The notes under the pieces were generated by a model. The model worked only from the letters and a program-made list of their open reading frames with translations, had not been told where the DNA came from and did no database searches. Shown piece by piece: positions 1 to 64,000 of a DNA stretch of 64,000 bases. The number at the start of each line of letters is the position of its first letter. The stretch's first letter is position 1. Made by a program: the position numbers and the translations under genes. Source of the DNA: Sanguinoderma infundibulare (taxonomy: Eukaryota; Basidiomycota; Agaricomycetes; Polyporales; Polyporaceae); NCBI GenBank assembly GCA_032821775.1, contig JAVLRN010000006.1, positions 3,348,001-3,412,000 of the forward strand. The letters run 5' to 3'.

Positions 1-670
1 GCATTTGTTCTGCTCTGTTCCAGGACGCCAGACAAGACGCCAGAGGACGCGCCCGCGTTCTCAGCCATCGCCCATTGTCTAACCCCGTCATAGCGTTCAG
101 TACATGACATCGTTCCGACAAACATAGCCACTGCGATGCGGCACAGCCACGAAAAGCTACGTCGATCATTATCATGCCAAATGCCAGGCCCTTGCCGCGC
201 CATCGATCGCCGAATTGTTCAAGAGGTTCTCTTCTGATCACCTTCTGCACTGTTACAACTCATCATATCTCGCCTCAGTGTCGACTCTCTTACGGTTCTT
301 AGGGCACCGCTGCGCGCAAACCTTTCCCGCGTTCAAGTCACGACGCGCACGACACCCCCTGTGTCCGGCCTTCGGATCGGCGCATCACCAGGACCAATCT
401 CCATCTTCGTCAACAAACGCGGCCGGCATTGGATGACGGCGACCCTCGGATCCTGCTACTAACGCTTATTTGTTTGATCGCAGTGGGAAGTACTTCTACT
501 TGGCCGACAGCAGACGCAAGCCATTCGAGCGCGGACTCGGCGTGAGTCACGGCATGATATACAAAATCTGGTACGTTGCGGCACGGCAGAAGCTGAGGCC
601 TCGGTATGGACGAGCCCAATTGCTCGGCATCCTCTGCCGACGACCTTCGTACGTCCAGAAGCGACGCCAT

Positions 671-676
671 TATAAG
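671..676 (+). promoter_or_regulatory. TATA box upstream of FAD monooxygenase copy 1
   Basis: A TATAAG hexamer lies about 150 bases upstream of the ATG at 822, in otherwise unannotated upstream DNA (1-821). I see no convincing gene in 1-821; short open frames there have no recognisable domain. The second copy of this gene (40252-41481) lacks this upstream region, so the element is specific to copy 1. Function is inferred from position only. Confidence 0.4.
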
Positions 677-821
677 GGCTCATCGCTGAGCAGGGTTGTC
701 GCAACTGCATCCAACATAGCGAATATCTCCAGCTACTCCCACACGACTCATTGACTACGTGCGTCTTCAATTTTGTTTGAATCGTGACTCTATTCCTGAC
801 ATCGAAGAAGTTCCCTAGACA

Positions 822-2018
822 ATGGCGACCAAGACTCAGCCACGCATCGCGATCATTGGCGGTGGCCCAGGCGGCCTCATCCTTCTCCTCACCCTCCACA
901 AGCGAGGCATCCCCGCGACCCTCTACGAGCGCGAGGCCAGCTTCTCCTCGCGCGCCCACCTCGGCGGTAGCCTCGACCTCGGGTACGAGAGCGGGCAACG
1001 GGCCCTCCGCGAGAACGGCCTCGAGGACGCCTTCAACCAGTACGCCCGCCCCCAGGGCGAGAGCCTCACGTTCTGCGACTCTCAGAAGGTTCTTTTCTCT
1101 AGGCCCGCGGACCCGAACCAGGACCCACTCGACTCCCGTCCAGAGATCGACCGCTCCGCACTGCGCAAGATCATGCTCGACGCTATTCCCGCCGACGCAA
1201 TCAAGTGGGGCTACGGCCTCGTCTCCGCCGTCCCACTGGGCAACGGCCAGCACGAGCTTACGTTTGCCAACGGACACAAGACCGTGTGCGACATCCTCGT
1301 CGGGGCCGATGGCGCGAACTCGCGGGTGCGCCCCCTCGTCTCGAGCGCGGTGCCCGTCTACCACGGGGTCACGGGGGCTGAAATCTCCATCGCGCCCGAG
1401 ATTGCGACGCTTCCCGCGCTCAAGGGTGTGGTCGAGCTTGTGGGCGAGGGGATGTTCTTTGCCTGCGAGCACTCGCGCGTGTTTGGCGCGCAGCCCAACG
1501 GAGACGGGCGCATCCGCGTGTACGCGTGGTTCCGCGCGCCGGCGGACTGGGTCCTGCCCACGGAGCCCTCAGCGACCCGCAAATTTCTCCTGGAGAAGTA
1601 CGAGGGCTGGGCGCCCTGGGTGCGAACGCTCATCGAGCATTGTGACCCCGAGGCGATCTACCAGCGCTCTCTGTACATGCTCCCGCTGGACCACAGGTGG
1701 GACCATGCGCCGGGGGTGACTCTGCTTGGGGATGCTGCGCACCTCATGTCCCCGTTTGCGGGCGCGGGCGCGAACCTGGCGATGCTCGATGCGCTCGAAC
1801 TGGGGCTGGTTCTCGCGGAGGTGATTTTGGGAGGGAAGAGCGTTGAGGAGCGGGAGGCAGCCATCGCTGCATGGGAGGAGGTGCGGATGAGCGAAGGGAG
1901 GCGGGTTGGGGCGATCGCTGCGGCCAATGTGGAGGCCGCGCTGGGGCCTGATGCGACGCCTCAGTCTTGCCTTGCGACGGCGGCGATTATGCAACCAGCG
2001 ATGAGGCGCAAGGCTTGA
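822..2018 (+). CDS. FAD-dependent class A monooxygenase, TetX-like (copy 1)
   Basis: A single-exon gene of 398 codons. It carries the N-terminal Rossmann fingerprint IIGGGPGGL (about residues 10-18), an ADGANSRVR segment (the DG motif) near residue 165, and the second FAD motif LLGDAAHLMSPFAGAGAN near residue 300. This is the class A (UbiH/PHBH-like, FAD_binding_3) fold. The GGSLDLGYESG stretch after the dinucleotide site resembles the TetX subfamily, which hydroxylates small aromatic or polyketide-like substrates with NADPH and O2. The substrate is unknown. Length fits the family, and no transmembrane helix or signal peptide is visible, so a soluble cytosolic enzyme is expected. The ATG at 822 begins just before the conserved fingerprint. 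An almost identical inverted copy lies at 40252-41481 and two C-terminal relics at 33.5 and 54.4 kb. It is followed by a DUF6533 gene on the same strand, an order also kept in the inverted copy. Confidence 0.88.
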   Translation: MATKTQPRIAIIGGGPGGLILLLTLHKRGIPATLYEREASFSSRAHLGGSLDLGYESGQRALRENGLEDAFNQYARPQGESLTFCDSQKVLFSRPADPNQDPLDSRPEIDRSALRKIMLDAIPADAIKWGYGLVSAVPLGNGQHELTFANGHKTVCDILVGADGANSRVRPLVSSAVPVYHGVTGAEISIAPEIATLPALKGVVELVGEGMFFACEHSRVFGAQPNGDGRIRVYAWFRAPADWVLPTEPSATRKFLLEKYEGWAPWVRTLIEHCDPEAIYQRSLYMLPLDHRWDHAPGVTLLGDAAHLMSPFAGAGANLAMLDALELGLVLAEVILGGKSVEEREAAIAAWEEVRMSEGRRVGAIAAANVEAALGPDATPQSCLATAAIMQPAMRRKA

Positions 2019-3334
2019 GAATGGGGCGCTCGGTGAGTTGCATACTCTGTCATGTTGTCTTGCTCGTATCTTTCTGTCCTCAGTTGAGGTGCTGGATGTC
2101 GGAAGTTGGAACCGATTTACATATTGACGATGTAACATTGATGTTGATACTTATGCATCATGATCAAGGTGCGGGACTTAGATGCGGTGTCATCTCATCA
2201 AGCGCTGGTGATTACCGTTCTCCAACTCGCGACCACCACAACCCAGACACTACGCCGCACGCCGCCTCTTCAACCAGTACGACCGGTTTATCTTGTTCAC
2301 CAATGGAAAACGTTCCCCTACTCCATGCGATCTTAGCCGGTTCCGGTCTCCCCGGAGGATCTGCCTGAGGTGGTCCGGCTCGTGGGCCTATTCAAACTTT
2401 GAGCGGTACGAGAGGAGCTGAGGTCCTCTGATAGAGTTCCATATGCATTGCTGCGCGTTTGATTGAGACCTTATCGCCTGTACTGGAGTTTCGAAGGGCG
2501 TTCGTGATCCTGCGGCTCCAGGGTCACCAAACACAAGCGACTCCTAGGGTTTAGAAGCAGAGCTCTCGTTCGGGCTCTCTGTCTGTATCATCCCCACCAA
2601 CGATGGCTTCCTCTGACAAGATAGAAGCGATCATTAACGAGTTCAGCGCAATGTACGTCTAACTCTAACCCTTACCAATGCAGCTTTCGCTAACATTCCA
2701 GGGCGTCCACTGCAGCGAACAAGCGACCTATGTTATAACAGCGTCAACAGGTCAATCGCGATGTTCCTTTGCTTACCTTTCGATGCTCACTATGGCTGAC
2801 TGAATTTTTCTTCATACCAGTGCTCCTTCTGTACGACTGTATCATCACGATAGGAGACGAGCTGCGATGCTTTTGGAACACCCGATTTACGGGCGCACAC
2901 GTCTTGTTCTTCGCGAACAAATACGTTGCGTATCTGTATTACACGCTGCTCTTCGTCAGCATGGTGCGGATGTCCGACGAGGTGCGCATACCATACACGT
3001 TTCCTCTACGGAATTGTGAATAACGTCCGGTGTGTGGTACCCAGGGGTTCGTGTCTTCCTTACGTCCTACTGCAAGTACACTGATGGCTCTTAACATTCA
3101 GCTGTACGATGTTCAACCGAGCCTTGTTTGTGATTGATCTGGTGCTATACGCCATATGGGCAGGTTCGTGCGGTGCTCCTCTGCGTAAGGAAACTGATGC
3201 TGATGGAATTTGCAAGCCTTCTCTGGTCTGCGATCGTTCGCTTTGACCGGGAGGAGCTGGCTCGTGTCCTTACTAGTCTTCGGCCTGGGGTTCGCGCCGG
3301 TCGTCCTATACATGGTCAGCCTGAGTCCACGTTT
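830..3334. repeat. Arm 1 of a ~2.5 kb inverted segmental duplication
   Basis: The sequence from codon 3 of the FAD monooxygenase to the middle of the DUF6533 gene matches the reverse complement of 38939-41440. Homology starts at the CAAGACT shared near the start codon and ends abruptly at GAGTCCACGTTT (3323-3334), after which the copies have nothing in common. The arms are 2505 and 2502 bases long. Confidence 0.88.
2019..2602 (+). other. Intergenic spacer, duplicated, with possible coding relic
   Basis: This spacer between the FAD monooxygenase and the DUF6533 gene is conserved in the inverted copy (about 39671-40251). Around 2230-2420 both copies translate to similar peptides (containing RLFNQ, FTNGK, SPED and VGLFK) that run in different frames and are broken by stops. 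It may be a degenerate gene fragment that was duplicated with its neighbours. No family is recognised. Confidence 0.4.
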
Positions 3335-4372
3335 CTCTTCCCCATGTACAACTCTGCGCGGAGACTAAAAGTAGGCCACTACAGACTGAGTTTCATTATG
3401 GGATTGACGGGGAAGTGATACCCATAGCGGGGTGCGCGACTATCGATCATACCCCCAGCAAGGTGTACAATCGGTCAGTGTTCTTAGCTGCCTTATAAGA
3501 AAGTATGACTTAACCGGGTCACTGACTGTTAACTGTATAGACGTACGTTTTCTCTTGTGACATTACCGTCGCCCGCATTTCTCGTACTGACGACTATCCG
3601 CTATTTAGTGGTGGTCGCCTGCCGAACATGTATGATGACTGCAGATACTCTGTTGGCGCTGATCACTTGGTACGCCCTCGTCCGCGGGAGTTCGTTCCGC
3701 TCAGTCGCTAGAAGGAATACGCTAGCGGGTGTGATCTTACGCGACGGTAAGTCTCCTGTATACATCACGCGCATGACATCTCACTTACGTCTCTGAACGT
3801 GTGGCCTCCAGGGTCCATCTATTGGATGTGGGTGCACATTGAAAGTCTTCTGGTTTTCCGTCATTACTGAACATCGTGCCCAATCAGTATACTGGCCATC
3901 CTCAATGCTCTGCATCTGGCTTTCTTGACTTCGCCTGTGAGGGTTCCGACTACCTGGAACATACGAATGGGCTAACCCGATCTCTTCCTGTAGATCTCCA
4001 TCCCTGCATTCCAATATGCAAACTACTTCATCACGTTCATTGAGCCGTACGCATGCGCTGTTTCTTACTCGTATCCCAAAGCCACTCATGTAACACTGAT
4101 ACTCCAGGTTGACCGCGATCTTCGTCTCGCGCTTCCTCATACACCTCCAATACGCAGGTTGCAAGGCCACCTGTGGTTATACCTCACTCGAAAACGAGGC
4201 GACGTCCGCCCCGTTCAGCACGGTGGCGTTTGATCGAATTGTCGGGTCATTAGGATCGTCAATGGAGGTGGAGGACTACTTCGGTTACGAATATATGGAA
4301 GAGGACGGCTCTCAATCTGACACCCCGGTCCTGGGAGACTCTGAGCCTGAGGTACAAGTCTACCCGGCGTAG
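2603..4372 (+). CDS. DUF6533 seven-helix membrane protein (intact copy)
   Basis: A multi-exon gene whose exons read as a DUF6533-type fungal membrane protein. The first exon (2603-2652) starts MASSDKIEA. The next conserved exons give LLLYDCIITIGDELRCFW (2821-2981), CTMFNRALFVIDLVLYAIW (about 3104-3166) and FSGLRSFALTGRSWLVSLL (3217-3314). Later come ACRTCMMTADTLLALITWYAL (about 3600-3750), then ISIPAFQYANYFITFIEPLTAIFVSRFLIHLQ (split by an intron near 4050-4108), and an acidic C-terminal tail ending at 4372. Several hydrophobic segments fit seven helices. The exon junction between 2981 and about 3104 is not fully resolved; the obvious donor at 2982 does not match the phase of the next exon. 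Function of DUF6533 proteins is unknown; they are greatly expanded in Agaricomycetes. The first half of this gene is duplicated in inverted orientation at 38939-39670, where it runs into an MFS relic. Confidence 0.75.
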
Positions 4373-4645
4373 AATTCATCTTTCCCCCGACCACCATGCA
4401 TGTCGTTGTGGACAGTGGTCCGGAAAGAGCGCGCCGTCAGAGGTGGGTATCCGCCCAGCCACCTATCCTGCTTCTCGCAGTGCGATTGACTCCTCTGTCT
4501 ATGTAGGTCCCCACTCGAAGCAGGGCAGGCTGAAGAAGATTACAATTGCTTCCGGATTACACTGGAGAAGAATTTATTGCACAGTACTATATCTACTTTC
4601 TATGCTATAACGCGTTTTAGTGTCATAGGTGCTCGCGCCGTCCGC

Positions 4646-5734
4646 TTACTGGCCGTTTGAAGAGGCGGGAACGCAACCTTCGGCTTTATGGCGCGACTGC
4701 CAATCCTGTGTTCATCACGCCAAGTTAGCCAGGTGGTATGTGATTCCGCCGATGCACTCACCCTCCGTTGACATCCTTTGCTGCAGTAGCTGGGCTTCGT
4801 TTCGGGAGGACAACTGCCGCTGCACCTCTTGAGCCGCCTCTTGTCCATCGTGCGCACCTCGCAGTCCTCCGCCGCGCACTTGAAGTGCTGGGGCTGCTCC
4901 TTGATCTTCGTGACGAGCCTCTTCTGCGCGTCGTACGCCGACCACAGCGCCGTGAACCCCGCGAACCGCTTGTCCGTCCGCGGCTTGACGCGATGCTTCT
5001 TCCCCAGCACGCCGACGAGGTGCTCGGCGACGAGCAGCGCAGCTCTGCTGGGCAACCCGGCGGCGACCGCGGCATTCGCCCGAGACGCGGCTTCGAGCAG
5101 GTCTGGGTCGTGGTGGTACGCGAGTTGTGATCCTGCGATCTTCTTCCCCTGGGACTTGCTGTAGTACGCGAGCGCGGTCGCGGAGAGGGCGCGCTGGTGG
5201 AGTTGCTCGGTCAGGTTAATGAGACCCGGGGTACGGCTGAGGATCTTCTCGAGGAGCTCGATGGACTTGTCCAGGTTCTCCTCGGCGTCACAACCGGATC
5301 CGTACCTGCGTCGATGAAGGCATGGTCAGCTCTCCGTCCTCCTGCGGAGATGGGAGGACTCGAGGATCGGAAGCCTACCTCATCGCGAGGTCGAGCATGC
5401 TCGCCGCGTTCCCGGCTATCGCCTTCTCCTGGACGATCTCCGTGGGGTTATTGGTGATATGGTGAGAGAGAGCGACAAAGTCGTAGTGGCACTCGAGGCG
5501 CGTCCTGAACGAGTGAAACGCCATCGATGCTGCCGCGGTGTAGAAGTCGACGTTCTCGACTTCGGGCGTGTCCGCGGGGATGGAGCTTTCTTCGCCGTAC
5601 GCGTCTGCCTCCTGCTCTGAATCCACCTCGCGCCCACTGGGCCAGCGGAGCGCGCCGCGGTCGGAGCAGCCCTGGCAGCAGGGAACGAAGATCTCGTCGG
5701 TGAAGCTGATTGCGCGTGGTTGGGGTGAGATCAT
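4646..5734 (-). CDS. MYND-type zinc-finger protein
   Basis: Three exons join in frame: 5734-5379, 5305-4762 and 4705-4646, giving 319 residues. The C-terminal third carries a MYND-like zinc ligand pattern. It has C-x4-C followed by CSGSC, then YCSKGC just before the last intron, and RDWQSRHKAEGC across it, so the intron at 4706-4761 splits the finger. MYND fingers usually mediate protein-protein contacts. The middle of the protein (KSIELLEKILSRTPGLINLTEQLHQRALSATALAYY, around 5150-5270) looks like TPR or Sel1-type helices, common with MYND fingers in basidiomycetes. The ATG at 5734 (MISPQPRA) is preferred to an in-frame ATG at 5839 because the upstream extension has no conserved character. 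The gene is convergent with the DUF6533 gene. The specific role is unknown. Confidence 0.8.
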
Positions 5735-6863
5735 GGTACAAGTAATAGAAGAGGGGGTTGAGATACCGGCTCTGCAGCACTGGGTGGGTATATATACTAG
5801 TATTCGAAGGGAGCATGTATGAAGCAATGAAGAATGCACTGTAAGCGATGATGGTGAATCAACAAACGCCGGATCATGACGTTGTGTGTAAAGCGGCGTT
5901 TGGGCAACGGCCGAATGCCAAAGTTGCGTTCCGCACTACGCTTTGCATTCTGGGGATGTCTTTGCAATAAATCCAAGGCGAAGGGTGCTTGTCATCAGAA
6001 AGATGAACACACTGAATTCTGGGTTGACGATTGGAAACGGTAATGTCAATTGAACCTAGCTACTTTGTCTGATTCCATCATAAACGCAATTGTGCGAATA
6101 CAATAAAGTCTGGCTGGTGCTCTCTATGCCATCCCTGACGTCCTTCAATGAATCACTTTAGCTGGAGGAGATCCACTATGGTCCTCCTCGCTTCGTCGTT
6201 GACGGCAAGAACGTGGGCGGGCCTTCGGTGATACCACCCGTTAGCAGCCATCAAATGGCGCTCGTAGTCCTGAGAACGTACGATGAGACAAAGAAAAAAG
6301 TGCGATGTGGATCACCGAGCGAGTATGATATTGAAAGTAGAGTAGATAGACTTCATCGAACGCAGTAAGTAGTACCGTATACGTTAAGCGCCTATTTGTA
6401 TTTATTTGTACACACTGTATGTACGCTCCCTTCGACATGTTTTCCTTCTCGTCTTCCCTCAGCTGTTAACACCCTGTGCACCAGACTGAGTCTCGTTCGC
6501 GCTAGCCGCTGCCCCGTCAAGTTTCTACATATGACACACCTTGATCGCGCAGTCTATGCCGCAATAGGTTGCCAATTACGGGTGACCGTCGGGCAGACGT
6601 ACAAGTCAAAGTATAGTCAAATGCACATCATACACACACAACCATCTCGCGGGAAACTCCAAGAAAAGTACACTACGAGCGGGCTCATCGCGGTCCGTGT
6701 ACGTTTTGAATCGACCAGTCACATATACATGATGGCGACACTACAAGCGCGGCCCCATAAATTCTGCAGGGACTTACGCAAATTGATGCTCAGCAAATTG
6801 AGTTAGACACGTCCTAACCTTCGACGCCCACACACCAGTATTTGCCAAAGTTCAGTCGACCGC
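5735..6863. other. Gene-free spacer between MYND gene and P450-1
   Basis: About 1.1 kb with only short open frames on both strands and no recognised motif. It includes the upstream region of the MYND gene and the 3' flank of the P450. I see no RNA gene, repeat or transposon end here. Confidence 0.5.
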
Positions 6864-9023
6864 TCACAGAGCCGTCTTGCGCTTCCTGAAGAGGACCTGG
6901 CCATCCGGCGCAGGCGCAACCCAAATCCAACGATACAGGTTCGGGGGGCGCAACCCGTCCCCGCCGAGCTTCATGTCGTAGTTGAGGATGATGTGCGCGA
7001 GGATCACCTTCAGTTCGTTTGACGCGAAGTACCTGCCAGGGCTGGAGTCCAAACCAGCAATGTTAACCACTCCGGAGTCGGAGCTGCATGACCGGGGAAA
7101 GGCGACGCAAATTGCGACATACCAAGCATGAGGACCATGGCCGAAGGGGATGTATTCCGGGGACGTGCGCGTAAACTGGTGCCTCGGGCCTTCGTCCTCG
7201 GCCTCACTTCGCATGCGCGCGAAGCGGAATGGGTCGAAAGTATCCGCGTGCTCTAGCCGCGTGCCGACGGCGTCATGATGCCACGGATTCGTCGCAGCGA
7301 ACACGATGGTTCCCTTCGGGATTCGGGTGCCGTCGTTGAGTGTGATGTCCTTCACCGCTTTCCGGGCCATCGCAACTAGTGCACGCGGTCAGAATAACGA
7401 GCACATCTGCAGTAGAACAAGACTGTATTTCGTACCAAGGGAAATACCGTGGAAGCGCAGTGTTTCCCGTAGGATGCTGTCGAGCTTCCACATGTTGCCC
7501 ATCGCGGTGCTCGTCCAGCCGTCGACCGCGATCTGCGCTTGGATCTCCTCCCGCAGTTGCTCGACGAGCTCTGGTTTCTCCGCAAGATGATAGATTACGT
7601 GGGTCAAATTCTGGAGCGAATCGCGATGTTACAACATACCGTGACGTCGAAGACGTGGGCAGAACAAGCACTCACATTCGTCGAAGTGTGGATAGCCGCG
7701 AAATTCAGCATCAAAAGGCGTTGTGCAATGACAAAGGCTGATTCTCCTTTTCGCATAGCTCTGTCCAGAATGAGCTGCAGGACATCATTCTGGTCTCTGT
7801 TCGTCAGCCAACGATGATACTGGTATTCCACATGAACCACTACCCACCGGTTTGTCATTCCATCCCTCGCCCAATTCTGCCAGCGCTTTCTTCCGCTCCT
7901 CTACGAGGGGCAGAAGATGGGATGCAGCACTGCTTGTTGCACGCTTCACTGTGCTGAAGAACGGGGCAACGACGCTGCACATTTGTACATCAGAGACGTG
8001 TTGATCCGCTCCGAGTTGGAAACCACTCACGGTTTGACAAACTCGGGGAAAAAACGAAGAATTACAGAGATCTGCACAACATTCACAGCGTAGCCGATCG
8101 CCAGAGCGAGGTACTGCTCATTGCGACCTAGCACAGCAGCATTAGGCTGGTCAATCGATGTCGGCCGTTCTCAATTGCGCGAGACTGGCGCACACAATGG
8201 AAGTCCGACGAATACTCGGTTACTCGCTCGAGCAACGACCTTCTGCATCGCGGGAAGAACGTGCACACTCGACCATTCTGCCGCATACGCACATTATGTC
8301 AGTCTTTTCTGCGCGCCTATAGTCGAAGACTTCACGATACCGTTCTCCTTGTTTACGATATGGTCTCTGACCGCCAACACCACCTCGTCTATGACGTCCG
8401 GTAGGATGACTGGAATCATGCGTGTGAGGTTCTCCTTCACGATGTTCGTGTGGTACTCGTCCGAAATAACTTCAGGCTCGAGGGTGTGCCTATACTGCTG
8501 ACTCTGCACCGCACATCGCATCGGGCTACTTCAGAGCCGAGTTGGTGATGCTGAGTCAGGACCGGAGACGCACCGCTTGAATTCCAAGCGGCATGGACAG
8601 CTCTGTATCTGGACGTTTCCTGAGCTCCTCGACCATGTTTCGCCCGGAGACAATGACCATCCATTCGTCGAGGAAGGCGATCTTGAACGCAGATCCGTGA
8701 TACTAATAACGCAAAGTATCGTGAGCAAATATATAGGTAGAATAGGCTGAGAGAGATGGGGTACCTTTCTGTAGCCCTCCTCGAGTACCTCCCTGCCGTT
8801 GCGCAGAGTGCGCCACGCGGTGAGATAAGACAATCCGGGAAGGGAGGAACCGCCAACGGTGGGGATGGAATGTAGCTATGCTCGACAGTCATAAGTCAGC
8901 AAATATGAACATGTGGTGGTAACAAAGGCGTGATTTACTCACAGGATTATTGTACCACCGCACGGCGTAGATCGCGATGGCTATGGCCACGCCAGTGAGT
9001 ATGATGGTGTTGAGGTCCCCCAT
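6864..9023 (-). CDS. Cytochrome P450, CYP512-like (P450-1, intact)
   Basis: Eleven exons join without a frame break from ATG 9023 to the stop at 6864. They encode an N-terminal membrane anchor (MGDLNTIILTGVAIAIAIYAV), the proline-rich hinge HSIPTVGGSSLPG, the I-helix region HVIYHLAEKPELVEQL, the K-helix ExxR (LRETLRFHG), the PERF-like DPFRFARMR and the heme loop FGHGPHAC-PGRYFAS. The heme-ligand cysteine codon is split by the 81-base intron 7042-7122 (TG|C). The wording of the heme loop and C-terminus matches the CYP512 / 'ent-kaurene oxidase-like' group of polypores. The enzyme should sit on the ER facing the cytosol and oxidise a hydrophobic, perhaps terpenoid, substrate with a P450 reductase. 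Substrate is unknown. Two damaged relatives lie at 31136-33244 and 58078-60115. Confidence 0.87.
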
Positions 9024-9077
9024 TTTTGCCAGTCGTCGCTAGGCGAGGAAGAGCGGTGTCTGGGTCAAGCGGGACCA

Positions 9078-9083
9078 TTTATA
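9078..9083 (-). promoter_or_regulatory. TATA box of P450-1
   Basis: TATAAA on the minus strand lies 55 bases upstream of the P450-1 ATG at 9023. P450-2 has a TATATAT run at a similar distance (31076-31082). The matching spot upstream of the P450-3 pseudogene is degenerate (CAAATCAATGG in place of CATATAAATGG). Confidence 0.5.
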
Positions 9084-9373
9084 TGCTCCTTGCTCCTTGG
9101 CGTGGGAGACTCGTGTGACGCTTTGGCATCGTCTTCGAGTCAAACTTTAACCTAGAGGCGTACGAACAGAGAAAGAACATGGTTAAATGGAGGACTCGGG
9201 CATGCGTGTGTCAATTGGGCTCACGTTATCATCGTCTCGGGCTTTATTCCGCGATGCCAGCGCGGAAGCAAGGTCATGCTTCCATTAGACGACACGACTA
9301 TGGCAACCTTGAGTGATAATGGGGTCAAAAGGGAAATAAAAGGGAAGGCATATGTACGGCACACCTTCTCGGG

Positions 9374-10106
9374 ATGCCCACCGCTGCCGCTGGGAACACG
9401 GACACAGAGGATGGTCAAGCCACTACTCTCGCGGCCTTGCAGGCGACCCCCGCTGAACAGGCCGAACAGCTCAACGCCGCCGAGGCTGATGCGCAAGCAC
9501 AGGCTGCAGCTGCTCAGGCTGACGCGCACGCGCAAGCTGGCGCGGCGGCTCAGGCCGCCGCCGCCGCCCAAGGCCAGGCAGAACCTCCCGCCCCGCCGCC
9601 CATTCCGCAGCCCATTCAGCGCCGCGGCGCGGGCGGTACAACATCCGCTCGGCCACTCAAATGCCTTACCCCGACTTCCTCGCTGTTCAGGTATGTATTC
9701 AAAAAAATGACTCACCGCGATAGATACTAAACAAAAGTCCGGATGGCCAAACCACCATCCACAACCTCATAAAGTCCACCCAGCTCGACTCGCGCCATGA
9801 TTTCCGCCGCCAGGACCCGGGGCGCGCAACTCGCTATCCTGCTCAAGGCGGTTAGTAGTAGTATTCAGTTCGATTCACCGCTTCGATTGCGGCTAATTAG
9901 ACATTGCTCCTACCGGGCTAGGAAGGAACGCCCTTGTCCTCAAGCGCTACGTCAACAATCGGGCTACCGCGGTCATTACGAAGACTTGGATGCAGAACAT
10001 GCGCAACTTGAAGCAGGGCTACGTCCCCGCTCGGCAGGCCGGCAATGACGCGAACAACGCCAATGGCGGCGGCGGCGGCGGCGCGAACAGGTATGCCGCG
10101 AACTAA
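9374..10106 (+). CDS. Hypothetical Ala/Gln-rich protein, doubtful model
   Basis: An open frame from 9374 encodes an Ala/Gln-rich stretch (about residues 15-80). A likely donor follows at about 9690. Two further islands have protein-like wording: SPDGQTTIHNLIKSTQLDSR (about 9738-9800) and KRYVNNRATAVITKTWMQNM (about 9935-9995), ending in a poly-Gly run and a stop near 10104. The islands are not all in one frame: the YNIRSATQMPYPDFLAVQ reading at 9637-9690 is in a different frame from the Ala-rich part. The model is either mis-spliced or decayed. No domain is recognised. The 5' flank (about 9030-9370) is homologous to 60115-60470, so this locus begins inside duplicated DNA. Confidence 0.25.
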
Positions 10107-10479
10107 CCGCATCGGACGCGCACGCGCGAGGTGTGCGGCGTAATGACGGCGGTTTGTATGAATGAGCGCCTTGCGAAGGGTTATTAGCCTTGCGACACGT
10201 TCGGCCGGTGGATCACGAATTTAGACGCACCGGATCTTCTCCGATGCCTTTCCCTTTCACGCGTTGATTGGCGGTCCAAGATAACGTACATACCATAGCG
10301 CCTGGTACCCCAGCAACAGGACGATCACGACGTTCCGAAAGTCCTGTCATACCAATCTAATTCTTGGCAGTCAGCTTGCCCAATATATTACAGCGCATGA
10401 TTATAGCACCCAGCAGCATCCCGGGGCCGACCGTCCTAGATATCCCCACACAGCACACACCGCACGCCCGCGGTCATCG

Positions 10480-13400
10480 TCACCACGCCCGCTTCTTCCC
10501 GCCCTTGCCCCACTTCTCGAGCAAGAACGCGGTCATGGACTCGTACAGCTCCCGGTTCGCCCCCCGCCGGGCGACGCCGTGGTCGCTGTCGGTGAACATC
10601 CGGAACCGGAACCCGCGCACCTTCTCCGCCGTGAACATGTCCAGCAGGTGCGCCGAGTTGGCGTAGTGCACGTTGTCGTCCCCTGAGCCGTGCATGAGCA
10701 GAAACTCGGCGCGGTGGAAGCCGCTCACGTTCGAGATCGACGCCGTCACGTACCCCGACGGGTTCACCGCGGGCAGGTTCAAGTACCGCTCCGTGTAGAT
10801 CGAGTCTGTGCGCAAAAGCAAAGACCGCCATCCGTCAGCGTCAGGAAACAGCGGCACACAACGTTTTCTGCGTGGACAAGAGACTGACCGTATAGCCTCC
10901 AGCTCGTGACGGGCTTCCGACCACCCAAGTCAGCACATCAACCAGACGACCCGACAGATGAACGACGCACCGCGACCGCGACCGCCAACGAATGCACGCC
11001 CGCATCCGCCTCGATCACCTTCGCGCTCATGAACCCCCCATAACTCCATCCCCAAATCCCGATCCTCTTCGGGTCCACATACTCCTTCGCCGCCCACGCC
11101 TTCGCAGCATTGATCTGGTCGCGCGTCTCCCACCGTCCCAGATTGTTCTTGACCGGATTCCTCAACGCCCGCCCCTTGTAGCCCGTCCCGCGCCCGTCGA
11201 CGATGACGACGATGTACTGCAGCTCGGACACGACATAGTCGTGCCAGTCGTGCTGGAACCGCACGTTCACCAGCTGCGAGCGCGGCCCGCCGTACACGCG
11301 GAACAGCACCGGGTACTTCGTCCGCCCCGAGTCGTCCATCCTCGGCGGCCGCATCTCGAGCACGTTGAGCGCGTACCCGTCCGAGTCGAGCGTCGAGTGC
11401 GTGACGAGCGGGAGGTCGTACGTCGCGAGCGTGGTGTTCAGGTGGGGGTTCTGGCTCACGACGTACTCAAACGCTGTTTTGTACTTGTCAGAACTTGCAA
11501 GAATGGTCGAGGCGGGAGAACGCACAATCGTTGCCGGCCTGGATGACGCGCTGCCATGGCGGGTGCGGTCCGCGGTAGCTGAGCAGGTAGAATGCGCCTT
11601 TGGGTGAGAAGTTGGCGTCGTAGAACCCAGGGCTCGAGACGTCCGTCAGAGCGGTCGGCTCGACGGACTCGGCATTCTTCACGTCCGGAAGCGGCACCGA
11701 GTAGATGTGGCGCTGCGTCGAAGACGGTTTCGCCGCTTGGAAGTACCTGCCAGCAATACACGTCAGAATTGCACCAGTTTACAAGCCAAGCGGCCGGGGG
11801 GACGTACACGAGCCTCCGGCTGGCGTCGACGGCAAGGATCTCGCTCGTGACCTCCCATTCGCCGTAGGTCAAGAACTGGGGTGTGCTCGACTTGGCGGGG
11901 CTGAAGAGCGCAATGTGGCTGTATCCTTCTGGAGTGGGGACGATGTCCAAATACGCTGGCATGCCGTCCGCGGTTAGTGTGTCTTCGATGGGATAGATTG
12001 CCTGCATCTAAAAGGATATCCGGGGAATGAGACTTGACGGCCCTGCAGAATGTAGATCAGCGCAGGAACAGCGTACCGGCTCGATCCACCCTTCGTCGCC
12101 CTCCTCGCCCTCTCTCCCAAGCTTCCTCACGGGCGACCCAACGCGCCCCTGAGACGGCACCAACAAGTCAAAGTAGATGACATGCCCGTCCTCGGCGGAG
12201 CGCGTAACCTCCTTCACAAGCAGCCCGATGTTGCAGACCCACGCCACCTCCACAATGACGCTGTTCTCCCTCGATATCCGCCCGTGCCAGTCGAGCTCGA
12301 CCGTTGCCGCCTGGGCCAGCGCGGTCTTGTCCACGTTCTCGTGCGCGTGCGCCATCACGCTGTCGAGGTACGCGGAGAAGTCGAAGACGTGCACGGACAC
12401 CAGAGGGTTATTGTAACCGGGCTTCGGGTACTTCATCACCACACTCTCGGGGTACGGCACGACAGCATGTGCGTCTTCCGAGGGGTTGTAGATCGGAAAG
12501 CTGTACTCGTCCACCGCCGTCTCGTCGAACCGGAGGTAAGCGAGCTTGCCCGCGTCGGGGGACCACCAGAGGGTGTAGTCGGTGTAGAAAACTTCTTCTT
12601 CGTACACCCAGTCCGGAACGCCATGGAAGAGGGATGCGTTGCCGGAAGTGGTAACACGAACGGGCGTTTCGCTGCTCGGGTTGGGTCAGGGTCAGTGTGT
12701 CGGACGGAGGAGGCGGGTTCGAGTTGGGAGAGGGGGCGTACAAAGGAGTGGGGACGACGTAGAGGTCGTTGGAAGCAACGAAGGCGATGGACTCGCCGAC
12801 CGGTGACCATGTGGCATACGCAGTCACGGGCGGGTCTGAGGGTGGGATGAGCGGACGGGTTTGCTTGGTTGCAAGCTCATGAACGTAGTAGTTGCCGAAA
12901 CTGGAATGCCGCCATTGCTGCCGTGCGGAGTTTCCGCGAACTCAGGACGAGCAGGACGAAGGACGCGAACACAAAACGCACCTTTTTCCGGTTGGCTTTG
13001 ACGAGAAGGTATTTCATGTCCTTGGAGAGCTTCCACTCTGACCAAGTGAGCGGCGATCCGCGTTCCTACAAGACCGATATGATTTCGACGCCGGGGTGCG
13101 GTCAAGAAAATGCTTACATCGCGAATGTCGACCAAAGAGACCAAGTCCCTGGTCGTGTTAGTCTTGAGGTCATGAAGGGATATAGCGGAACCCTCGTGAA
13201 CTGCGAATACGCCATCTCCAGCTGGACAAACGATATAAGTATTCGGTGATCTGGGTAAGACGAGTCTCGAGGGTAGACGCGGGCACAGGCAGATTCCTCG
13301 TCATACAGGGAAATGCCCATACGGACCGGTGTTGTATGTACTGGCACACACGTAGGTATGTCGTTTCTGACATACTGGAAAGCGATGATATCTTTCACTG

Positions 13401-14227
13401 CGTGAGGCGCCATGTCCACCTTATTCGCCGGTCTGCCGTCTGGCCTTGGGCAAGACCACAAAGCTCGTACTAAAAACGGGCGATAGGACAGAGGTCGCTT
13501 CGGATCAATTGCCTCCCAATATGTCTAATACCAAGCGTGGAGAGAAATTGAGCACCGCCAGTGGTTAAGTATCCCCAAGCGCAATCCGGATGGTCACGGA
13601 TCAATCTGAGAGAATTTATGCATATTCCACGTTGTAATCCATAGTCTTTCGCACGCGCGTCGAGTGTTTGGGAAACGTCCGGAGACTGCGCACCCGAAGT
13701 ACGCTCACGCGCAGCGAGCAGGACAAGAGAGGGCGAGTGAAGAGTGCTCACCTTCGGGGACCCAATGGATGTCCTTGGTATATGCAGAGAAGGTGCCGTT
13801 GAATACGTGGTCCATTGTAAGGTGCTGAACGCCCTGTATGCGGAAGGGAGTGCCGGTGTAGGAGCTTGCGGCGAATATGCCGATGACGACGGCGAGGGCA
13901 ACGAGAGATACAAGGCCACATATGAAGAATTTCAACGAGGCTGGTCGTTTCTGCAAACGAGCACTGCGTCGGGTCTCGTACATGGACTATGAAAGCTGGT
14001 GAACGTACTTTGCGACTACCGGGGAGATGTCCCGACTCCTCCTGGACGATGCGGGCGTCATGCGGACCACGCTTCTCGAGCAGCACATCGGATTCGTCGT
14101 CGGAGCTGGGGGGATCGAAGGGGCCGTCGCCGTAGTAGGTTTCGGGTTTAGGAGAGTTCAGAGCATGTCCAGACGCATCCAAGTCGTCCGGAGCATCCTG
14201 ACCGAGAGGCTCGTAAGTGGCCGGCAT
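10480..14227 (-). CDS. Type II membrane dipeptidyl peptidase, S9B family (DPP IV/Ste13/Dap2-like)
   Basis: Exons 14227-14009, 13986-13752, 13221-13118, 13065-12982, 12917-12742, 12671-12077, 12007-11808, 11746-11526, 11473-10971, 10913-10889 and 10805-10480 join in frame to 895 residues. The order is: acidic cytosolic tail (YEPLGQDAPDDL), one transmembrane anchor (FFICGLVSLVALAVVIGIFA), beta-propeller (with the WVYEEEVF signature) and C-terminal alpha/beta hydrolase domain. The nucleophile motif is GWSYGGFM, the acid is in GSGDDNVH and the histidine in DSDHGV. The enzyme removes X-Pro or X-Ala dipeptides in the late Golgi or vacuole, by homology with Ste13/Dap2. Two oddities: the first junction implies a 22-base intron (13987-14008), too short to be convincing, and intron 2 is 530 bases while the others are about 50-110. 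It is divergent from VPS1 across 286 bases. Confidence 0.9.
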
Positions 14228-14513
14228 GTCCAGTGGTGGCCAGCCGGCAGCGACGTGGCCAGAGGGCAGTCAGAGCAAGTCGGAAGCAGAAAGGAGAGTG
14301 CAGCCGAAAAGGAGTGTCTTGCCGGCAGAGGACAGCCAGGGCATAGCTAGCGCCGGATGATGTCGCGTGGGTCGGACTGGGCGTCGGTTGTTGGCCGTGA
14401 CGACGCGTTTTTGGCGCCGTGCGGTAAAGCACAAAGTGTTGGTCGTCCTCTGCGGCCTCAACGAGCACGACCTCCTTCACGACCGCCACGACCCGCCACT
14501 CGCTCTGCCCGCC

Positions 14514-17500
14514 ATGGACGCAGACCTCATCAAGCTCGTCAACAAGCTCCAGGACACGTTCGCCAACCTCGGTATGTTCTCACTTCTATCGCGTTCGCGC
14601 TCCAACTCACGTGCATCTAGGCGGAGAGCTGGACATGCCCCAGCTGGCCGTGGTACGTTCGGGTTGGTCATTTCGCCAATGCATGGGATGCTGAGGAGTC
14701 GAGTAGGTTGGCAGCCAGTCAGCGGGAAAGTCCAGCGTTCTCGAAACGTGCGTTCCCATTCTATCACTCCCTCCTCTGCATATGAACGAACCCTATCCAG
14801 TATCGTCGGACGCGACTTCCTCCCCCGTGGCCAGGGCATCGTTACCCGCAGACCGCTCGTTCTTCAGCTCATCCATACACCCGTCCCCGACCCGCCAACC
14901 GACTACACAGAATGGGGCCAGTTCCTCCACATCGACAAGCGCTATACCGACTTCAACGAGATTCGTCGCGAGATCGAGCAGGAGACCTTCCGCGTCGCTG
15001 GTCAGAACAAGGGCATCAGCAAGCTCCCCATTCACCTCCGTATATACAGCCCCAACGTGCTCGACTTGACCCTCGTCGACCTTCCGGGCTTGACAAAGGT
15101 ACGTAGCTCTCGTCCAGTTCCGAACGGGCGGAATGTGCCCATCGAGTGCCCGCGCGGTGGCACAAGGGGCCATCTTCGCTGGGAATTCCGGGATAGGTGG
15201 ACATTGCAAGGAGAGCGCGGACACTGCGATAACGTCGCGTGTCCTCACTCGGCTCTTGGGTTCGGAAGACCCGGTCTCGTCGCGTGTTCTACAGCAAGAA
15301 GGAGGAGACAGAATCACATAGAGACTCTCCTTTGACTGCTCATGAACTGTGTCAGGAGTCGGCCTTTCATCTGGCAGTTCGCGTGGTATGAAGCGCGTCA
15401 CCGTTCCCCTCCGTGCGCTCAGAGGTGAACTGGGTCGCGCTCCTGAGCGGTGACGTGATCTTGAATCCCCCACCGCCAGTCAACACCGGCTGGCTGTTGA
15501 CTAAAGTTATCTATTTGTCGCGCTGACCGCGTGCAGCATGCCAGCCTGGATCGGCGCAAGACCCATAGCGTAGTCCATGATGCGCGTCGCGAAGACAGAC
15601 CGCGGTCTGAGATGCAATCTGCAGCAAAGAAATTTCGTGCGTGGTCGCACGCGAAAGGACGCGAAGGGGAGCACTCACGATTCCGTTTATTGGAGGCACC
15701 TGCCTTGGATGCCTGAATATCACGCGAATTACACGGCGTGAAACGGGGATCGAACGTGCGCACGTACCTCTCGTTTGAGCTTCTTGCCTGCCGTCGCCGC
15801 GAGGGGGTTCGCATCGTCAGGGGCTTTCCGTTTGGATGATTGTGGTCTCAGTTGGAAGGACCGGCAGTCACCCACCCGCTTATGCGAAATTCATCATGGA
15901 CTAGCGTATCTCGTCTCGGCCTGTTCGATCGAGCGCACTCAGCCTTTACGCTCACAAACGGGCATAGCCCATCGCGATACGTCTTCCGGTGTTCTGAACT
16001 TCGCAAACGTCCGCGCGCATCGTATTTGTACTGACCATCCCCGGCGCGTCCCCAGATCCCAGTAGGAGACCAACCAAGCGACATTGAGCGGCAGATTCGC
16101 GGCCTCGTCGTCGACTATATTTCCAAACCCAACTGGTACGCCCTCGCTTCCCGCAGTAGAAACATCGCGCATCTAATACCCCCACTCCAGTGTAATTCTC
16201 GCCGTGTCCGCCGCCAACGTCGACCTGGCCAACTCGGAAGCGCTCAAGCTCGCGCGGTCCGTCGACCCCCAAGGCCGGCGCACAATCGGCGTCCTCACCA
16301 AACTTGACCTCATGGATGCCGGCACGAACGCGCTCGACATCCTTACCGGGCGCATCTACCCGCTCAAGCTTGGCTTCATCGGCGTTGTGAACCGCTCCCA
16401 GGCGGACATCAACGCTGAGAAGCCGCTCGGGGACGCGCTCGAGAGCGAGGCCGAGTTCTTCCGGAACCACGCCGCGTACAGGAACATCGCGCACAAGAAC
16501 GGGACGCGCCACCTGGCCAAGACGCTTAACCAGGTGCTCATGAACCATATTAGAGAGAAGCTGCCAGATATGAAGGCGCGGTTGAACACGCTCATGGGCC
16601 AGGCGCAGCAGGAGCTGAATTCGTTCGGTGACGCGGCAATATACGGGGACAAGAACCAGGTAGGGTGTTCCATGTTGACAGGAGATCGATGCTAACGCGA
16701 AGTGCGAACTGTAGCAAGGGGCGCTCGTCCTCCGGTTGATGACGCAGTTCGCGCGGGACTTCGTCGCGTCGATAGAGGGCACGAGCGTGGACATTTCAAC
16801 GAAGGAGCTCTCTGGTGGCGCGCGGATATACTACATCTTCAACGACGTCTTTGGCGCCGCGCTGACGTCCATCGACGCGACGCACAATCTCGACAACCAG
16901 GACATCCGCACGGCCATCCGGAACTCGACCGGCCCGCGCCCAAGTTTGTTCGTGCCCGAGATCGCGTTCGACCTGCTCGTGAAGCCGCAGATCAAGCTCC
17001 TAGAGTCGCCCAGTCTGCGGTGCGTAGAGCTTGTGTACGAGGAGCTCGTCAAGATCTGTCATAACTGCACAAGCGCGGTAAGTGCTGTCACTCTGTCTTA
17101 CGATACAATATCGCTGACATCCATCTACAGGAACTCCAACGGTTCCCTCGACTACACGCGCAGCTCGTCGAGGTCGTCTCGGAGCTCCTTCGCGAACGCC
17201 TCGGGCCCACGACGGATTACACCCAGAGCCTCATCGACATCCAGACGGCGTACATAAACACGAACCACCCCGCGTTCATCCAGGGCTCCGCCGCAGCAGC
17301 GAGCGCGATGACCACCCCGCAGCCCAAGCAGATCCTACCCCGAGTAAGTCCATCTCTCTCCGTTCTCTCCCCCGCCTACAATCTGTTCTGATCACTGCAG
17401 CACAAATCGATCGACTACCACAAACGGAACGCGCAGCCCTCCTCTGTGGAATACACCAACGGCGTCGGCTCCCCCACGGACGACGACGACTCGCAAGACG

Positions 17501-18609
17501 AGTCCCCCGCCCCGACGAATCCCAATGCGAACACGAACGGCGTATCGGGCAGCCGATCGTCGCCCTCCGCCCTCAACGAGCGTTCACGAGCGACCTCGGC
17601 CGGCGTCGCGATCCCCCCGCGGAAACACCACCAGAGCCACCACCACCGGGACACGACCACGACGCCGTCCTCGCGCAACGTCTCTGGCGCGTCGGCGGGT
17701 GCCCCGGGGACGTCGCCGCAGACGGGCACGGCAAAGGAGACGTTCTTGAACTACTTCTTTGGGCAGAACGGCCCGGGCCCGCTGTCCGGCCCGAACGCCG
17801 AGCGCGGGGGCCCGGGCCCGGGCGGGATCACGACGACGGGACGGGACGTGTCGGCGGGGGGGATGGAGATCCCTGGGCTGGAGAGCGGCCTGGGAGGCAA
17901 GAGGGGGGGCAACGCGGCGTATGACATGAAGAGCTTGGGGAGGCATATCGAGGCGGTGAGTGTGAGATTTCTTTTTGGGTTGTATTCTTTCTTTCCTTTT
18001 CGTTGGTCGCGCCGGTGGTTGTGGTTTGGAATTCATCACGGAATGGTGCTCAGCGGATGGCTTTTGGTGGTTTGGCGTTCACAGTCTGTGGTCTGGAGCA
18101 TGTGCGTGTGTGGTATGCGTGCCTGCTCTTCGCTTCGCAGCGCGTTCGAGCTTCGCGGCGAGGCGGCCCCGCCGCACACGCTGTGACGTTTGTGCTCCTA
18201 CCTAGCGCCGCGCTCTTCGTCTTGTGCTCCTCCCGATGACCCCACGCAAGCTAAACTGACGTCCGCCCGCCCTCTTTCCCCGCAGGCGTCCGACGGGAGC
18301 TCGCAGCTGACGATGCGCGAGGAGATGGAGACGAACCTGATCCGGTCGCTCATCCAGTCCTACTTTGCCATCGTCCGGCAGACGATCCAGGACCTCGTCC
18401 CCAAGGCGATCATGCACCTCCTCGTCAACAACACCTCGCACCAGGTCCAGAACCGGCTCGTCGCCGCGCTCTACAAGCCCGAGCTCTTTGGGGAGCTCCT
18501 GAACGAGGACGAGGCGCTCGTCGCGGAGCGCACGCGTGTGAAGGCGCTCCTGGACGCGTACCGGGACGCGTTCAAGACGCTGTCGGAGGTCACGCTCAAG
18601 TCGACGTAG
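14514..18609 (+). CDS. VPS1: Dynamin-like GTPase Vps1
   Basis: Ten exons (14514-14571, 14621-14652, 14707-14747, 14801-15098, 16056-16135, 16191-16659, 16715-17077, 17131-17343, 17401-17955, 18286-18609) join to 810 residues. The G domain shows the P-loop [12 protein letters not shown], switch [20 protein letters not shown] (G3) and TKLDLMDAG (G4). A middle/stalk domain follows, then a Ser/Gly/Pro/Asn-rich insert of about 185 residues (exon 9), and a C-terminal GED ending in LSEVTLKST. Yeast Vps1 drives membrane fission in vacuolar sorting, endocytosis and peroxisome division, and the same cytosolic role is expected here. The insert makes this protein longer than the yeast one; such low-complexity inserts are common in basidiomycetes. 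Introns 4 (957 bases) and 9 (330 bases) are unusually long for this gene. Confidence 0.94.
15099..16055 (+). other. 957-base intron of VPS1
   Basis: Exon 4 ends LPGLTK and exon 5 begins [11 protein letters not shown], which are adjacent in the dynamin family, so no coding sequence is missing. All the DNA between them, with donor GTACGT and acceptor CCCCAG, must be intron. I found no recognisable ORF, tRNA or terminal repeats in it. Confidence 0.7.
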
Positions 18610-19535
18610 TCGGTTGTGGGCAGGTATTGGAGTTAGATGGGGATGAGAATCGGATTGGAAAATGGAGTTGCTGCTTCACGCGCACATACGTATGTACAAG
18701 TTACTGGCGTATGTTGACGATGACGACCACACACGTATAGTATGTTGCTCACAGCACGCTCTCGGTCTACAACTAGAATCTGCTTTGTCGTCTTACATCC
18801 TGTCTTCGGTTCTAGCGTCCGTCTTCGCACACATCGTATCCGTACCGTACGTACTCTAGTCCCTACATACTTTCTCTCTCGTTACAGTTACAGTTTACAT
18901 GACCATTACCTCCACTTCACGCCACGTCGAGTTCATACTTAATACGAATGCCGCAAGGCAAGTTCCATTCTCGGAAGAACCCATCACAGGACGATCGCGA
19001 TCAAAACATGGATGCATGTGCGCACGCTTGCGTGCATTAGAAATCTATGTACGTCGTGTCGGAAACTACATAACTGGCGTGCGGCGCCCACGAGCGTGTA
19101 TGTGCGTGCGGCGCGCGAGTAAAAAAGATCATTAACGTTGTACAGGAGCGAACAGCGTGGCGGGCGGTGGGGTAACACATCATTACAGGCAAAGCGTCAG
19201 CGGGTACGTACAAGAAAAAAAAAGCATCTATGTGATATGCGAGACGAGAACGAGACGGGCCGCCGACTGAGCGCCATTAATGCAGCTCTCAGCACGGGAC
19301 GGGAGCGAGCGAATGGGATGCGGGTGAGGGGGAGGGATGAGGGTAGGTGGGGATGGCGCAGGACAACAACTGTACAGAGAGAGCAACCCAGACATTCGAC
19401 CAGCGAGACCACAGCATAGCACACCAGAGACACAGCACAGGCGGGAGCGGAAGGAGGGACAGCAACGGCAGGCACCGGACCGACGCGGTGCCGGTTTTCG
19501 GCAGGCAGCGGGGAGGGTGCGGCGTTGGGAGCACC
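18610..19535. other. Convergent spacer between VPS1 and BCS1-like gene
   Basis: About 0.9 kb that holds the two 3' flanks. Only short ORFs are present, with no motif, repeat or RNA gene that I can support. Confidence 0.5.
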
Positions 19536-22500
19536 TCACTCGCCCGGTGTCGCGGTCGCGGTCGCGTCCGCCGGCTGCGACTCGCTTTCGGTTGCGGTTT
19601 CGGCCTCGGCTTCGCTTTCCGTCTCGGATGCGGGCTCGTGTTCGGGTTCGGGCACAGCGGCGGTGGCCTGGGCATGGGGCTGCGGGTGTTCCGCCTTGAC
19701 GGCGACCCACTTCTCGGACGACTTGGCCGTCGTGCCCTTCTCGGCCTCCTCCTCCTCGGACGTGACGCTCTCTTCCGAGTCTGCGTCCGCGCCGCTCGTG
19801 TTCTCGGACTCGGACGAAGTCGACGTCGCCGAGTCCGAGGACGGCTCGAGCGCGGGCGACGATGGCTGCGCGCCGCCGTCCACAGGCGCGACCGCTGCTG
19901 CTGCTGCTGCCGCCGCCGCCGCCTTAGCCTCGCGGCGTTTCGACTTGACGCGCGCCTCCTTCTTCTGCGACGGCGGTTGCAGTTGCTGCAGCTGGAGCTG
20001 GAGCAGTTCCTTCTCAAGCTTCTGTGTGCAACGTGCGCGCGAATGATGCGTGAGCTACACTCGTACGGCAAAAAAGCAGGGGCGTGGAATGACTCTGTTG
20101 GCGACGATCATACCTCTTTCGCAGCCTGTTCCTCCTTCTGGCGCACGCGAAGGGAAAGTGGGCGACGTAAAAAGAGTCAGCGCGGCTGTCGTTCGCGAGA
20201 TCGTCGGACGTGGTGCCACAATACCTCTTTCGCTTCGGCTTCCTCCTTCTGCAAAAGAAAACGTACGACGGGTCAGCGTCCGCAACATCACCCAAGTCAA
20301 ACTGAAACGCGAAAAGCCCGAGGCGGAAAGATGAAAAGCCTCCGAACCCCAATGCAAATGCAAACGTCACGACCAGAAGGACGTAAAAGAACGCGTCAGG
20401 GACTCACCTCCTTCCTCAATTTCTCCTCTGCTTCCTTCTTCTCCTTGGCTTCGCGCTGTCGCAAGGCACACACGCAGCACCGTCAGCGTCAGGGAAAGCT
20501 CATGGGCCGCGCACGCGAAAAGAAAACTCTGCAGCGTTTATTTACCTCCTCCTTCTCTTTCTTGAGCTTCTCGCGCATTTCCCGCTCCGAGATGACCCTG
20601 CACGTCGCGCCACGCGAAGATAAGCGACATGCACCCCACCGGCGACTAAGCCCAAGGCAAAAACAAAACGCCGAGCACGCACCATGCCGCGACCTCGTCC
20701 ACGCACTCGCGCGGGCGGGTCTTGTTTCGGAGGAGATAGCCTTGCAGGGACGCGACCTGTTGCATTCAATGGCGACCGATTATTCTCATTGGTCCCCCCC
20801 GCAAATGGAAACGCCGAACAAGCAGCAAATGACTCACGCTCAGCTCGTTCTCAGGGATGGCGTCCGCAAAGCGCTTCGCGAGCTCCGAGATCTCCTGCTC
20901 GGACAGGAGCGGGATCGAGTGCGCCGCACGCTTGCGCTTCGACTCGGCCAGGTTCGCCGCCGACGACGTCGCGTCCACCGCCGCGTCCTTGCCCTTTCCG
21001 TTCTCGCTTGCCTCTCCGCTTGCGTTGGCGGCGGCGGAGGCGGCGGGACTCGGCTTGGCGGGGAAGAAGCACTTGAAGATGCCCTCCGCCTGCCACTTGG
21101 TGGCGTGCTTGAAGTTGACCCAGACGTCCATCCGCCCGGGGCGGCTGAGCGCAGGATCGAGGCGCTCGATATGGTTCGTGGTCGCGAACAGAAGGCTGCG
21201 GAACCAAGATGCCGGACGTCAGCACGAGTTCTGATCACAAGGGCGCAGCGAGCGGGGATGAGGTGGGACGATCGGAAGCGGAAGCGGAGGTGGGGGTAGA
21301 GGAAGGCGCCACGAATGGTGCATTGGTGTTTTGGACTTAAGACCGACTTACCGGCCCTCGGCGGCGGCGACACCGTCGAGGCTGTTCAGCAGACCGCTCA
21401 GGGAGAGCGTTGACCCATCGTTGTTGTCGTCTTTGTTCTTGGCGGAGGACGTGCTGGTCGACGAGGACGAAGTCGTCGGGACGCCGGTTGAGGACTCGTC
21501 TCGGGATATGCCGCGTGTAAACGCCGCGTCGAGGTCTTCGAGAAGGAGGATGCACCTGGTGAGGTACGGCGTCAGCACAGTATGTCCTCGCGGTTCCGAG
21601 CGCGCTGGGGTGGCCAAGTCCCGAAATGGTCACTGGCCACACTTTGAATACAGTTTCCATCAATCTGAGATACCAACCTCGATGGCACGTTGCCCATGAG
21701 CGTCGTCAGCGTATTATCGCTCATCCTGCCACACACGATGCACAAACGACAAAGGTCAGCACACCTCTGGGCTATTTCTGTTGGAATACGCATCCTGCAG
21801 GGTCCTCACCCCTTTGACGAGAGGCTGACGACATAGATGTCGAGCCCAAGCTCACCCGCCAGGCTATGAATGAGCGACGTCTTCCCACTGGCAGGGACGA
21901 TGGCGATTGAGTGCACGAGAACACCCGGAGCAAGCAGACGAATGCGCACCTCCCCGGGACCCCGTGCAGCAGATAGCCGCGGCGGAATGGAATGCCTGTC
22001 GGGAGAACGTCAGTCAACTCCGACAGCAGCACCACCCGGTCGCCCTTTTACTAACCCCTCTCGGCATACCTGGGAACGAAAGATGGCGGGTGTCAGCGAA
22101 CCGTCCATCACAGGACCACCTCGGGGGCCGACACAGGGGCGCAGATGCAACTCACCAGTCTTCGGAGGAAAGGAAGTCCTTGCAGTCCGCAAGGATCATG
22201 TCCTTGACACCAGGCTCGAGCACGATCGAGCTCATGGGCCGCTTCTGGCGCGCGCCGTTCCATCGCCAGCAGCCGTACGTGCTGCAGACACATGCGACAT
22301 GTGCGGCGTATGTGTGAGATAGCCGACGGGCAGAAATGGGTCATGTCAGGGCGGGCCGGTGCAATGAACATCAGCGCATCATACGTACGTATCCGCCATG
22401 AAGATGTGCACGCGGTGCTCCGCATCCTTTTCGTACTCACGCTTCGCTTCGAGCACGAGGCGCTTGAGAATGTCGTTGTTCCGCGCGACGACGCTGTATG

Positions 22501-23719
22501 TGACAGGGCGCATTAGAGTGCCGTGATGCGGTCGATGGAAGCGTCAGAGACGCGAAAGCAAAATGGATACCTTATTTTGAGCTCAGCACAGGAGCCGTAG
22601 TCCTGGAAGCGCTTCGTGCGAGTTATCTGGTATATGTGATCGTTCATCAGAATGCTCTGTCCCGTTTGCTGCGTGCATCACAGAAAGCTCGGGAAATTGA
22701 GAAACTCACACGAAGCCAGTGGCCACGGTAGTAGATGGTGTGCGTCGTATCTGCCCGACGGAGCGCGGAGCAAGGAATAATAAGGATGATGTCATGTAGA
22801 CGCAAATAAGAAAATGATGGGCCACTTACCCATACTCGGCACGATCGCGACTGGTTACCGGGGACGGAAAAATCGTACGGGTGCGGTGGCGGGTTCGCGA
22901 AGGCGAAGGGCAATCAGCGTCGCGTTCCTTGGTCCTCGGCGGCGGTCGCGCCTCCGGCTGCATTATATGGGCGCTCACCTTTGCGTTTGCGGCCGCCCCC
23001 CTGCGAGAACTCGCCCGCGTCCTCGTCGTCATCCTCTTCCTCGTCTTCAAGATCTCCGGTCGTCTTCTGTGTCAGACCATGCCGGCTGACGGAGCGCGTG
23101 GTAATGTCGAATTCCCGGCTGCGGCCCCATGCGGGTTGCTAAACGTGTATATTCGTCTCAGTCTGGAATGCCTTGCCGACGGAGAAAGCAGTGTGCGCGC
23201 CTTGGACAGCCAATGCATCAGCCTGATGGACGCGCAGTTCATCAGCAAACGTTGTCTGACGCGCCGCATTCGGAACCCAAGGCGGAACGTGCGGATGTGG
23301 TAGAAAAAGGAAGGGCACACCGGGAGCTTGACGTGCGGGAAGAGGAGGGCGGTGTAGGAAGAGATGGAGACGTGAGACGTACCAATCGTACGGATAGTCT
23401 TCTTGACTGAAGTGCGCGGTCAGGAAGAACGCTGTCGGCGACGATGGATGGCGCGGTCAGGTGCGCGCCCGGTAAGGCCGACGGTTGTCCGAAGGAGGCA
23501 ACTCACAGTCTATGAACCCGTTCCATGCCGAGACCGACGCCCTCCGCGCGGTCTCTACCGTCCCGCCAATAACGACGAGTTTCTGCGCGCGGCGACAAAA
23601 GGAAGAGAACATCAGAACAGAACGAGGGGGACGCGCCGCGGCGGAGGACTGACCAATGTATCCTGAATGGGGTTGCTATTACCCGTGAAGGGCGAAAGCA
23701 AGCTCTTTATGGTTTCCAT
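19536..23719 (-). CDS. BCS1-like AAA ATPase with charged C-terminal tail
   Basis: Many small exons from ATG 23719 (METIKSLLSPF) give a BCS1 N-domain (HWLSKQPAWGRSREFDITTRS, HTIYYRGHWLR), and then the AAA core. The AAA core has GIPFRRGYLLHGVPG|SGKTSLIHSLAGE (Walker A, split by an intron near 21880-21950), CILLLEDLDAAF (Walker B, about 21540) and FATTNHIERLDPALSRPGRMD (sensor and arginine finger, about 21140-21200). BCS1 of mitochondria inserts the Rieske protein into complex III; many fungal paralogues of unknown substrate share the fold, and this one is probably such a paralogue. After the AAA domain comes a Lys/Glu-rich coiled-coil-like tail spread over micro-exons, then a Ser/Glu/Ala-rich end (about 115 residues, 19536-19883) with a poly-Ala tract. 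One intron after HWLSK appears to use a GC donor. Exon borders in the N-domain are approximate. Confidence 0.8.
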
Positions 23720-26700
23720 TATGGAGTGTGGGGAGGGAGGAAGGGGGAGGCGGAGGCGGGCGGGACGATGACGGGGGCGGGTTTATAAGTTGTTGGCGTC
23801 GCCTCGTGTGCGTCTCATCGGACTCGGATGCGCATGCGAGAGAACCGTTCGACTGCCGCCCGCGCTAAAGGCACGATACTTGTCAAGATCCAATACACTT
23901 CGAAGCAGACCTCGCCGCCGTTTTGGAAGGTCGACTGCTCTCCCCGAAGCCCGCGTCAGGCCGGTGGCGGCGCGAATCGCGAGATTAATAGGGCACTTGT
24001 CTGGGCAAAATGCAGGGCGATAAGTGGTAATTACGGCGAGTTAGAAAGCCCGACCCTGACCTGGCGGAGTTGCTCGCAGATGAACGTCTTTCCAAACCCG
24101 GAAAGGCGCACAACCAGGGACAGGGAGTCCCACGCAGGCGTGCGTAATCTCAGACATGGACCACCTGAGACACCTACGACGCCGCCAGCCGCATAACGTA
24201 TCCATTAGTCCTCGGTCCCCTTGCCACAGCACCACCACCCTCCTGCCACCGACTCACGTACACGGACATTGACGTTGACGCGGCCTCCGATCGCATCCGG
24301 GCGCATGTCGACTGCGGAACTCGCAAACCGCAAGATTCACGTCCCTGCCCTCGCCTCGTGCCACGCCCGTAATAGTCACCTTTCGGGCTCCTAGTCATCA
24401 ATCGTCGCTCTCCAGCTCCTGACTGGCCAACCGTCCGCGAGCCGTCTACAACACCCTTTCCTTTTTTCTCATGCTCGGCCCCCACCTGAGCACGATCCGG
24501 GCGGCACTCACTCGTCACGATGGCCTCCGAGAGCCTCCTGTCAGCGTAACCCACCGCCTCCGAGAGACGTCTTCCCTCCGCCGCGTCCACAACTTTAGGA
24601 TTCCTAATGCCGCATGGGCGCCGCATCGAGAGCCCCTGCGCACCGCGGGCGTGCACATGCGCACACCCAAACCCTGCATCCCTACAGCGGCGACAGCGAG
24701 ACCAGTACGGAACAGGCGCGGCAAGCTCGGTCCGCGCCACCAGCCCGGGTTTCCTGTGGCGGCGCCTCGCGACGGGCCAGTCGCGTTGGCGAACGGAGCA
24801 GGAATGAGACAACGCCGTGGCCCGCGGCGGTCGGCTGGGGGCCATCCTTGGCTGTCCTTGGGCGTGCGTCCATCAAACGCTCCTTCTCGGCTGCGACGTG
24901 CATGTGGCCAGCGGAGAAGAAACCTGACTCGCGTATATGTAGCCCTGCAAGTTAAGCTCGCCCACGCGCCAAGCAATCCGGTGTTACCTTCCTCGCGCAC
25001 GAGATGCGGGAGTGCCTCTGAGCGTCAACGAATGCATCATATTTGTCAGAAACCTGCGCCACGCCATGCAAACAACGCAACGGAACACGAACTGCCTCTC
25101 TTGTTGGCTCCACAAAGAACCAACAGAACGTCTGCGTCCTGCGGAGTCCGGAGTTTCTTCGAAGCGCGGCTAGTTATAATTGCCCACAACGTGTGCAGTC
25201 TCGCTTGGCCTTGCGTTCTTTGGCGAATACGAAGGCTTCCCTTCGGTGTTGAGCCATCGAACGCGAGTGCACCAGACAGTCGTTCGAATATCGAAATGCG
25301 GTCCCTAGGCGCGTCGTGGCTATTCGGGCGTATTTGTTCCGCCGTCGGTTAACGGCCGAGAGCAGTCGTCCGCGAGGAAAAGAGACGACGGATGGCAGCG
25401 GTCTTACGAGGGAAATGGGGATGGATCTCCAGTCGACGGCACTGGGGAGTTCGCCTCGCCAGGAAGGCTACCGTTTGCCGACGCCGCTGCAAACACGAGC
25501 ATCGACTGCACTTTGATAACACGCAGTGATATCCCCTCCGCCTGAGCCATAAGAGTCATCCGCCGAACGTCGCAGAGCCAATCTCGTACGGCATACGTCC
25601 GCTCGCAGTGAGTGCCACGGCACGCCCCCGGGCCCGCACTATTTCCTCCATCCTCCGCACACGCCTCTCCGGGAATCAAATCTCGAACCCAAATCTGCTG
25701 CCGAGGAGGCGCAAGTCCCGGAATCCCGAAACTTCTTCACAAGTGCGTGTGCGACTAAGCAAGCCGATTCTGTATCCAGGCCTGGCAGGAAGCCCACGGA
25801 GGGATGGATGACCAGGAAAGCAGGGTCGACCGCAGGATAGACCGTTCGTACGAGCGTCGTAACCGTACGTGATGGCGGGGACGGCATTCCCCAACTCGGC
25901 CTTTCGGATGAGCGACTAAGCAGGACCTGGGTGAGGCGCGTTCGATCTGGCGTACGTAAACGAAAGCAGGGCCCGCCTGCGACGCACCTCTCGTATTACC
26001 TCCTAATTCCCGATCCGGACTCGCATGCCACATTCGATCGCTGCTGATTCGCAAACGCAAACGCTTGCGAGTGCCAGGCCGGAGCTGCCTTTTCTTGTTC
26101 GTCTGCCCATCCGTCCGCCTGAATGGTCCAGCCTGGCTTGCGAGGCTGCTACCCTCCAGGCGGCCAGGTCCCGGGAGCGGTGCGCGGGATGGGGCGTGGG
26201 GTTCTGAGGGGAGAACTGGTTGGAAGAGTTATGACTTATGTCACAGGAACGTGGGGAGGGAAGCTACCCGGTACGGATGCGGGCGCAATACACGTACACA
26301 CGCCTGGCGGGACCTGTACGTGGTGTCGCTCCAGCACGCGAACCGCGCATCGTCGCGTCGTCAGCACGCCTGCGACGCGGACCACACAGCACATACGCTT
26401 GGAGCTCGCCCGTCTCCCCTCCGCCGCGGCCAGTCTTGTCGCACGTCGCAGCCGACGGTCCACCCAGTCCATGCGTGCGCGATACGTCGTACGTCACACG
26501 GTAGGGTTTGAGGGTGTGCGCGCGCATGCAACTCCAAAGTTCGAAACCCCCGCCCAGCCAGCTTTGGGTTTGGCTTTGGGATGTTCGCATTCCGAAGCTT
26601 GAACGCCGCGTCCATACAAGGCAGGGCTCGCTCAGAGTCTCGGGGCCGCCGCCCCAAGTCGAAGTCCGCCAGCCTCGTGCCCTCTCCTCTCGCTGCCGTC

Positions 26701-27340
26701 CTGGCTCCAGATGGAAAGAACGAGACACCGGGATGCGCGCGCACGCCCATGGAAACTGCAGCCGGAAAGCCTGGAGCGGGGCCAAGCAAGTGCGGGAAAC
26801 CGGTGTTGAGCTTGACCGTGGCCGACGAGCCTCGAGCCTCGAGGCCCTTGACCATGCCAATCGGATCCGTCGCCGCCGCTCGTGGGCGACGAGCATGTGG
26901 AATGAATGGCGCGATCAGGAGGGGAATCTTGGGACCGACGGGCGCGCTGGTTGCGGCGGTGAAGCCTGCTTGGAAAGGCGAAGAGTTAGACTCGGCGCAA
27001 CGGTCCTCGTCCCGAAGCGGCGGCCTGGGCTCGAGAATCGAGATGCCCTCGATGGCCTCGCTGGGTGGAATCGCAATGCGCACTTTCGAACGCCATGAGA
27101 GCGGGGCGTGCACGGTGGCGACCAGAGGCCGTAGCCGAGGTCGGAACCAGGCAGACGAATGGAAGAACCCAGTATGCTAAGATCCCACAGAATGAGCCGC
27201 AGAATCCTAGGAAGGGGTCGCTGTCAAGAGTCCGGATCTTGAAACAACACGCAGCAAGGAACGGGGGTCAGGCGCAGACAGATCCCGATCCCACTCAGAG
27301 AAGATGGAAGATGGTGAGTGAAAGGTGGTAGCAATAGCCT
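23720..27340. other. GC-rich region without a recognisable gene
   Basis: About 3.6 kb in which several frames on both strands stay open for 150-300 codons at once (for example plus 24471-25352, minus 26361-27113, plus 26581-27180). This is what a GC-rich sequence with few stops produces by chance. The translations are rich in Arg, Pro, Ala and Gly and contain no motif I recognise. I do not call a gene, though a fast-evolving one could hide here. No tRNA, repeat array or transposon end was seen. Confidence 0.5.
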
Positions 27341-29448
27341 AGGACGAGAAGATCAGCACTTGGGACGCGCGCGGCGCCAGAATGTGTCTAGACGTCCATG
27401 GTAATTCGGATGCGGTCGGAGTGCGGTCGGGTCCTTGACATATCGTCGCGATCTCGAGATAAACCGCATTCTGCGGGCGAAGAACATCGCGTCCACGATG
27501 ATCATGGGGGGGAAGAACGGCACCTGCGGAACGCAAAATATATGGCAAGCTGTGTGATGGTAGAGATAGAAAAACACGCGCCATAGCAGAACGAACCACA
27601 ACCAGCAGATCGAAGCACCATTGTGTCTAGAAGAGATTTATGGGCGTCCTTTGAAACGGAGATGGAGATCATACAGATGATCAGCTCACAACCACATAGC
27701 CGATAAAGTTCACCGTAACCACAGAAATTCCACGATGTAATGTCGGACGGGCGACGCTCCCCCCTCAGAACATAACGTAGCTGCTTCTCCGAGGCGATTC
27801 ATCAGACGATAATCGTACTCGCACAAAGCACACATACCGCACGTTCCGAAATATGTTGCAGGTCGAAACCGACTGGACGGCCTTGCCAAGATGGGCAACG
27901 GGCTTCCGCGAGGAATGACCGACGGCGACGACCTGGCAGTCATGCCAGCAGGTGACGCTGAGCCACCCCTCCTTCGCCCGCTGCTTGCGCTCCTCTATGT
28001 CGGTGCTGCGGATGTCGCGGAGCCGCATCGTTCGTGCAGTTGAGGGGAACCGGTGTTCAATAGATGAAGCGCTCTGCGACCGACGCCTGTAGTTGCCTCT
28101 ATTTCTCGACGACACGTAACGCTCTGCACGACACTTTTCGTCCGTATTTCAAGGGGTGCTCTGGTGACCTTGGCTCCGCCGCGTTCTCGGACGACAATGG
28201 GAATTGGGAACGCATGCGAGAACGTCATGTCCGTCTATTCAAAGCCGGGACTATGCGTAAGAAGTAAGGTGAGCCATGTGATCCCCACGTCATCGACGGA
28301 GACCGTTTCATCGCCGAAGGACATGATCACTCACCGTGTGCTGAGAGCGAACTTGTATACCGACAGTCCAGGATTACGAGCCCTCCGCGGTCCGACGCGG
28401 ACTTGTCAAGCGGGTCTCGCTCGAGAGCGAAGGAGACGCCATGCAAGTGTATCGCAGAGGACCGTGCTTGACTGCTCACCGAAGGGTGGAGCTGGTGACT
28501 CTCATCGTTCCTCCTCTTACTCCCCACGAGGCTCCCGTCAGCGACAGCGTCTCCTGCTTCCTCAAGGATAGCGTGGATCTCCTCGAGTCGAGTTTCGAGT
28601 TGGACCATCGTGATCCGACGGGCTGCAGCTTCTTCAACAAGAACCTGGAGAATCTGAGTTGGTTGGGTAGTGAGGGCTTCAGCGGAGGTAGGCGTGTGGG
28701 ATCCGCTCCGACGCACAACCTGAGGAACACGGCAAGGCACGCCGCTACGCTCCTGCTCTTGTTCTGAAGGATTTTGCTCCCGCGAGACCGATGTGCTTCT
28801 TCTCCTCGCATAAAGGCACTGTTTCCAGGAGGAGGTTCCGGTCCAGAGGCACCAGAGTGAGAACCACTCCCGTTAGCGTGAGGGGCCGCCTTGGCCGGAG
28901 AAGCAGTCGCGTTTTCGTCCAGCATGAGAGGTTGATCGCGAGCGAAGAGAGCCTGGATGCGGGAAAATGACCGAGAAAGGATGGCGACAGGCGTGGGGGC
29001 TGGAAGCGCAAGCGAGTAAGAAATAGGGGTGAACCAACAGGCCGGACGAAACCCCGTGGGATCAAGCGAAGCTCTGGGAGAACTAAAACCACGTTTCCCC
29101 CACTCGCCGGCATCTGCTGCACTACGCCAGCACCGACGAGAGTCGGGGCTTGCGAGCGATGCTCGCCATTTTCGGGTTTGACGCCCTTGTGGCGGAGGCC
29201 TCATGCACCCTCGGCCGCAGTGAATCGGAATATGACGTTTCGTCCATTGCATCCCTGATCTTGTACGTAAGTGTAGGATCGGTCCGGCGCCAGCACCGGC
29301 TTCTCGCCACCTAGAATGGCTGAGGGGCCATGGTGGCCACTAGAAGCAATGTAAAATACGAACTGTAAGGGGAAACGGCTCGTCAAAGTTCACGTCAACA
29401 AGCCGCTCGAAGACGCGCCATAACGCAAACCGAAAGCGAATCCACCTT
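27341..29448 (-). other. Coding-like fragments on minus strand, unresolved
   Basis: Several minus-strand stretches read like protein but could not be joined. One is a basic C-terminus with IIVDAMFFARRMRFI and YVKDPTALRPHPNYHG (about 27360-27510). Another is RLRDIRSTDIEERKQRAKEGW (about 27960-28030). A helical segment has LQVLVEEAAARRITMVQLE and LEEIHAILEEAGDAVAD (about 28540-28650). A Ser/Pro/Ala-rich segment (about 28760-28930) also occurs. They may be exons of one hypothetical gene or relics of several. No family is recognised. Confidence 0.25.
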
Positions 29449-30257
29449 CTAGTCTTCCCGAAGAAGGCTGCCCATCTCCACACTGTCGTCCCTGTCGTGT
29501 GCTGTGGAGACCACGAGGCCCTCGCTCATCTCCCGTTTGACACAAAGTTGCTCTGCAAAGACGACGGTGCCTGCGATGCTGAGGCACATGACAGCCCAGA
29601 AGAAGAGGGACGTTGGAATGGAGGCAGAGTAGTAGGTCGTGAGAACCAGGTGGTTGAATAGAAGGGTGAGGGAGAAGTCGAGGACGAGTCTTGGTCGCCG
29701 GATGAGAGCATATAGATAGTATACGCTGATACGGATGCGGGTGCGTGAGTATGTATGGGTATATGCGCATCGATGACAGGGGGAACGTACTCTGCGGCTG
29801 ATGCTGCCATCCAACACACCGTGATGATCCAAGATCGGATTGGATCGACGCTCTTGAAGTCCCCCTGGAGAACAGACCCCATCCCGACCTGCTTTCCGCC
29901 GCTCCAGACAGAGTTGAAGGACTTCCAGGGACCTTGGCCTGGTAGTGCGCGTGTTGTCGGTCGCCCGGCCATCTCTCGCCAATCCATGATCATCCCTGCG
30001 ATCAGACTAGTCAGGCTACGCGGCAGTAGTGCTTAGCATAGGGCATACCAACATTAGCCGCGCCACCCTCATACTCGAGCGATCCGGGGTCGGCGAACAT
30101 GACGAGGAGCGGAGGGATGAGGAACGAGAGGGTCAGATAGTGGAGAGTCTGGAAAGCTATGATCTGGCGCTGCTGTCAGGCCCAGAGACGAATAATCTGC
30201 GACAAAACACACCTGGGAGATGATCAGAACTGGGTCCCAACCAGTCGATTTGGCCAT
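29449..30257 (-). CDS. SYS1: Golgi integral membrane protein Sys1
   Basis: Four exons (30257-30213, 30169-30049, 29995-29791, 29725-29449) join in frame to 215 residues. The start GWDPVLIISQ, the hydrophobic FQTLHYLTLSFLIPPLL, WIITVCWMAASAAD, YLYALIRRPRLVLDFSLTL, and SIPTSLFFWAVMCL with AEQLCVKREM reproduce the Sys1 family pattern of four helices with a short cytosolic end. Yeast Sys1 anchors the Arl3 GTPase to the late Golgi and so recruits Arl1 and golgins. The loop between helices 2 and 3 (about residues 60-115) is longer than in yeast. The acceptor of intron 1 can be either of two neighbouring CAGs; the in-frame result is nearly the same. I recognised the family from sequence pattern alone. 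Confidence 0.87.
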
Positions 30258-30270
30258 CGCCGTCGCTGCT

Positions 30271-30296
30271 GTCGTCGTCGTCGTCGTCGTCGTCGG
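30271..30296. repeat. (GTC)n microsatellite
   Basis: Eight or so uninterrupted GTC units lie just upstream of the SYS1 start codon, within 40 bases of it. Confidence 0.9.
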
Positions 30297-30535
30297 TGTC
30301 CAACCGGCTCAGTTCGTCCCACGGGCGCTATCTCTCATTTCGGCTGTTGCCGATAGCGATCAATGGATTTTCGAGGCCGCCGAGTCGCCGACCCACGACG
30401 ACCACAAGTCCTCGTCCGCTGTTGTCCTTCACGAGCGGGTTGTGTATGACGCAGAGAGCTGCCTTGATGGGGAGTACGTCCTTGCACATTCACCGATGTC
30501 GGATTCCAAGGTGTGTTGTCCGACTCCGAGCATGC

Positions 30536-30588
30536 TGGAATCAAAAGCTCAAAAGCTTTTGATGGTACCGTTGGAGCTTTTGATTCCA
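30536..30588. repeat. Perfect 15-bp hairpin
   Basis: TGGAATCAAAAGCTC (30536-30550) is repeated inverted as GAGCTTTTGATTCCA (30574-30588). The 23-base loop contains the palindrome AAAAGCTTTT. No coding function. It could be a solo foldback or tiny MITE, or a terminator-like structure. Confidence 0.8.
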
Positions 30589-31075
30589 CCATCTCTCTCT
30601 TTCTGAGTTTCTTTCAGAGAGATCAGAGGAGCTTTGCAACTTACTGGCCTCTCTTACGGTTGTGCCCTTATTCAAGTGAGAACCAGATGACTCTGCTGTA
30701 GCTGTCTCTCCGGCTCTGACATCGACGATTGACAAGTTCCGTAACGTTCTCATTCCAAGTACACCCCCCTTTCATCACAAAATCTGCTCTCTCCCTCAGT
30801 CTGATCTCGTCATTTGACAGACATCCGGTGGCGTCGCTGTGTGAACCGGCACATCGGCCGCGCAGGACGCATACGGTGCTCCGCATTTGGCAGACTAGTG
30901 CTCATACTGATAAGTTGTCTCGTCTATAACGTCTACCTCCTGAGAGGGCATCATTCAACGTTTCCAAGACATGTGCTCTGAAATCGATGCATGCTATTTT
31001 TTCGCAACCGACAGAAGCCCAGAGAAGCATGATCCGAAGACCCCAAGACGGTGACGAGTATCCCACGAGTACCCC

Positions 31076-31082
31076 TATATAT
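31076..31082 (+). promoter_or_regulatory. TATA-like run upstream of P450-2
   Basis: TATATAT lies 54-60 bases upstream of the ATG at 31136, the same spacing as the TATA box of P450-1. The promoter therefore looks preserved although the coding part is damaged. Confidence 0.4.
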
Positions 31083-31135
31083 GTATGCTCGTACTTGCAG
31101 CTGGCAACTTCCTCCTCCCCGAACAACTAAGCAAA

Positions 31136-33244
31136 ATGGAGGACCTCCAGGCGATAGCGATCGCGTGCGTGGCCATAGCTATTGCGATCGTCGCCGTACA
31201 ATGGTATCTCAATCCTGTGAGTCGCAAATAGAGTGCTCGCTAAGGTAATCGGGAATATTCACTTATAATTCGGACAGCTCAACGCGATCCCCACCGTTGG
31301 CGGCTCCTCCCTCCCGGTCCTGTCATATCTCACCGCATTGGGCACTTTGCGCAATGGCCGGGGGATACTCGAGGAAGGCGACAGAAAGGCAGGCGTCCTT
31401 GCGGCATCATATTCCCTGCCACGCCTGCTAACAGTCTGGTTTTGAGACAATATCACGGATCAGCATTCAAGATCGCTTCCTTCGATCGGTGGATAATCAT
31501 CGTCTCCGGGCGCAACATGGTCGAGGAGATCAGGAAGCGCCCCGAGGAGGAGCTGTCCCTTACTCGCGGCACGGAAACGGTGCGTGTAATTCAACTATAC
31601 CCTCATCAACGTTTATTGACGCTTGGTTTGCACGGGATGGCCTTCTCAGTTTCTGCAGCTCAAGTACGCCGTTGACCCCCCGGTCCTGTCGGACCCGTAC
31701 CACACCCAGATCGTGAAGGAAAAACTCACGCGAATGCTTCCGACCTTCTTTCCGGACGTGATGAACGAGGTGGTCGTCACCGTCAAAGACAATATCACTG
31801 TCAAGGACAACGGTATCAGGGCCTTTACTCGAGTGGAAACCGGTGCTGACGTGCTTGTGCTATATAATGGTCGAGTGTACACGTCATGCCCACCATGCTG
31901 AAAATCGTGGCGCGAGCCAGCAATCGAGCGTTCGTGGGGCTCCCATTGTGTGCGCACGGTACACATCGAATCGGAGCCCGCCAACGCTGACCCGCTTCTA
32001 CAGGTCGTAACGACGAGTACATCACTCAGACGATTGGTTTCGGGGTGGATATGGTGCAGGGCGCCGTTATACTTGGCCTTTTCCCGGAGTTTATGAAACC
32101 GTAACGGTCTACCTTTTTGAGGCCCGGCGGGCAATTGTTGATCTACAGATACGCAGTGTTGTTGGACCGTTCATCTGCAACGCGAAGCGTACTGTGCGCC
32201 GCGCCGTACCGCATCTGTCGCCCGTCGTCGAGGAGCGGAAGAAAGCCTGGGAAGAACTGGGGGAAGGATGGAACGACAAACCGGTGTGTAGCGGTCCCTG
32301 TCATGTGGATTACCATATTTGCTGATCGAGTATCGACAGAACGATATTCTGCAGCTCATTCTGGACAGAGCGATACCAAAGGGAGAATCGGTCGAGATTG
32401 TCGCTCAACGATTATTACTACTCAACTTTGCGGCTATCCACACATCGTCGAACGTGAGTGCTTGTGCTCCGATGTTTAGGGCGGACGCCGTGACCTTTCG
32501 ATTCGCTTCAGAATATCACCCATGTACTCTACCACCTTGCAGAGAAGCCCGATCTTCTTGAGCCCATTCGGGAGGAGGTCCAGGAAGTTGTCTCAGTGGA
32601 CGGTTGGACGAACACCGCGATGGGGAAAATGTGGAAGCTCGACAGCATCCTCAGGGAAGCTCTCCGATACCATGGCATCAACCTCGGTATGAGGCCGTGT
32701 GTTTGTTCAAGCATGTATACAAACCCTCTGACCGTGCTGCATATCTGTACCACACAGCTCCGCTGAACCGGGAGGCAATGAAAGACATCATACTCAACGA
32801 CGGTACGCGAATCCCGAAGGGGACCATGATCTCCGCGGCAGCCTACCCGCTACACGTCGACACTGCGCTTCTCGACAATGCAGATACGTTCGACCCATTC
32901 CGTTACGCGCGCATGCGGAGCGCAGCCGAGGGCGAGAGCCAATTGAAGCACCAGTTCACAAGCACCTCCCCGGAGTACATCCCCTTTGGCCATGGGCCGC
33001 ATGCTTGGTGCGTCACCCCCCATTCGTCTTTGGACATAAGTTGACTTGACAATGGTGGTCTACTAGCCCGGGCAGGTACTTCGCGGCGAACGAGCTAAAA
33101 GCGATCCTCGCGTACATCGTCCTCAACTACGACATGAAGCTCGGTGGGGACGGCTCGCGGCCGAGAGATCTATACTTTGGGATCGGCGTCATACCCGCGC
33201 TGGATGGTCGCGTCCTGTTTAAGAAGCGCGAGGGAGCATTGTGA
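31136..33244 (+). pseudogene. Cytochrome P450, CYP512-like (P450-2), probable pseudogene
   Basis: Exon by exon this matches P450-1: anchor MEDLQAIAIACVAIAIAIVAV, hinge AIPTVGGSSLP, ExxR (LREALRYHG), DPFRYARMR, heme loop FGHGPHAC-PGRYFAA with the cysteine codon split by intron 33008-33066, and a normal C-terminus ending at 33244. All exon reading frames are open, but three splice sites are lost compared with P450-1. The donor of intron 2 is GC (31389-31390). Its acceptor is AA instead of AG (31449-31450). The acceptor of the intron before WSSVHVMPTML is absent (TAT in place of CAG at about 31863-31865). Reading through or using the next AG gives a stop. Decay thus appears recent and confined to splice sites. 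If alternative sites rescue it, it would be a functional paralogue; transcript data would decide. Confidence 0.72.
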
Positions 33245-33487
33245 GTATGGGGCGAGCCCTTTTTGCTAAGTCGGAGGGCCGATGGAGGAATGCATGCGCA
33301 CATATGTGTACTACTAGTACTAGCGCTCGCTGAAGGTTGCTTGTGACTGTCGTTCAAGCGGGTGCTGCATTCCCACTCCTCAAGTCGATCCACCTGAAGT
33401 TGCGTCGCGTGGGCGTTTACTAACGTAATGGTTGAACATCTTGAAGTCGATGCTCGGCTACCACGAGTACCTTCCTTTGGACTTTCA

Positions 33488-33799
33488 ACTCATTTACCAC
33501 TTGGGGATGCTGCGCACCTCATGTCGCCGTTCGCGGGCGCGGGCGCGAACCTGGCGATGTCTGACGCTCTGGAGTTGGGACTCGTGCTCGTGGAGGTGAT
33601 TTCGGGCGGGAAGAACCTTGAGGAGCGGGAGGCGCCAATCGCTGCATGGGAGGAGGTGCGGATGAGCGAGGGAAGGTGGGTAGGGGCGATCGCTGCGGCC
33701 AATGTAGAGGCGGCGATGGGGTCTCGGGCGGGCGCGAGTCTTGAGTCTGCGCTTGAGACGGCAGCGACCGTGCACCCGGCGATGAGGCGCAAGGCCTGA
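33488..33799 (+). pseudogene. C-terminal fragment of FAD monooxygenase (copy 3)
   Basis: About 100 codons matching the end of the enzymes at 822-2018 and 40252-41481, starting at the second FAD motif (LGDAAHLMSPFAGAGAN) and ending MRRKA-stop. The N-terminal two thirds, including the nucleotide-binding fingerprint, is missing, so it cannot be an active flavoenzyme. It lies head-to-tail behind P450-2 and is the left edge of the segment that recurs at 54.4 kb. Confidence 0.88.
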
Positions 33800-34297
33800 A
33801 TGAAGTGCAAGATTGAATCGTCGATTCTTGTGGTTGCCGTCCTACGGCGGGTGCAGTATCTCATGTATGAAATCCTCCGCGGAAGAGGCAGTAACTTGCG
33901 GATCAAGCACGTTTCTGTTTCTTTCTCCTGGCCACGTATTTGCATATGTCCAAAGACCATAGAGTCCGACTACGACGACTCTATTAAGCTCTTGGCCGAG
34001 AGACCTTAAGCAACCGCGTCGCGTGCCCACTGTCTATCGTCCATGATTCCAACGGACGACCGTGCGAGAGGAGTTGCGTACACGTTGACCCTACCTGTTA
34101 AGCAATGTCGAACCGCCAGCTAAGGCATCGCATGCGGGACTCGGAGCCGCGATACTGCGTAATATCCAGTCAACTTGTCAAACAGCGACGACACCCGTAC
34201 ATCTTGAAACAAGACAAAATATTCTATGACGATAGGTAAAATAACGATTCAGCAAGCCGGCGACGAAACGCGTAGCATCAAGTCCATTCTACTGAGT
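33800..34297. other. Duplicated non-coding spacer
   Basis: No gene. The sequence recurs with small changes at 54619-55078, for example the shared block around CCAACGGACGACCGTGCGAG. It joins the FAD-monooxygenase relic to the FunK1 gene in both duplicated blocks. Confidence 0.7.
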
Positions 34298-37071
34298 CTA
34301 CTCCTCCTGGTCGGCGCTGGGCTCCGGAGTCTCGGCGAGTGACCCCAGTGGAGTACCGTCAGCCCCCTTGAGCTTCTTCTTCGGCTTCGTAGGCTCAGCG
34401 TCTCTAGAACGCTTCATCGCCGTCGCCGACGACGAAAGCTGATTGTTCTTGCCAGAAGCCAGCCCGTTTTTCTTGAACAGGTCCTCCGTACTTCTCTTCG
34501 GGCGGTCCCTCGGTTTCCAAGACCCGTCGCGGGCGAACTTGTCAAAGACGGACAAGAGCTCATTGTGATCCTTGAGCGGCCCGTCGGAGGGTGAGAGAGA
34601 CGGCTGGGGTTCTTCGTCCTCGTTATCCGAGTCAGACGGCTGGGGTTCCTCGTCCTCGTCATCCGAGTCCGGGTCCGGTGCCATGAGAGGGTCGTACTTG
34701 CGACAGTATGCAGCTTCGTCGATGGTGGCGTAATGGTCAGAGGATATCTTAGCGAGCTCCGTGAGCATTTCTCCGAGGCTTTGGTTCTTCGTAGGGGTGA
34801 TGAAGGATCGTGCTGAGCACATATTGACGAACTTCTGTTCGCCTCCGAGATGGGCTCCATCCTCAGGGCGGTATTCGTGGAATCCGAAGTGACCGTCGAA
34901 GACTGCTTTTAAGCGGCCTGTCGCCCTCGTGTAGTGGAAGCGTAAGACGGAGTAGTGGTGGACATGGATGAATGATTCAACGTCGTCTGCGAGTTCGTAA
35001 GGCTTCCAGGGGTACATTCCGAGCAACGCAGAGCGGAAGTACCATGTGCCCTAATGCTCGTAAATTAGTGGCTCGCTCCGATGAATGCGACTAAACATGA
35101 CGCACCGTGTGATCGGGTTCCCTCGGCTTGGTGCCAGGTGCCATATCCTCCTTGTACTTCGAGAGATCCCAGTCACTGAGGATGCCCTTCCGCACAAGTT
35201 TCCCATTGTCATCCTTGTACTCGTAGATGAGGATGTTGTTGAAGCTGACGTCCCGATGAAGAACGCCGGCCTTCTCCCATGCGTCCTTGTGACCTGAAAT
35301 GCGGTAATCAGTACGAGCACGGTCAAAGACTTGCAGACTCGAAGGAACACGCACCCTGCAAGGCATCCCTGAGGATCGCCGATAGCTCGCAGAAATTTCG
35401 GAAGTCGGTCAGCGGCCGGCACACTTCCTTCAGGAGGATGCGGTAGTGGCTGCGAGGATAAAGTGGGCGTTTCCCGTAGTCGTGGAGTTTGGTTTGCTGA
35501 GGGGAGCCATCCTCCAAGACGTCCCCGCCGGCGACAAAACTTAGCACATGGTCTTTGGATCCCTCGACTCCCTTGGCTGCCAGCCGCTTGTAGACCTCGT
35601 GCTCCGGAATGATACGACCTCCGGCGTCCTGGACTCGCCAGGAGTCCTTGAGGAACCGGAGCTCGAACGTCCGCTTGCCATCTTTCTCGCCGATCTCTTC
35701 GAAGACGGGGTAGGCGCGCGTGCACCGGCCAAACAACGAAGCAGTGGCGAAGGAGGGGCGCCCAGCGAAGATGATCCTCTCCTCCTCCTTTTTCTTCTCC
35801 TCGTGCTCCTCGTGCTCCTCGCCATTGTCGACCATGGTCAGCTTGTATACAGGCCACTCGAACGAGGTGAGCTCCTCGCCCACCTTGGCGTTCGGGTTCC
35901 ACGACAGCGCATGGTAAGCCTGCCCCTTCAGGTAGTCGGTGGGAAGAGTGGCAGCGTACTCGCGCAACGCTTTGAGGTCGTCTTCGGTCGCGAGCTTCGC
36001 AGTTTCGTCATAGCCACGCTCCTTATCCGTCATCCGAGCCATCTTCCAGAGGAACCTGTAAAGCGGCTGCTGCTCGGGAAGTCTCTTGCCGTACTTGAAA
36101 GGCTCCGAGACGACGATACCCGAGCGGTCGGCGTACGCGATTCGGGCCTGGTCCTTGTAGACGTAGGTGGAGAAGAGGTGGGTGCGGTGTTGGTGGCCCA
36201 AGATCTGTGCGTTGTACTCCAGGAATTGACCGACACCGCGGTGACCACCGATAGTGAGGCCGCGGTGGATAAGATTGGAGGAAGGGTTGAGGAACTCGAA
36301 CGCACACTCGCTGTGGTCGGTCTTCGCCTCGAAGAAGGACACGAGATCGCTGTATGATCGACGTGCAGCCCAGTTTTCAGGTTGCTTGACGTCCTCAGGC
36401 TGCTGAACGTCATTCTGCTCCTTGGTCTTCTTGGACGCTTTCGGCTCGATGAGCAGCTCCTTCGTGCGCTTGTTGTCGAGATAGATGCCGACGTCAGGGG
36501 TGGTTGCGCGGGTGCGGGAGGTGGTGGCCTGTTCAAGAGTTATGCCATCCCCAGACTTCTGCGAGTCGTTCTTCTTCTCGGAGATTTCGAAGTGATCAGT
36601 GTTTCGAGCTGAAGATATGTCGCGGAAGATGACGGGGTTCTTTGGGTTGTCAACCCTGTCTGCCACGGACTGGCCCATCTTGCACTGTCGAACATCGCGT
36701 CAGATTGCAAAGCAGAAGAACCACGAGCCACTCACGATGATAGGTATCAACTGCGGCTCCCTCACATTCTTTGCCTGGATGGTAGTGCGTGAGATCGCAA
36801 AGCAGAAGAACCAAAAGCCACTGGCACTCACCGTGATATCGACCCAGTCCTCTCCCCTCTCCTCCTCCGGCACGTCCAAATGGTAGTAGAATTCGTCGTA
36901 GTCTGCATCTCCAGGCTCGCCTCCGCAGTTCAGGTAGACATTGAACATGTCCTCGACGGATATTTCATAAATCCTGTAGTTCATGGTGTCTGGGTTCACG
37001 TAGTCGGGACGGAGCTGGTTGGCCTGTGGTAGCCCAGGTTTGTAGGTGCTGGACTGGACGCCGGGCCGCAC
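34298..37071 (-). CDS. FunK1-type fungal protein kinase (copy A)
   Basis: A kinase of the basidiomycete FunK1 family (Pkinase_fungal). The N-terminal region leads to a conserved block beginning KMGQSVADR (36678). The catalytic loop is HRDVSFNNIL (about 35231-35262), and LSDWDLSKY replaces the usual DFG. Then comes GTWYFRSALLGMYPWKPYELADDVESF across the intron at about 35050-35105. The tail is acidic (SDDEDEEPQPS repeated) and ends in a basic KRSRDAEPTKPKKKLKG segment, a likely nuclear signal. FunK1 kinases are expanded in mushrooms and tied to multicellular development by expression data; targets are unknown. Introns break the kinase part at about 35296-35352 and 35052-35104. The 5' end is uncertain: the frame stays open upstream of the ATG at 37071 to about 37205, where an intron may start an extra exon. 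Copy B is at 55192-57511. Confidence 0.8.
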
Positions 37072-37628
37072 GGGTGTGGGCTCCTGATCGAGAAATTTAG
37101 GGCCAGGAGGAGGAGTTTTTGGACAAGGGTTATCGTTCCGGGGACGATCGACAACGGGAGCAGAGGGCGCGTCAGCCTCAGGCTGGTTGAGAATCCACGC
37201 TCTGTCTCATGGGTTCATTTCAGCGCTGTCCGTCCGCAAATGATTGTTTGTTCACTTACATAATTTGCAGTATGCTTTATAGAGAGCTAGCGGCACGATG
37301 GCGAGCTCGCCGGCTGGTACTGTTGCCAAAGGTTGCACGGAAAGTCGAACTTGCGTTGTTGAGCGCTGGTGAGCTTCTTGGCGCTTAACATTCCCGTTTT
37401 GGAAGGGTATGTTGAATCAGTTGGATTAGCGCCTTCAAGGCTCCGCGGCGGTGGGCCGTGGCAACGGCCAGCATCCAAGCCATTGTTTGGCTGAATGGCA
37501 CGGCCATGGATGCTGCGCGTTGGCCATGGGCCAGTGTTCCATTGTTCAATTTGCATTTGGGCTTCATACCATCCACAGAACCCGCCGCAGCCGCAGCCTA
37601 ACCACACCTCATCAGTACTTCCGGAAAT

Positions 37629-37716
37629 TGCTTAACCGTGCTTAACGGGGCCATTAAGCACCGTTAAGCACGTTAAGCAGCCGTTAAGCACGATAAGCCG
37701 ATAAGCCGTAAGCAGG
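37629..37716. repeat. GTTAAGC minisatellite
   Basis: A short array of imperfect GTTAAGC units in both orientations (GCTTAAC then GTTAAGC), some degenerate as GATAAGC. A second cluster of three units lies at 37887-37911. The intervening DNA is unrelated. The block is absent from the matching spot in copy B. Confidence 0.75.
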
Positions 37717-37886
37717 TCTCGAAGCGCCCGTAAGTGCCGCCACTGACGACCTCCCTTCTACCAGCACCGCTCCCCCGCACTCTGACTGGCACACGGCAGG
37801 GGACAAAGAGATGTCTCCTCGAGACTTTGGAGGTAGAAGTTTGCCCAGGATATCCACCAAGATCCGGGGGGGAGGATGGCCATTTT

Positions 37887-37911
37887 CCGTTAAGCCGTTA
37901 AGCCGTTAAGC
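37887..37911. repeat. CCGTTAAG triplet repeat
   Basis: Three head-to-tail CCGTTAAG units, the same motif as the larger array 170 bases upstream. Confidence 0.75.
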
Positions 37912-38148
37912 AAAATCCGACTTTACTGATGCTGTGGCACGATCCTAGCCTGATCTTGAGTGCCAACGCCAGTCAGTTACAAAGATTCATTCATTGATAA
38001 GCAGACAAAGGTATGTCATGCAATTGATGTCCAAAGGCCTTTAACACGCGCGGATAGTCAATCGAGAATCCAACCATGCGACAGACTCAGTGATTATAGT
38101 GCGCGATGTTGCGGAATAGAACACCTTCGACGAATGTAGCATCAGATG

Positions 38149-38938
38149 TCATATCTCCAAGTCGAGTCTTCGCCAACCCCGCGAACCCCACTCAAGTTTT
38201 CCCGACTCCGTACCGCCCGTCCGAACCCTTTTGTCCCGCCTCTCATTCTCCCTGCGCAGCACCCACCACAGCGTCGCCGCAACGACCACATTCCCGACGA
38301 GGTAAGCGAGCGCGAAACTGTGTCCTAGAACGTACCGTGGACTCGTCGCGGGTAGGTACAGCTGCGTGCCCAGCACCGCGCCCAGGTTCCCGACCGATAT
38401 CTGCATCGCGTTGATCGTCGCCCGCTTTGTCTGCCCGTACACGTTGGTCATGGGCCACGAGAGCGCGAGCGCGGTCGAGGGGTAGATCCCGCTGGCAGCG
38501 AAGAATGTCCCAACGTAACTCACGCCCGGTCAGTGCTTCGGGTCAGTGTTCGCGAGGGGGAGGATATACCCGATGATCGCGAGGGACGACGATGCGATGA
38601 TGAATGGCGCGCGATGGTTAACGCGTTCTGACCACCAGGCGATGAACACGGTGAAGATGGTCGCGAGCGCGTAGGGAGGGACGATGAGCAGTTGAGACCG
38701 CGCGGCGGTGAAGCCAAGGTCGGCGATGATCGTGGGCAGGAAGAGGGAGAACGTATAGCGAGCGTGTGAAACGCGAAGTAGTACAGTCAACTCTTGAGGT
38801 CGGTAGGCAAGCCAGACAGCAGACCAGGCGAACGGTTCGTCGCGCGTCGCATCACTTTCGTCTTTGAGTCGTGCGTGGACGTGCGCGCGCTCGTCCTCTG
38901 TGAGGAATGTGGACGTGTTTGGGTAGTTCGGTATGAAT
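38149..38938 (-). pseudogene. MFS transporter, C-terminal half (allantoate-permease type), truncated
   Basis: Minus-strand coding with the wording of fungal anion:cation symporter (Dal5-like) MFS proteins: NTSTFLTEDERAHVHARLK, FLPTIIADLGFTAARSQLL, VPPYALATIFTVFIAWWSER, then SYVGTFFAASGIYPSTALAL, INAMQISVGNLGAVLGTQLY and LWWVLRRENERRD. The first six helices are absent. At 38939 the sequence switches to the DUF6533 gene copy. An in-frame TGA (about 38524-38526) separates the two parts, inside a short insertion relative to the expected NTDPGVSYVG. It is therefore a relic. The same C-terminus recurs, shorter, at 57839-58077. Confidence 0.8.
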
Positions 38939-39670
38939 AAACGTGGACTCAGGCTGACCATGTATAGGACGACCGGCGCGAACCCCAGGCCGAAGACTAG
39001 TAAGGACACGAGCCAGCTCCTCCCGGTCAAAGCGAACGATCCCAGACCAGAGAAGGCTTGCAAACGCCATCAGCATCAGTTTCCTTACGCAGAGGAGCAC
39101 CGGACGAACCTGCCCATATGGCGTATAGCACCAGATCAATCACAAACAAGGCTCGGTTGAACATCGTACAGCTGAATGTTAAGAGCCATCAGTGTACTTG
39201 CAGTAGGACGTAAGGAAGACACGAACCCCTGGGTACCACACACCGGACGTTATTCACAATTCCGTAGAGGAAACGTGTATGGTATGCGCACCTCGTCGGA
39301 CATCCGCGCCATGCTGACGAAGAGCAGCGTGTAATACAGATACGCGACGTATTTGTTCGCGAAGAACAAGACGTGTGCGCCCGTAAATCGGGTGTTCCAA
39401 AAGCATCGCAGCTCGTCTCCTATCGTGATGATACAGTCGTACAGAAGGAGCACTGGTATGAAGAAAAATTCAGTCAGTCATCGTGGGTGTCGCAAAGTAA
39501 GCAAAGGAAGCCCGCGACTGACATGTTGACGCTGTTATAACATAGGTCGCTTGTTCGCTGTAGTGGACGCCCTGGAATGTCAGCGAAAGCTGCATTGGTA
39601 AGGGTTAGAGTTGGACGTACATTGCGCTGAACTCGTTAATGATCGCTTCTATCTTGTCAGAGGAAGCCAT
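38939..39670 (-). pseudogene. 5' half of DUF6533 gene (copy 2), truncated
   Basis: The reverse complement of 2603-3334, starting with the same ATG and first exon and containing LLLYDCIITIGDELRCFW and FSGLGSFALTGRSWLVSLL. It stops at the duplication border, after which the frame continues into MFS sequence for 115 codons. Helices 5-7 and the C-terminal tail of the intact gene are missing. Confidence 0.85.
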
Positions 39671-40251
39671 CGTTGGTGGGGATGATGCAGACAGAGCTCG
39701 AACGAGAGCTCGAGTCGCTTGTGTTTGGTGACCCTAGAGCCGCAGGATCACGAACGCCCTTCGAAACTCCAGTACAGGCGGTAAGATCTCAATCAAACCC
39801 GCAGCAATGCATATAGAGCTCCATCGGGGTACCTCGGATCCTTTCGTACCGCTCGATTGAAGTTTGAATAGGCCCGCGAGTCGGACCAACTCAGGCCGAT
39901 CCTCCGGGGAGACCGGAACCGGGTAAGATCGCATGGCGTAGGGCGACGCTTTCCATTGGTGAACAAGATGAACTGGTCGTGCTGGTTGAAGAGGCGGCGT
40001 GCGGTGCGGTGTCTGGGTCGTGGTGGTCGCGAGTTGCTGGCAGAACGGTAATCACAAGCGCTTGATGAGACGACACAGCATCCTAAGTCCCGTACCTTGA
40101 TCATGATGCATAAGTATCAATATCAATGTTACACCGTGCATATGTAAATCGGTTCCAACTTCCGACATCCAGCACCTCAACTGAGGACAGGAAGATACGA
40201 GCAAGACAACATGACAGAGTATGCAACTCACCGACCGCTCCGAGTCCATTC
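39671..40251. other. Spacer of arm 2
   Basis: The non-coding counterpart of 2019-2602, separating FAD monooxygenase copy 2 from the truncated DUF6533 copy. It contains the same possible coding relic in broken frames. Confidence 0.5.
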
Positions 40252-41481
40252 TCAAGCCTTGCGCCTCATCGCTCGTTGCATGGTCGCCGCTGTCGCAAGG
40301 CAAGACTGAAGCGTCGCACCAGGCCCCAGCGCGGCCTCCACATTGGCCGCAGCGATCGCCCCAACCCGCCTTCCCTCGCTCATCCGTACCTCCTCCCATG
40401 CAGCGATGGCCGCCTCCCGCTCCTCGACGCTCTTCCCGCCCGAAATCACCTCCACGAGCACCAGTCCGAGCTCGAGCGCATCGAGCATCGCCAGGTTCGC
40501 GCCCGCGCCAGCGAATGGCGACATGAGGTGCGCAGCGTCCCCAAGCAGAGTCACCCCCGGCGCATGGTCCCACCTGTGGTCCAGCGGGAGCATGTACAGA
40601 GAACGCTGGTGAATCGCCTGGGGGTCACAATGCTCGATGAGCGTTCGCACCCAGGGCGCCCAGCCCTCGTACTTCTCCAGGAGAAATTTGCGGGTCGCTG
40701 AGGGCTCCGTGGGCAGGACCCAGTCCGCCGGCGCGCGGAACCACGCGTACACGCGGATGCGCCCGTCTCCGTTGGGCTGCGCGCCAAACACGCGCGAGTG
40801 CTCGCAGGCAAAGAACATCCCCTCGCCCACAAGCTCGACCACATCCTTGAGCGCGGGAAGCGTCGCAACCTCGGGCGCGATGGAGATTTCAGCCCCCGTG
40901 ACGCCGTGGTAGACGGGCACCGCGCTCGAGACGAGGGGGCGCACCCGCGAGTTCGCGCCATCGGCCCCGACGAGGATGTCGCAGACAGTCTTGTGTCCGT
41001 TCGCACACGTGAGCTCGTGCTGGCCGTCGCCCAGTGGGACGGCGGAGACGAGGCCGTAGCCCCACTTGATTGCGTCGGCGGGGATAGCGTCGAGCATGAT
41101 CTTGCGCAGCGCGGAACGGTCGATCTCTGGACGGGAGTCGAGTGGATCCTGGTTCGGGTCCGCGGGCTTAGAGAAAAGAACCTTCTGAGAGTCGCAGAAC
41201 GTGAGGCTCTCGCCCTGGGGGCGGGCGTACTGGTTGAAGGCGTCCTCGAGGCCGTTCTCGCGGAGGGCACGTTGGCCGCTCTCGTACCCGAGATCGAGGC
41301 TACCGCCGAGGTGTGCGCGCGAGGAGAAGCTGGCCTCGCGCTCGTAGAGAGTTGCGGGAATGCCTCGTTTGTGGAGGGTGAGGAGGAGGATGAGCCCGCC
41401 TGGGCCGCCGCCAATGATCGCGATGCGTGGCTCAGTCTTGACTCTGGTTCTCTCCGGGGTTTGTGATGGTGTATTGCCCAC
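40252..41481 (-). CDS. FAD-dependent class A monooxygenase, TetX-like (copy 2)
   Basis: A single-exon frame of 409 codons, intact from MGNTPSQTPERTRV to MRRKA-stop. From residue 14 on it is a close copy of the enzyme at 822-2018: same fingerprint IIGGGPGGL, same GDAAHLMSPFAGAGAN, with scattered replacements such as LTCANGHKT for LTFANGHKT. The first 13 residues are different because the duplication border lies there, so this N-terminus was captured from the new surroundings. The start codon is only 80 bases from the divergent tRNA-Gln, so the gene must use a new promoter. No stop or frameshift is present. Either it is expressed, or it is too young to have decayed. Confidence 0.82.
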   Translation of the reverse strand: MGNTPSQTPERTRVKTEPRIAIIGGGPGGLILLLTLHKRGIPATLYEREASFSSRAHLGGSLDLGYESGQRALRENGLEDAFNQYARPQGESLTFCDSQKVLFSKPADPNQDPLDSRPEIDRSALRKIMLDAIPADAIKWGYGLVSAVPLGDGQHELTCANGHKTVCDILVGADGANSRVRPLVSSAVPVYHGVTGAEISIAPEVATLPALKDVVELVGEGMFFACEHSRVFGAQPNGDGRIRVYAWFRAPADWVLPTEPSATRKFLLEKYEGWAPWVRTLIEHCDPQAIHQRSLYMLPLDHRWDHAPGVTLLGDAAHLMSPFAGAGANLAMLDALELGLVLVEVISGGKSVEEREAAIAAWEEVRMSEGRRVGAIAAANVEAALGPGATLQSCLATAATMQRAMRRKA

Positions 41482-41561
41482 CTTCGACCACCAACATACG
41501 GTATGGATGGGAGGGGGAAAGAGTTCCGGTACATAATTGTCGCGGTTCTCCCGAAAATCTG

Positions 41562-41660
41562 GCGCTATAGTGTAGTGGTCATCACTTGGGATTCTGATTT
41601 GTGGTGGAGTGTCGCAAAGCTGATCTTCCCAAAACCCAGGTTCGAGTCCTGGTAGCGCCT
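41562..41660 (+). tRNA. tRNA-Gln (anticodon CUG) with intron
   Basis: The acceptor stem GGCGCTA (41562-41568) pairs perfectly with TAGCGCC (41653-41659). The T-arm CCAGG-TTCGAGT-CCTGG and the D-arm are canonical. The anticodon stem is TGGGA/TCCCA, with anticodon CTG at 41594-41596 and an intron of about 28 bases (41598-41625) after position 37. Discriminator base T at 41660. Confidence 0.92.
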
Positions 41661-42338
41661 CTGGGCTTGTGTGAATCCGGCTCTTTTGCTCTTTAGCTTT
41701 ATGGCTGACTTTTCCATGTCATACAATTGTCATTGTGGACGGCCCGACACGGATCTCAGCCCTACTCTCTGCCGCCCATGATAGGGTTTAGATTTATTTC
41801 TTCTTTGCATGTACTCGGGCGATTCCCATTTGGCAACACACCGCATTGACGACGTGCTTCTCACGGCCCCAAGGATCTATTGGAGATTGTATTACATCAG
41901 CGAGCTCGTCTTGTGCTCGCGCCCAGGTCTCTCCCGCCTTGTCCATCTTGTACTGTACATTATGACTTAGGTCTTGTTTGTTCATGTATTTAGTACCGCC
42001 CGTGACACGTCGTCCCTCACGCGTTTTCATCAGCGTTCAAACGTGACTGCATTCTCCTCCTCGCTTCCCTCTCGCGTGCCCCGTTTTTTACCACAGGATC
42101 GGCATCCTGGTGTGAGGTGCCCGCATCGCCTCTTTGCCATTGTTACTCCTTACCTCCAAACATCCCTCTCTGACAAGACACGTAGTCGTTACTGCTGCCC
42201 CCCTCTTGATTCAAGATTGGGTCCTTTGGTGAGCGGCGTCATCGTGCAGGACATGGATGCGCCTAAAACATTCACGTCCATTCTCAACTGTGACGCAGTG
42301 CTCCTTGACCATCTATGTGGCTCCTCAGCACAGACTGA
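41661..42338. other. Spacer between tRNA-Gln and HET gene
   Basis: A minus-strand open frame (41794-42030) has a protein-like C-terminal segment (ETWARAQDELADVIQSPIDP and GREKHVVNAVCCQMGIARVH) but no recognised family and no upstream exons. It may be a relic. The plus strand near 42240-42340 probably holds the first exon of the HET gene, which I cannot define. Confidence 0.4.
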
Positions 42339-42659
42339 GCTGAACTCCATTTCTTCAATGACCTATGTCAGGTACAACGTGATGGGGGTTACGCCATCCT
42401 CTCTCATGTCTGGGATGCCACCGAATGGTCCTTTCAAGAAATGCAAAACCTCGCCAAGAGATGCGAGGCAGACGGCACGATCCCGCGCGATCGGACCTCG
42501 GCCAAAATCTGTGAGTCCTGCATCATCGCCGAGCGCCACGGTTACAAGTGGATCTGGAATGACACCTGCTGCATCGACAAGAGTAGCAGCTCAGAGCTCT
42601 CGGAGGCGATCAACTCCATGTACCGATATTATTCCTGCGCTGCCGTCTGCTATGCCTAT
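42339..42659 (+). pseudogene. HET-domain gene, 5' part (interrupted)
   Basis: The open frame shows the HET-domain signature: YAILSHVWDATEWSFQEMQ (from about 42390), YKWIWNDTCCIDKSSSSELSEAINSMY and AVCYAY. HET proteins act in fungal self/non-self recognition that leads to cell death on fusion of unlike hyphae. The frame is cut after AVCYAY by a large insertion (42660-52576); the rest of the domain resumes at 52577. An in-frame stop at 42336 shows that the true N-terminus lies in an upstream exon. With the insertion present the product would be truncated in the middle of the domain. Confidence 0.85.
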
Positions 42660-43033
42660 CATCAGCAAAAGTGCAAAACACTCGGATAAAATTGGCTCAA
42701 TTGGGTCTGCGACCCAAAATTGGCATGATTGGTGCCAATCGGCTTCAATTGGGCTTGAGCCCGTTTGAAGCCAATTGAAGCCAATTGGCATGATTTGAGA
42801 GCAGTCCCCAGGGCACAGCTTGTCCCATTTTCCTGCAATATCCTTCAACTATATCCATTACCTTATACCTGTGCAAAGTTTCAATGCCCATAACATTGAG
42901 CGAGCCCCTACCAGCTCAAAGGCAATTATGTGCACTTACGGCCCACTTTGGGCGTTTAGCAATCAGATTCGATTGGGGTGCATTGGGCTCAAACAGGCTC
43001 AAGCGCACTTGAGTGGGATTAGATTAAACTCAG
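42660..43033. mobile_element. TIR element (MITE-like), left part
   Basis: It starts with CATCAGCAAAAGTGC, whose inverted copy ends the element at 52576. It is rich in CAATTG and CTTGAG motifs that recur inverted in the right part. No coding capacity. Together with 52472-52576 it forms an element of about 480 bases, split by a LINE. It is flanked by AT on both sides, and removal leaves the HET frame continuous (GCC TAT then CTG GCA). Confidence 0.75.
43022..43033. repeat. Target-site duplication of the LINE, left copy
   Basis: GATTAAACTCAG here is repeated at 52460-52471, directly after the (TC)n tail of the LINE. A 12-base direct repeat on both sides is the expected footprint of target-primed reverse transcription. 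Confidence 0.85.
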
Positions 43034-43095
43034 GGGACACATCTTGACCTCTTACCACCACCTACCTACTCGAGTGGCTCACGTCCTCATCACAC

Positions 43096-43858
43096 ATGGC
43101 TGGTCGGAAGACTACTCGAGCTGGGCCCGCCAGTCAGCCAGCCCAGCATGTGACCTCTTCCACCACACCGACGCAACCGACGGATCCGCCATCACCGTCG
43201 GCACCACAGCCGACGAAGAAGACCACCGCTGATCTGTTCCCCTCGGCCCCTGCCCATGCCACAGCCACCGAGCTTCTGACATTCATCCGTGAAATCATCG
43301 AGTCCTGGGACACATCAACTCTAGCACTCAAGTGCAAGACACCTCTAGTCGAAAACCTCCGGCAAGTGGAGGCCCTCATCATGCAGGAGAGGATGGAGCG
43401 CAGTGGCGCAGATAACAAAGGCAATGAGGGTGGCGCAAGTGCCCTCGTCCCAGCAGCATGCCTTTCTTCTTCTTTGTCCCCCTTTGCTGATAGCCTTGCC
43501 CCCTTTGAAGCAGCGCTTGCCTCTGCAGCCGAACGCACGATGCGGTGCGTCACGGACGAAGTGTCCGCCGCAGTCAAGGCCACACTGGGCGAGCAACTTG
43601 CGAAGACCACCACCGCACCCCCTCCCTCCCTTCCCCTTCTCCCCTCACCTCCCCACGCGCCCGCTCCGTCAGGTCCTATGGAGCTGGATGTAATCATCTC
43701 CCTCCTGCACTCCACGCGCGGCGCACTGCCCAGGAAGATCCCCGACCACCAGCTGAAGTCCATGGTGGAGACCGCACTTAGCAGCTTGGGGGTCTCCGGC
43801 TTGGAGAGCACATCAGTGCGCGGTGAGCAGCTTCAGTCACTCGGAAGCATCCCACACG
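43096..43858 (+). pseudogene. LINE ORF1 (gag-like), 5' part
   Basis: It starts MAGRKTTRAGPAS and has a Pro/Ser/Thr-rich N-terminus followed by helical sequence (ELLTFIREIIESWDTSTLAL, DHQLKSMVETALSSLGVSG). The frame breaks where the foldback element begins. ORF1 proteins of this LINE type bind the element RNA. The remainder is at 46237-47014. Confidence 0.75.
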
Positions 43859-43898
43859 GTGCTCATCCAACCGTGGGATGCATCCGTAGCGTTACAGA

Positions 43899-44923
43899 TG
43901 CATCCGTGCACATTACGGATGCATTCTGTGATAGCCGCCCATCCAACAGCCAAATGTCTGAACAAAAGCACTCACCGGGATTTGAACCGCCGACCTCCAG
44001 CAACCCAGTAAGCACATGAGCCAATTTGACCACTGAACTAACATGCCTTTTCCACTTATTTTAAGTAATCAATCTATATAGTGAAAGTCAGCCACCCAAC
44101 CCTTCGGCCATGTTCCTTTCCAATAGGGAAGGTCCCTATTAAGCATATGTTCTTGGAGCTGTTCTGAGGTCAATACTAATCCGATTTTGTTCGTTTTAGG
44201 CTTGTTTTGTTCGTGCTTTTAAGGTAGTTTCAACGCGTCCAACAGTATATTATTAGGTGAGCTATTGACTGCTCTATCAGGCATACAATGGTCGCCTCAA
44301 GCAGATAAAGAATGATGTATATCTCTATCGATTCTCCACGTATCTATTCGTGCAATGGCTCGTTGGAACCGAGTTACGAACGCGGTTCCAACGAGCCCTT
44401 GAACGTATGAATCCGTCCATCCGTTGCTGAGATATGCTGACCCTCTCCTCCTGCCAGGAGGACAGGTTGCCATATCTCAGGATTGAGACCTCTGATTTGC
44501 GTCAGTTTTGTTGCTAACAATATCTACATGTCACCAGTGCATGGGAACCTCTATTTTCCGCCGCTGCATTCCCTGTATACATTTCAGAAAGGTGAGTCCT
44601 GTCCCCCGGCGCTTACCCCATTTTCACCAAGATATCTCTGTCCCACATTGCGTCCCCTCAGATTTCTATGCCTCATCGGAAAGCTGCGATTCAGGGCTTT
44701 CCAACGAGCCCCATATCGCCTATGTACAATAGCTATAACAGCCGAAATTCATGTTCCTTTCTCCTCCCCCCTGTGTGCTTAAAGTTTTGCATACAAGTCG
44801 CCCAAATGCCCGCAAATCGTCATGTATTATACCTCGTTTGAATCAGACAATATATGGCTTTCAAACAAGCCCAAAAAGACCAAAATCCACCTGGAACTCC
44901 CAAAGATGCAGATTTCAGAACCC
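43899..44923. repeat. Left arm of giant palindrome
   Basis: Near-perfect reverse complement of 44982-46006; identical conceptual peptides of 99, 79 and 74 residues appear on opposite strands of the two arms, which shows the conservation. It includes a smaller hairpin GGCTCGTTGGAACCG / CGGTTCCAACGAGCC near 44358-44396. Confidence 0.9.
43968..44046 (-). other. tRNA-like sequence in left arm
   Basis: The minus strand reads with an A-box (TTAGTTCAGTGGTC), a B-box (GGTTCAAATCCC) at tRNA spacing and a following TTTT run. The acceptor and T stems pair only partly, so it is not a credible functional tRNA. It looks like a SINE head or a decayed tRNA gene. The identical copy on the right arm is at 45859-45937. 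Confidence 0.6.
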
Positions 44924-44981
44924 AGATGGCGACTGTCCATGTAACATTGCACTGCATGATGGCTGCCTTAGGCTAGCTCCC

Positions 44982-46006
44982 GGGTTCTGAAATCTGCATC
45001 TTTGGGAGTTCCAGGTGGATTTTGGTCTTTTTGGGCTTGTTTGAAAGCCATATATTGTCTGATTCAAACGAGGTATAATACATGACGATTTGCGGGCATT
45101 TGGGCGACTTGTATGCAAAACTTTAAGCACACAGGGGGGAGGAGAAAGGAACATGAATTTCGGCTGTTATAGCTATTGTACATAGGCGATATGGGGCTCG
45201 TTGGAAAGCCCTGAATCGCAGCTTTCCGATGAGGCATAGAAATCTGAGGGGACGCAATGTGGGACAGAGATATCTTGGTGAAAATGGGGTAAGCGCCGGG
45301 GGACAGGACTCACCTTTCTGAAATGTATACAGGGAATGCAGCGGCGGAAAATAGAGGTTCCCATGCACTGGTGACATGTAGATATTGTTAGCAACAAAAC
45401 TGACGCAAATCAGAGGTCTCAATCCTGAGATATGGCAACCTGTCCTCCTGGCAGGAGGAGAGGGTCAGCATATCTCAGCAACGGATGGACGGATTCATAC
45501 GTTCAAGGGCTCGTTGGAACCGCGTTCGTAACTCGGTTCCAACGAGCCATTGCACGAATAGATACGTGGAGAATCGATAGAGATATACATCATTCTTTAT
45601 CTGCTTGAGGCGACCATTGTATGCCTGATAGAGCAGTCAATAGCTCACCTAATAATATACTGTTGGACGCGTTGAAACTACCTTAAAAGCACGAACAAAA
45701 CAAGCCTAAAACGAACAAAATCGGATTAGTATTGACCTCAGAACAGCTCCAAGAACATATGCTTAATAGGGACCTTCCCTATTGGAAAGGAACATGGCCG
45801 AAGGGTTGGGTGGCTGACTTTCACTATATAGATTGATTACTTAAAATAAGTGGAAAAGGCATGTTAGTTCAGTGGTCAAATTGGCTCATGTGCTTACTGG
45901 GTTGCTGGAGGTCGGCGGTTCAAATCCCGGTGAGTGCTTTTGTTCAGACATTTGGCTGTTGGATGGGCGGCTATCACAGAATGCATCCGTAATGTGCATG
46001 GATGCA
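44982..46006. repeat. Right arm of giant palindrome
   Basis: The mirror copy of 43899-44923. It appears virtually unchanged, so the two arms are either very young or kept alike by gene conversion. Confidence 0.9.
45859..45937 (+). other. tRNA-like sequence in right arm
   Basis: Mirror copy of 43968-44046, in plus orientation: both pol III boxes and the TTTT terminator are present. The two tRNA-like units point away from the centre of the palindrome. Confidence 0.6.
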
Positions 46007-46078
46007 TTGGGCGAACTGACTCTGCTCTCCTGACGGTGGTTCTCACATCCGATGGTCACGCCACCCTGTGTGCAAGTC

Positions 46079-46222
46079 AGGATGCATCCATTATACACGA
46101 TAATTCGAGTATAATGGATGCATCTGTTATACATGATCATTTGAGCAGAATGGATGCATCCATTCTGCACGGTAAGTCGTGTAAAATGGATGCATCTATC
46201 ATCCGTAGTACGGATGCATCCC
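46079..46222. repeat. GGATGCATCC subterminal repeats
   Basis: At least five GGATGCATCC or GGATGCATCT palindromes lie 24-40 bases apart. Each pair encloses a short AT-rich imperfect hairpin (for example TTATACACGATAATTCGAGTA). Similar units flank the left arm at 43878-43925. Such arrays are typical transposase-binding ends of foldback elements. Confidence 0.7.
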
Positions 46223-46236
46223 TAGGTTGGATGAGT

Positions 46237-47014
46237 ACCACTAGCGATGTATCCATATGACTGAATACCTACGCGCGGTGTCCACCACCGAGCAAACAGC
46301 GACCTCGTCGTTCACGCACATGACCTAGCACAGGCACAGCTCCTCCTTCGCGAGGCAGACAAGTGGGTTGCACACATCGAGGAAGGTGCAGCCATCGAGA
46401 AAAAGTTGTACATGTTAACCCTCTCGCCTGTACCTACGGCTTTCGACCCCATGGCCCCCGGGGCCTGTCACGCGATCTTCAAATCGAACTCTGGTCTTAT
46501 CCCCTCACCTGAAGCGATCCTCAACGTCCGCTGGCTCCACAACCGGCAGCCAGCCATGGGGAGCAAGTCAGCGTCCTTGCTAGTGCTCGGCGTGTCAGAC
46601 CAGCGCCTTGCCGACCGCCTCATATGGGAGTCCATTTCAATCTGCGGGGTTCTCTGTAAGGCAGTGAAATATGTCCCCCTGGTGACCCAATGTTACCATT
46701 GCCAAGCCTTTGGCCACGTCTCGAAGGCGTGCCCATGCCTATCCGACACGACTGCCCTCAAGTGCGCATGGTGCGCAGGCAATCACGCTGTGCGGGATTG
46801 CCTATGCCCTGCACATATGAAATGCAACAACCCCCACTTCTGCACACACATCCCTGCACGGTGCGCGAATTGTGGCAGGGCGCATAAGGCCGTATCCAAT
46901 GCCTGCCCGGTCAAAATGGCGGCTCAGTCTGCCCTGGCAGTGCGCTGGGATACCGGCAGCCCTTATTACGACAAGATGTTCCGTCCCCCGGCCTGGGCTG
47001 GGGCTGCCGCCTAA
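46237..47014 (+). pseudogene. LINE ORF1 (gag-like), 3' part with zinc knuckles
   Basis: Continues ORF1 after the foldback element (HHRANSDLVVHAHDLAQAQ, LLLREADKWVAHIEEG). Then come three zinc knuckles: CYHCQAFGHVSKAC (CX2CX4HX4C), CAWCAGNHAVRDC and CANCGRAHKAVSNAC. The stop at 47012 is followed at once by the ATG of ORF2 (TAAATG), suggesting coupled translation. Knuckles are intact. Confidence 0.8.
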
Positions 47015-50000
47015 ATGCGCCCGCAACAAGTGGAGTTACAAGTCAAGAGCCTGAACTGCTGCAAGCAACCTGATGTCCTCAAATCACTCCTGAACACGGC
47101 AGATCCTTCTGTCTGGGATGTGCTTTGCATTCAAGAAACCCCCGCCAATATATCCACCCTTCCCTCCTTCTGATCGCCACGGTGGAATATGATCCTCCCT
47201 CCACCGGGCGCCAACGACCCTCAGCAGTCTCCAGCACACAGCGCAATCTTTATCAGTAACGATCTGTGTTCTGACTCATACCTCCAAGTCACCCTTAAGT
47301 CCAGCAACATAGTCGCGGTCAAGTTTTCTTTTCCAGACATTTCTTTCTTTCTCTTTTCTGTATACAATCCTCCGAATGCTGATTCTTCCATTCCCTTCAT
47401 TAGAGACACCCTTAGGCAGGACCCGGCGCTCCCCTGCATCTTAGTAGGCGATTTCAACATGCACCACCCTCTCTGATCGGGGCACCAAACCCCACATCAC
47501 ACGACGCACTCGGATGCGGATGCTCTGCTCTATGTCCTCGCCAACTACGACCTCACTCTCGTGCTTCCCCCTGGATCCCTGACCTGCTTTTCTGACACCC
47601 ACAAAATGTGGTCGACCATCGACCTGGTCTTCATCTCCACAGACATGGCAGACTCTGTCCTCGAGTGCAGAACGGAGTTTGGGCATGGCTCAGACCACCG
47701 CGCAATTGACACCCACCTTTGCCTCGACGCCCCACGATCGAAACCGGAACCACGCCCACAGTGGCACAAGACCGACTGGGTGACTTTTCTTCCCATGGTG
47801 GCCCAGGAGTGGGAACAGCGGGATCTGGAGGGCCAAGCCGAGTGAGTGGAGACCCCTTGCTCGCTCGACTCACTTGTCCATGACATCACTAACGTCTTCC
47901 AGGCTGCCGCAGGTGAAGTGGTCCCGCAGTCGAGCTTCATGCAGTTCTCCAAGCGCTGGTGGAACAAAGACCTTGGCCAGATGCATTGTGAGGCCAAACG
48001 TCTGCAAAATCGGGCTGGCAAGCATCGCACGATGGACCAGGAATGCGAGGCAGCGAGGGCGGCCACCCAGGACTATCAACGAGAGATCTGTGCCCAACAG
48101 CAGCGCTCGTGGTGGACGTTCCTCAATGATGCCACGGAGAAGTCAATCTGGCAGGCCAGCCGTTACGTTACGCAGGCCCCGGAGGACATCGCAGCATCGC
48201 AACTCCCAGCCCTTGACCTTCCGGACAGCAGCAAGGCCCGATCGTGCCTGGAGAAGTGTGACGCCCTCATGGCGCAGTTCTTCCCTGTCCCACCCCCCGC
48301 TTCTCTTGATGATATCACTAACTACAATTATTCCCCGCAGCTCAAACACACCCCCTTCAGCGAGGAGGACGTGCGCGCTGCCATCAGCCGCCTCAGTGCA
48401 TTCAAGGCACCCAGACTGTCCGGTATCGTCAACGCCGCGCTGAAAGAATCTATCAACACCATCGCCCCTACATACGCTGCAATCACGAACACCTGCGTCG
48501 ACCTCCACCATCACCCGGCCGAGTGGAAGACCTTCAAGACCATCACACTGCGGAAACCCGGCAAGCCCAGCTACTTGATTCCAAAAGCGTACTGTTCCAT
48601 CGCACTCGAAGACACCTCCAGCAAGGTCATCGAGTCGGTCATAGCAAGCCGGCTGGCAGTGATCGCAGAGAGCCAAGGGCTGTTGCCACCCACCCACTTT
48701 GGTGGCCGCCCCGGCCGCACCACAACTGATGCAGTACAATTTCTCACACAGCGAGTCAAGGACGTGTGGTGCAAGGGCCACGTCGCAACGGTTGTCCTTC
48801 TCGACATCACCTCCGTGTTCCCATCTGTCAACCACGACCGGCTCCTCCACAACCTTCGCAAGCGCGGCGTCCCAGAAGATCTTGTCCTCTGGGTCAAAGA
48901 TTTCCTCATGGATCGACACACTGAGCTCAACTTTGATGACTACACCTCTGAATCCCTCTGCGCAAGCACTGGTTTACCTCAGGGCTCCCCTCTCTCCCCT
49001 ATCCTCTATTTATTTTACTCAGCTGACCTTTTAGACCTTATAGACATCAAAGACCGCACTCACGTGGCTGCAGGTTTTATTGATGATACCTCCCTCCTAG
49101 TAACCTCCACCTCTTTTGCTAACAACATTGCTATGCTTACAGTGCTCGTCCCCGACCTTCTCGGGTGGTCCCACCACCATGCATGCCGCTTCGACATCCC
49201 CAAGTTCAAGATGTTACACTGCACCTGGAACGAGAAGCGGTACGAACCGCTCCCCCTCACTTTCGGTAACTACACGATCCAGCCTTCGGATTCCGCCAAG
49301 TACCTCGGGTTCATCGTTGACTGCCGCCTCCGCTGGCACGAACATGCCAACTATGCGATTGCCAAGGGCACCGCCACTGCCCTCGCAGTGGCCTGCCTCT
49401 CTAAGCCTTCCTACAGCCTCCCCCACAAGCATATCCGCACCCTGGTCCAGTTGGTCGTTTTCCTGCGGCTGGAATACAGACTTTCGGTATGGTACACCCC
49501 CGTCATCAAGCTTCCGGGAGCGATGCGGCGCAAGGGCTCCGTCGGGCTGGCTCGCCGCCTCGGCACTGTCCAGCACCTCACCGTGCGCATCATTTGCAGT
49601 GCCTTCAAAACCACAAGCTCCGATTTCCTCGACTATCACACACACCTCCCACCCATCGATTTGCGCCTCAACCACACAGTGTTCAATAACGCAGCACACC
49701 TTGCCACCCTCCCACCATCCCACCCTCTCCACTCCATGGTCAAGCACTGCATGCGAAACTACCCCTGTCTACACTGCTCCCTGCTGCATGAACTCTTCCG
49801 CTCCTTTCCAGAGCTCCGGAATGTCGAAACCATTGACCCAGCCCTGGGCAGGGGGGTGGAAAGTGCGCTCACGTTCACAGTAGCTGGCGACAAGGAGCAG
49901 GTGGCCCGGGACGTTCAGGCGGCAGTGAGTGCCAAGTGACTACATGTTTTTACTGATGGCGTCCTCTCTGAAGATGGATCAGGCGCGGCCGCGTCTGCGG

Positions 50001-50845
50001 CAGGTCGGAATCAGTGCCACGTCTGGCATGCACATCTCGGTGCCTCAACCGAACGCACCCTCCTCGACACCAAGGTCGCAGGTCTGGCCCTCGCTCTCGT
50101 CGTTGTGGAGGTGGAACCCCGAGCCATGAGAATCAACGTCTACAGCAACAGCAAGAGCGCGATAGTCGCCATCTGGGAGCGATGCCCCCAGCCCGGCCAG
50201 CAACTGGTGGAGATCTTCCACCGGCAGCTCTCCCGCCTGAAGGGCAAATGCCGCTCACTCGAGGTCAACTTAATATGGGCCCCAGGACACAGCGGTGGCG
50301 ATAGTGCGCTCGCGGCCAGCATCCATGTGCAGACAGCAGCGGCCGGCAGTTCGACGGCCCTCCTGCGCCCCATCCAGGGGCTCCTCGACCTCCCAAGGAA
50401 CGTCGACGCACTCAAGCGGGATGCCGCCGCACGGTTCCTAGAGGAATGGAAGGCGCGTTGGATTGTCTCACCTCAAGGCAGCCGGTTCATTCGCCACATC
50501 GACTCAACCCCTCCAGGCGAGCAAGTCCTCTGGTGGTTCAAGAAGCTCTCTCGTTGGCAGGCGAGCATCATCACCCAGCTCCGAAGCGGCCATATCGGCC
50601 TCAATAAGTACCTCCATCACATTAAGGCCGTTTCCTCCCCCCTCTGCACCGCTTGCGGCGAGCCCGAGACAGTAGAACATTTCCTCTTCTCGTGCCGACA
50701 CTTCCGGATGGAACACGATGCATTACAGCGGGTGGTTGGCAGCCCCCTCTCGTCCCGCACGGTACTCAGAGACATCAAACACCGCACTGCGCTTATCAAC
50801 TACGTCGAGGCGACCGGTCGCTTCGAGCACTACGCGGAACATTGA
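47015..50845 (+). pseudogene. LINE ORF2: endonuclease, reverse transcriptase, RNase H
   Basis: One frame of about 1277 codons. Endonuclease: LNCCKQPDVLK, CIQETPA, VYNPPNADSS, LVGDFNMHHP and DLVFISTD. Reverse transcriptase: RPGRTTTDAVQFL, motif A LLDITSVFPSVNH, motif B GLPQGSPLSPILYLFY, motif C with GFIDD in place of the usual YADD. RNase H: VFTDGVLSEDGSG, YSNSKSAI (usual DS changed to NS) and APGHSGG. A CCHC-like CTACGEPETVEHFLFSC follows. The frame is broken only by four TGA codons, at 47171, 47474, 47843 and 49937; no indel was seen. It is therefore a recently dead copy. Confidence 0.9.
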
Positions 50846-51301
50846 CATCAAGTGCAACCAGCTGAGTCTTTTCCTTACTACTCCCTCCCAGTTTTCCCCT
50901 TTTCCTTCCCTCGCGTTCACCCCCTTTTCACTACCTCATTTCCTTTTCTCTCATTTCGCCTCGTTTCGTCTCTCTCTCTCTCTGCTCCTAGACTATATTA
51001 CCATTTCGGGACTGATTTGTCTCGTTAGGCCTCCTACGTGGGCACGCCACCCTTTATCCACTAGAAGACACCCGCCCTCAAGACCCACCAACCCTCACTG
51101 TGTTCAACCACAGTTTCCGGACCCGGAGTATCTACGCGCTAGAGCATCATTTCCCTCCCTTTTCTTCTGTCTTACCCCCCTGGGCATTTGTGGGTGCCGG
51201 CCCAACCCGGTACCCCGAAGGGTAGTTTAGGCGGCCACCGGGGCAACTGGTGGTCCGCATTCCTGGACCGCCCATGGGCGGACGTAGTCACCTACGGAGC
51301 C

Positions 51302-51361
51302 GTCTACACAGGCTTTTGCAAGTGCGCGGTTTATTATACCGACCGCACTTGCAAGTGCGCG
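51302..51361. repeat. 60-bp inverted repeat, left copy
   Basis: From GTCTACAC to GTGCGCG; nearly exact reverse complement of 52175-52234. Each copy contains the inner palindrome CGCACTTGCAAGTGCG. The pair encloses about 0.8 kb in the 3' region of the LINE. Confidence 0.85.
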
Positions 51362-51470
51362 GGAAGATCCGGAGGGGGCTGGGCGGTGATGGCGCGCGGG
51401 GTAGACAGGGGCAACCGTCGCGCGATTGTCGGAGGTGCGCGATTGTCGGGTCGGGAAAGAAAAGACAATG

Positions 51471-51545
51471 GCAAAATCAGGGTTCGAACCCCTAGCAACA
51501 CGAACCATCTTGTTTTGAACAGTACTCCAATCCACTAGTCTATAT
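51471..51545 (-). other. tRNA-like sequence
   Basis: The minus strand shows a B-box (GGGGTTCGAACCCT, perfect stem) and an A-box-like stretch (ACTAGTGGATTGGAGTACTG) upstream. It lacks a good acceptor stem. Probably a SINE head or tRNA relic. Confidence 0.45.
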
Positions 51546-51959
51546 ACTCCTTAGGAGTAATACTATCATTTGCCCTATGTAGTGCGACGACCCAGCATGA
51601 ATCTCCGCCCAATGCCCAGATGGCGGCGCCCTGATGCAATTGCACACTCTGGAAAGTGTTGAATGAATTCTTTGTGCGTATGTTCTCTATCAGATACCTT
51701 CCAGGGCTGAGCACTGCCGTGGACTTGCAAATATTGGGGTCATCTGCAAGTACGACCCCACTGGGACTTCACGCACTTCTGGGACACTCCCGGAGGACGC
51801 TTGCATCAGGGGCGAGACGCTTGGCATCAGGGTGAGGCGCCTCCATCAGATGGGCTGTCACTTGAATCAGGCGGCGCAGTCACTTGCATCAGCGCGGGCG
51901 CGAGCATCGGGGCTGTAAGTATGTGTTATATACATTGTCCTCCCCAACAGGTATAAGGA

Positions 51960-52032
51960 GCTGGTGGTGTAGTGGTAAAATGGGTTGTTAGTGAAGTGTT
52001 TGGTGGTCGTTGGTTTGAGTCTTGATGGTAGC
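51960..52032 (+). other. Degenerate 73-nt tRNA-like sequence
   Basis: Exactly 73 bases from GCTGGTGGTGTAGTGG to GATGGTAGC, with an A-box (TGTAGTGGTAAAATGGG), B-box (GGTTTGAGTCT) and a following run of ten T. Several places where a tRNA has C carry T (TTTGAGT for TTCGAGT), and the acceptor and T stems pair poorly. It could be a mutated tRNA gene or the head of a SINE. Confidence 0.5.
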
Positions 52033-52174
52033 ATTTTTTTTTTGAATATTAATCAATTACCATTGTATCCGAAAAGATGTACAAGATGCGCTTATAGCAG
52101 GGCTATAAATACAAACTAGAGGAGGGGCCGGAGGAGAGGGGATAGGAGGAGGGAGTGGACCGGGACCGGCGGGC

Positions 52175-52234
52175 CGCGCACTTGCAAGTGCGGTCGGTAT
52201 AATAAACCGCGCACTTGCAAAAGCGTGTGTAGAC
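52175..52234. repeat. 60-bp inverted repeat, right copy
   Basis: Partner of 51302-51361. The pair may be the ends of a separate small element in the LINE 3' region; no coding sequence lies between. Confidence 0.85.
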
Positions 52235-52459
52235 TCTACACCTACGACGACCGGCGGCCAGGTTATGCCCTGCGCACCTTCCTTGGATGGACAAGGGGAG
52301 ATCTCTCTCTTTTACTATACTCTATGATATCATACCATACACACGCACTTTTCACCCACACGCAAGCGTAGACACTTTGTATCCCTCCGGAGAGTAGCCA
52401 CATAGGCCGTAAACGGCCTGAGCGCTACTATAAAAATGGAATTCTCTCTCTCTCTCTCT

Positions 52460-52471
52460 GATTAAACTCAG
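52460..52471. repeat. Target-site duplication of the LINE, right copy
   Basis: GATTAAACTCAG, identical to 43022-43033, placed directly after the TC tail. Confidence 0.85.
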
Positions 52472-52576
52472 CGGGCCTGGCCTGAGAAATCGGCCCAATC
52501 GGTGCAATTGGCGCCAATTGGTCCAATCCCACTCAAGCCCGCTTGAGCCCGCTTGAAATGCACTTTTGCTGATGAT
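52472..52576. mobile_element. TIR element (MITE-like), right part
   Basis: Ends GCACTTTTGCTGATG, the inverted copy of the left end at 42660. It has the same CAATTGGC and CCCACTCAAG motifs as the left part. HET coding resumes immediately after it. Confidence 0.75.
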
Positions 52577-54188
52577 CTGGCAGACGTGCCCGCCGGCAGC
52601 CATGACGAACTGGGCAAGAACCGCTCGGAGTTCCACAACAGCAAATGGCATCGGCGGGGTTGGACCCTGCAGGAGCTCATAGCCCCGGAGTTCCTCATTT
52701 TCCTGTCGAAGGAATGGGAGCAGCTCAGCGCGAAGGCGGACCTGGCAGATATATTGGAAGAGATCACCAGGGTACTGGCTCCCGTTCTCCGGATGGAGAT
52801 CCCCGTATCTAACGTCAGCGTTGCCTGTCGCTTCTCCTGGGCCGTGGGCCGCGAGACGACGCTGGTGGAAGACGAGGCGTACTGCTTGATGGGCATCTTC
52901 CACATCCACATGCCATTGATTTACGGCGAGCGCGAGAATGCGTTCCAGCGACTGCAGAAGAAGATCATGGAATCCTCGACCGACACCTCACTTTTCGCGT
53001 GGGAGGGTGGTGGTGGTGGTGGTGGTCGCGGCGGCGGCGCGAGGCCTCTATTCGACACTTCCGATCATCGTTCCCCCACAGATTGCATACAACTACATGA
53101 CACACCGTCAGCTTGCCTGTTCGCCCGCTCCCCAGCAGATTTCGATGGGTGCTCTGGAGTCGCATTTGACTCTTCCATGATGGCTCCAAAGAATGGGAAG
53201 ACCATCAAGGTGCATTGTTTCTGCGTGGTGGATGTTGAACATCTGCTTATTCTGATTTGATTAGTACACATCCTCACATCGAGGTGGCCGCAGCGCCCTC
53301 CCAAAGCGGGCATCTCGAGCTTCTCCACCTCCAACTATCCTGGCCTTTTCAGTCACGGCCTTCGGATGCCGAACGAAAATGCAAGTCGTCGAGTTGGATC
53401 GCATAACCATCGGAGTGTTACGCTGTTATCTCGACGAGGACGGAGCGCAGGACGCCTGGCATACTCTGGCATTACTCTTGACACCTTGTCTCTACGCCGA
53501 CGATCCAAAACGTCCGACCTACCACGTCGGAGCGTGGGATCCTACATGCAGCAGTCTCCGACGCACCATGCTAGTCGAGGTTTGAGGATCCACCATCATA
53601 CTCGGCGATCGAAAGGTTGTGCCTCGGCGGAAAACGATATTCATCACGCATTGTCCGCCACCTGGTTTGGCGAACCCGGTCCGCTTCCACATCCCCTCGA
53701 ATAACGCCATGTCCCCCCCATTCCGCATTCCTCTGGAGACCATACAGCACGAGCTCGAGGACTGGAGGCTGGAACAGTTGACTCCAACCGAGTCCAGCTG
53801 GACCGGAGAGCCTCCGATGATGCTCGTCTTCCAGTACTCTGGCAAGGGCACTGAATTCCTCCTCAAGAAACCTTGGCTCACAGTCGTCCTCGGACTGTGC
53901 TCCGAGGCCGCTGATGCCGGGTCGGGCTCATCGTCTCCTGGTTCGCATTGGGCGGAGATCCTGATTTTCAATGCGGACAAGATGATCTCAGGAGCTCTGC
54001 CTCACACCATCTCCCACAAGGGCAACCACTTCCGCTCGTGGCCTGATCAGCGGCGGACGCGTACATATGAAAGCCATAGCCCAGGGCTGTTCCCTGCAGA
54101 ACAGGCTGATTTCATGGTTAGCGTGACCATGTCCTTCACGCCGTGCCCTAAGAGTCCGGGAAGTACCCTCGTCCTGCACCTGAAGTGA
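52577..54188 (+). pseudogene. HET-domain gene, 3' part (interrupted)
   Basis: Begins LADVPAGSHDE and continues with the second half of the HET domain: WHRRGWTLQELIAPEFLIFLS, then FSWAVGRETTLVEDEAYCLMGIF and MPLIYGERENAFQRLQ. A glycine run from a GGT repeat (53000-53040) follows. An intron at about 53211-53263 leads to a C-terminal region (VVELDRITIGVLRCYLDED, LLTPCLYADDPKRPTYHVGA) up to the stop at 54188. An in-frame TGA (53583-53585) lies within otherwise open coding sequence, so decay has continued after the insertion. The 5' half is at 42339-42659. Confidence 0.82.
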
Positions 54189-54357
54189 TGCAAGTCGGGT
54201 TTCCTCTTTATGTGTGCAAGTATTCATGAGATGTCGATGCCATCCCCAGATCGCCGGCGACCGCTGGTTATACCGCGCGAGCATGAAAGCTGGAACCCTC
54301 GTCCGGTCCGAATAGAGCGCGGCAGAAGAGGAAGAACCATAGCTCGCCAGACTGCCG

Positions 54358-54618
54358 GCGAACCTGGCGATGCTTGACGCTCTGGAGTTGGGGCTGGTAC
54401 TCGTGGAGGTGATTTCGGGCGGCAAGAGCGTTGAGGAGCGGGAGGCGGCCATCGCTGCATGGGAGGAGGTACGGACTCGGATGAGCGAAGGGAGGCGGGT
54501 TGGGGCGATCGCTGCGGCCAATGTGGAAGCATCATTGGGGCCTCAAGCTGGCGCCAGCCTTGAGTCTGCGCTTGAGACGGCAGCGACCATGTCACCGGCG
54601 ATGAGGCGCAAGGCTTGA
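54358..54618 (+). pseudogene. C-terminal fragment of FAD monooxygenase (copy 4)
   Basis: About 85 codons from NLAMLDALELGLVL to MRRKA-stop, shorter than copy 3 because even the GD motif is gone. The left edge (about 54355) is a junction with unrelated sequence 170 bases after the HET gene stop. Not functional. Confidence 0.87.
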
Positions 54619-55078
54619 ATGGAGTGCTTCGTTTATCATTCTCGTCGGTATCTCATGGATGAATCCCTCCGCGGAAGCGGCAGTAGGTTGCCGATGAAGT
54701 ACATTTTCTCCTGGCCATGTATTTGCATATGTCTAATGACCGTAGAGTCCGACCACGATGACTGTATGAAGCCTTACCCTCTTGACTGAGAGACTTTCAG
54801 GGGTCCGAGTGTCGCGTGCCCACTGTCTATCGTGCATGACTTCAACGGACGACCGTGCGAGAGGAGTTGCGTACACGTTGACCCTACCTGTTAAGCAATG
54901 TCGAACCGCCAGCTGAGGGATCGCATGTGGGATTCGGAGCCGCGATACCAGTCAATTTGTCAAATAGCGACGACACCCGCACATCTTGAAACAAGACAAA
55001 TATTCTATGACGATACGTAAAACAACGATGCAGCAAGCCGGCGACGAAACGCGTAGCATCAAGTCCACCCTACTGAGT
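54619..55078. other. Duplicated non-coding spacer
   Basis: Counterpart of 33800-34297 with small indels; no gene seen. Confidence 0.7.
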
Positions 55079-55191
55079 CTACTCCTGGGCCGTGCTAGGC
55101 TCCGGAGTCTCGGCGAGTGACCCCAATCCAGTACCGTCCGCCCTCTTGAGCTTCTTCTTCGTCTTCGTAGGCTCAGCGTCCCTAGAACGTT

Positions 55192-57511
55192 TCATCCAGA
55201 CGACGAAAGCTGATTGTTCTTGCGAGAAGCCAGCCCATACATCTTGAACAGGTCCTCCCTACTTCTCTTCAGGCGGTCTTTCGGCTTCCAAGACCCCTCG
55301 CGGGCGAACTTGTCAAAGAGGGACAAGAGCTCCTTGTGATCCTTGAGCGGCCCGTCGGAGGGGGAGAGAGACGGCTGGGGTTCCTCGTCCTCGTCATCCG
55401 AGTCCGGGTCGTACTCGCGACTGTATGCAGCTTCGTCGATGGTGGCGTAATGGTCAGAGGAAATGTTGGCGAGCGCCGTGAGCATTTCTCCTAGGCTTCG
55501 GTTCTTCGTAGGGTCGATGAAGGGGATTGTCGAGAGCATGTTAACGAACTTCTGTTTGCCTCCGAAATGGGCACCATCTGCAGGACGGATGTTATGGAAT
55601 CCGAAGTGGCTGTCGAATATACTTTTGAGTTGGGCTGTCGCCGTTGTGTAGTGGAAGCGTAAGACGGAGTAGTGGTGAACGTGGATGAATGATTCGACGT
55701 CGTCTGCGAGTTCGTAAGGCTTCCAGGGGTACATTCCGAGCACAGCAGAGCGGAAGGGCCATGTGCCCTAATGCTTGTAAATTAGTCGCTTGCAACGGTG
55801 AAGCAGAATATATATGACGCACAGTGTGATCGGGTTCCCTGGGCCCGGTCCCGGCTGCCATATCCTGCTTGTACTTCGAGAGATCCCAGTCGCTGAGGAT
55901 GCCCTTCCGCACGAGTTTCCCGTTATCATCCTTGTACTCGTGGATGAGGATGTTGTTGAAGCTGACGTCCCGGTGAAGAACGCCGGCCTTCTCCCAAGCC
56001 TCCTTGTGGCCTGAAAACGCTAGTCAGCACGAGCACGGGACGTAAAACACTTTCAAAGGGACACACACCCTGAAAGGCATCCCTGAGGATCGCCGAGAGC
56101 TCCCGGAAACCTTCGAAGTCGGTGAGGGGCCGGCACACTTCCTTGAGCAGGATCCGATAGTGGCAACCCGGGTAGTGCTCGCTTTCCACGAGGTCGTGAA
56201 GCCTGGTGAGCTGAGGCGACCGATCAGCATCGAGCACGTCTCCCGCAGCGAGACAGGTCAAGACGTAGTCCCGCACGTCCTTAGCACGCAGCCGTTCGTA
56301 GACCTCGTGCTCTGGACGAATTCGACTCTTGGCGTCCTTCCTCCGCCATGAGTCCTTGAGCAACCTGAGGCGCCACGACGTCTTGCTACCCTCTTCAACC
56401 TTCTCGAACACGACGTATGCCCGTGTACACCGACCGAACAACGAACCACTGGCGAACGTTGGGCGGCCAGCGAAGACGGTCTTGTCGCCCACCGCGAGCT
56501 TGTACATAGGCCATTCGAACGACTTGAGCTGCTCGCCCTCCCGCGCGCTCGGGTCCCAGGATAATGCGTTGTACGCCTGTGTACGCAAGTATTCTGTGGA
56601 CGCGCTGGCAGCGTACTCGCGCATGGATTCTACGTCAGCATCAGTTGCGAGGCTCACGCTCTCGTCATACCCGAGCTCCTTGTCCGTCATGCGCGCGATC
56701 TTCCAGAAGAAGATGTGCAGAGTCGGATGGTCGCGAGTACCGTAGCGGAATGGCTCGGAGACGATGGCACCCGACCGGTCGACGAAGATGATGCGGGCCT
56801 GGTCACGGAATGCATAGACGGCGAAGAGGTGGGTGCGGTGCTGGTGACCAAAGATCTGTGCGATGCGTTCCAGGAACCGTTCCCGATAATCGGGGACGTC
56901 GTGTTCGGAATCGGAATCAGAGCTGTCGCCGTCGCAATCCTCGTCTTCGTCGGGGGAGTCGAATTCGAATGCGCAGCGGCGGTGGTTGGTTTCAGCCTGG
57001 AGAAAGACGACGGTCTCGCTCCACACTGGTCGGCCGATCCAGTCGTGACGGACTTCAGCGCCAGCCTCCCCGTTCGTGTTTGTCGCAGCCACACACTCGG
57101 CGGGGTTGAAGCGGAGAATCTTCCGCGTACGGTCGTCATTACGATATATAGCGACGTTGACGGACACGCTCCCCCTGGAGCTGTCGTCTTCCTCGCAGTC
57201 GTCACCCGAGCCATCGTCCTCATTCCCGCCCATCTGCGGGTGGGCGGAAACGTCTCGGAAAAGGATGCTGTTTCCCCCGTGCTCGGCCACCGACTGGCCC
57301 ATCATGCACTGCCCAACGTCATGTAGATTGGAGATGCTAGCATGGTGAACACACTCACGACTTTCCGCCCCAATTCTACGCCTTCAGCCACCGTTTTGAT
57401 ATCGGGATCGTAGTGGAAAGCGTCGAGCTCTCGATCTGTAGGAAACCCGCCAACATTGAGGTATCTTTTGAGCATAAATCCAAGCGATGCCTGGCGCATG
57501 TTCTCTGCCAT
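55192..57511 (-). CDS. FunK1-type fungal protein kinase (copy B), C-terminally shortened
   Basis: Paralogue of the kinase at 34298-37071 with the same domain order: RYLNVGGFPTDRELDAFHYD at the start, MGQSVAEHGG (57302), catalytic loop HRDVSFNNIL (about 55944-55975), LSDWDLSKY, then GMYPWKPYELADDVESF and an acidic tail. Introns fall at matching places (about 56015-56068 and 55770-55826). A deletion near 55193 shifts the frame, so the protein stops at 55192 (SSSG-stop). The basic C-terminus that copy A keeps is still present in the DNA (55079-55190) but out of frame. The kinase core looks intact, so it may still be active. Start ATG 57511 is the best available, but upstream exons are possible. 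Confidence 0.7.
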
Positions 57512-57838
57512 GCCGTTTCGAATGTCAGTCGAGGATACCTGTTGTGCAGTGGTTGAAGCGCCTCAAAGGCTGAGTGTCTGTCCCATCGCTTTATTTCAGC
57601 GTTTTATGCCCCCAAGTGATTGTTTGTTCACTTACTTAAATTCCACAATTCTGGATGAGGAGATAGCTGGATGACGACCAGCTCGGCAGCTGCTGCTGAT
57701 GAAAGTTGAACGGAAAGTTGAACTTCCCGCGGTGAGCGCTTAGCGACCTTCTTGGCGCTTAGCGTGTTGGATTAGCGCCTTGACCCCGCGGCGTTCTCCG
57801 AGTACGGCGGACTTCACCATTCGTGATATCTATCTGGC
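57512..57838. other. Spacer upstream of FunK1-B
   Basis: Non-coding, partly matching 37220-37330 of copy A; no gene recognised. Confidence 0.5.
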
Positions 57839-58077
57839 TTAATAGAACTCAGCTTGGGCTCGTGCAACGAATGCAACATCAAATGTCCATGTCATATCTC
57901 TAAGTCGAATATTCGCCACCTCAGATTTGCCCCACTCCGGGGTACCGCCTTTCCGAACCCTTCCGTCCCGCCTCTCATTCTCCCTACGTAGGACTCGCCA
58001 CAGTGTCGCCGCAACGACCACATTTCCTGTAACGTACCCAGCGCGAAGCTGTGTCCCAGAATATAGCGCGGAACCGT
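57839..58077 (-). pseudogene. MFS transporter C-terminal remnant
   Basis: About 60 codons (PRYILGHSFALG, then after a frameshift GYVTGNVVVAATLWRVLRREN) matching the end of the relic at 38149-38938. It is joined directly to the stop codon of the P450-3 pseudogene, a junction not present in copy A. Confidence 0.8.
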
Positions 58078-60115
58078 TCACATAGACGCTTTGCGCTTCC
58101 TGAAGAGGACTCGACCATCCGGCACAGGGGCAACACTAACCCCGGGCCCACGATACACGCCGGGGGGGGCCGCGAACCCGTCCCCGCCCAGCTTCATGTC
58201 GTAATTGAGAACGATGTATGCGAGGATCGCCTTCAGTTTGTTTGATGCGAAGTATCTGCCAGGGCCGAGGTCGTTGTTAACCACGCATATTACGCACCGA
58301 GAGGCATGACGGGGGGAAGCGAAGCAAATCACGACGTACCAAGCATGAGGACCATGGCCGAACTCTGGGGAGGTGCTCGTAAACTGGTGTCTCAAGGCCT
58401 CTCCCGCTTCACGCCGCATGCGCGCGAAGCGAAACGCGTTGAACGTATCGGTGTTCTCCGAGCCGGTGCCAACGGTGTCACGATGCCACGGATACGCCGC
58501 GGCGAACACAAGGGTCAGCTTCGAGATCCGGGTGCCGTCGTCGAGCGTACTGTGCAGAGCGCCATACCGTGGTAGCGCAGAGTTTCCCGTAGGATGCTGT
58601 CGAGCTTCCATATGTTGCCCATCGCGGTGCTCGTCCAGTTATCGGCCGCAATACTTGCCTCGATGTCCTCCCGCAGTTGCTCGACAAGATCGGGCTTCTC
58701 CCCGAGATGATAGAGCACGTGGGTGATATTCTGAAAAACACATCGCGCGGTCACAGCATGCGTTAAAGACGTGGAGATAACAAGTACTCACTTTCGTCAA
58801 AGTGTGGGTAGCCGCGAAATTCAGCACCAAAAGTCGTTGTACAATGACGAATGTTGATTCTCTTTTCTGTATCGCTCTTTCCAGGATAAGCTGCAGGTCA
58901 TTCTGGGATCTGTCAGTCAACCGACGATGTTACTTGTGCTCGGTAGGAACCACTACCCACCGGTTTGTCATTCCACCCTTCGCCGGATTCTGCCAAGGCT
59001 TTCTTCCGCTCTTCAACGAGGAGCCGAAGATGGGATGCAGTGCTACTTGTGGCATGTTTCACTTTGCTGATGAACGGGGCAACGACGCTGCACATTTGAG
59101 ATTAGCAATGTTTCGAGACTCCGCTCCGAGTTACGGACTACCCACCGCCCGACAAACTCCGGGAAACAACGAAGGACAGCGGCCACCTGCACAACATTCA
59201 CAGCGTACCCGATGGCCAGAGCGAGGTACTCCTCACTGTGACCTAGTACAGATCAGGTCAATCGCCGTCGCCCGTTCTCAATCGCGCGAGGCCGGCGGAC
59301 ATAACGGAAGTCCGACAAAGACTCGGTTACTCGCTCGAGCAACGACCTTCTACATCGCAGGAAGAACGTGCACACTCGACCGTTCTGCAACACACGCATA
59401 TCATGTCAGTTTTGTCCGCACGACTGTACTAAAGATCACATCACGATACCATTGTCCTTGGTTACGATGAGTTCTCTGACCGCCAGCACTACCTCGTCTA
59501 TGACGTCCGGTAGGATGACCGGAAGCATCCGTGCGAGCTTCTCCTTCACAATAGTAATTTGGTACTGGTCCGAAATGACTTTAGGCTCGAGGACGTGCAT
59601 ACTCTTCATAACCTGCTCCGCCCATCGCATCACTTCAGAGCCGACTTCGCGATGCCGAGTCACGACCGGACACGCACCTCTTGGATTCCAAGCCGCATGG
59701 ACAGGTCCTCATCTGAACGTGCCCTGAGCGCCTAGACCATGTTGCGCCCGGAGGCAATGACCATCCATTGGTCCAGGAAGGCGACCTTGAACGTTGATTC
59801 TGATACTAGCGCATAGACCCATGAGCAGATGCACACACAGAATACGTCGAGAGAGAAGGTGTGCCTTTCTGTAGCCTTCTTCGAGTACCTCCCTGCAGTT
59901 GCGCAGAGTGCGCCACGCGGTGAGATAAGACAAGGGAGGAACCACCAATGGTGGGGATGGAATGTAGCTATGCTCGACAGCCAGGAGTCAGCGAATAGGA
60001 ACCTGTGGTGGTGACAACGATGTGATGGACTCACAGGATTATTGAACCACCGCACGGCGTAGATTGCGATGACTATGGCCACGCCAGTGAGTACGACGGC
60101 CTGGAGGTCCCCCAT
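58078..60115 (-). pseudogene. Cytochrome P450, CYP512-like (P450-3), pseudogene
   Basis: Collinear with P450-1 but with several lesions. A 7-base deletion in exon 2 near 59932 shifts the frame after GGSSL. A deletion removes the sequence between RYHG and LDDGTRI, including an intron and exon start (about 58555). Nine bases are lost before the heme loop (SPEFGHGPHA for SPEYIPFGHGPHA). The acceptor of the intron that splits the heme-cysteine codon is GG instead of AG (58265-58266), so the cysteine codon cannot be completed in the normal way. The TATA box is also lost. Its 5' flank (60116-60470) matches that of P450-1 (9030-9370), so the copy was made with its promoter. Confidence 0.9.
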
Positions 60116-61213
60116 TCGTGCCAGTCGTCGCTAGGCAAGGAAGAGTGTCGTTGAACGGTGAGGTGTTGTGGTCGAGAGTAAGCCGTGCAGCTTCAGAGCA
60201 GCAAGGTCCATTGATTTGCTCCTCCGCGCTTGTGGGAGACTCATGTGAGGCCTTCGCATCGTCTTCTAGGCAAACTTTAACATAGAGACGTACGAACAGA
60301 GAAATACCATAGTTGAATGGAGGACTGAGGCATACGTGTGTTTGTTTGGGCGTTGTGCGATGCCAGCGTGGAAGCAAGTCATGTATCCATGCGACGACAC
60401 GGTCTACGGCAACCTTGGGATCAAAAGAGGGACAAAATTGACCACAAACAAATATATGGCACACCTCCACGACCTCCCGCGGCGCCTTCTGGGAATACCG
60501 ACGGAGAGATCTCGGTTCAGTTGCGCTATTGCATGTGAATGCGGCACTCGTGGTCATGCAGTGCGTGCACCGTGAAGAGTGCTCGGCGCACTCGGATTCC
60601 CTCTATTCAAGGTCCACGCAACACGTACATGACGTCGGCACTTTCGAATGCCTAAGGATCTTGCGAAGGAATTAGTCATGCGACAAACTCGGTAGATGGA
60701 TCGCAAAGCCAAACGCACCGGGTAGCCTCTGTCAAGCTCATCAGCTATCCACTCGCCATCTGTATGGTCCTCGCTCGCCAGAACATGCCACTTGAACCAG
60801 ATATTCGGTGCATATTTCCTTATATTTCCTCAGTTTTGCAGAGAGGCCGTCGTGGTTGGTGCCACGTCGAGTCTCCACCGACTCGGACGAGTCTGATGGA
60901 AGTCGAGGAGGAAGTGCAAGTGCCTGCCGAGAATCGACGTCTCTCCGGGCGCCCAAATACTTAAGACAGCCGCGTGGGCGCATTGGCGACACAGGTAGGG
61001 TACTGTCGCTAAGCCGTTCAGGGCCTCCGCATCAAAGAACCTAGAAACATCGGTTGTGGACGGGGGATCCATTATGCGATCCGCCTGCGTCTCGTCGGAA
61101 ATTCTGGCACCGAGCAACTACAGCTATTGTTCGCGATTAGTACCTAGACCAAAATGAGTGCCCGAAACCAGCAAAAACGAGGATATGGTACACGTACCTG
61201 AAGATAGGAGATG
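60116..61213. other. Spacer between P450-3 and hypothetical gene
   Basis: The first about 350 bases are the duplicated 5' flank of the P450. The rest has only short open frames and no motif that I can support. Confidence 0.5.
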
Positions 61214-61758
61214 TTAAACGTCAGTGTCGTTAAAGGTGGGAATGAGCATCGACGCCACGGCTTCAGCCTCAGCCTCGGAGTCGTCCTCGTCTTTGGGCTC
61301 TACCTGCTCCTCCTTCGCCCTCGCCTCTTGCTTCTCTCTCCATCGTTTCTGAGCACGTCGGACCTTGTTCCGCATCTTGTCACGGGTTTTTCTCTTAGTC
61401 TCCGGGTCGTCTGGGGTGACGAAGACGCCTTTACGCTGAAGATCACGCCACGGCGGGATCTTTTCGGGAGCGAGTGTGTCCACGCTCGGCGCAATCTGGG
61501 GCGCGATATGGGTTTCGGGGAGAATGACTTCGTCGTCAATCACCGATGGCTTTGGCACGACGGGGCGTGAAGCACCTGAAGCGCCCGCTTTTGCGGCTGC
61601 ATTGAGGACGAGCAGCTTTCTCCTACTGCGTTATACAGTAAGAATACATATGATCAAGTAAGCGGGAGAGGGGCTTACAACCAGGGAGGGAGTGCTCGGG
61701 CAGAGTCAGAGTCTGCGTTGCTGGCTGATCCGGGATCGCTTTGCTCGCCGGGCGCCAT
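61214..61758 (-). CDS. Small hypothetical protein with basic helix
   Basis: Two exons, 61758-61679 and 61625-61214, join in frame to 163 residues (MAPGEQSDPGSAS to FNDTDV). The middle has a PPWRDLQRKGVFVTPDD stretch. A strongly basic, probably helical segment follows (KRKTRDKMRNKVRRAQKRW), then an acidic region (EPKDEDDSEAEAEA). No family recognised; such proteins are often nuclear or ribosome-associated. It is divergent from the gene at 62229 with 470 bases between. ATG 61758 is the first in the exon after an in-frame stop region. Confidence 0.7.
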
Positions 61759-62228
61759 TCAAGGCACCTCCCGGACGTGCGCCGCGGCTCCACACAGGAT
61801 CAGTTATGCAGCGCGACACCCAGGCCGCGATAGTCGTTAGTAGTCGCCGTCGCTGGCGTGTAAGGGGTCGACGACGATGGGAGTCGAAAACTGGAAGCGG
61901 CGTCGGCCCGTGATGACCAAGGCATCCAAACTCCGCACGCGACACACTCCGCACTCCGCGCGCGGAACATTCAAACTCCGCTGCAGGTGACAGGTGACGA
62001 CGGTGAATCCTAAATCGAATCCAGATAGAGAAAAGTCATGGTCACTGGCAAGGCCTCCCATGCATATGCGCTATCTCTCTCTCTCGCCACCACGTCCTCC
62101 AGTCCACATCGCTCTCTGGACTTAGTAGCCATTTCTGGTCTCGTCAAGCTCAGCCGCTCACTCGGTGATCTCGACACTCGACTCGCCGACGTTCGCTCAC
62201 CCGCTCGCCCACGGCTCGGACCAGAACA
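61759..62228. other. Divergent promoter region
   Basis: It holds the upstream regions of the genes at 61214-61758 and 62229-64000. It includes CT-rich stretches (for example 62070-62084), common near fungal start sites. No other element seen. Confidence 0.5.
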
Positions 62229-64000
62229 ATGTCTCTCGATCCGTTCATGAAGGTCCTGGACGATTTTCCCATCAAAATCGCAGTCGTCCCGGACTTTATT
62301 CTCTCTGGTTACGACCCGAAGTCGCCGAATCCCTTCGAGGTGCCCGTTCAACGCCTCTGTGCCCACCTTCACATTCCCGGTAAGCACGCAAGCTATCGGT
62401 CAGTCTCGTTATCAGCATTTTTGGCGCTCCTCCTCGCAAAGGAAATGAGGTGGTTCCAATATGATTGTATGTATGCGTACGCTCATGACACTACGCGCGT
62501 ACGTAAGACGTACCAAAGAGCGTGTCCGTTGATGCACGGAGTGTGAGGACTCGGGCTAATCCGCGAGAGGCGTGGAGCTAAAGGCGAGGACCATAACGCA
62601 TATACTCATCTCAAGTGCGAGTTGGAAGGTCTGAGCGGTGTGGGAAGAATTTCTCGGGTCCGTGCGAATGCTTCCTTCGTGTCCTGACTTTCAAACAATA
62701 TCCATGCTACCGAGACATAGCAATAGTTGCATCATGATGCACCACGCGTGCCCACGAGGATGGGAGCCCTGACGCGCCTATACAAATGTCACGACATGTT
62801 TTCAATCTGCCTTCTCCTTCTCTCTCCTTCAATCGCTGATGACCAGACGATCTATCCGTTGCTTGAAGGCTAATTCTTCATACTAGATATCACAAATAGA
62901 CGCGGTTTGAAGCAGGTGCACGCTCGTTTCGACGAAATCAACCAGCAGCTAAACAAGCTCTTCACGACTGCCCTCACACACGGCGACCGTCGCACATGTC
63001 TCATGATTTGTTTTGCTTGGACCAAGATGTGTGCCGACACTTTGCTCAGGGACAAACTGTTCCGCGCAGGTACGATCTAGCCGCTAATTCTACGCAAACT
63101 GTCTCATCCAATGCCCAGGGTTATTCCTCCAGTTGATCTCGATCTTAGGAGACGAGGACACAGGCAAGATCGTCGTCTCCTTCCTAGATTGGTTCAAGCC
63201 CGACCTGAAGACGACCAGTGGCGTTCCGATCGAGTTCGAGATCGCGCGATACAACTCGAAGCTCGCCACCGTACTCCGAAGCCACAGAGACAACGGGCAG
63301 ATTGTCACGTACGTCGTCACGATTATGGCAAAAACCACAGGCTTTCTCTTGGCATATCGGCCACTTTGGTCTGATCGCCCCAACTTGGTGAACGAGATCG
63401 CGGTGGCCGACGTCGTTTCTGCCCTGCTGTATATGTTGCGCCAACCCCCTCCGGACGTCCCGGACACCAAGATAGGTTTTGCGTTCTACCTTGTTCGCGA
63501 TGCGGTATCGCTGTGTAGGGAGCAGTGCAAGGACCTTCCTCACGTCCTACCATTCTTCGCCTCCCTCCCTCGTAGCGCGAACATCAGCGCTCGTTGCGTC
63601 GGCATTGCTATGCTCCTCCGTATCGCCCGCCTTGACTCCGATACAGAGGCCAGCACCTTCCCCAGGCTTTTCTCCCAGGGCACTGGCAGCACCCATTCCA
63701 TGCTTTTCTGCCAGACTAGCGCCACCCACCTCTGCGATGCCATTGATAAGCTCCCCCCGGACGGGCTACGTTCCATGACCCTCCACGGCCTCGAAAAGTG
63801 CGAAATCGTCGTGAGGGTTCTGTGTGGATCAGAACTCACGGCCGCCCTCCGTTCGTTCGAGCAGGACCGCGACATCTTCGCACTCGGAGCTGAGCTCGCG
63901 AGCTTGGCCCAGAAGAGCGAACTTATCCTTGACCCGGATGCGCCCCTCATTTGCAAGGATGCGCCCTTCGAGAACGAGGCGGACGCCATGCACTACTGTG
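62229..64000 (+). CDS. Hypothetical helical-repeat protein, partial at window end
   Basis: Exons 62229-62379, 62887-63069 and 63119 to beyond 64000 join in frame (HIP|DITNRRGLKQVHARFDEINQQ, then FRA|GLFLQLISILGDEDTG). The start MSLDPFMKVLDDFPIKIAVV is well placed. The protein has alternating hydrophobic helices (MICFAWTKMCADTLL, ADVVSALLYMLRQPP, ISARCVGIAMLLRIARL) of the armadillo/TPR kind. In basidiomycetes similar proteins often end in a MYND finger, and the frame is still open (DAMHYC) at the window end where such cysteines could begin. That is inference. Intron 1 is 507 bases, much longer than intron 2 (49). Confidence 0.75.

Follow-up and report, generated by a model that had tools for sequence, protein, structure and literature searches.

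Four nested transposable elements in a damaged HET-domain gene of the polypore-like fungus Sanguinoderma infundibulare

A HET-domain gene of Sanguinoderma infundibulare is split by four mobile elements, and their nesting order, a Plavaka-like element followed by a non-LTR retrotransposon (LINE) and then by a foldback and a MITE-like element, is certain, because a guest cannot be older than the copy of the host that it interrupts. In the full account, which we consider very probable, the HET gene was hit by a PlavakaB-type element, then by the LINE and then by the foldback and the MITE, in a gene copy that carries a stop at codon 8. For each of the four insertions the same genome contains gap-free empty sites: L040 for the HET gene, L002 and L003 for the LINE, L010 for the foldback and L097-L101 for the MITE. 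The original prediction had ordered three transpositions; the guest-in-host order of the TIR element, the LINE and the foldback stands, each with uninterrupted relatives, and the fourth insertion, at 51297-52239, had been missed. The window is the whole 64,000-bp stretch of DNA that was analyzed, C6:3348001-3412000 (G000), from a genome of 48.9 Mb in 87 contigs; positions given without a contig are window positions. The features are as follows.

42315-42659, plus strand: 5' part of the HET gene, codons 1-115 (MWLLSTD*AEL...AVCYAY), from the ATG at 42315; PF06985 match and paralogue alignment
42658-42659 (left) and 52575-52576 (right), no strand: target duplication of the outer element, 2 bp (AT); L040 lacks the insert and has AT once
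42660-52574, plus strand: outer TIR element, PlavakaB-like, with the TIR CATCAGCAAAAGTGCA at both ends
43022-43033 (left) and 52460-52471 (right), no strand: 12-bp duplication GATTAAACTCAG of the LINE; single copy in L002 and L003
43034-52459, plus strand: non-LTR retrotransposon (LINE) measuring about 6.0 kb once its guests are subtracted, with RVT_1 and a (CT)n run at its end
43818-43824 (left) and 46273-46279 (right), no strand: 7-bp duplication GCGCGGT of the foldback; empty site in L010
43825-46272, no strand: foldback of 2448 bp with inverted arms of about 1026 bp (43898-44923 and 44982-46007); defined by the arms and 15 other copies fetched
51290-51296 (left) and 52240-52246 (right), no strand: 7-bp duplication ACCTACG of the fourth element; empty site in related LINEs
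51297-52239, no strand: fourth insertion, a 943-bp MITE-like element in the LINE 3' region; at least 22 matches and exact ends
52577-53260, plus strand: 3' part of the HET gene (LADVPAG... to the TGA at 53258-53260), adjoining or colinear with the 5' part in paralogues

The identity of the interrupted gene rests on a profile search with the translation of 42345-42662, which matched PF06985 (HET) with E 6.7e-9 over profile positions 1-84; the part 3' of the insert gave a HET profile match below threshold (E 0.072, positions 126-146). The frame is cut after AVCYAY at 42659, as had been proposed. Once the insert is removed, an open frame runs from 42339 to the stop at 53258-53260, and the continuity originally claimed holds from that point onward; just upstream, the gene starting at the ATG at 42315 carries a nonsense TGA at codon 8 (42336-42338). 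The joined gene has 342 codons before its stop, one of them this TGA. The stretch originally marked out runs to 54188, beyond the HET frame, which ends at 53260; it takes in a different frame, 53586-54188, for which Pfam gave no match at E 0.01. An intron after 53209, which would make the HET protein longer, was considered and dropped, the 342-codon gene being the version that appears to fit 23 of the 29 paralogues described below.

The HET query gave at least 150 matches in the genome (the best 150 of 165 candidates, with some genes occupying two rows). Thirty loci were compared, one being the window itself, which leaves 29 fetched paralogues. All 29 align across the full 115 codons from the ATG at 42315, 28 of them starting with ATG and L064 with GTG. 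Relatives in which the two halves of the interrupted gene adjoin were looked for and are present: the 3' half follows the 5' half without an intervening base in 25 of the 29, and the remaining four (L041, L042, L054 and L067) are colinear, with starts at residues 22, 7, 2 and 19. Codon 8 is CGC in 16 paralogues, CGT in eight, and CGA, AGG, CAA, CAC and ACC in one each (CGN in 25/29); it is a stop in none of the 29. The 342 codons of the window gene compare with 305-355 in 23 paralogues, the other six having their first stop at codon 38, 141, 225, 239, 414 or 433, and the one that stops at 38 carries two TAG codons. Like other basidiomycete HET-domain genes, the window gene has the HET domain, the MWLLSTxRAEL start and a length of 342 codons, but it differs by its nonsense codon 8 and by the 9.9-kb insertion. 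The nearest named relatives of both the HET protein and the LINE reverse transcriptase are from polypores (Trametes, Ganoderma, Meripilus and Dichomitus), followed by other fungi, a ranking that covers named entries only, many equal or better matches bearing no name.

The closest paralogue, L040 on contig C20, has the HET halves joined and is 92% identical in DNA. It is treated as a paralogue and not as an allele because, compared with window positions 41001-55000, its 5' flank has no match upstream of 41789. The two copies differ at 164 of 2059 aligned bases. In 133 of these differences the change is C>T or G>A, with L040 carrying the T or A, and 107 of the 164 affect CpG sites that survive in the window copy alone. 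The pattern indicates CpG decay, of the kind that methylation causes, on the C20 side, where the HET frame also has a stop after codon 239. A 217-bp repeat in the HET 5' region of the window (41878-42094), flanked by copies of AGGATC at 41872 and 42095, is absent from L040 and has 34 genome matches, itself counted; it is either an additional small insertion or a deletion in the paralogue. Also in this neighborhood, a tRNA-Gln(CTG) gene with a 28-base intron lies at 41561-41661 (it was missed with the bacterial setting), and two frames, 819-2018 (plus strand) and 40252-41718 (minus strand), look similar by eye and run in opposite directions. We take both frames to be FAD-monooxygenase-like. A fragment at about 54380-54617 (plus strand), 3' of the HET gene, resembles by eye, unaligned, the 3' end of the same monooxygenase-like gene.

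Because of the TGA at codon 8, the window gene is broken apart from the insertion, and this copy is most likely a pseudogene that has lost its function, although the TGA could be younger than the insertion. The original prediction had called the gene a self-recognition gene and the site an allorecognition locus. The window copy does have the HET domain that such het genes carry, and two sources describe HET as a cell-death domain in several ascomycete incompatibility genes (PMC10197012, PMC4986451); on that footing the gene might have been active in allorecognition until the outer element inserted and switched the incompatibility type. We judge such a history very improbable. The copy lacks the intact coding frame of an allorecognition gene, it has at least 150 HET-like counterparts (the best 150 of 165 candidates), and few HET genes act in allorecognition according to a review, which gives only 5 of 125 in Podospora (PMC10197012). 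The allorecognition label is accordingly not supported, and a damaged member of a large HET family remains the preferred description of the gene.

The outermost insertion had been predicted as a TIR element of about 480 bases bounded at 42659 and 52577. The left cut at 42659 is retained, and the element is corrected to 42660-52574 with a 2-bp duplication: CATCAGCAAAAGTGCA starts at 42660 and its reverse complement ends at 52574. Its own sequence, made up of 42660-43033 (including one copy of the LINE duplication) and 52472-52574, comes to 477 bp, which is exactly the spacing of the ends of a copy at C7:2202172-2202648. Over its first 371 bases it shares 96% identity with a copy on C7 and 95% with one on C6. 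Ends of the CATCAGCAAAAGTGCA type occur 41 times exactly in the genome, vs none for the control pattern, and elements of 1.2-3.2 kb with the same ends also exist. A 2-bp duplication was read by eye in 10 of the 11 Plavaka-like elements with both ends seen (AT, GC, AC, AC, TC, GG, CG, CA, TC and AT, the window first), the exception being L002; this count leaves out L003, which is truncated on the left, and L006, L007 and L008, whose ends have no partner.

A 2025 paper describes PlavakaB elements as having CATCA..TGATG ends and 2- or 3-bp duplications (PMC12730594), and the outer element has both the ends and, with the empty site in L040 as reference, the duplication. The Plavaka profile PF18759 gave 40 match rows in the genome, often several exons per copy. 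By coordinates, four of the 40 (C3:3769702, C10:2309228, C3:463753 and C4:1978028) lie 3.0-4.5 kb inside ends of the outer element's TIR family, all in the same relative direction, and over its first 62-69 bases the element in the HET gene is 80-83% identical to these four ends. We call the outer element PlavakaB-like and non-autonomous because its ends and duplications match PlavakaB and because these four Plavaka domains lie inside ends of the same family. It resembles PlavakaB (CMCT group; PMC12730594) in its termini, in its 2-bp duplications and in having Plavaka domains within same-family ends, but differs in that the copy in the HET gene, with only 477 bp of its own and no known transposase frame, is taken as a non-autonomous derivative. 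Two other elements, L084 (C7:2471574-2474364) and L086 (C13:511626-514417), are each 2.79 kb long, with the same CATCAGC ends, and contain a Sec61-alpha-like fragment, matched in L084 by Plug_translocon (E 7.6e-15; SecY below cut-off) and recognized in L086 by translation only; they are a possible case of gene capture by a Plavaka-type element.

Within the outer element, the LINE is flanked by the predicted 12-base target duplication, GATTAAACTCAG, at 43022-43033 and 52460-52471. Two other copies of the outer element, L002 and L003, contain one GATTAAACTCAG and no LINE, and so represent empty sites. RVT_1 matched the LINE with E 7.8e-22, and named polypore proteins are up to 68% identical to its reverse transcriptase (Trametes cinnabarina, over 64% of the query); matches to RNase H and zinc-knuckle profiles were below the curated cut-offs. 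The element has the reverse transcriptase and the target duplication, variable in size and here 12 bp, of a LINE, and it is presumably Tad-like. It is like fungal non-LTR retrotransposons with reverse transcriptase and RNase H in its RT domain, its polypore RT relatives and its target duplication, with RNase H and zinc knuckle sub-cut-off; it differs from them in being interrupted by two elements. Genome searches covered its first 824 bases and its 3' end. Relatives of the first part are 77-84% identical (33 bases belonging to the foldback set aside), pieces of related 3' ends are 78-95% identical, and no close copy was found with these two queries.

The foldback in the first part of the LINE has the predicted size of 2.4 kb, with ends at 43825 and 46272 that lie 33 and 35 bases outside the 43858 and 46237 first proposed. 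These ends are set by 15 other copies, whose alignments start no more than 6 bases from 43825 and stop no more than 5 bases from 46272; further, diverged copies are present among the best 40 of 48 candidates scored. Seven-bp duplications, counted by eye, flank all 16 copies read, the window included (15 exact, L069 with one mismatch; the right end of L073 is shifted by one base), and in the LINE relative L010 nothing interrupts the site, where the two sides overlap by 7 bases. The arms of the window copy differ at 1 of 1026 positions, compared with 7 of 1026 for the nearest other copy. In 13 of 16 copies the left arm resembles its own partner more than it resembles the left arm of any other copy (the exceptions are L073, L080 and L081), which fits gene conversion between arms. 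No long coding frame or transposase was seen in the element. In the copy L082, the loop contains a further palindrome of about 1.65 kb, another nested case; this extra center was considered as a coding version and rejected, its longest frame having 86 codons and the center being palindromic. Outward-facing tRNA-like modules, seen by eye in the foldback arms and the MITE, are left as unproven. Within the window, exact matches to the A- and B-box consensus are confined to the two foldback arms and to 41568-41648, inside a real tRNA gene; default ARAGORN found no tRNA in the arms or the MITE, relaxed ARAGORN found one per arm and one elsewhere in 12.5 kb (mean of 2.05 in 40 shuffles), and Rfam gave no tRNA match at these stretches.

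The fourth element has imperfect TIRs (GAGCCGTCTACACAGGC.. and ..GCGTGTGTAGACTCTAC). At least 22 matches of 88-100% identity extend over most of it, the window included (40 of 98 candidates scored), and its exact ends occur 39 times in the genome, vs none for the control pattern. Exact 7-bp duplications flank 8 of the 10 copies examined, again including the window; of the other two, L032 gives no information, being embedded in a run of C, and L036 is without its left end. The insertion site is uninterrupted in all five related LINE 3' ends fetched (L097-L101), and a sixth, C9:1990487, matched on the right side only. By coordinates, a copy at C11:331881-340806 has its left end split from the remainder by about 8 kb, another nested case.

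Insertion by hAT elements makes 8-bp duplications, or 7 bp in hAT7. An apparent 8-bp overlap had suggested that the MITE is a hAT element, a suspicion dropped when ten copies were compared: the final C of the overlap is part of the element itself, which leaves a duplication of 7 bp. The foldback and the MITE share this duplication size and the outermost bases GAG..CTAC, which suggests, from sequence features, one superfamily. By coordinates, none of the genome matches to KDZ (87) or the hAT dimer (8) lies inside foldback or MITE elements located by their end patterns. Galileo, too, makes 7-bp duplications. The window foldback has the long inverted arms and 7-bp duplication typical of Galileo and the P superfamily and functions like a foldback, which makes it no more than a candidate member; it differs from Galileo in having no long coding frame or transposase seen, in its GAG..CTAC ends and in its fungal host. 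Kyakuja and hAT7 of fungi likewise have 7-bp duplications, according to PMC12730594, but the CA..TG termini of Kyakuja are not those of the foldback or the MITE. A doubtful proposal is that the foldback and the MITE would form one undescribed fungal DNA transposon lineage, marked by GAG..CTAC ends and 7-bp duplications, whose long inverted arms arose and were kept alike through gene conversion.

Assembly is difficult across inverted arms of about 1 kb, and the loop of the foldback could be misassembled. An assembly artefact or chance repeats as the source of the whole structure is nevertheless extremely unlikely, given four families with near-constant duplication sizes, gap-free empty sites, which speak against an artefact at the boundaries, and a contig (C6) of 3.46 Mb. 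The place of the insertions is a separate matter, for nesting places the host before its guest in time but says nothing about the site at which the guest was acquired. A composite, of the Plavaka-like element and the LINE or of the LINE and the foldback or MITE, might have been built elsewhere and moved into the HET gene as a unit, so that the local order would not equal the nesting order, and the same-end elements of 1.2-3.2 kb leave the outer family not limited to 477 bp. We nonetheless consider this origin improbable: neither of the two further long copies of the outer element contains the LINE, the candidates scored (19 of 19 and 40 of 98) included no second LINE copy joined to the foldback or the MITE, and 9.9 kb far exceeds the length of the ten remaining paired elements in this family, three more facing-end pairs 21-28 kb apart being probably unrelated ends. 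The simplest reading of this one genome is that each insertion likely happened at this HET site. Identity to the nearest copy, 96% for the outer element, 99.2% for the foldback and 99.4% for the MITE, agrees with the nesting order, although these values are not clocks.

On this successive-insertion reading, the non-autonomous PlavakaB-type transposon of 477 bp would have hit the HET gene and produced the 2-bp duplication, a Plavaka transposase probably acting on it in trans. The LINE would then have entered the 477-bp element, presumably by target-primed reverse transcription, leaving the 12-bp duplication, and later the 2.4-kb foldback and the 0.94-kb MITE would have inserted separately into the LINE, with 7-bp duplications each. 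Among the titles listed on nested elements with HET genes, Plavaka ends, 7-bp foldbacks and Polyporales HET genes, we recognized none as describing this locus. As a stack of elements the insertion is nothing unusual, and the gene that holds it is a single damaged copy from a very large family. It nevertheless provides a clean example of nested transposition, in which one genome contains the empty sites of all four insertions, and it gives exact ends, with the sizes of the duplications, for four mobile elements of one polypore-like fungus. With its nonsense codon, its insert and a family of at least 150 matches, the gene also cautions against treating every HET gene as a self-recognition gene.
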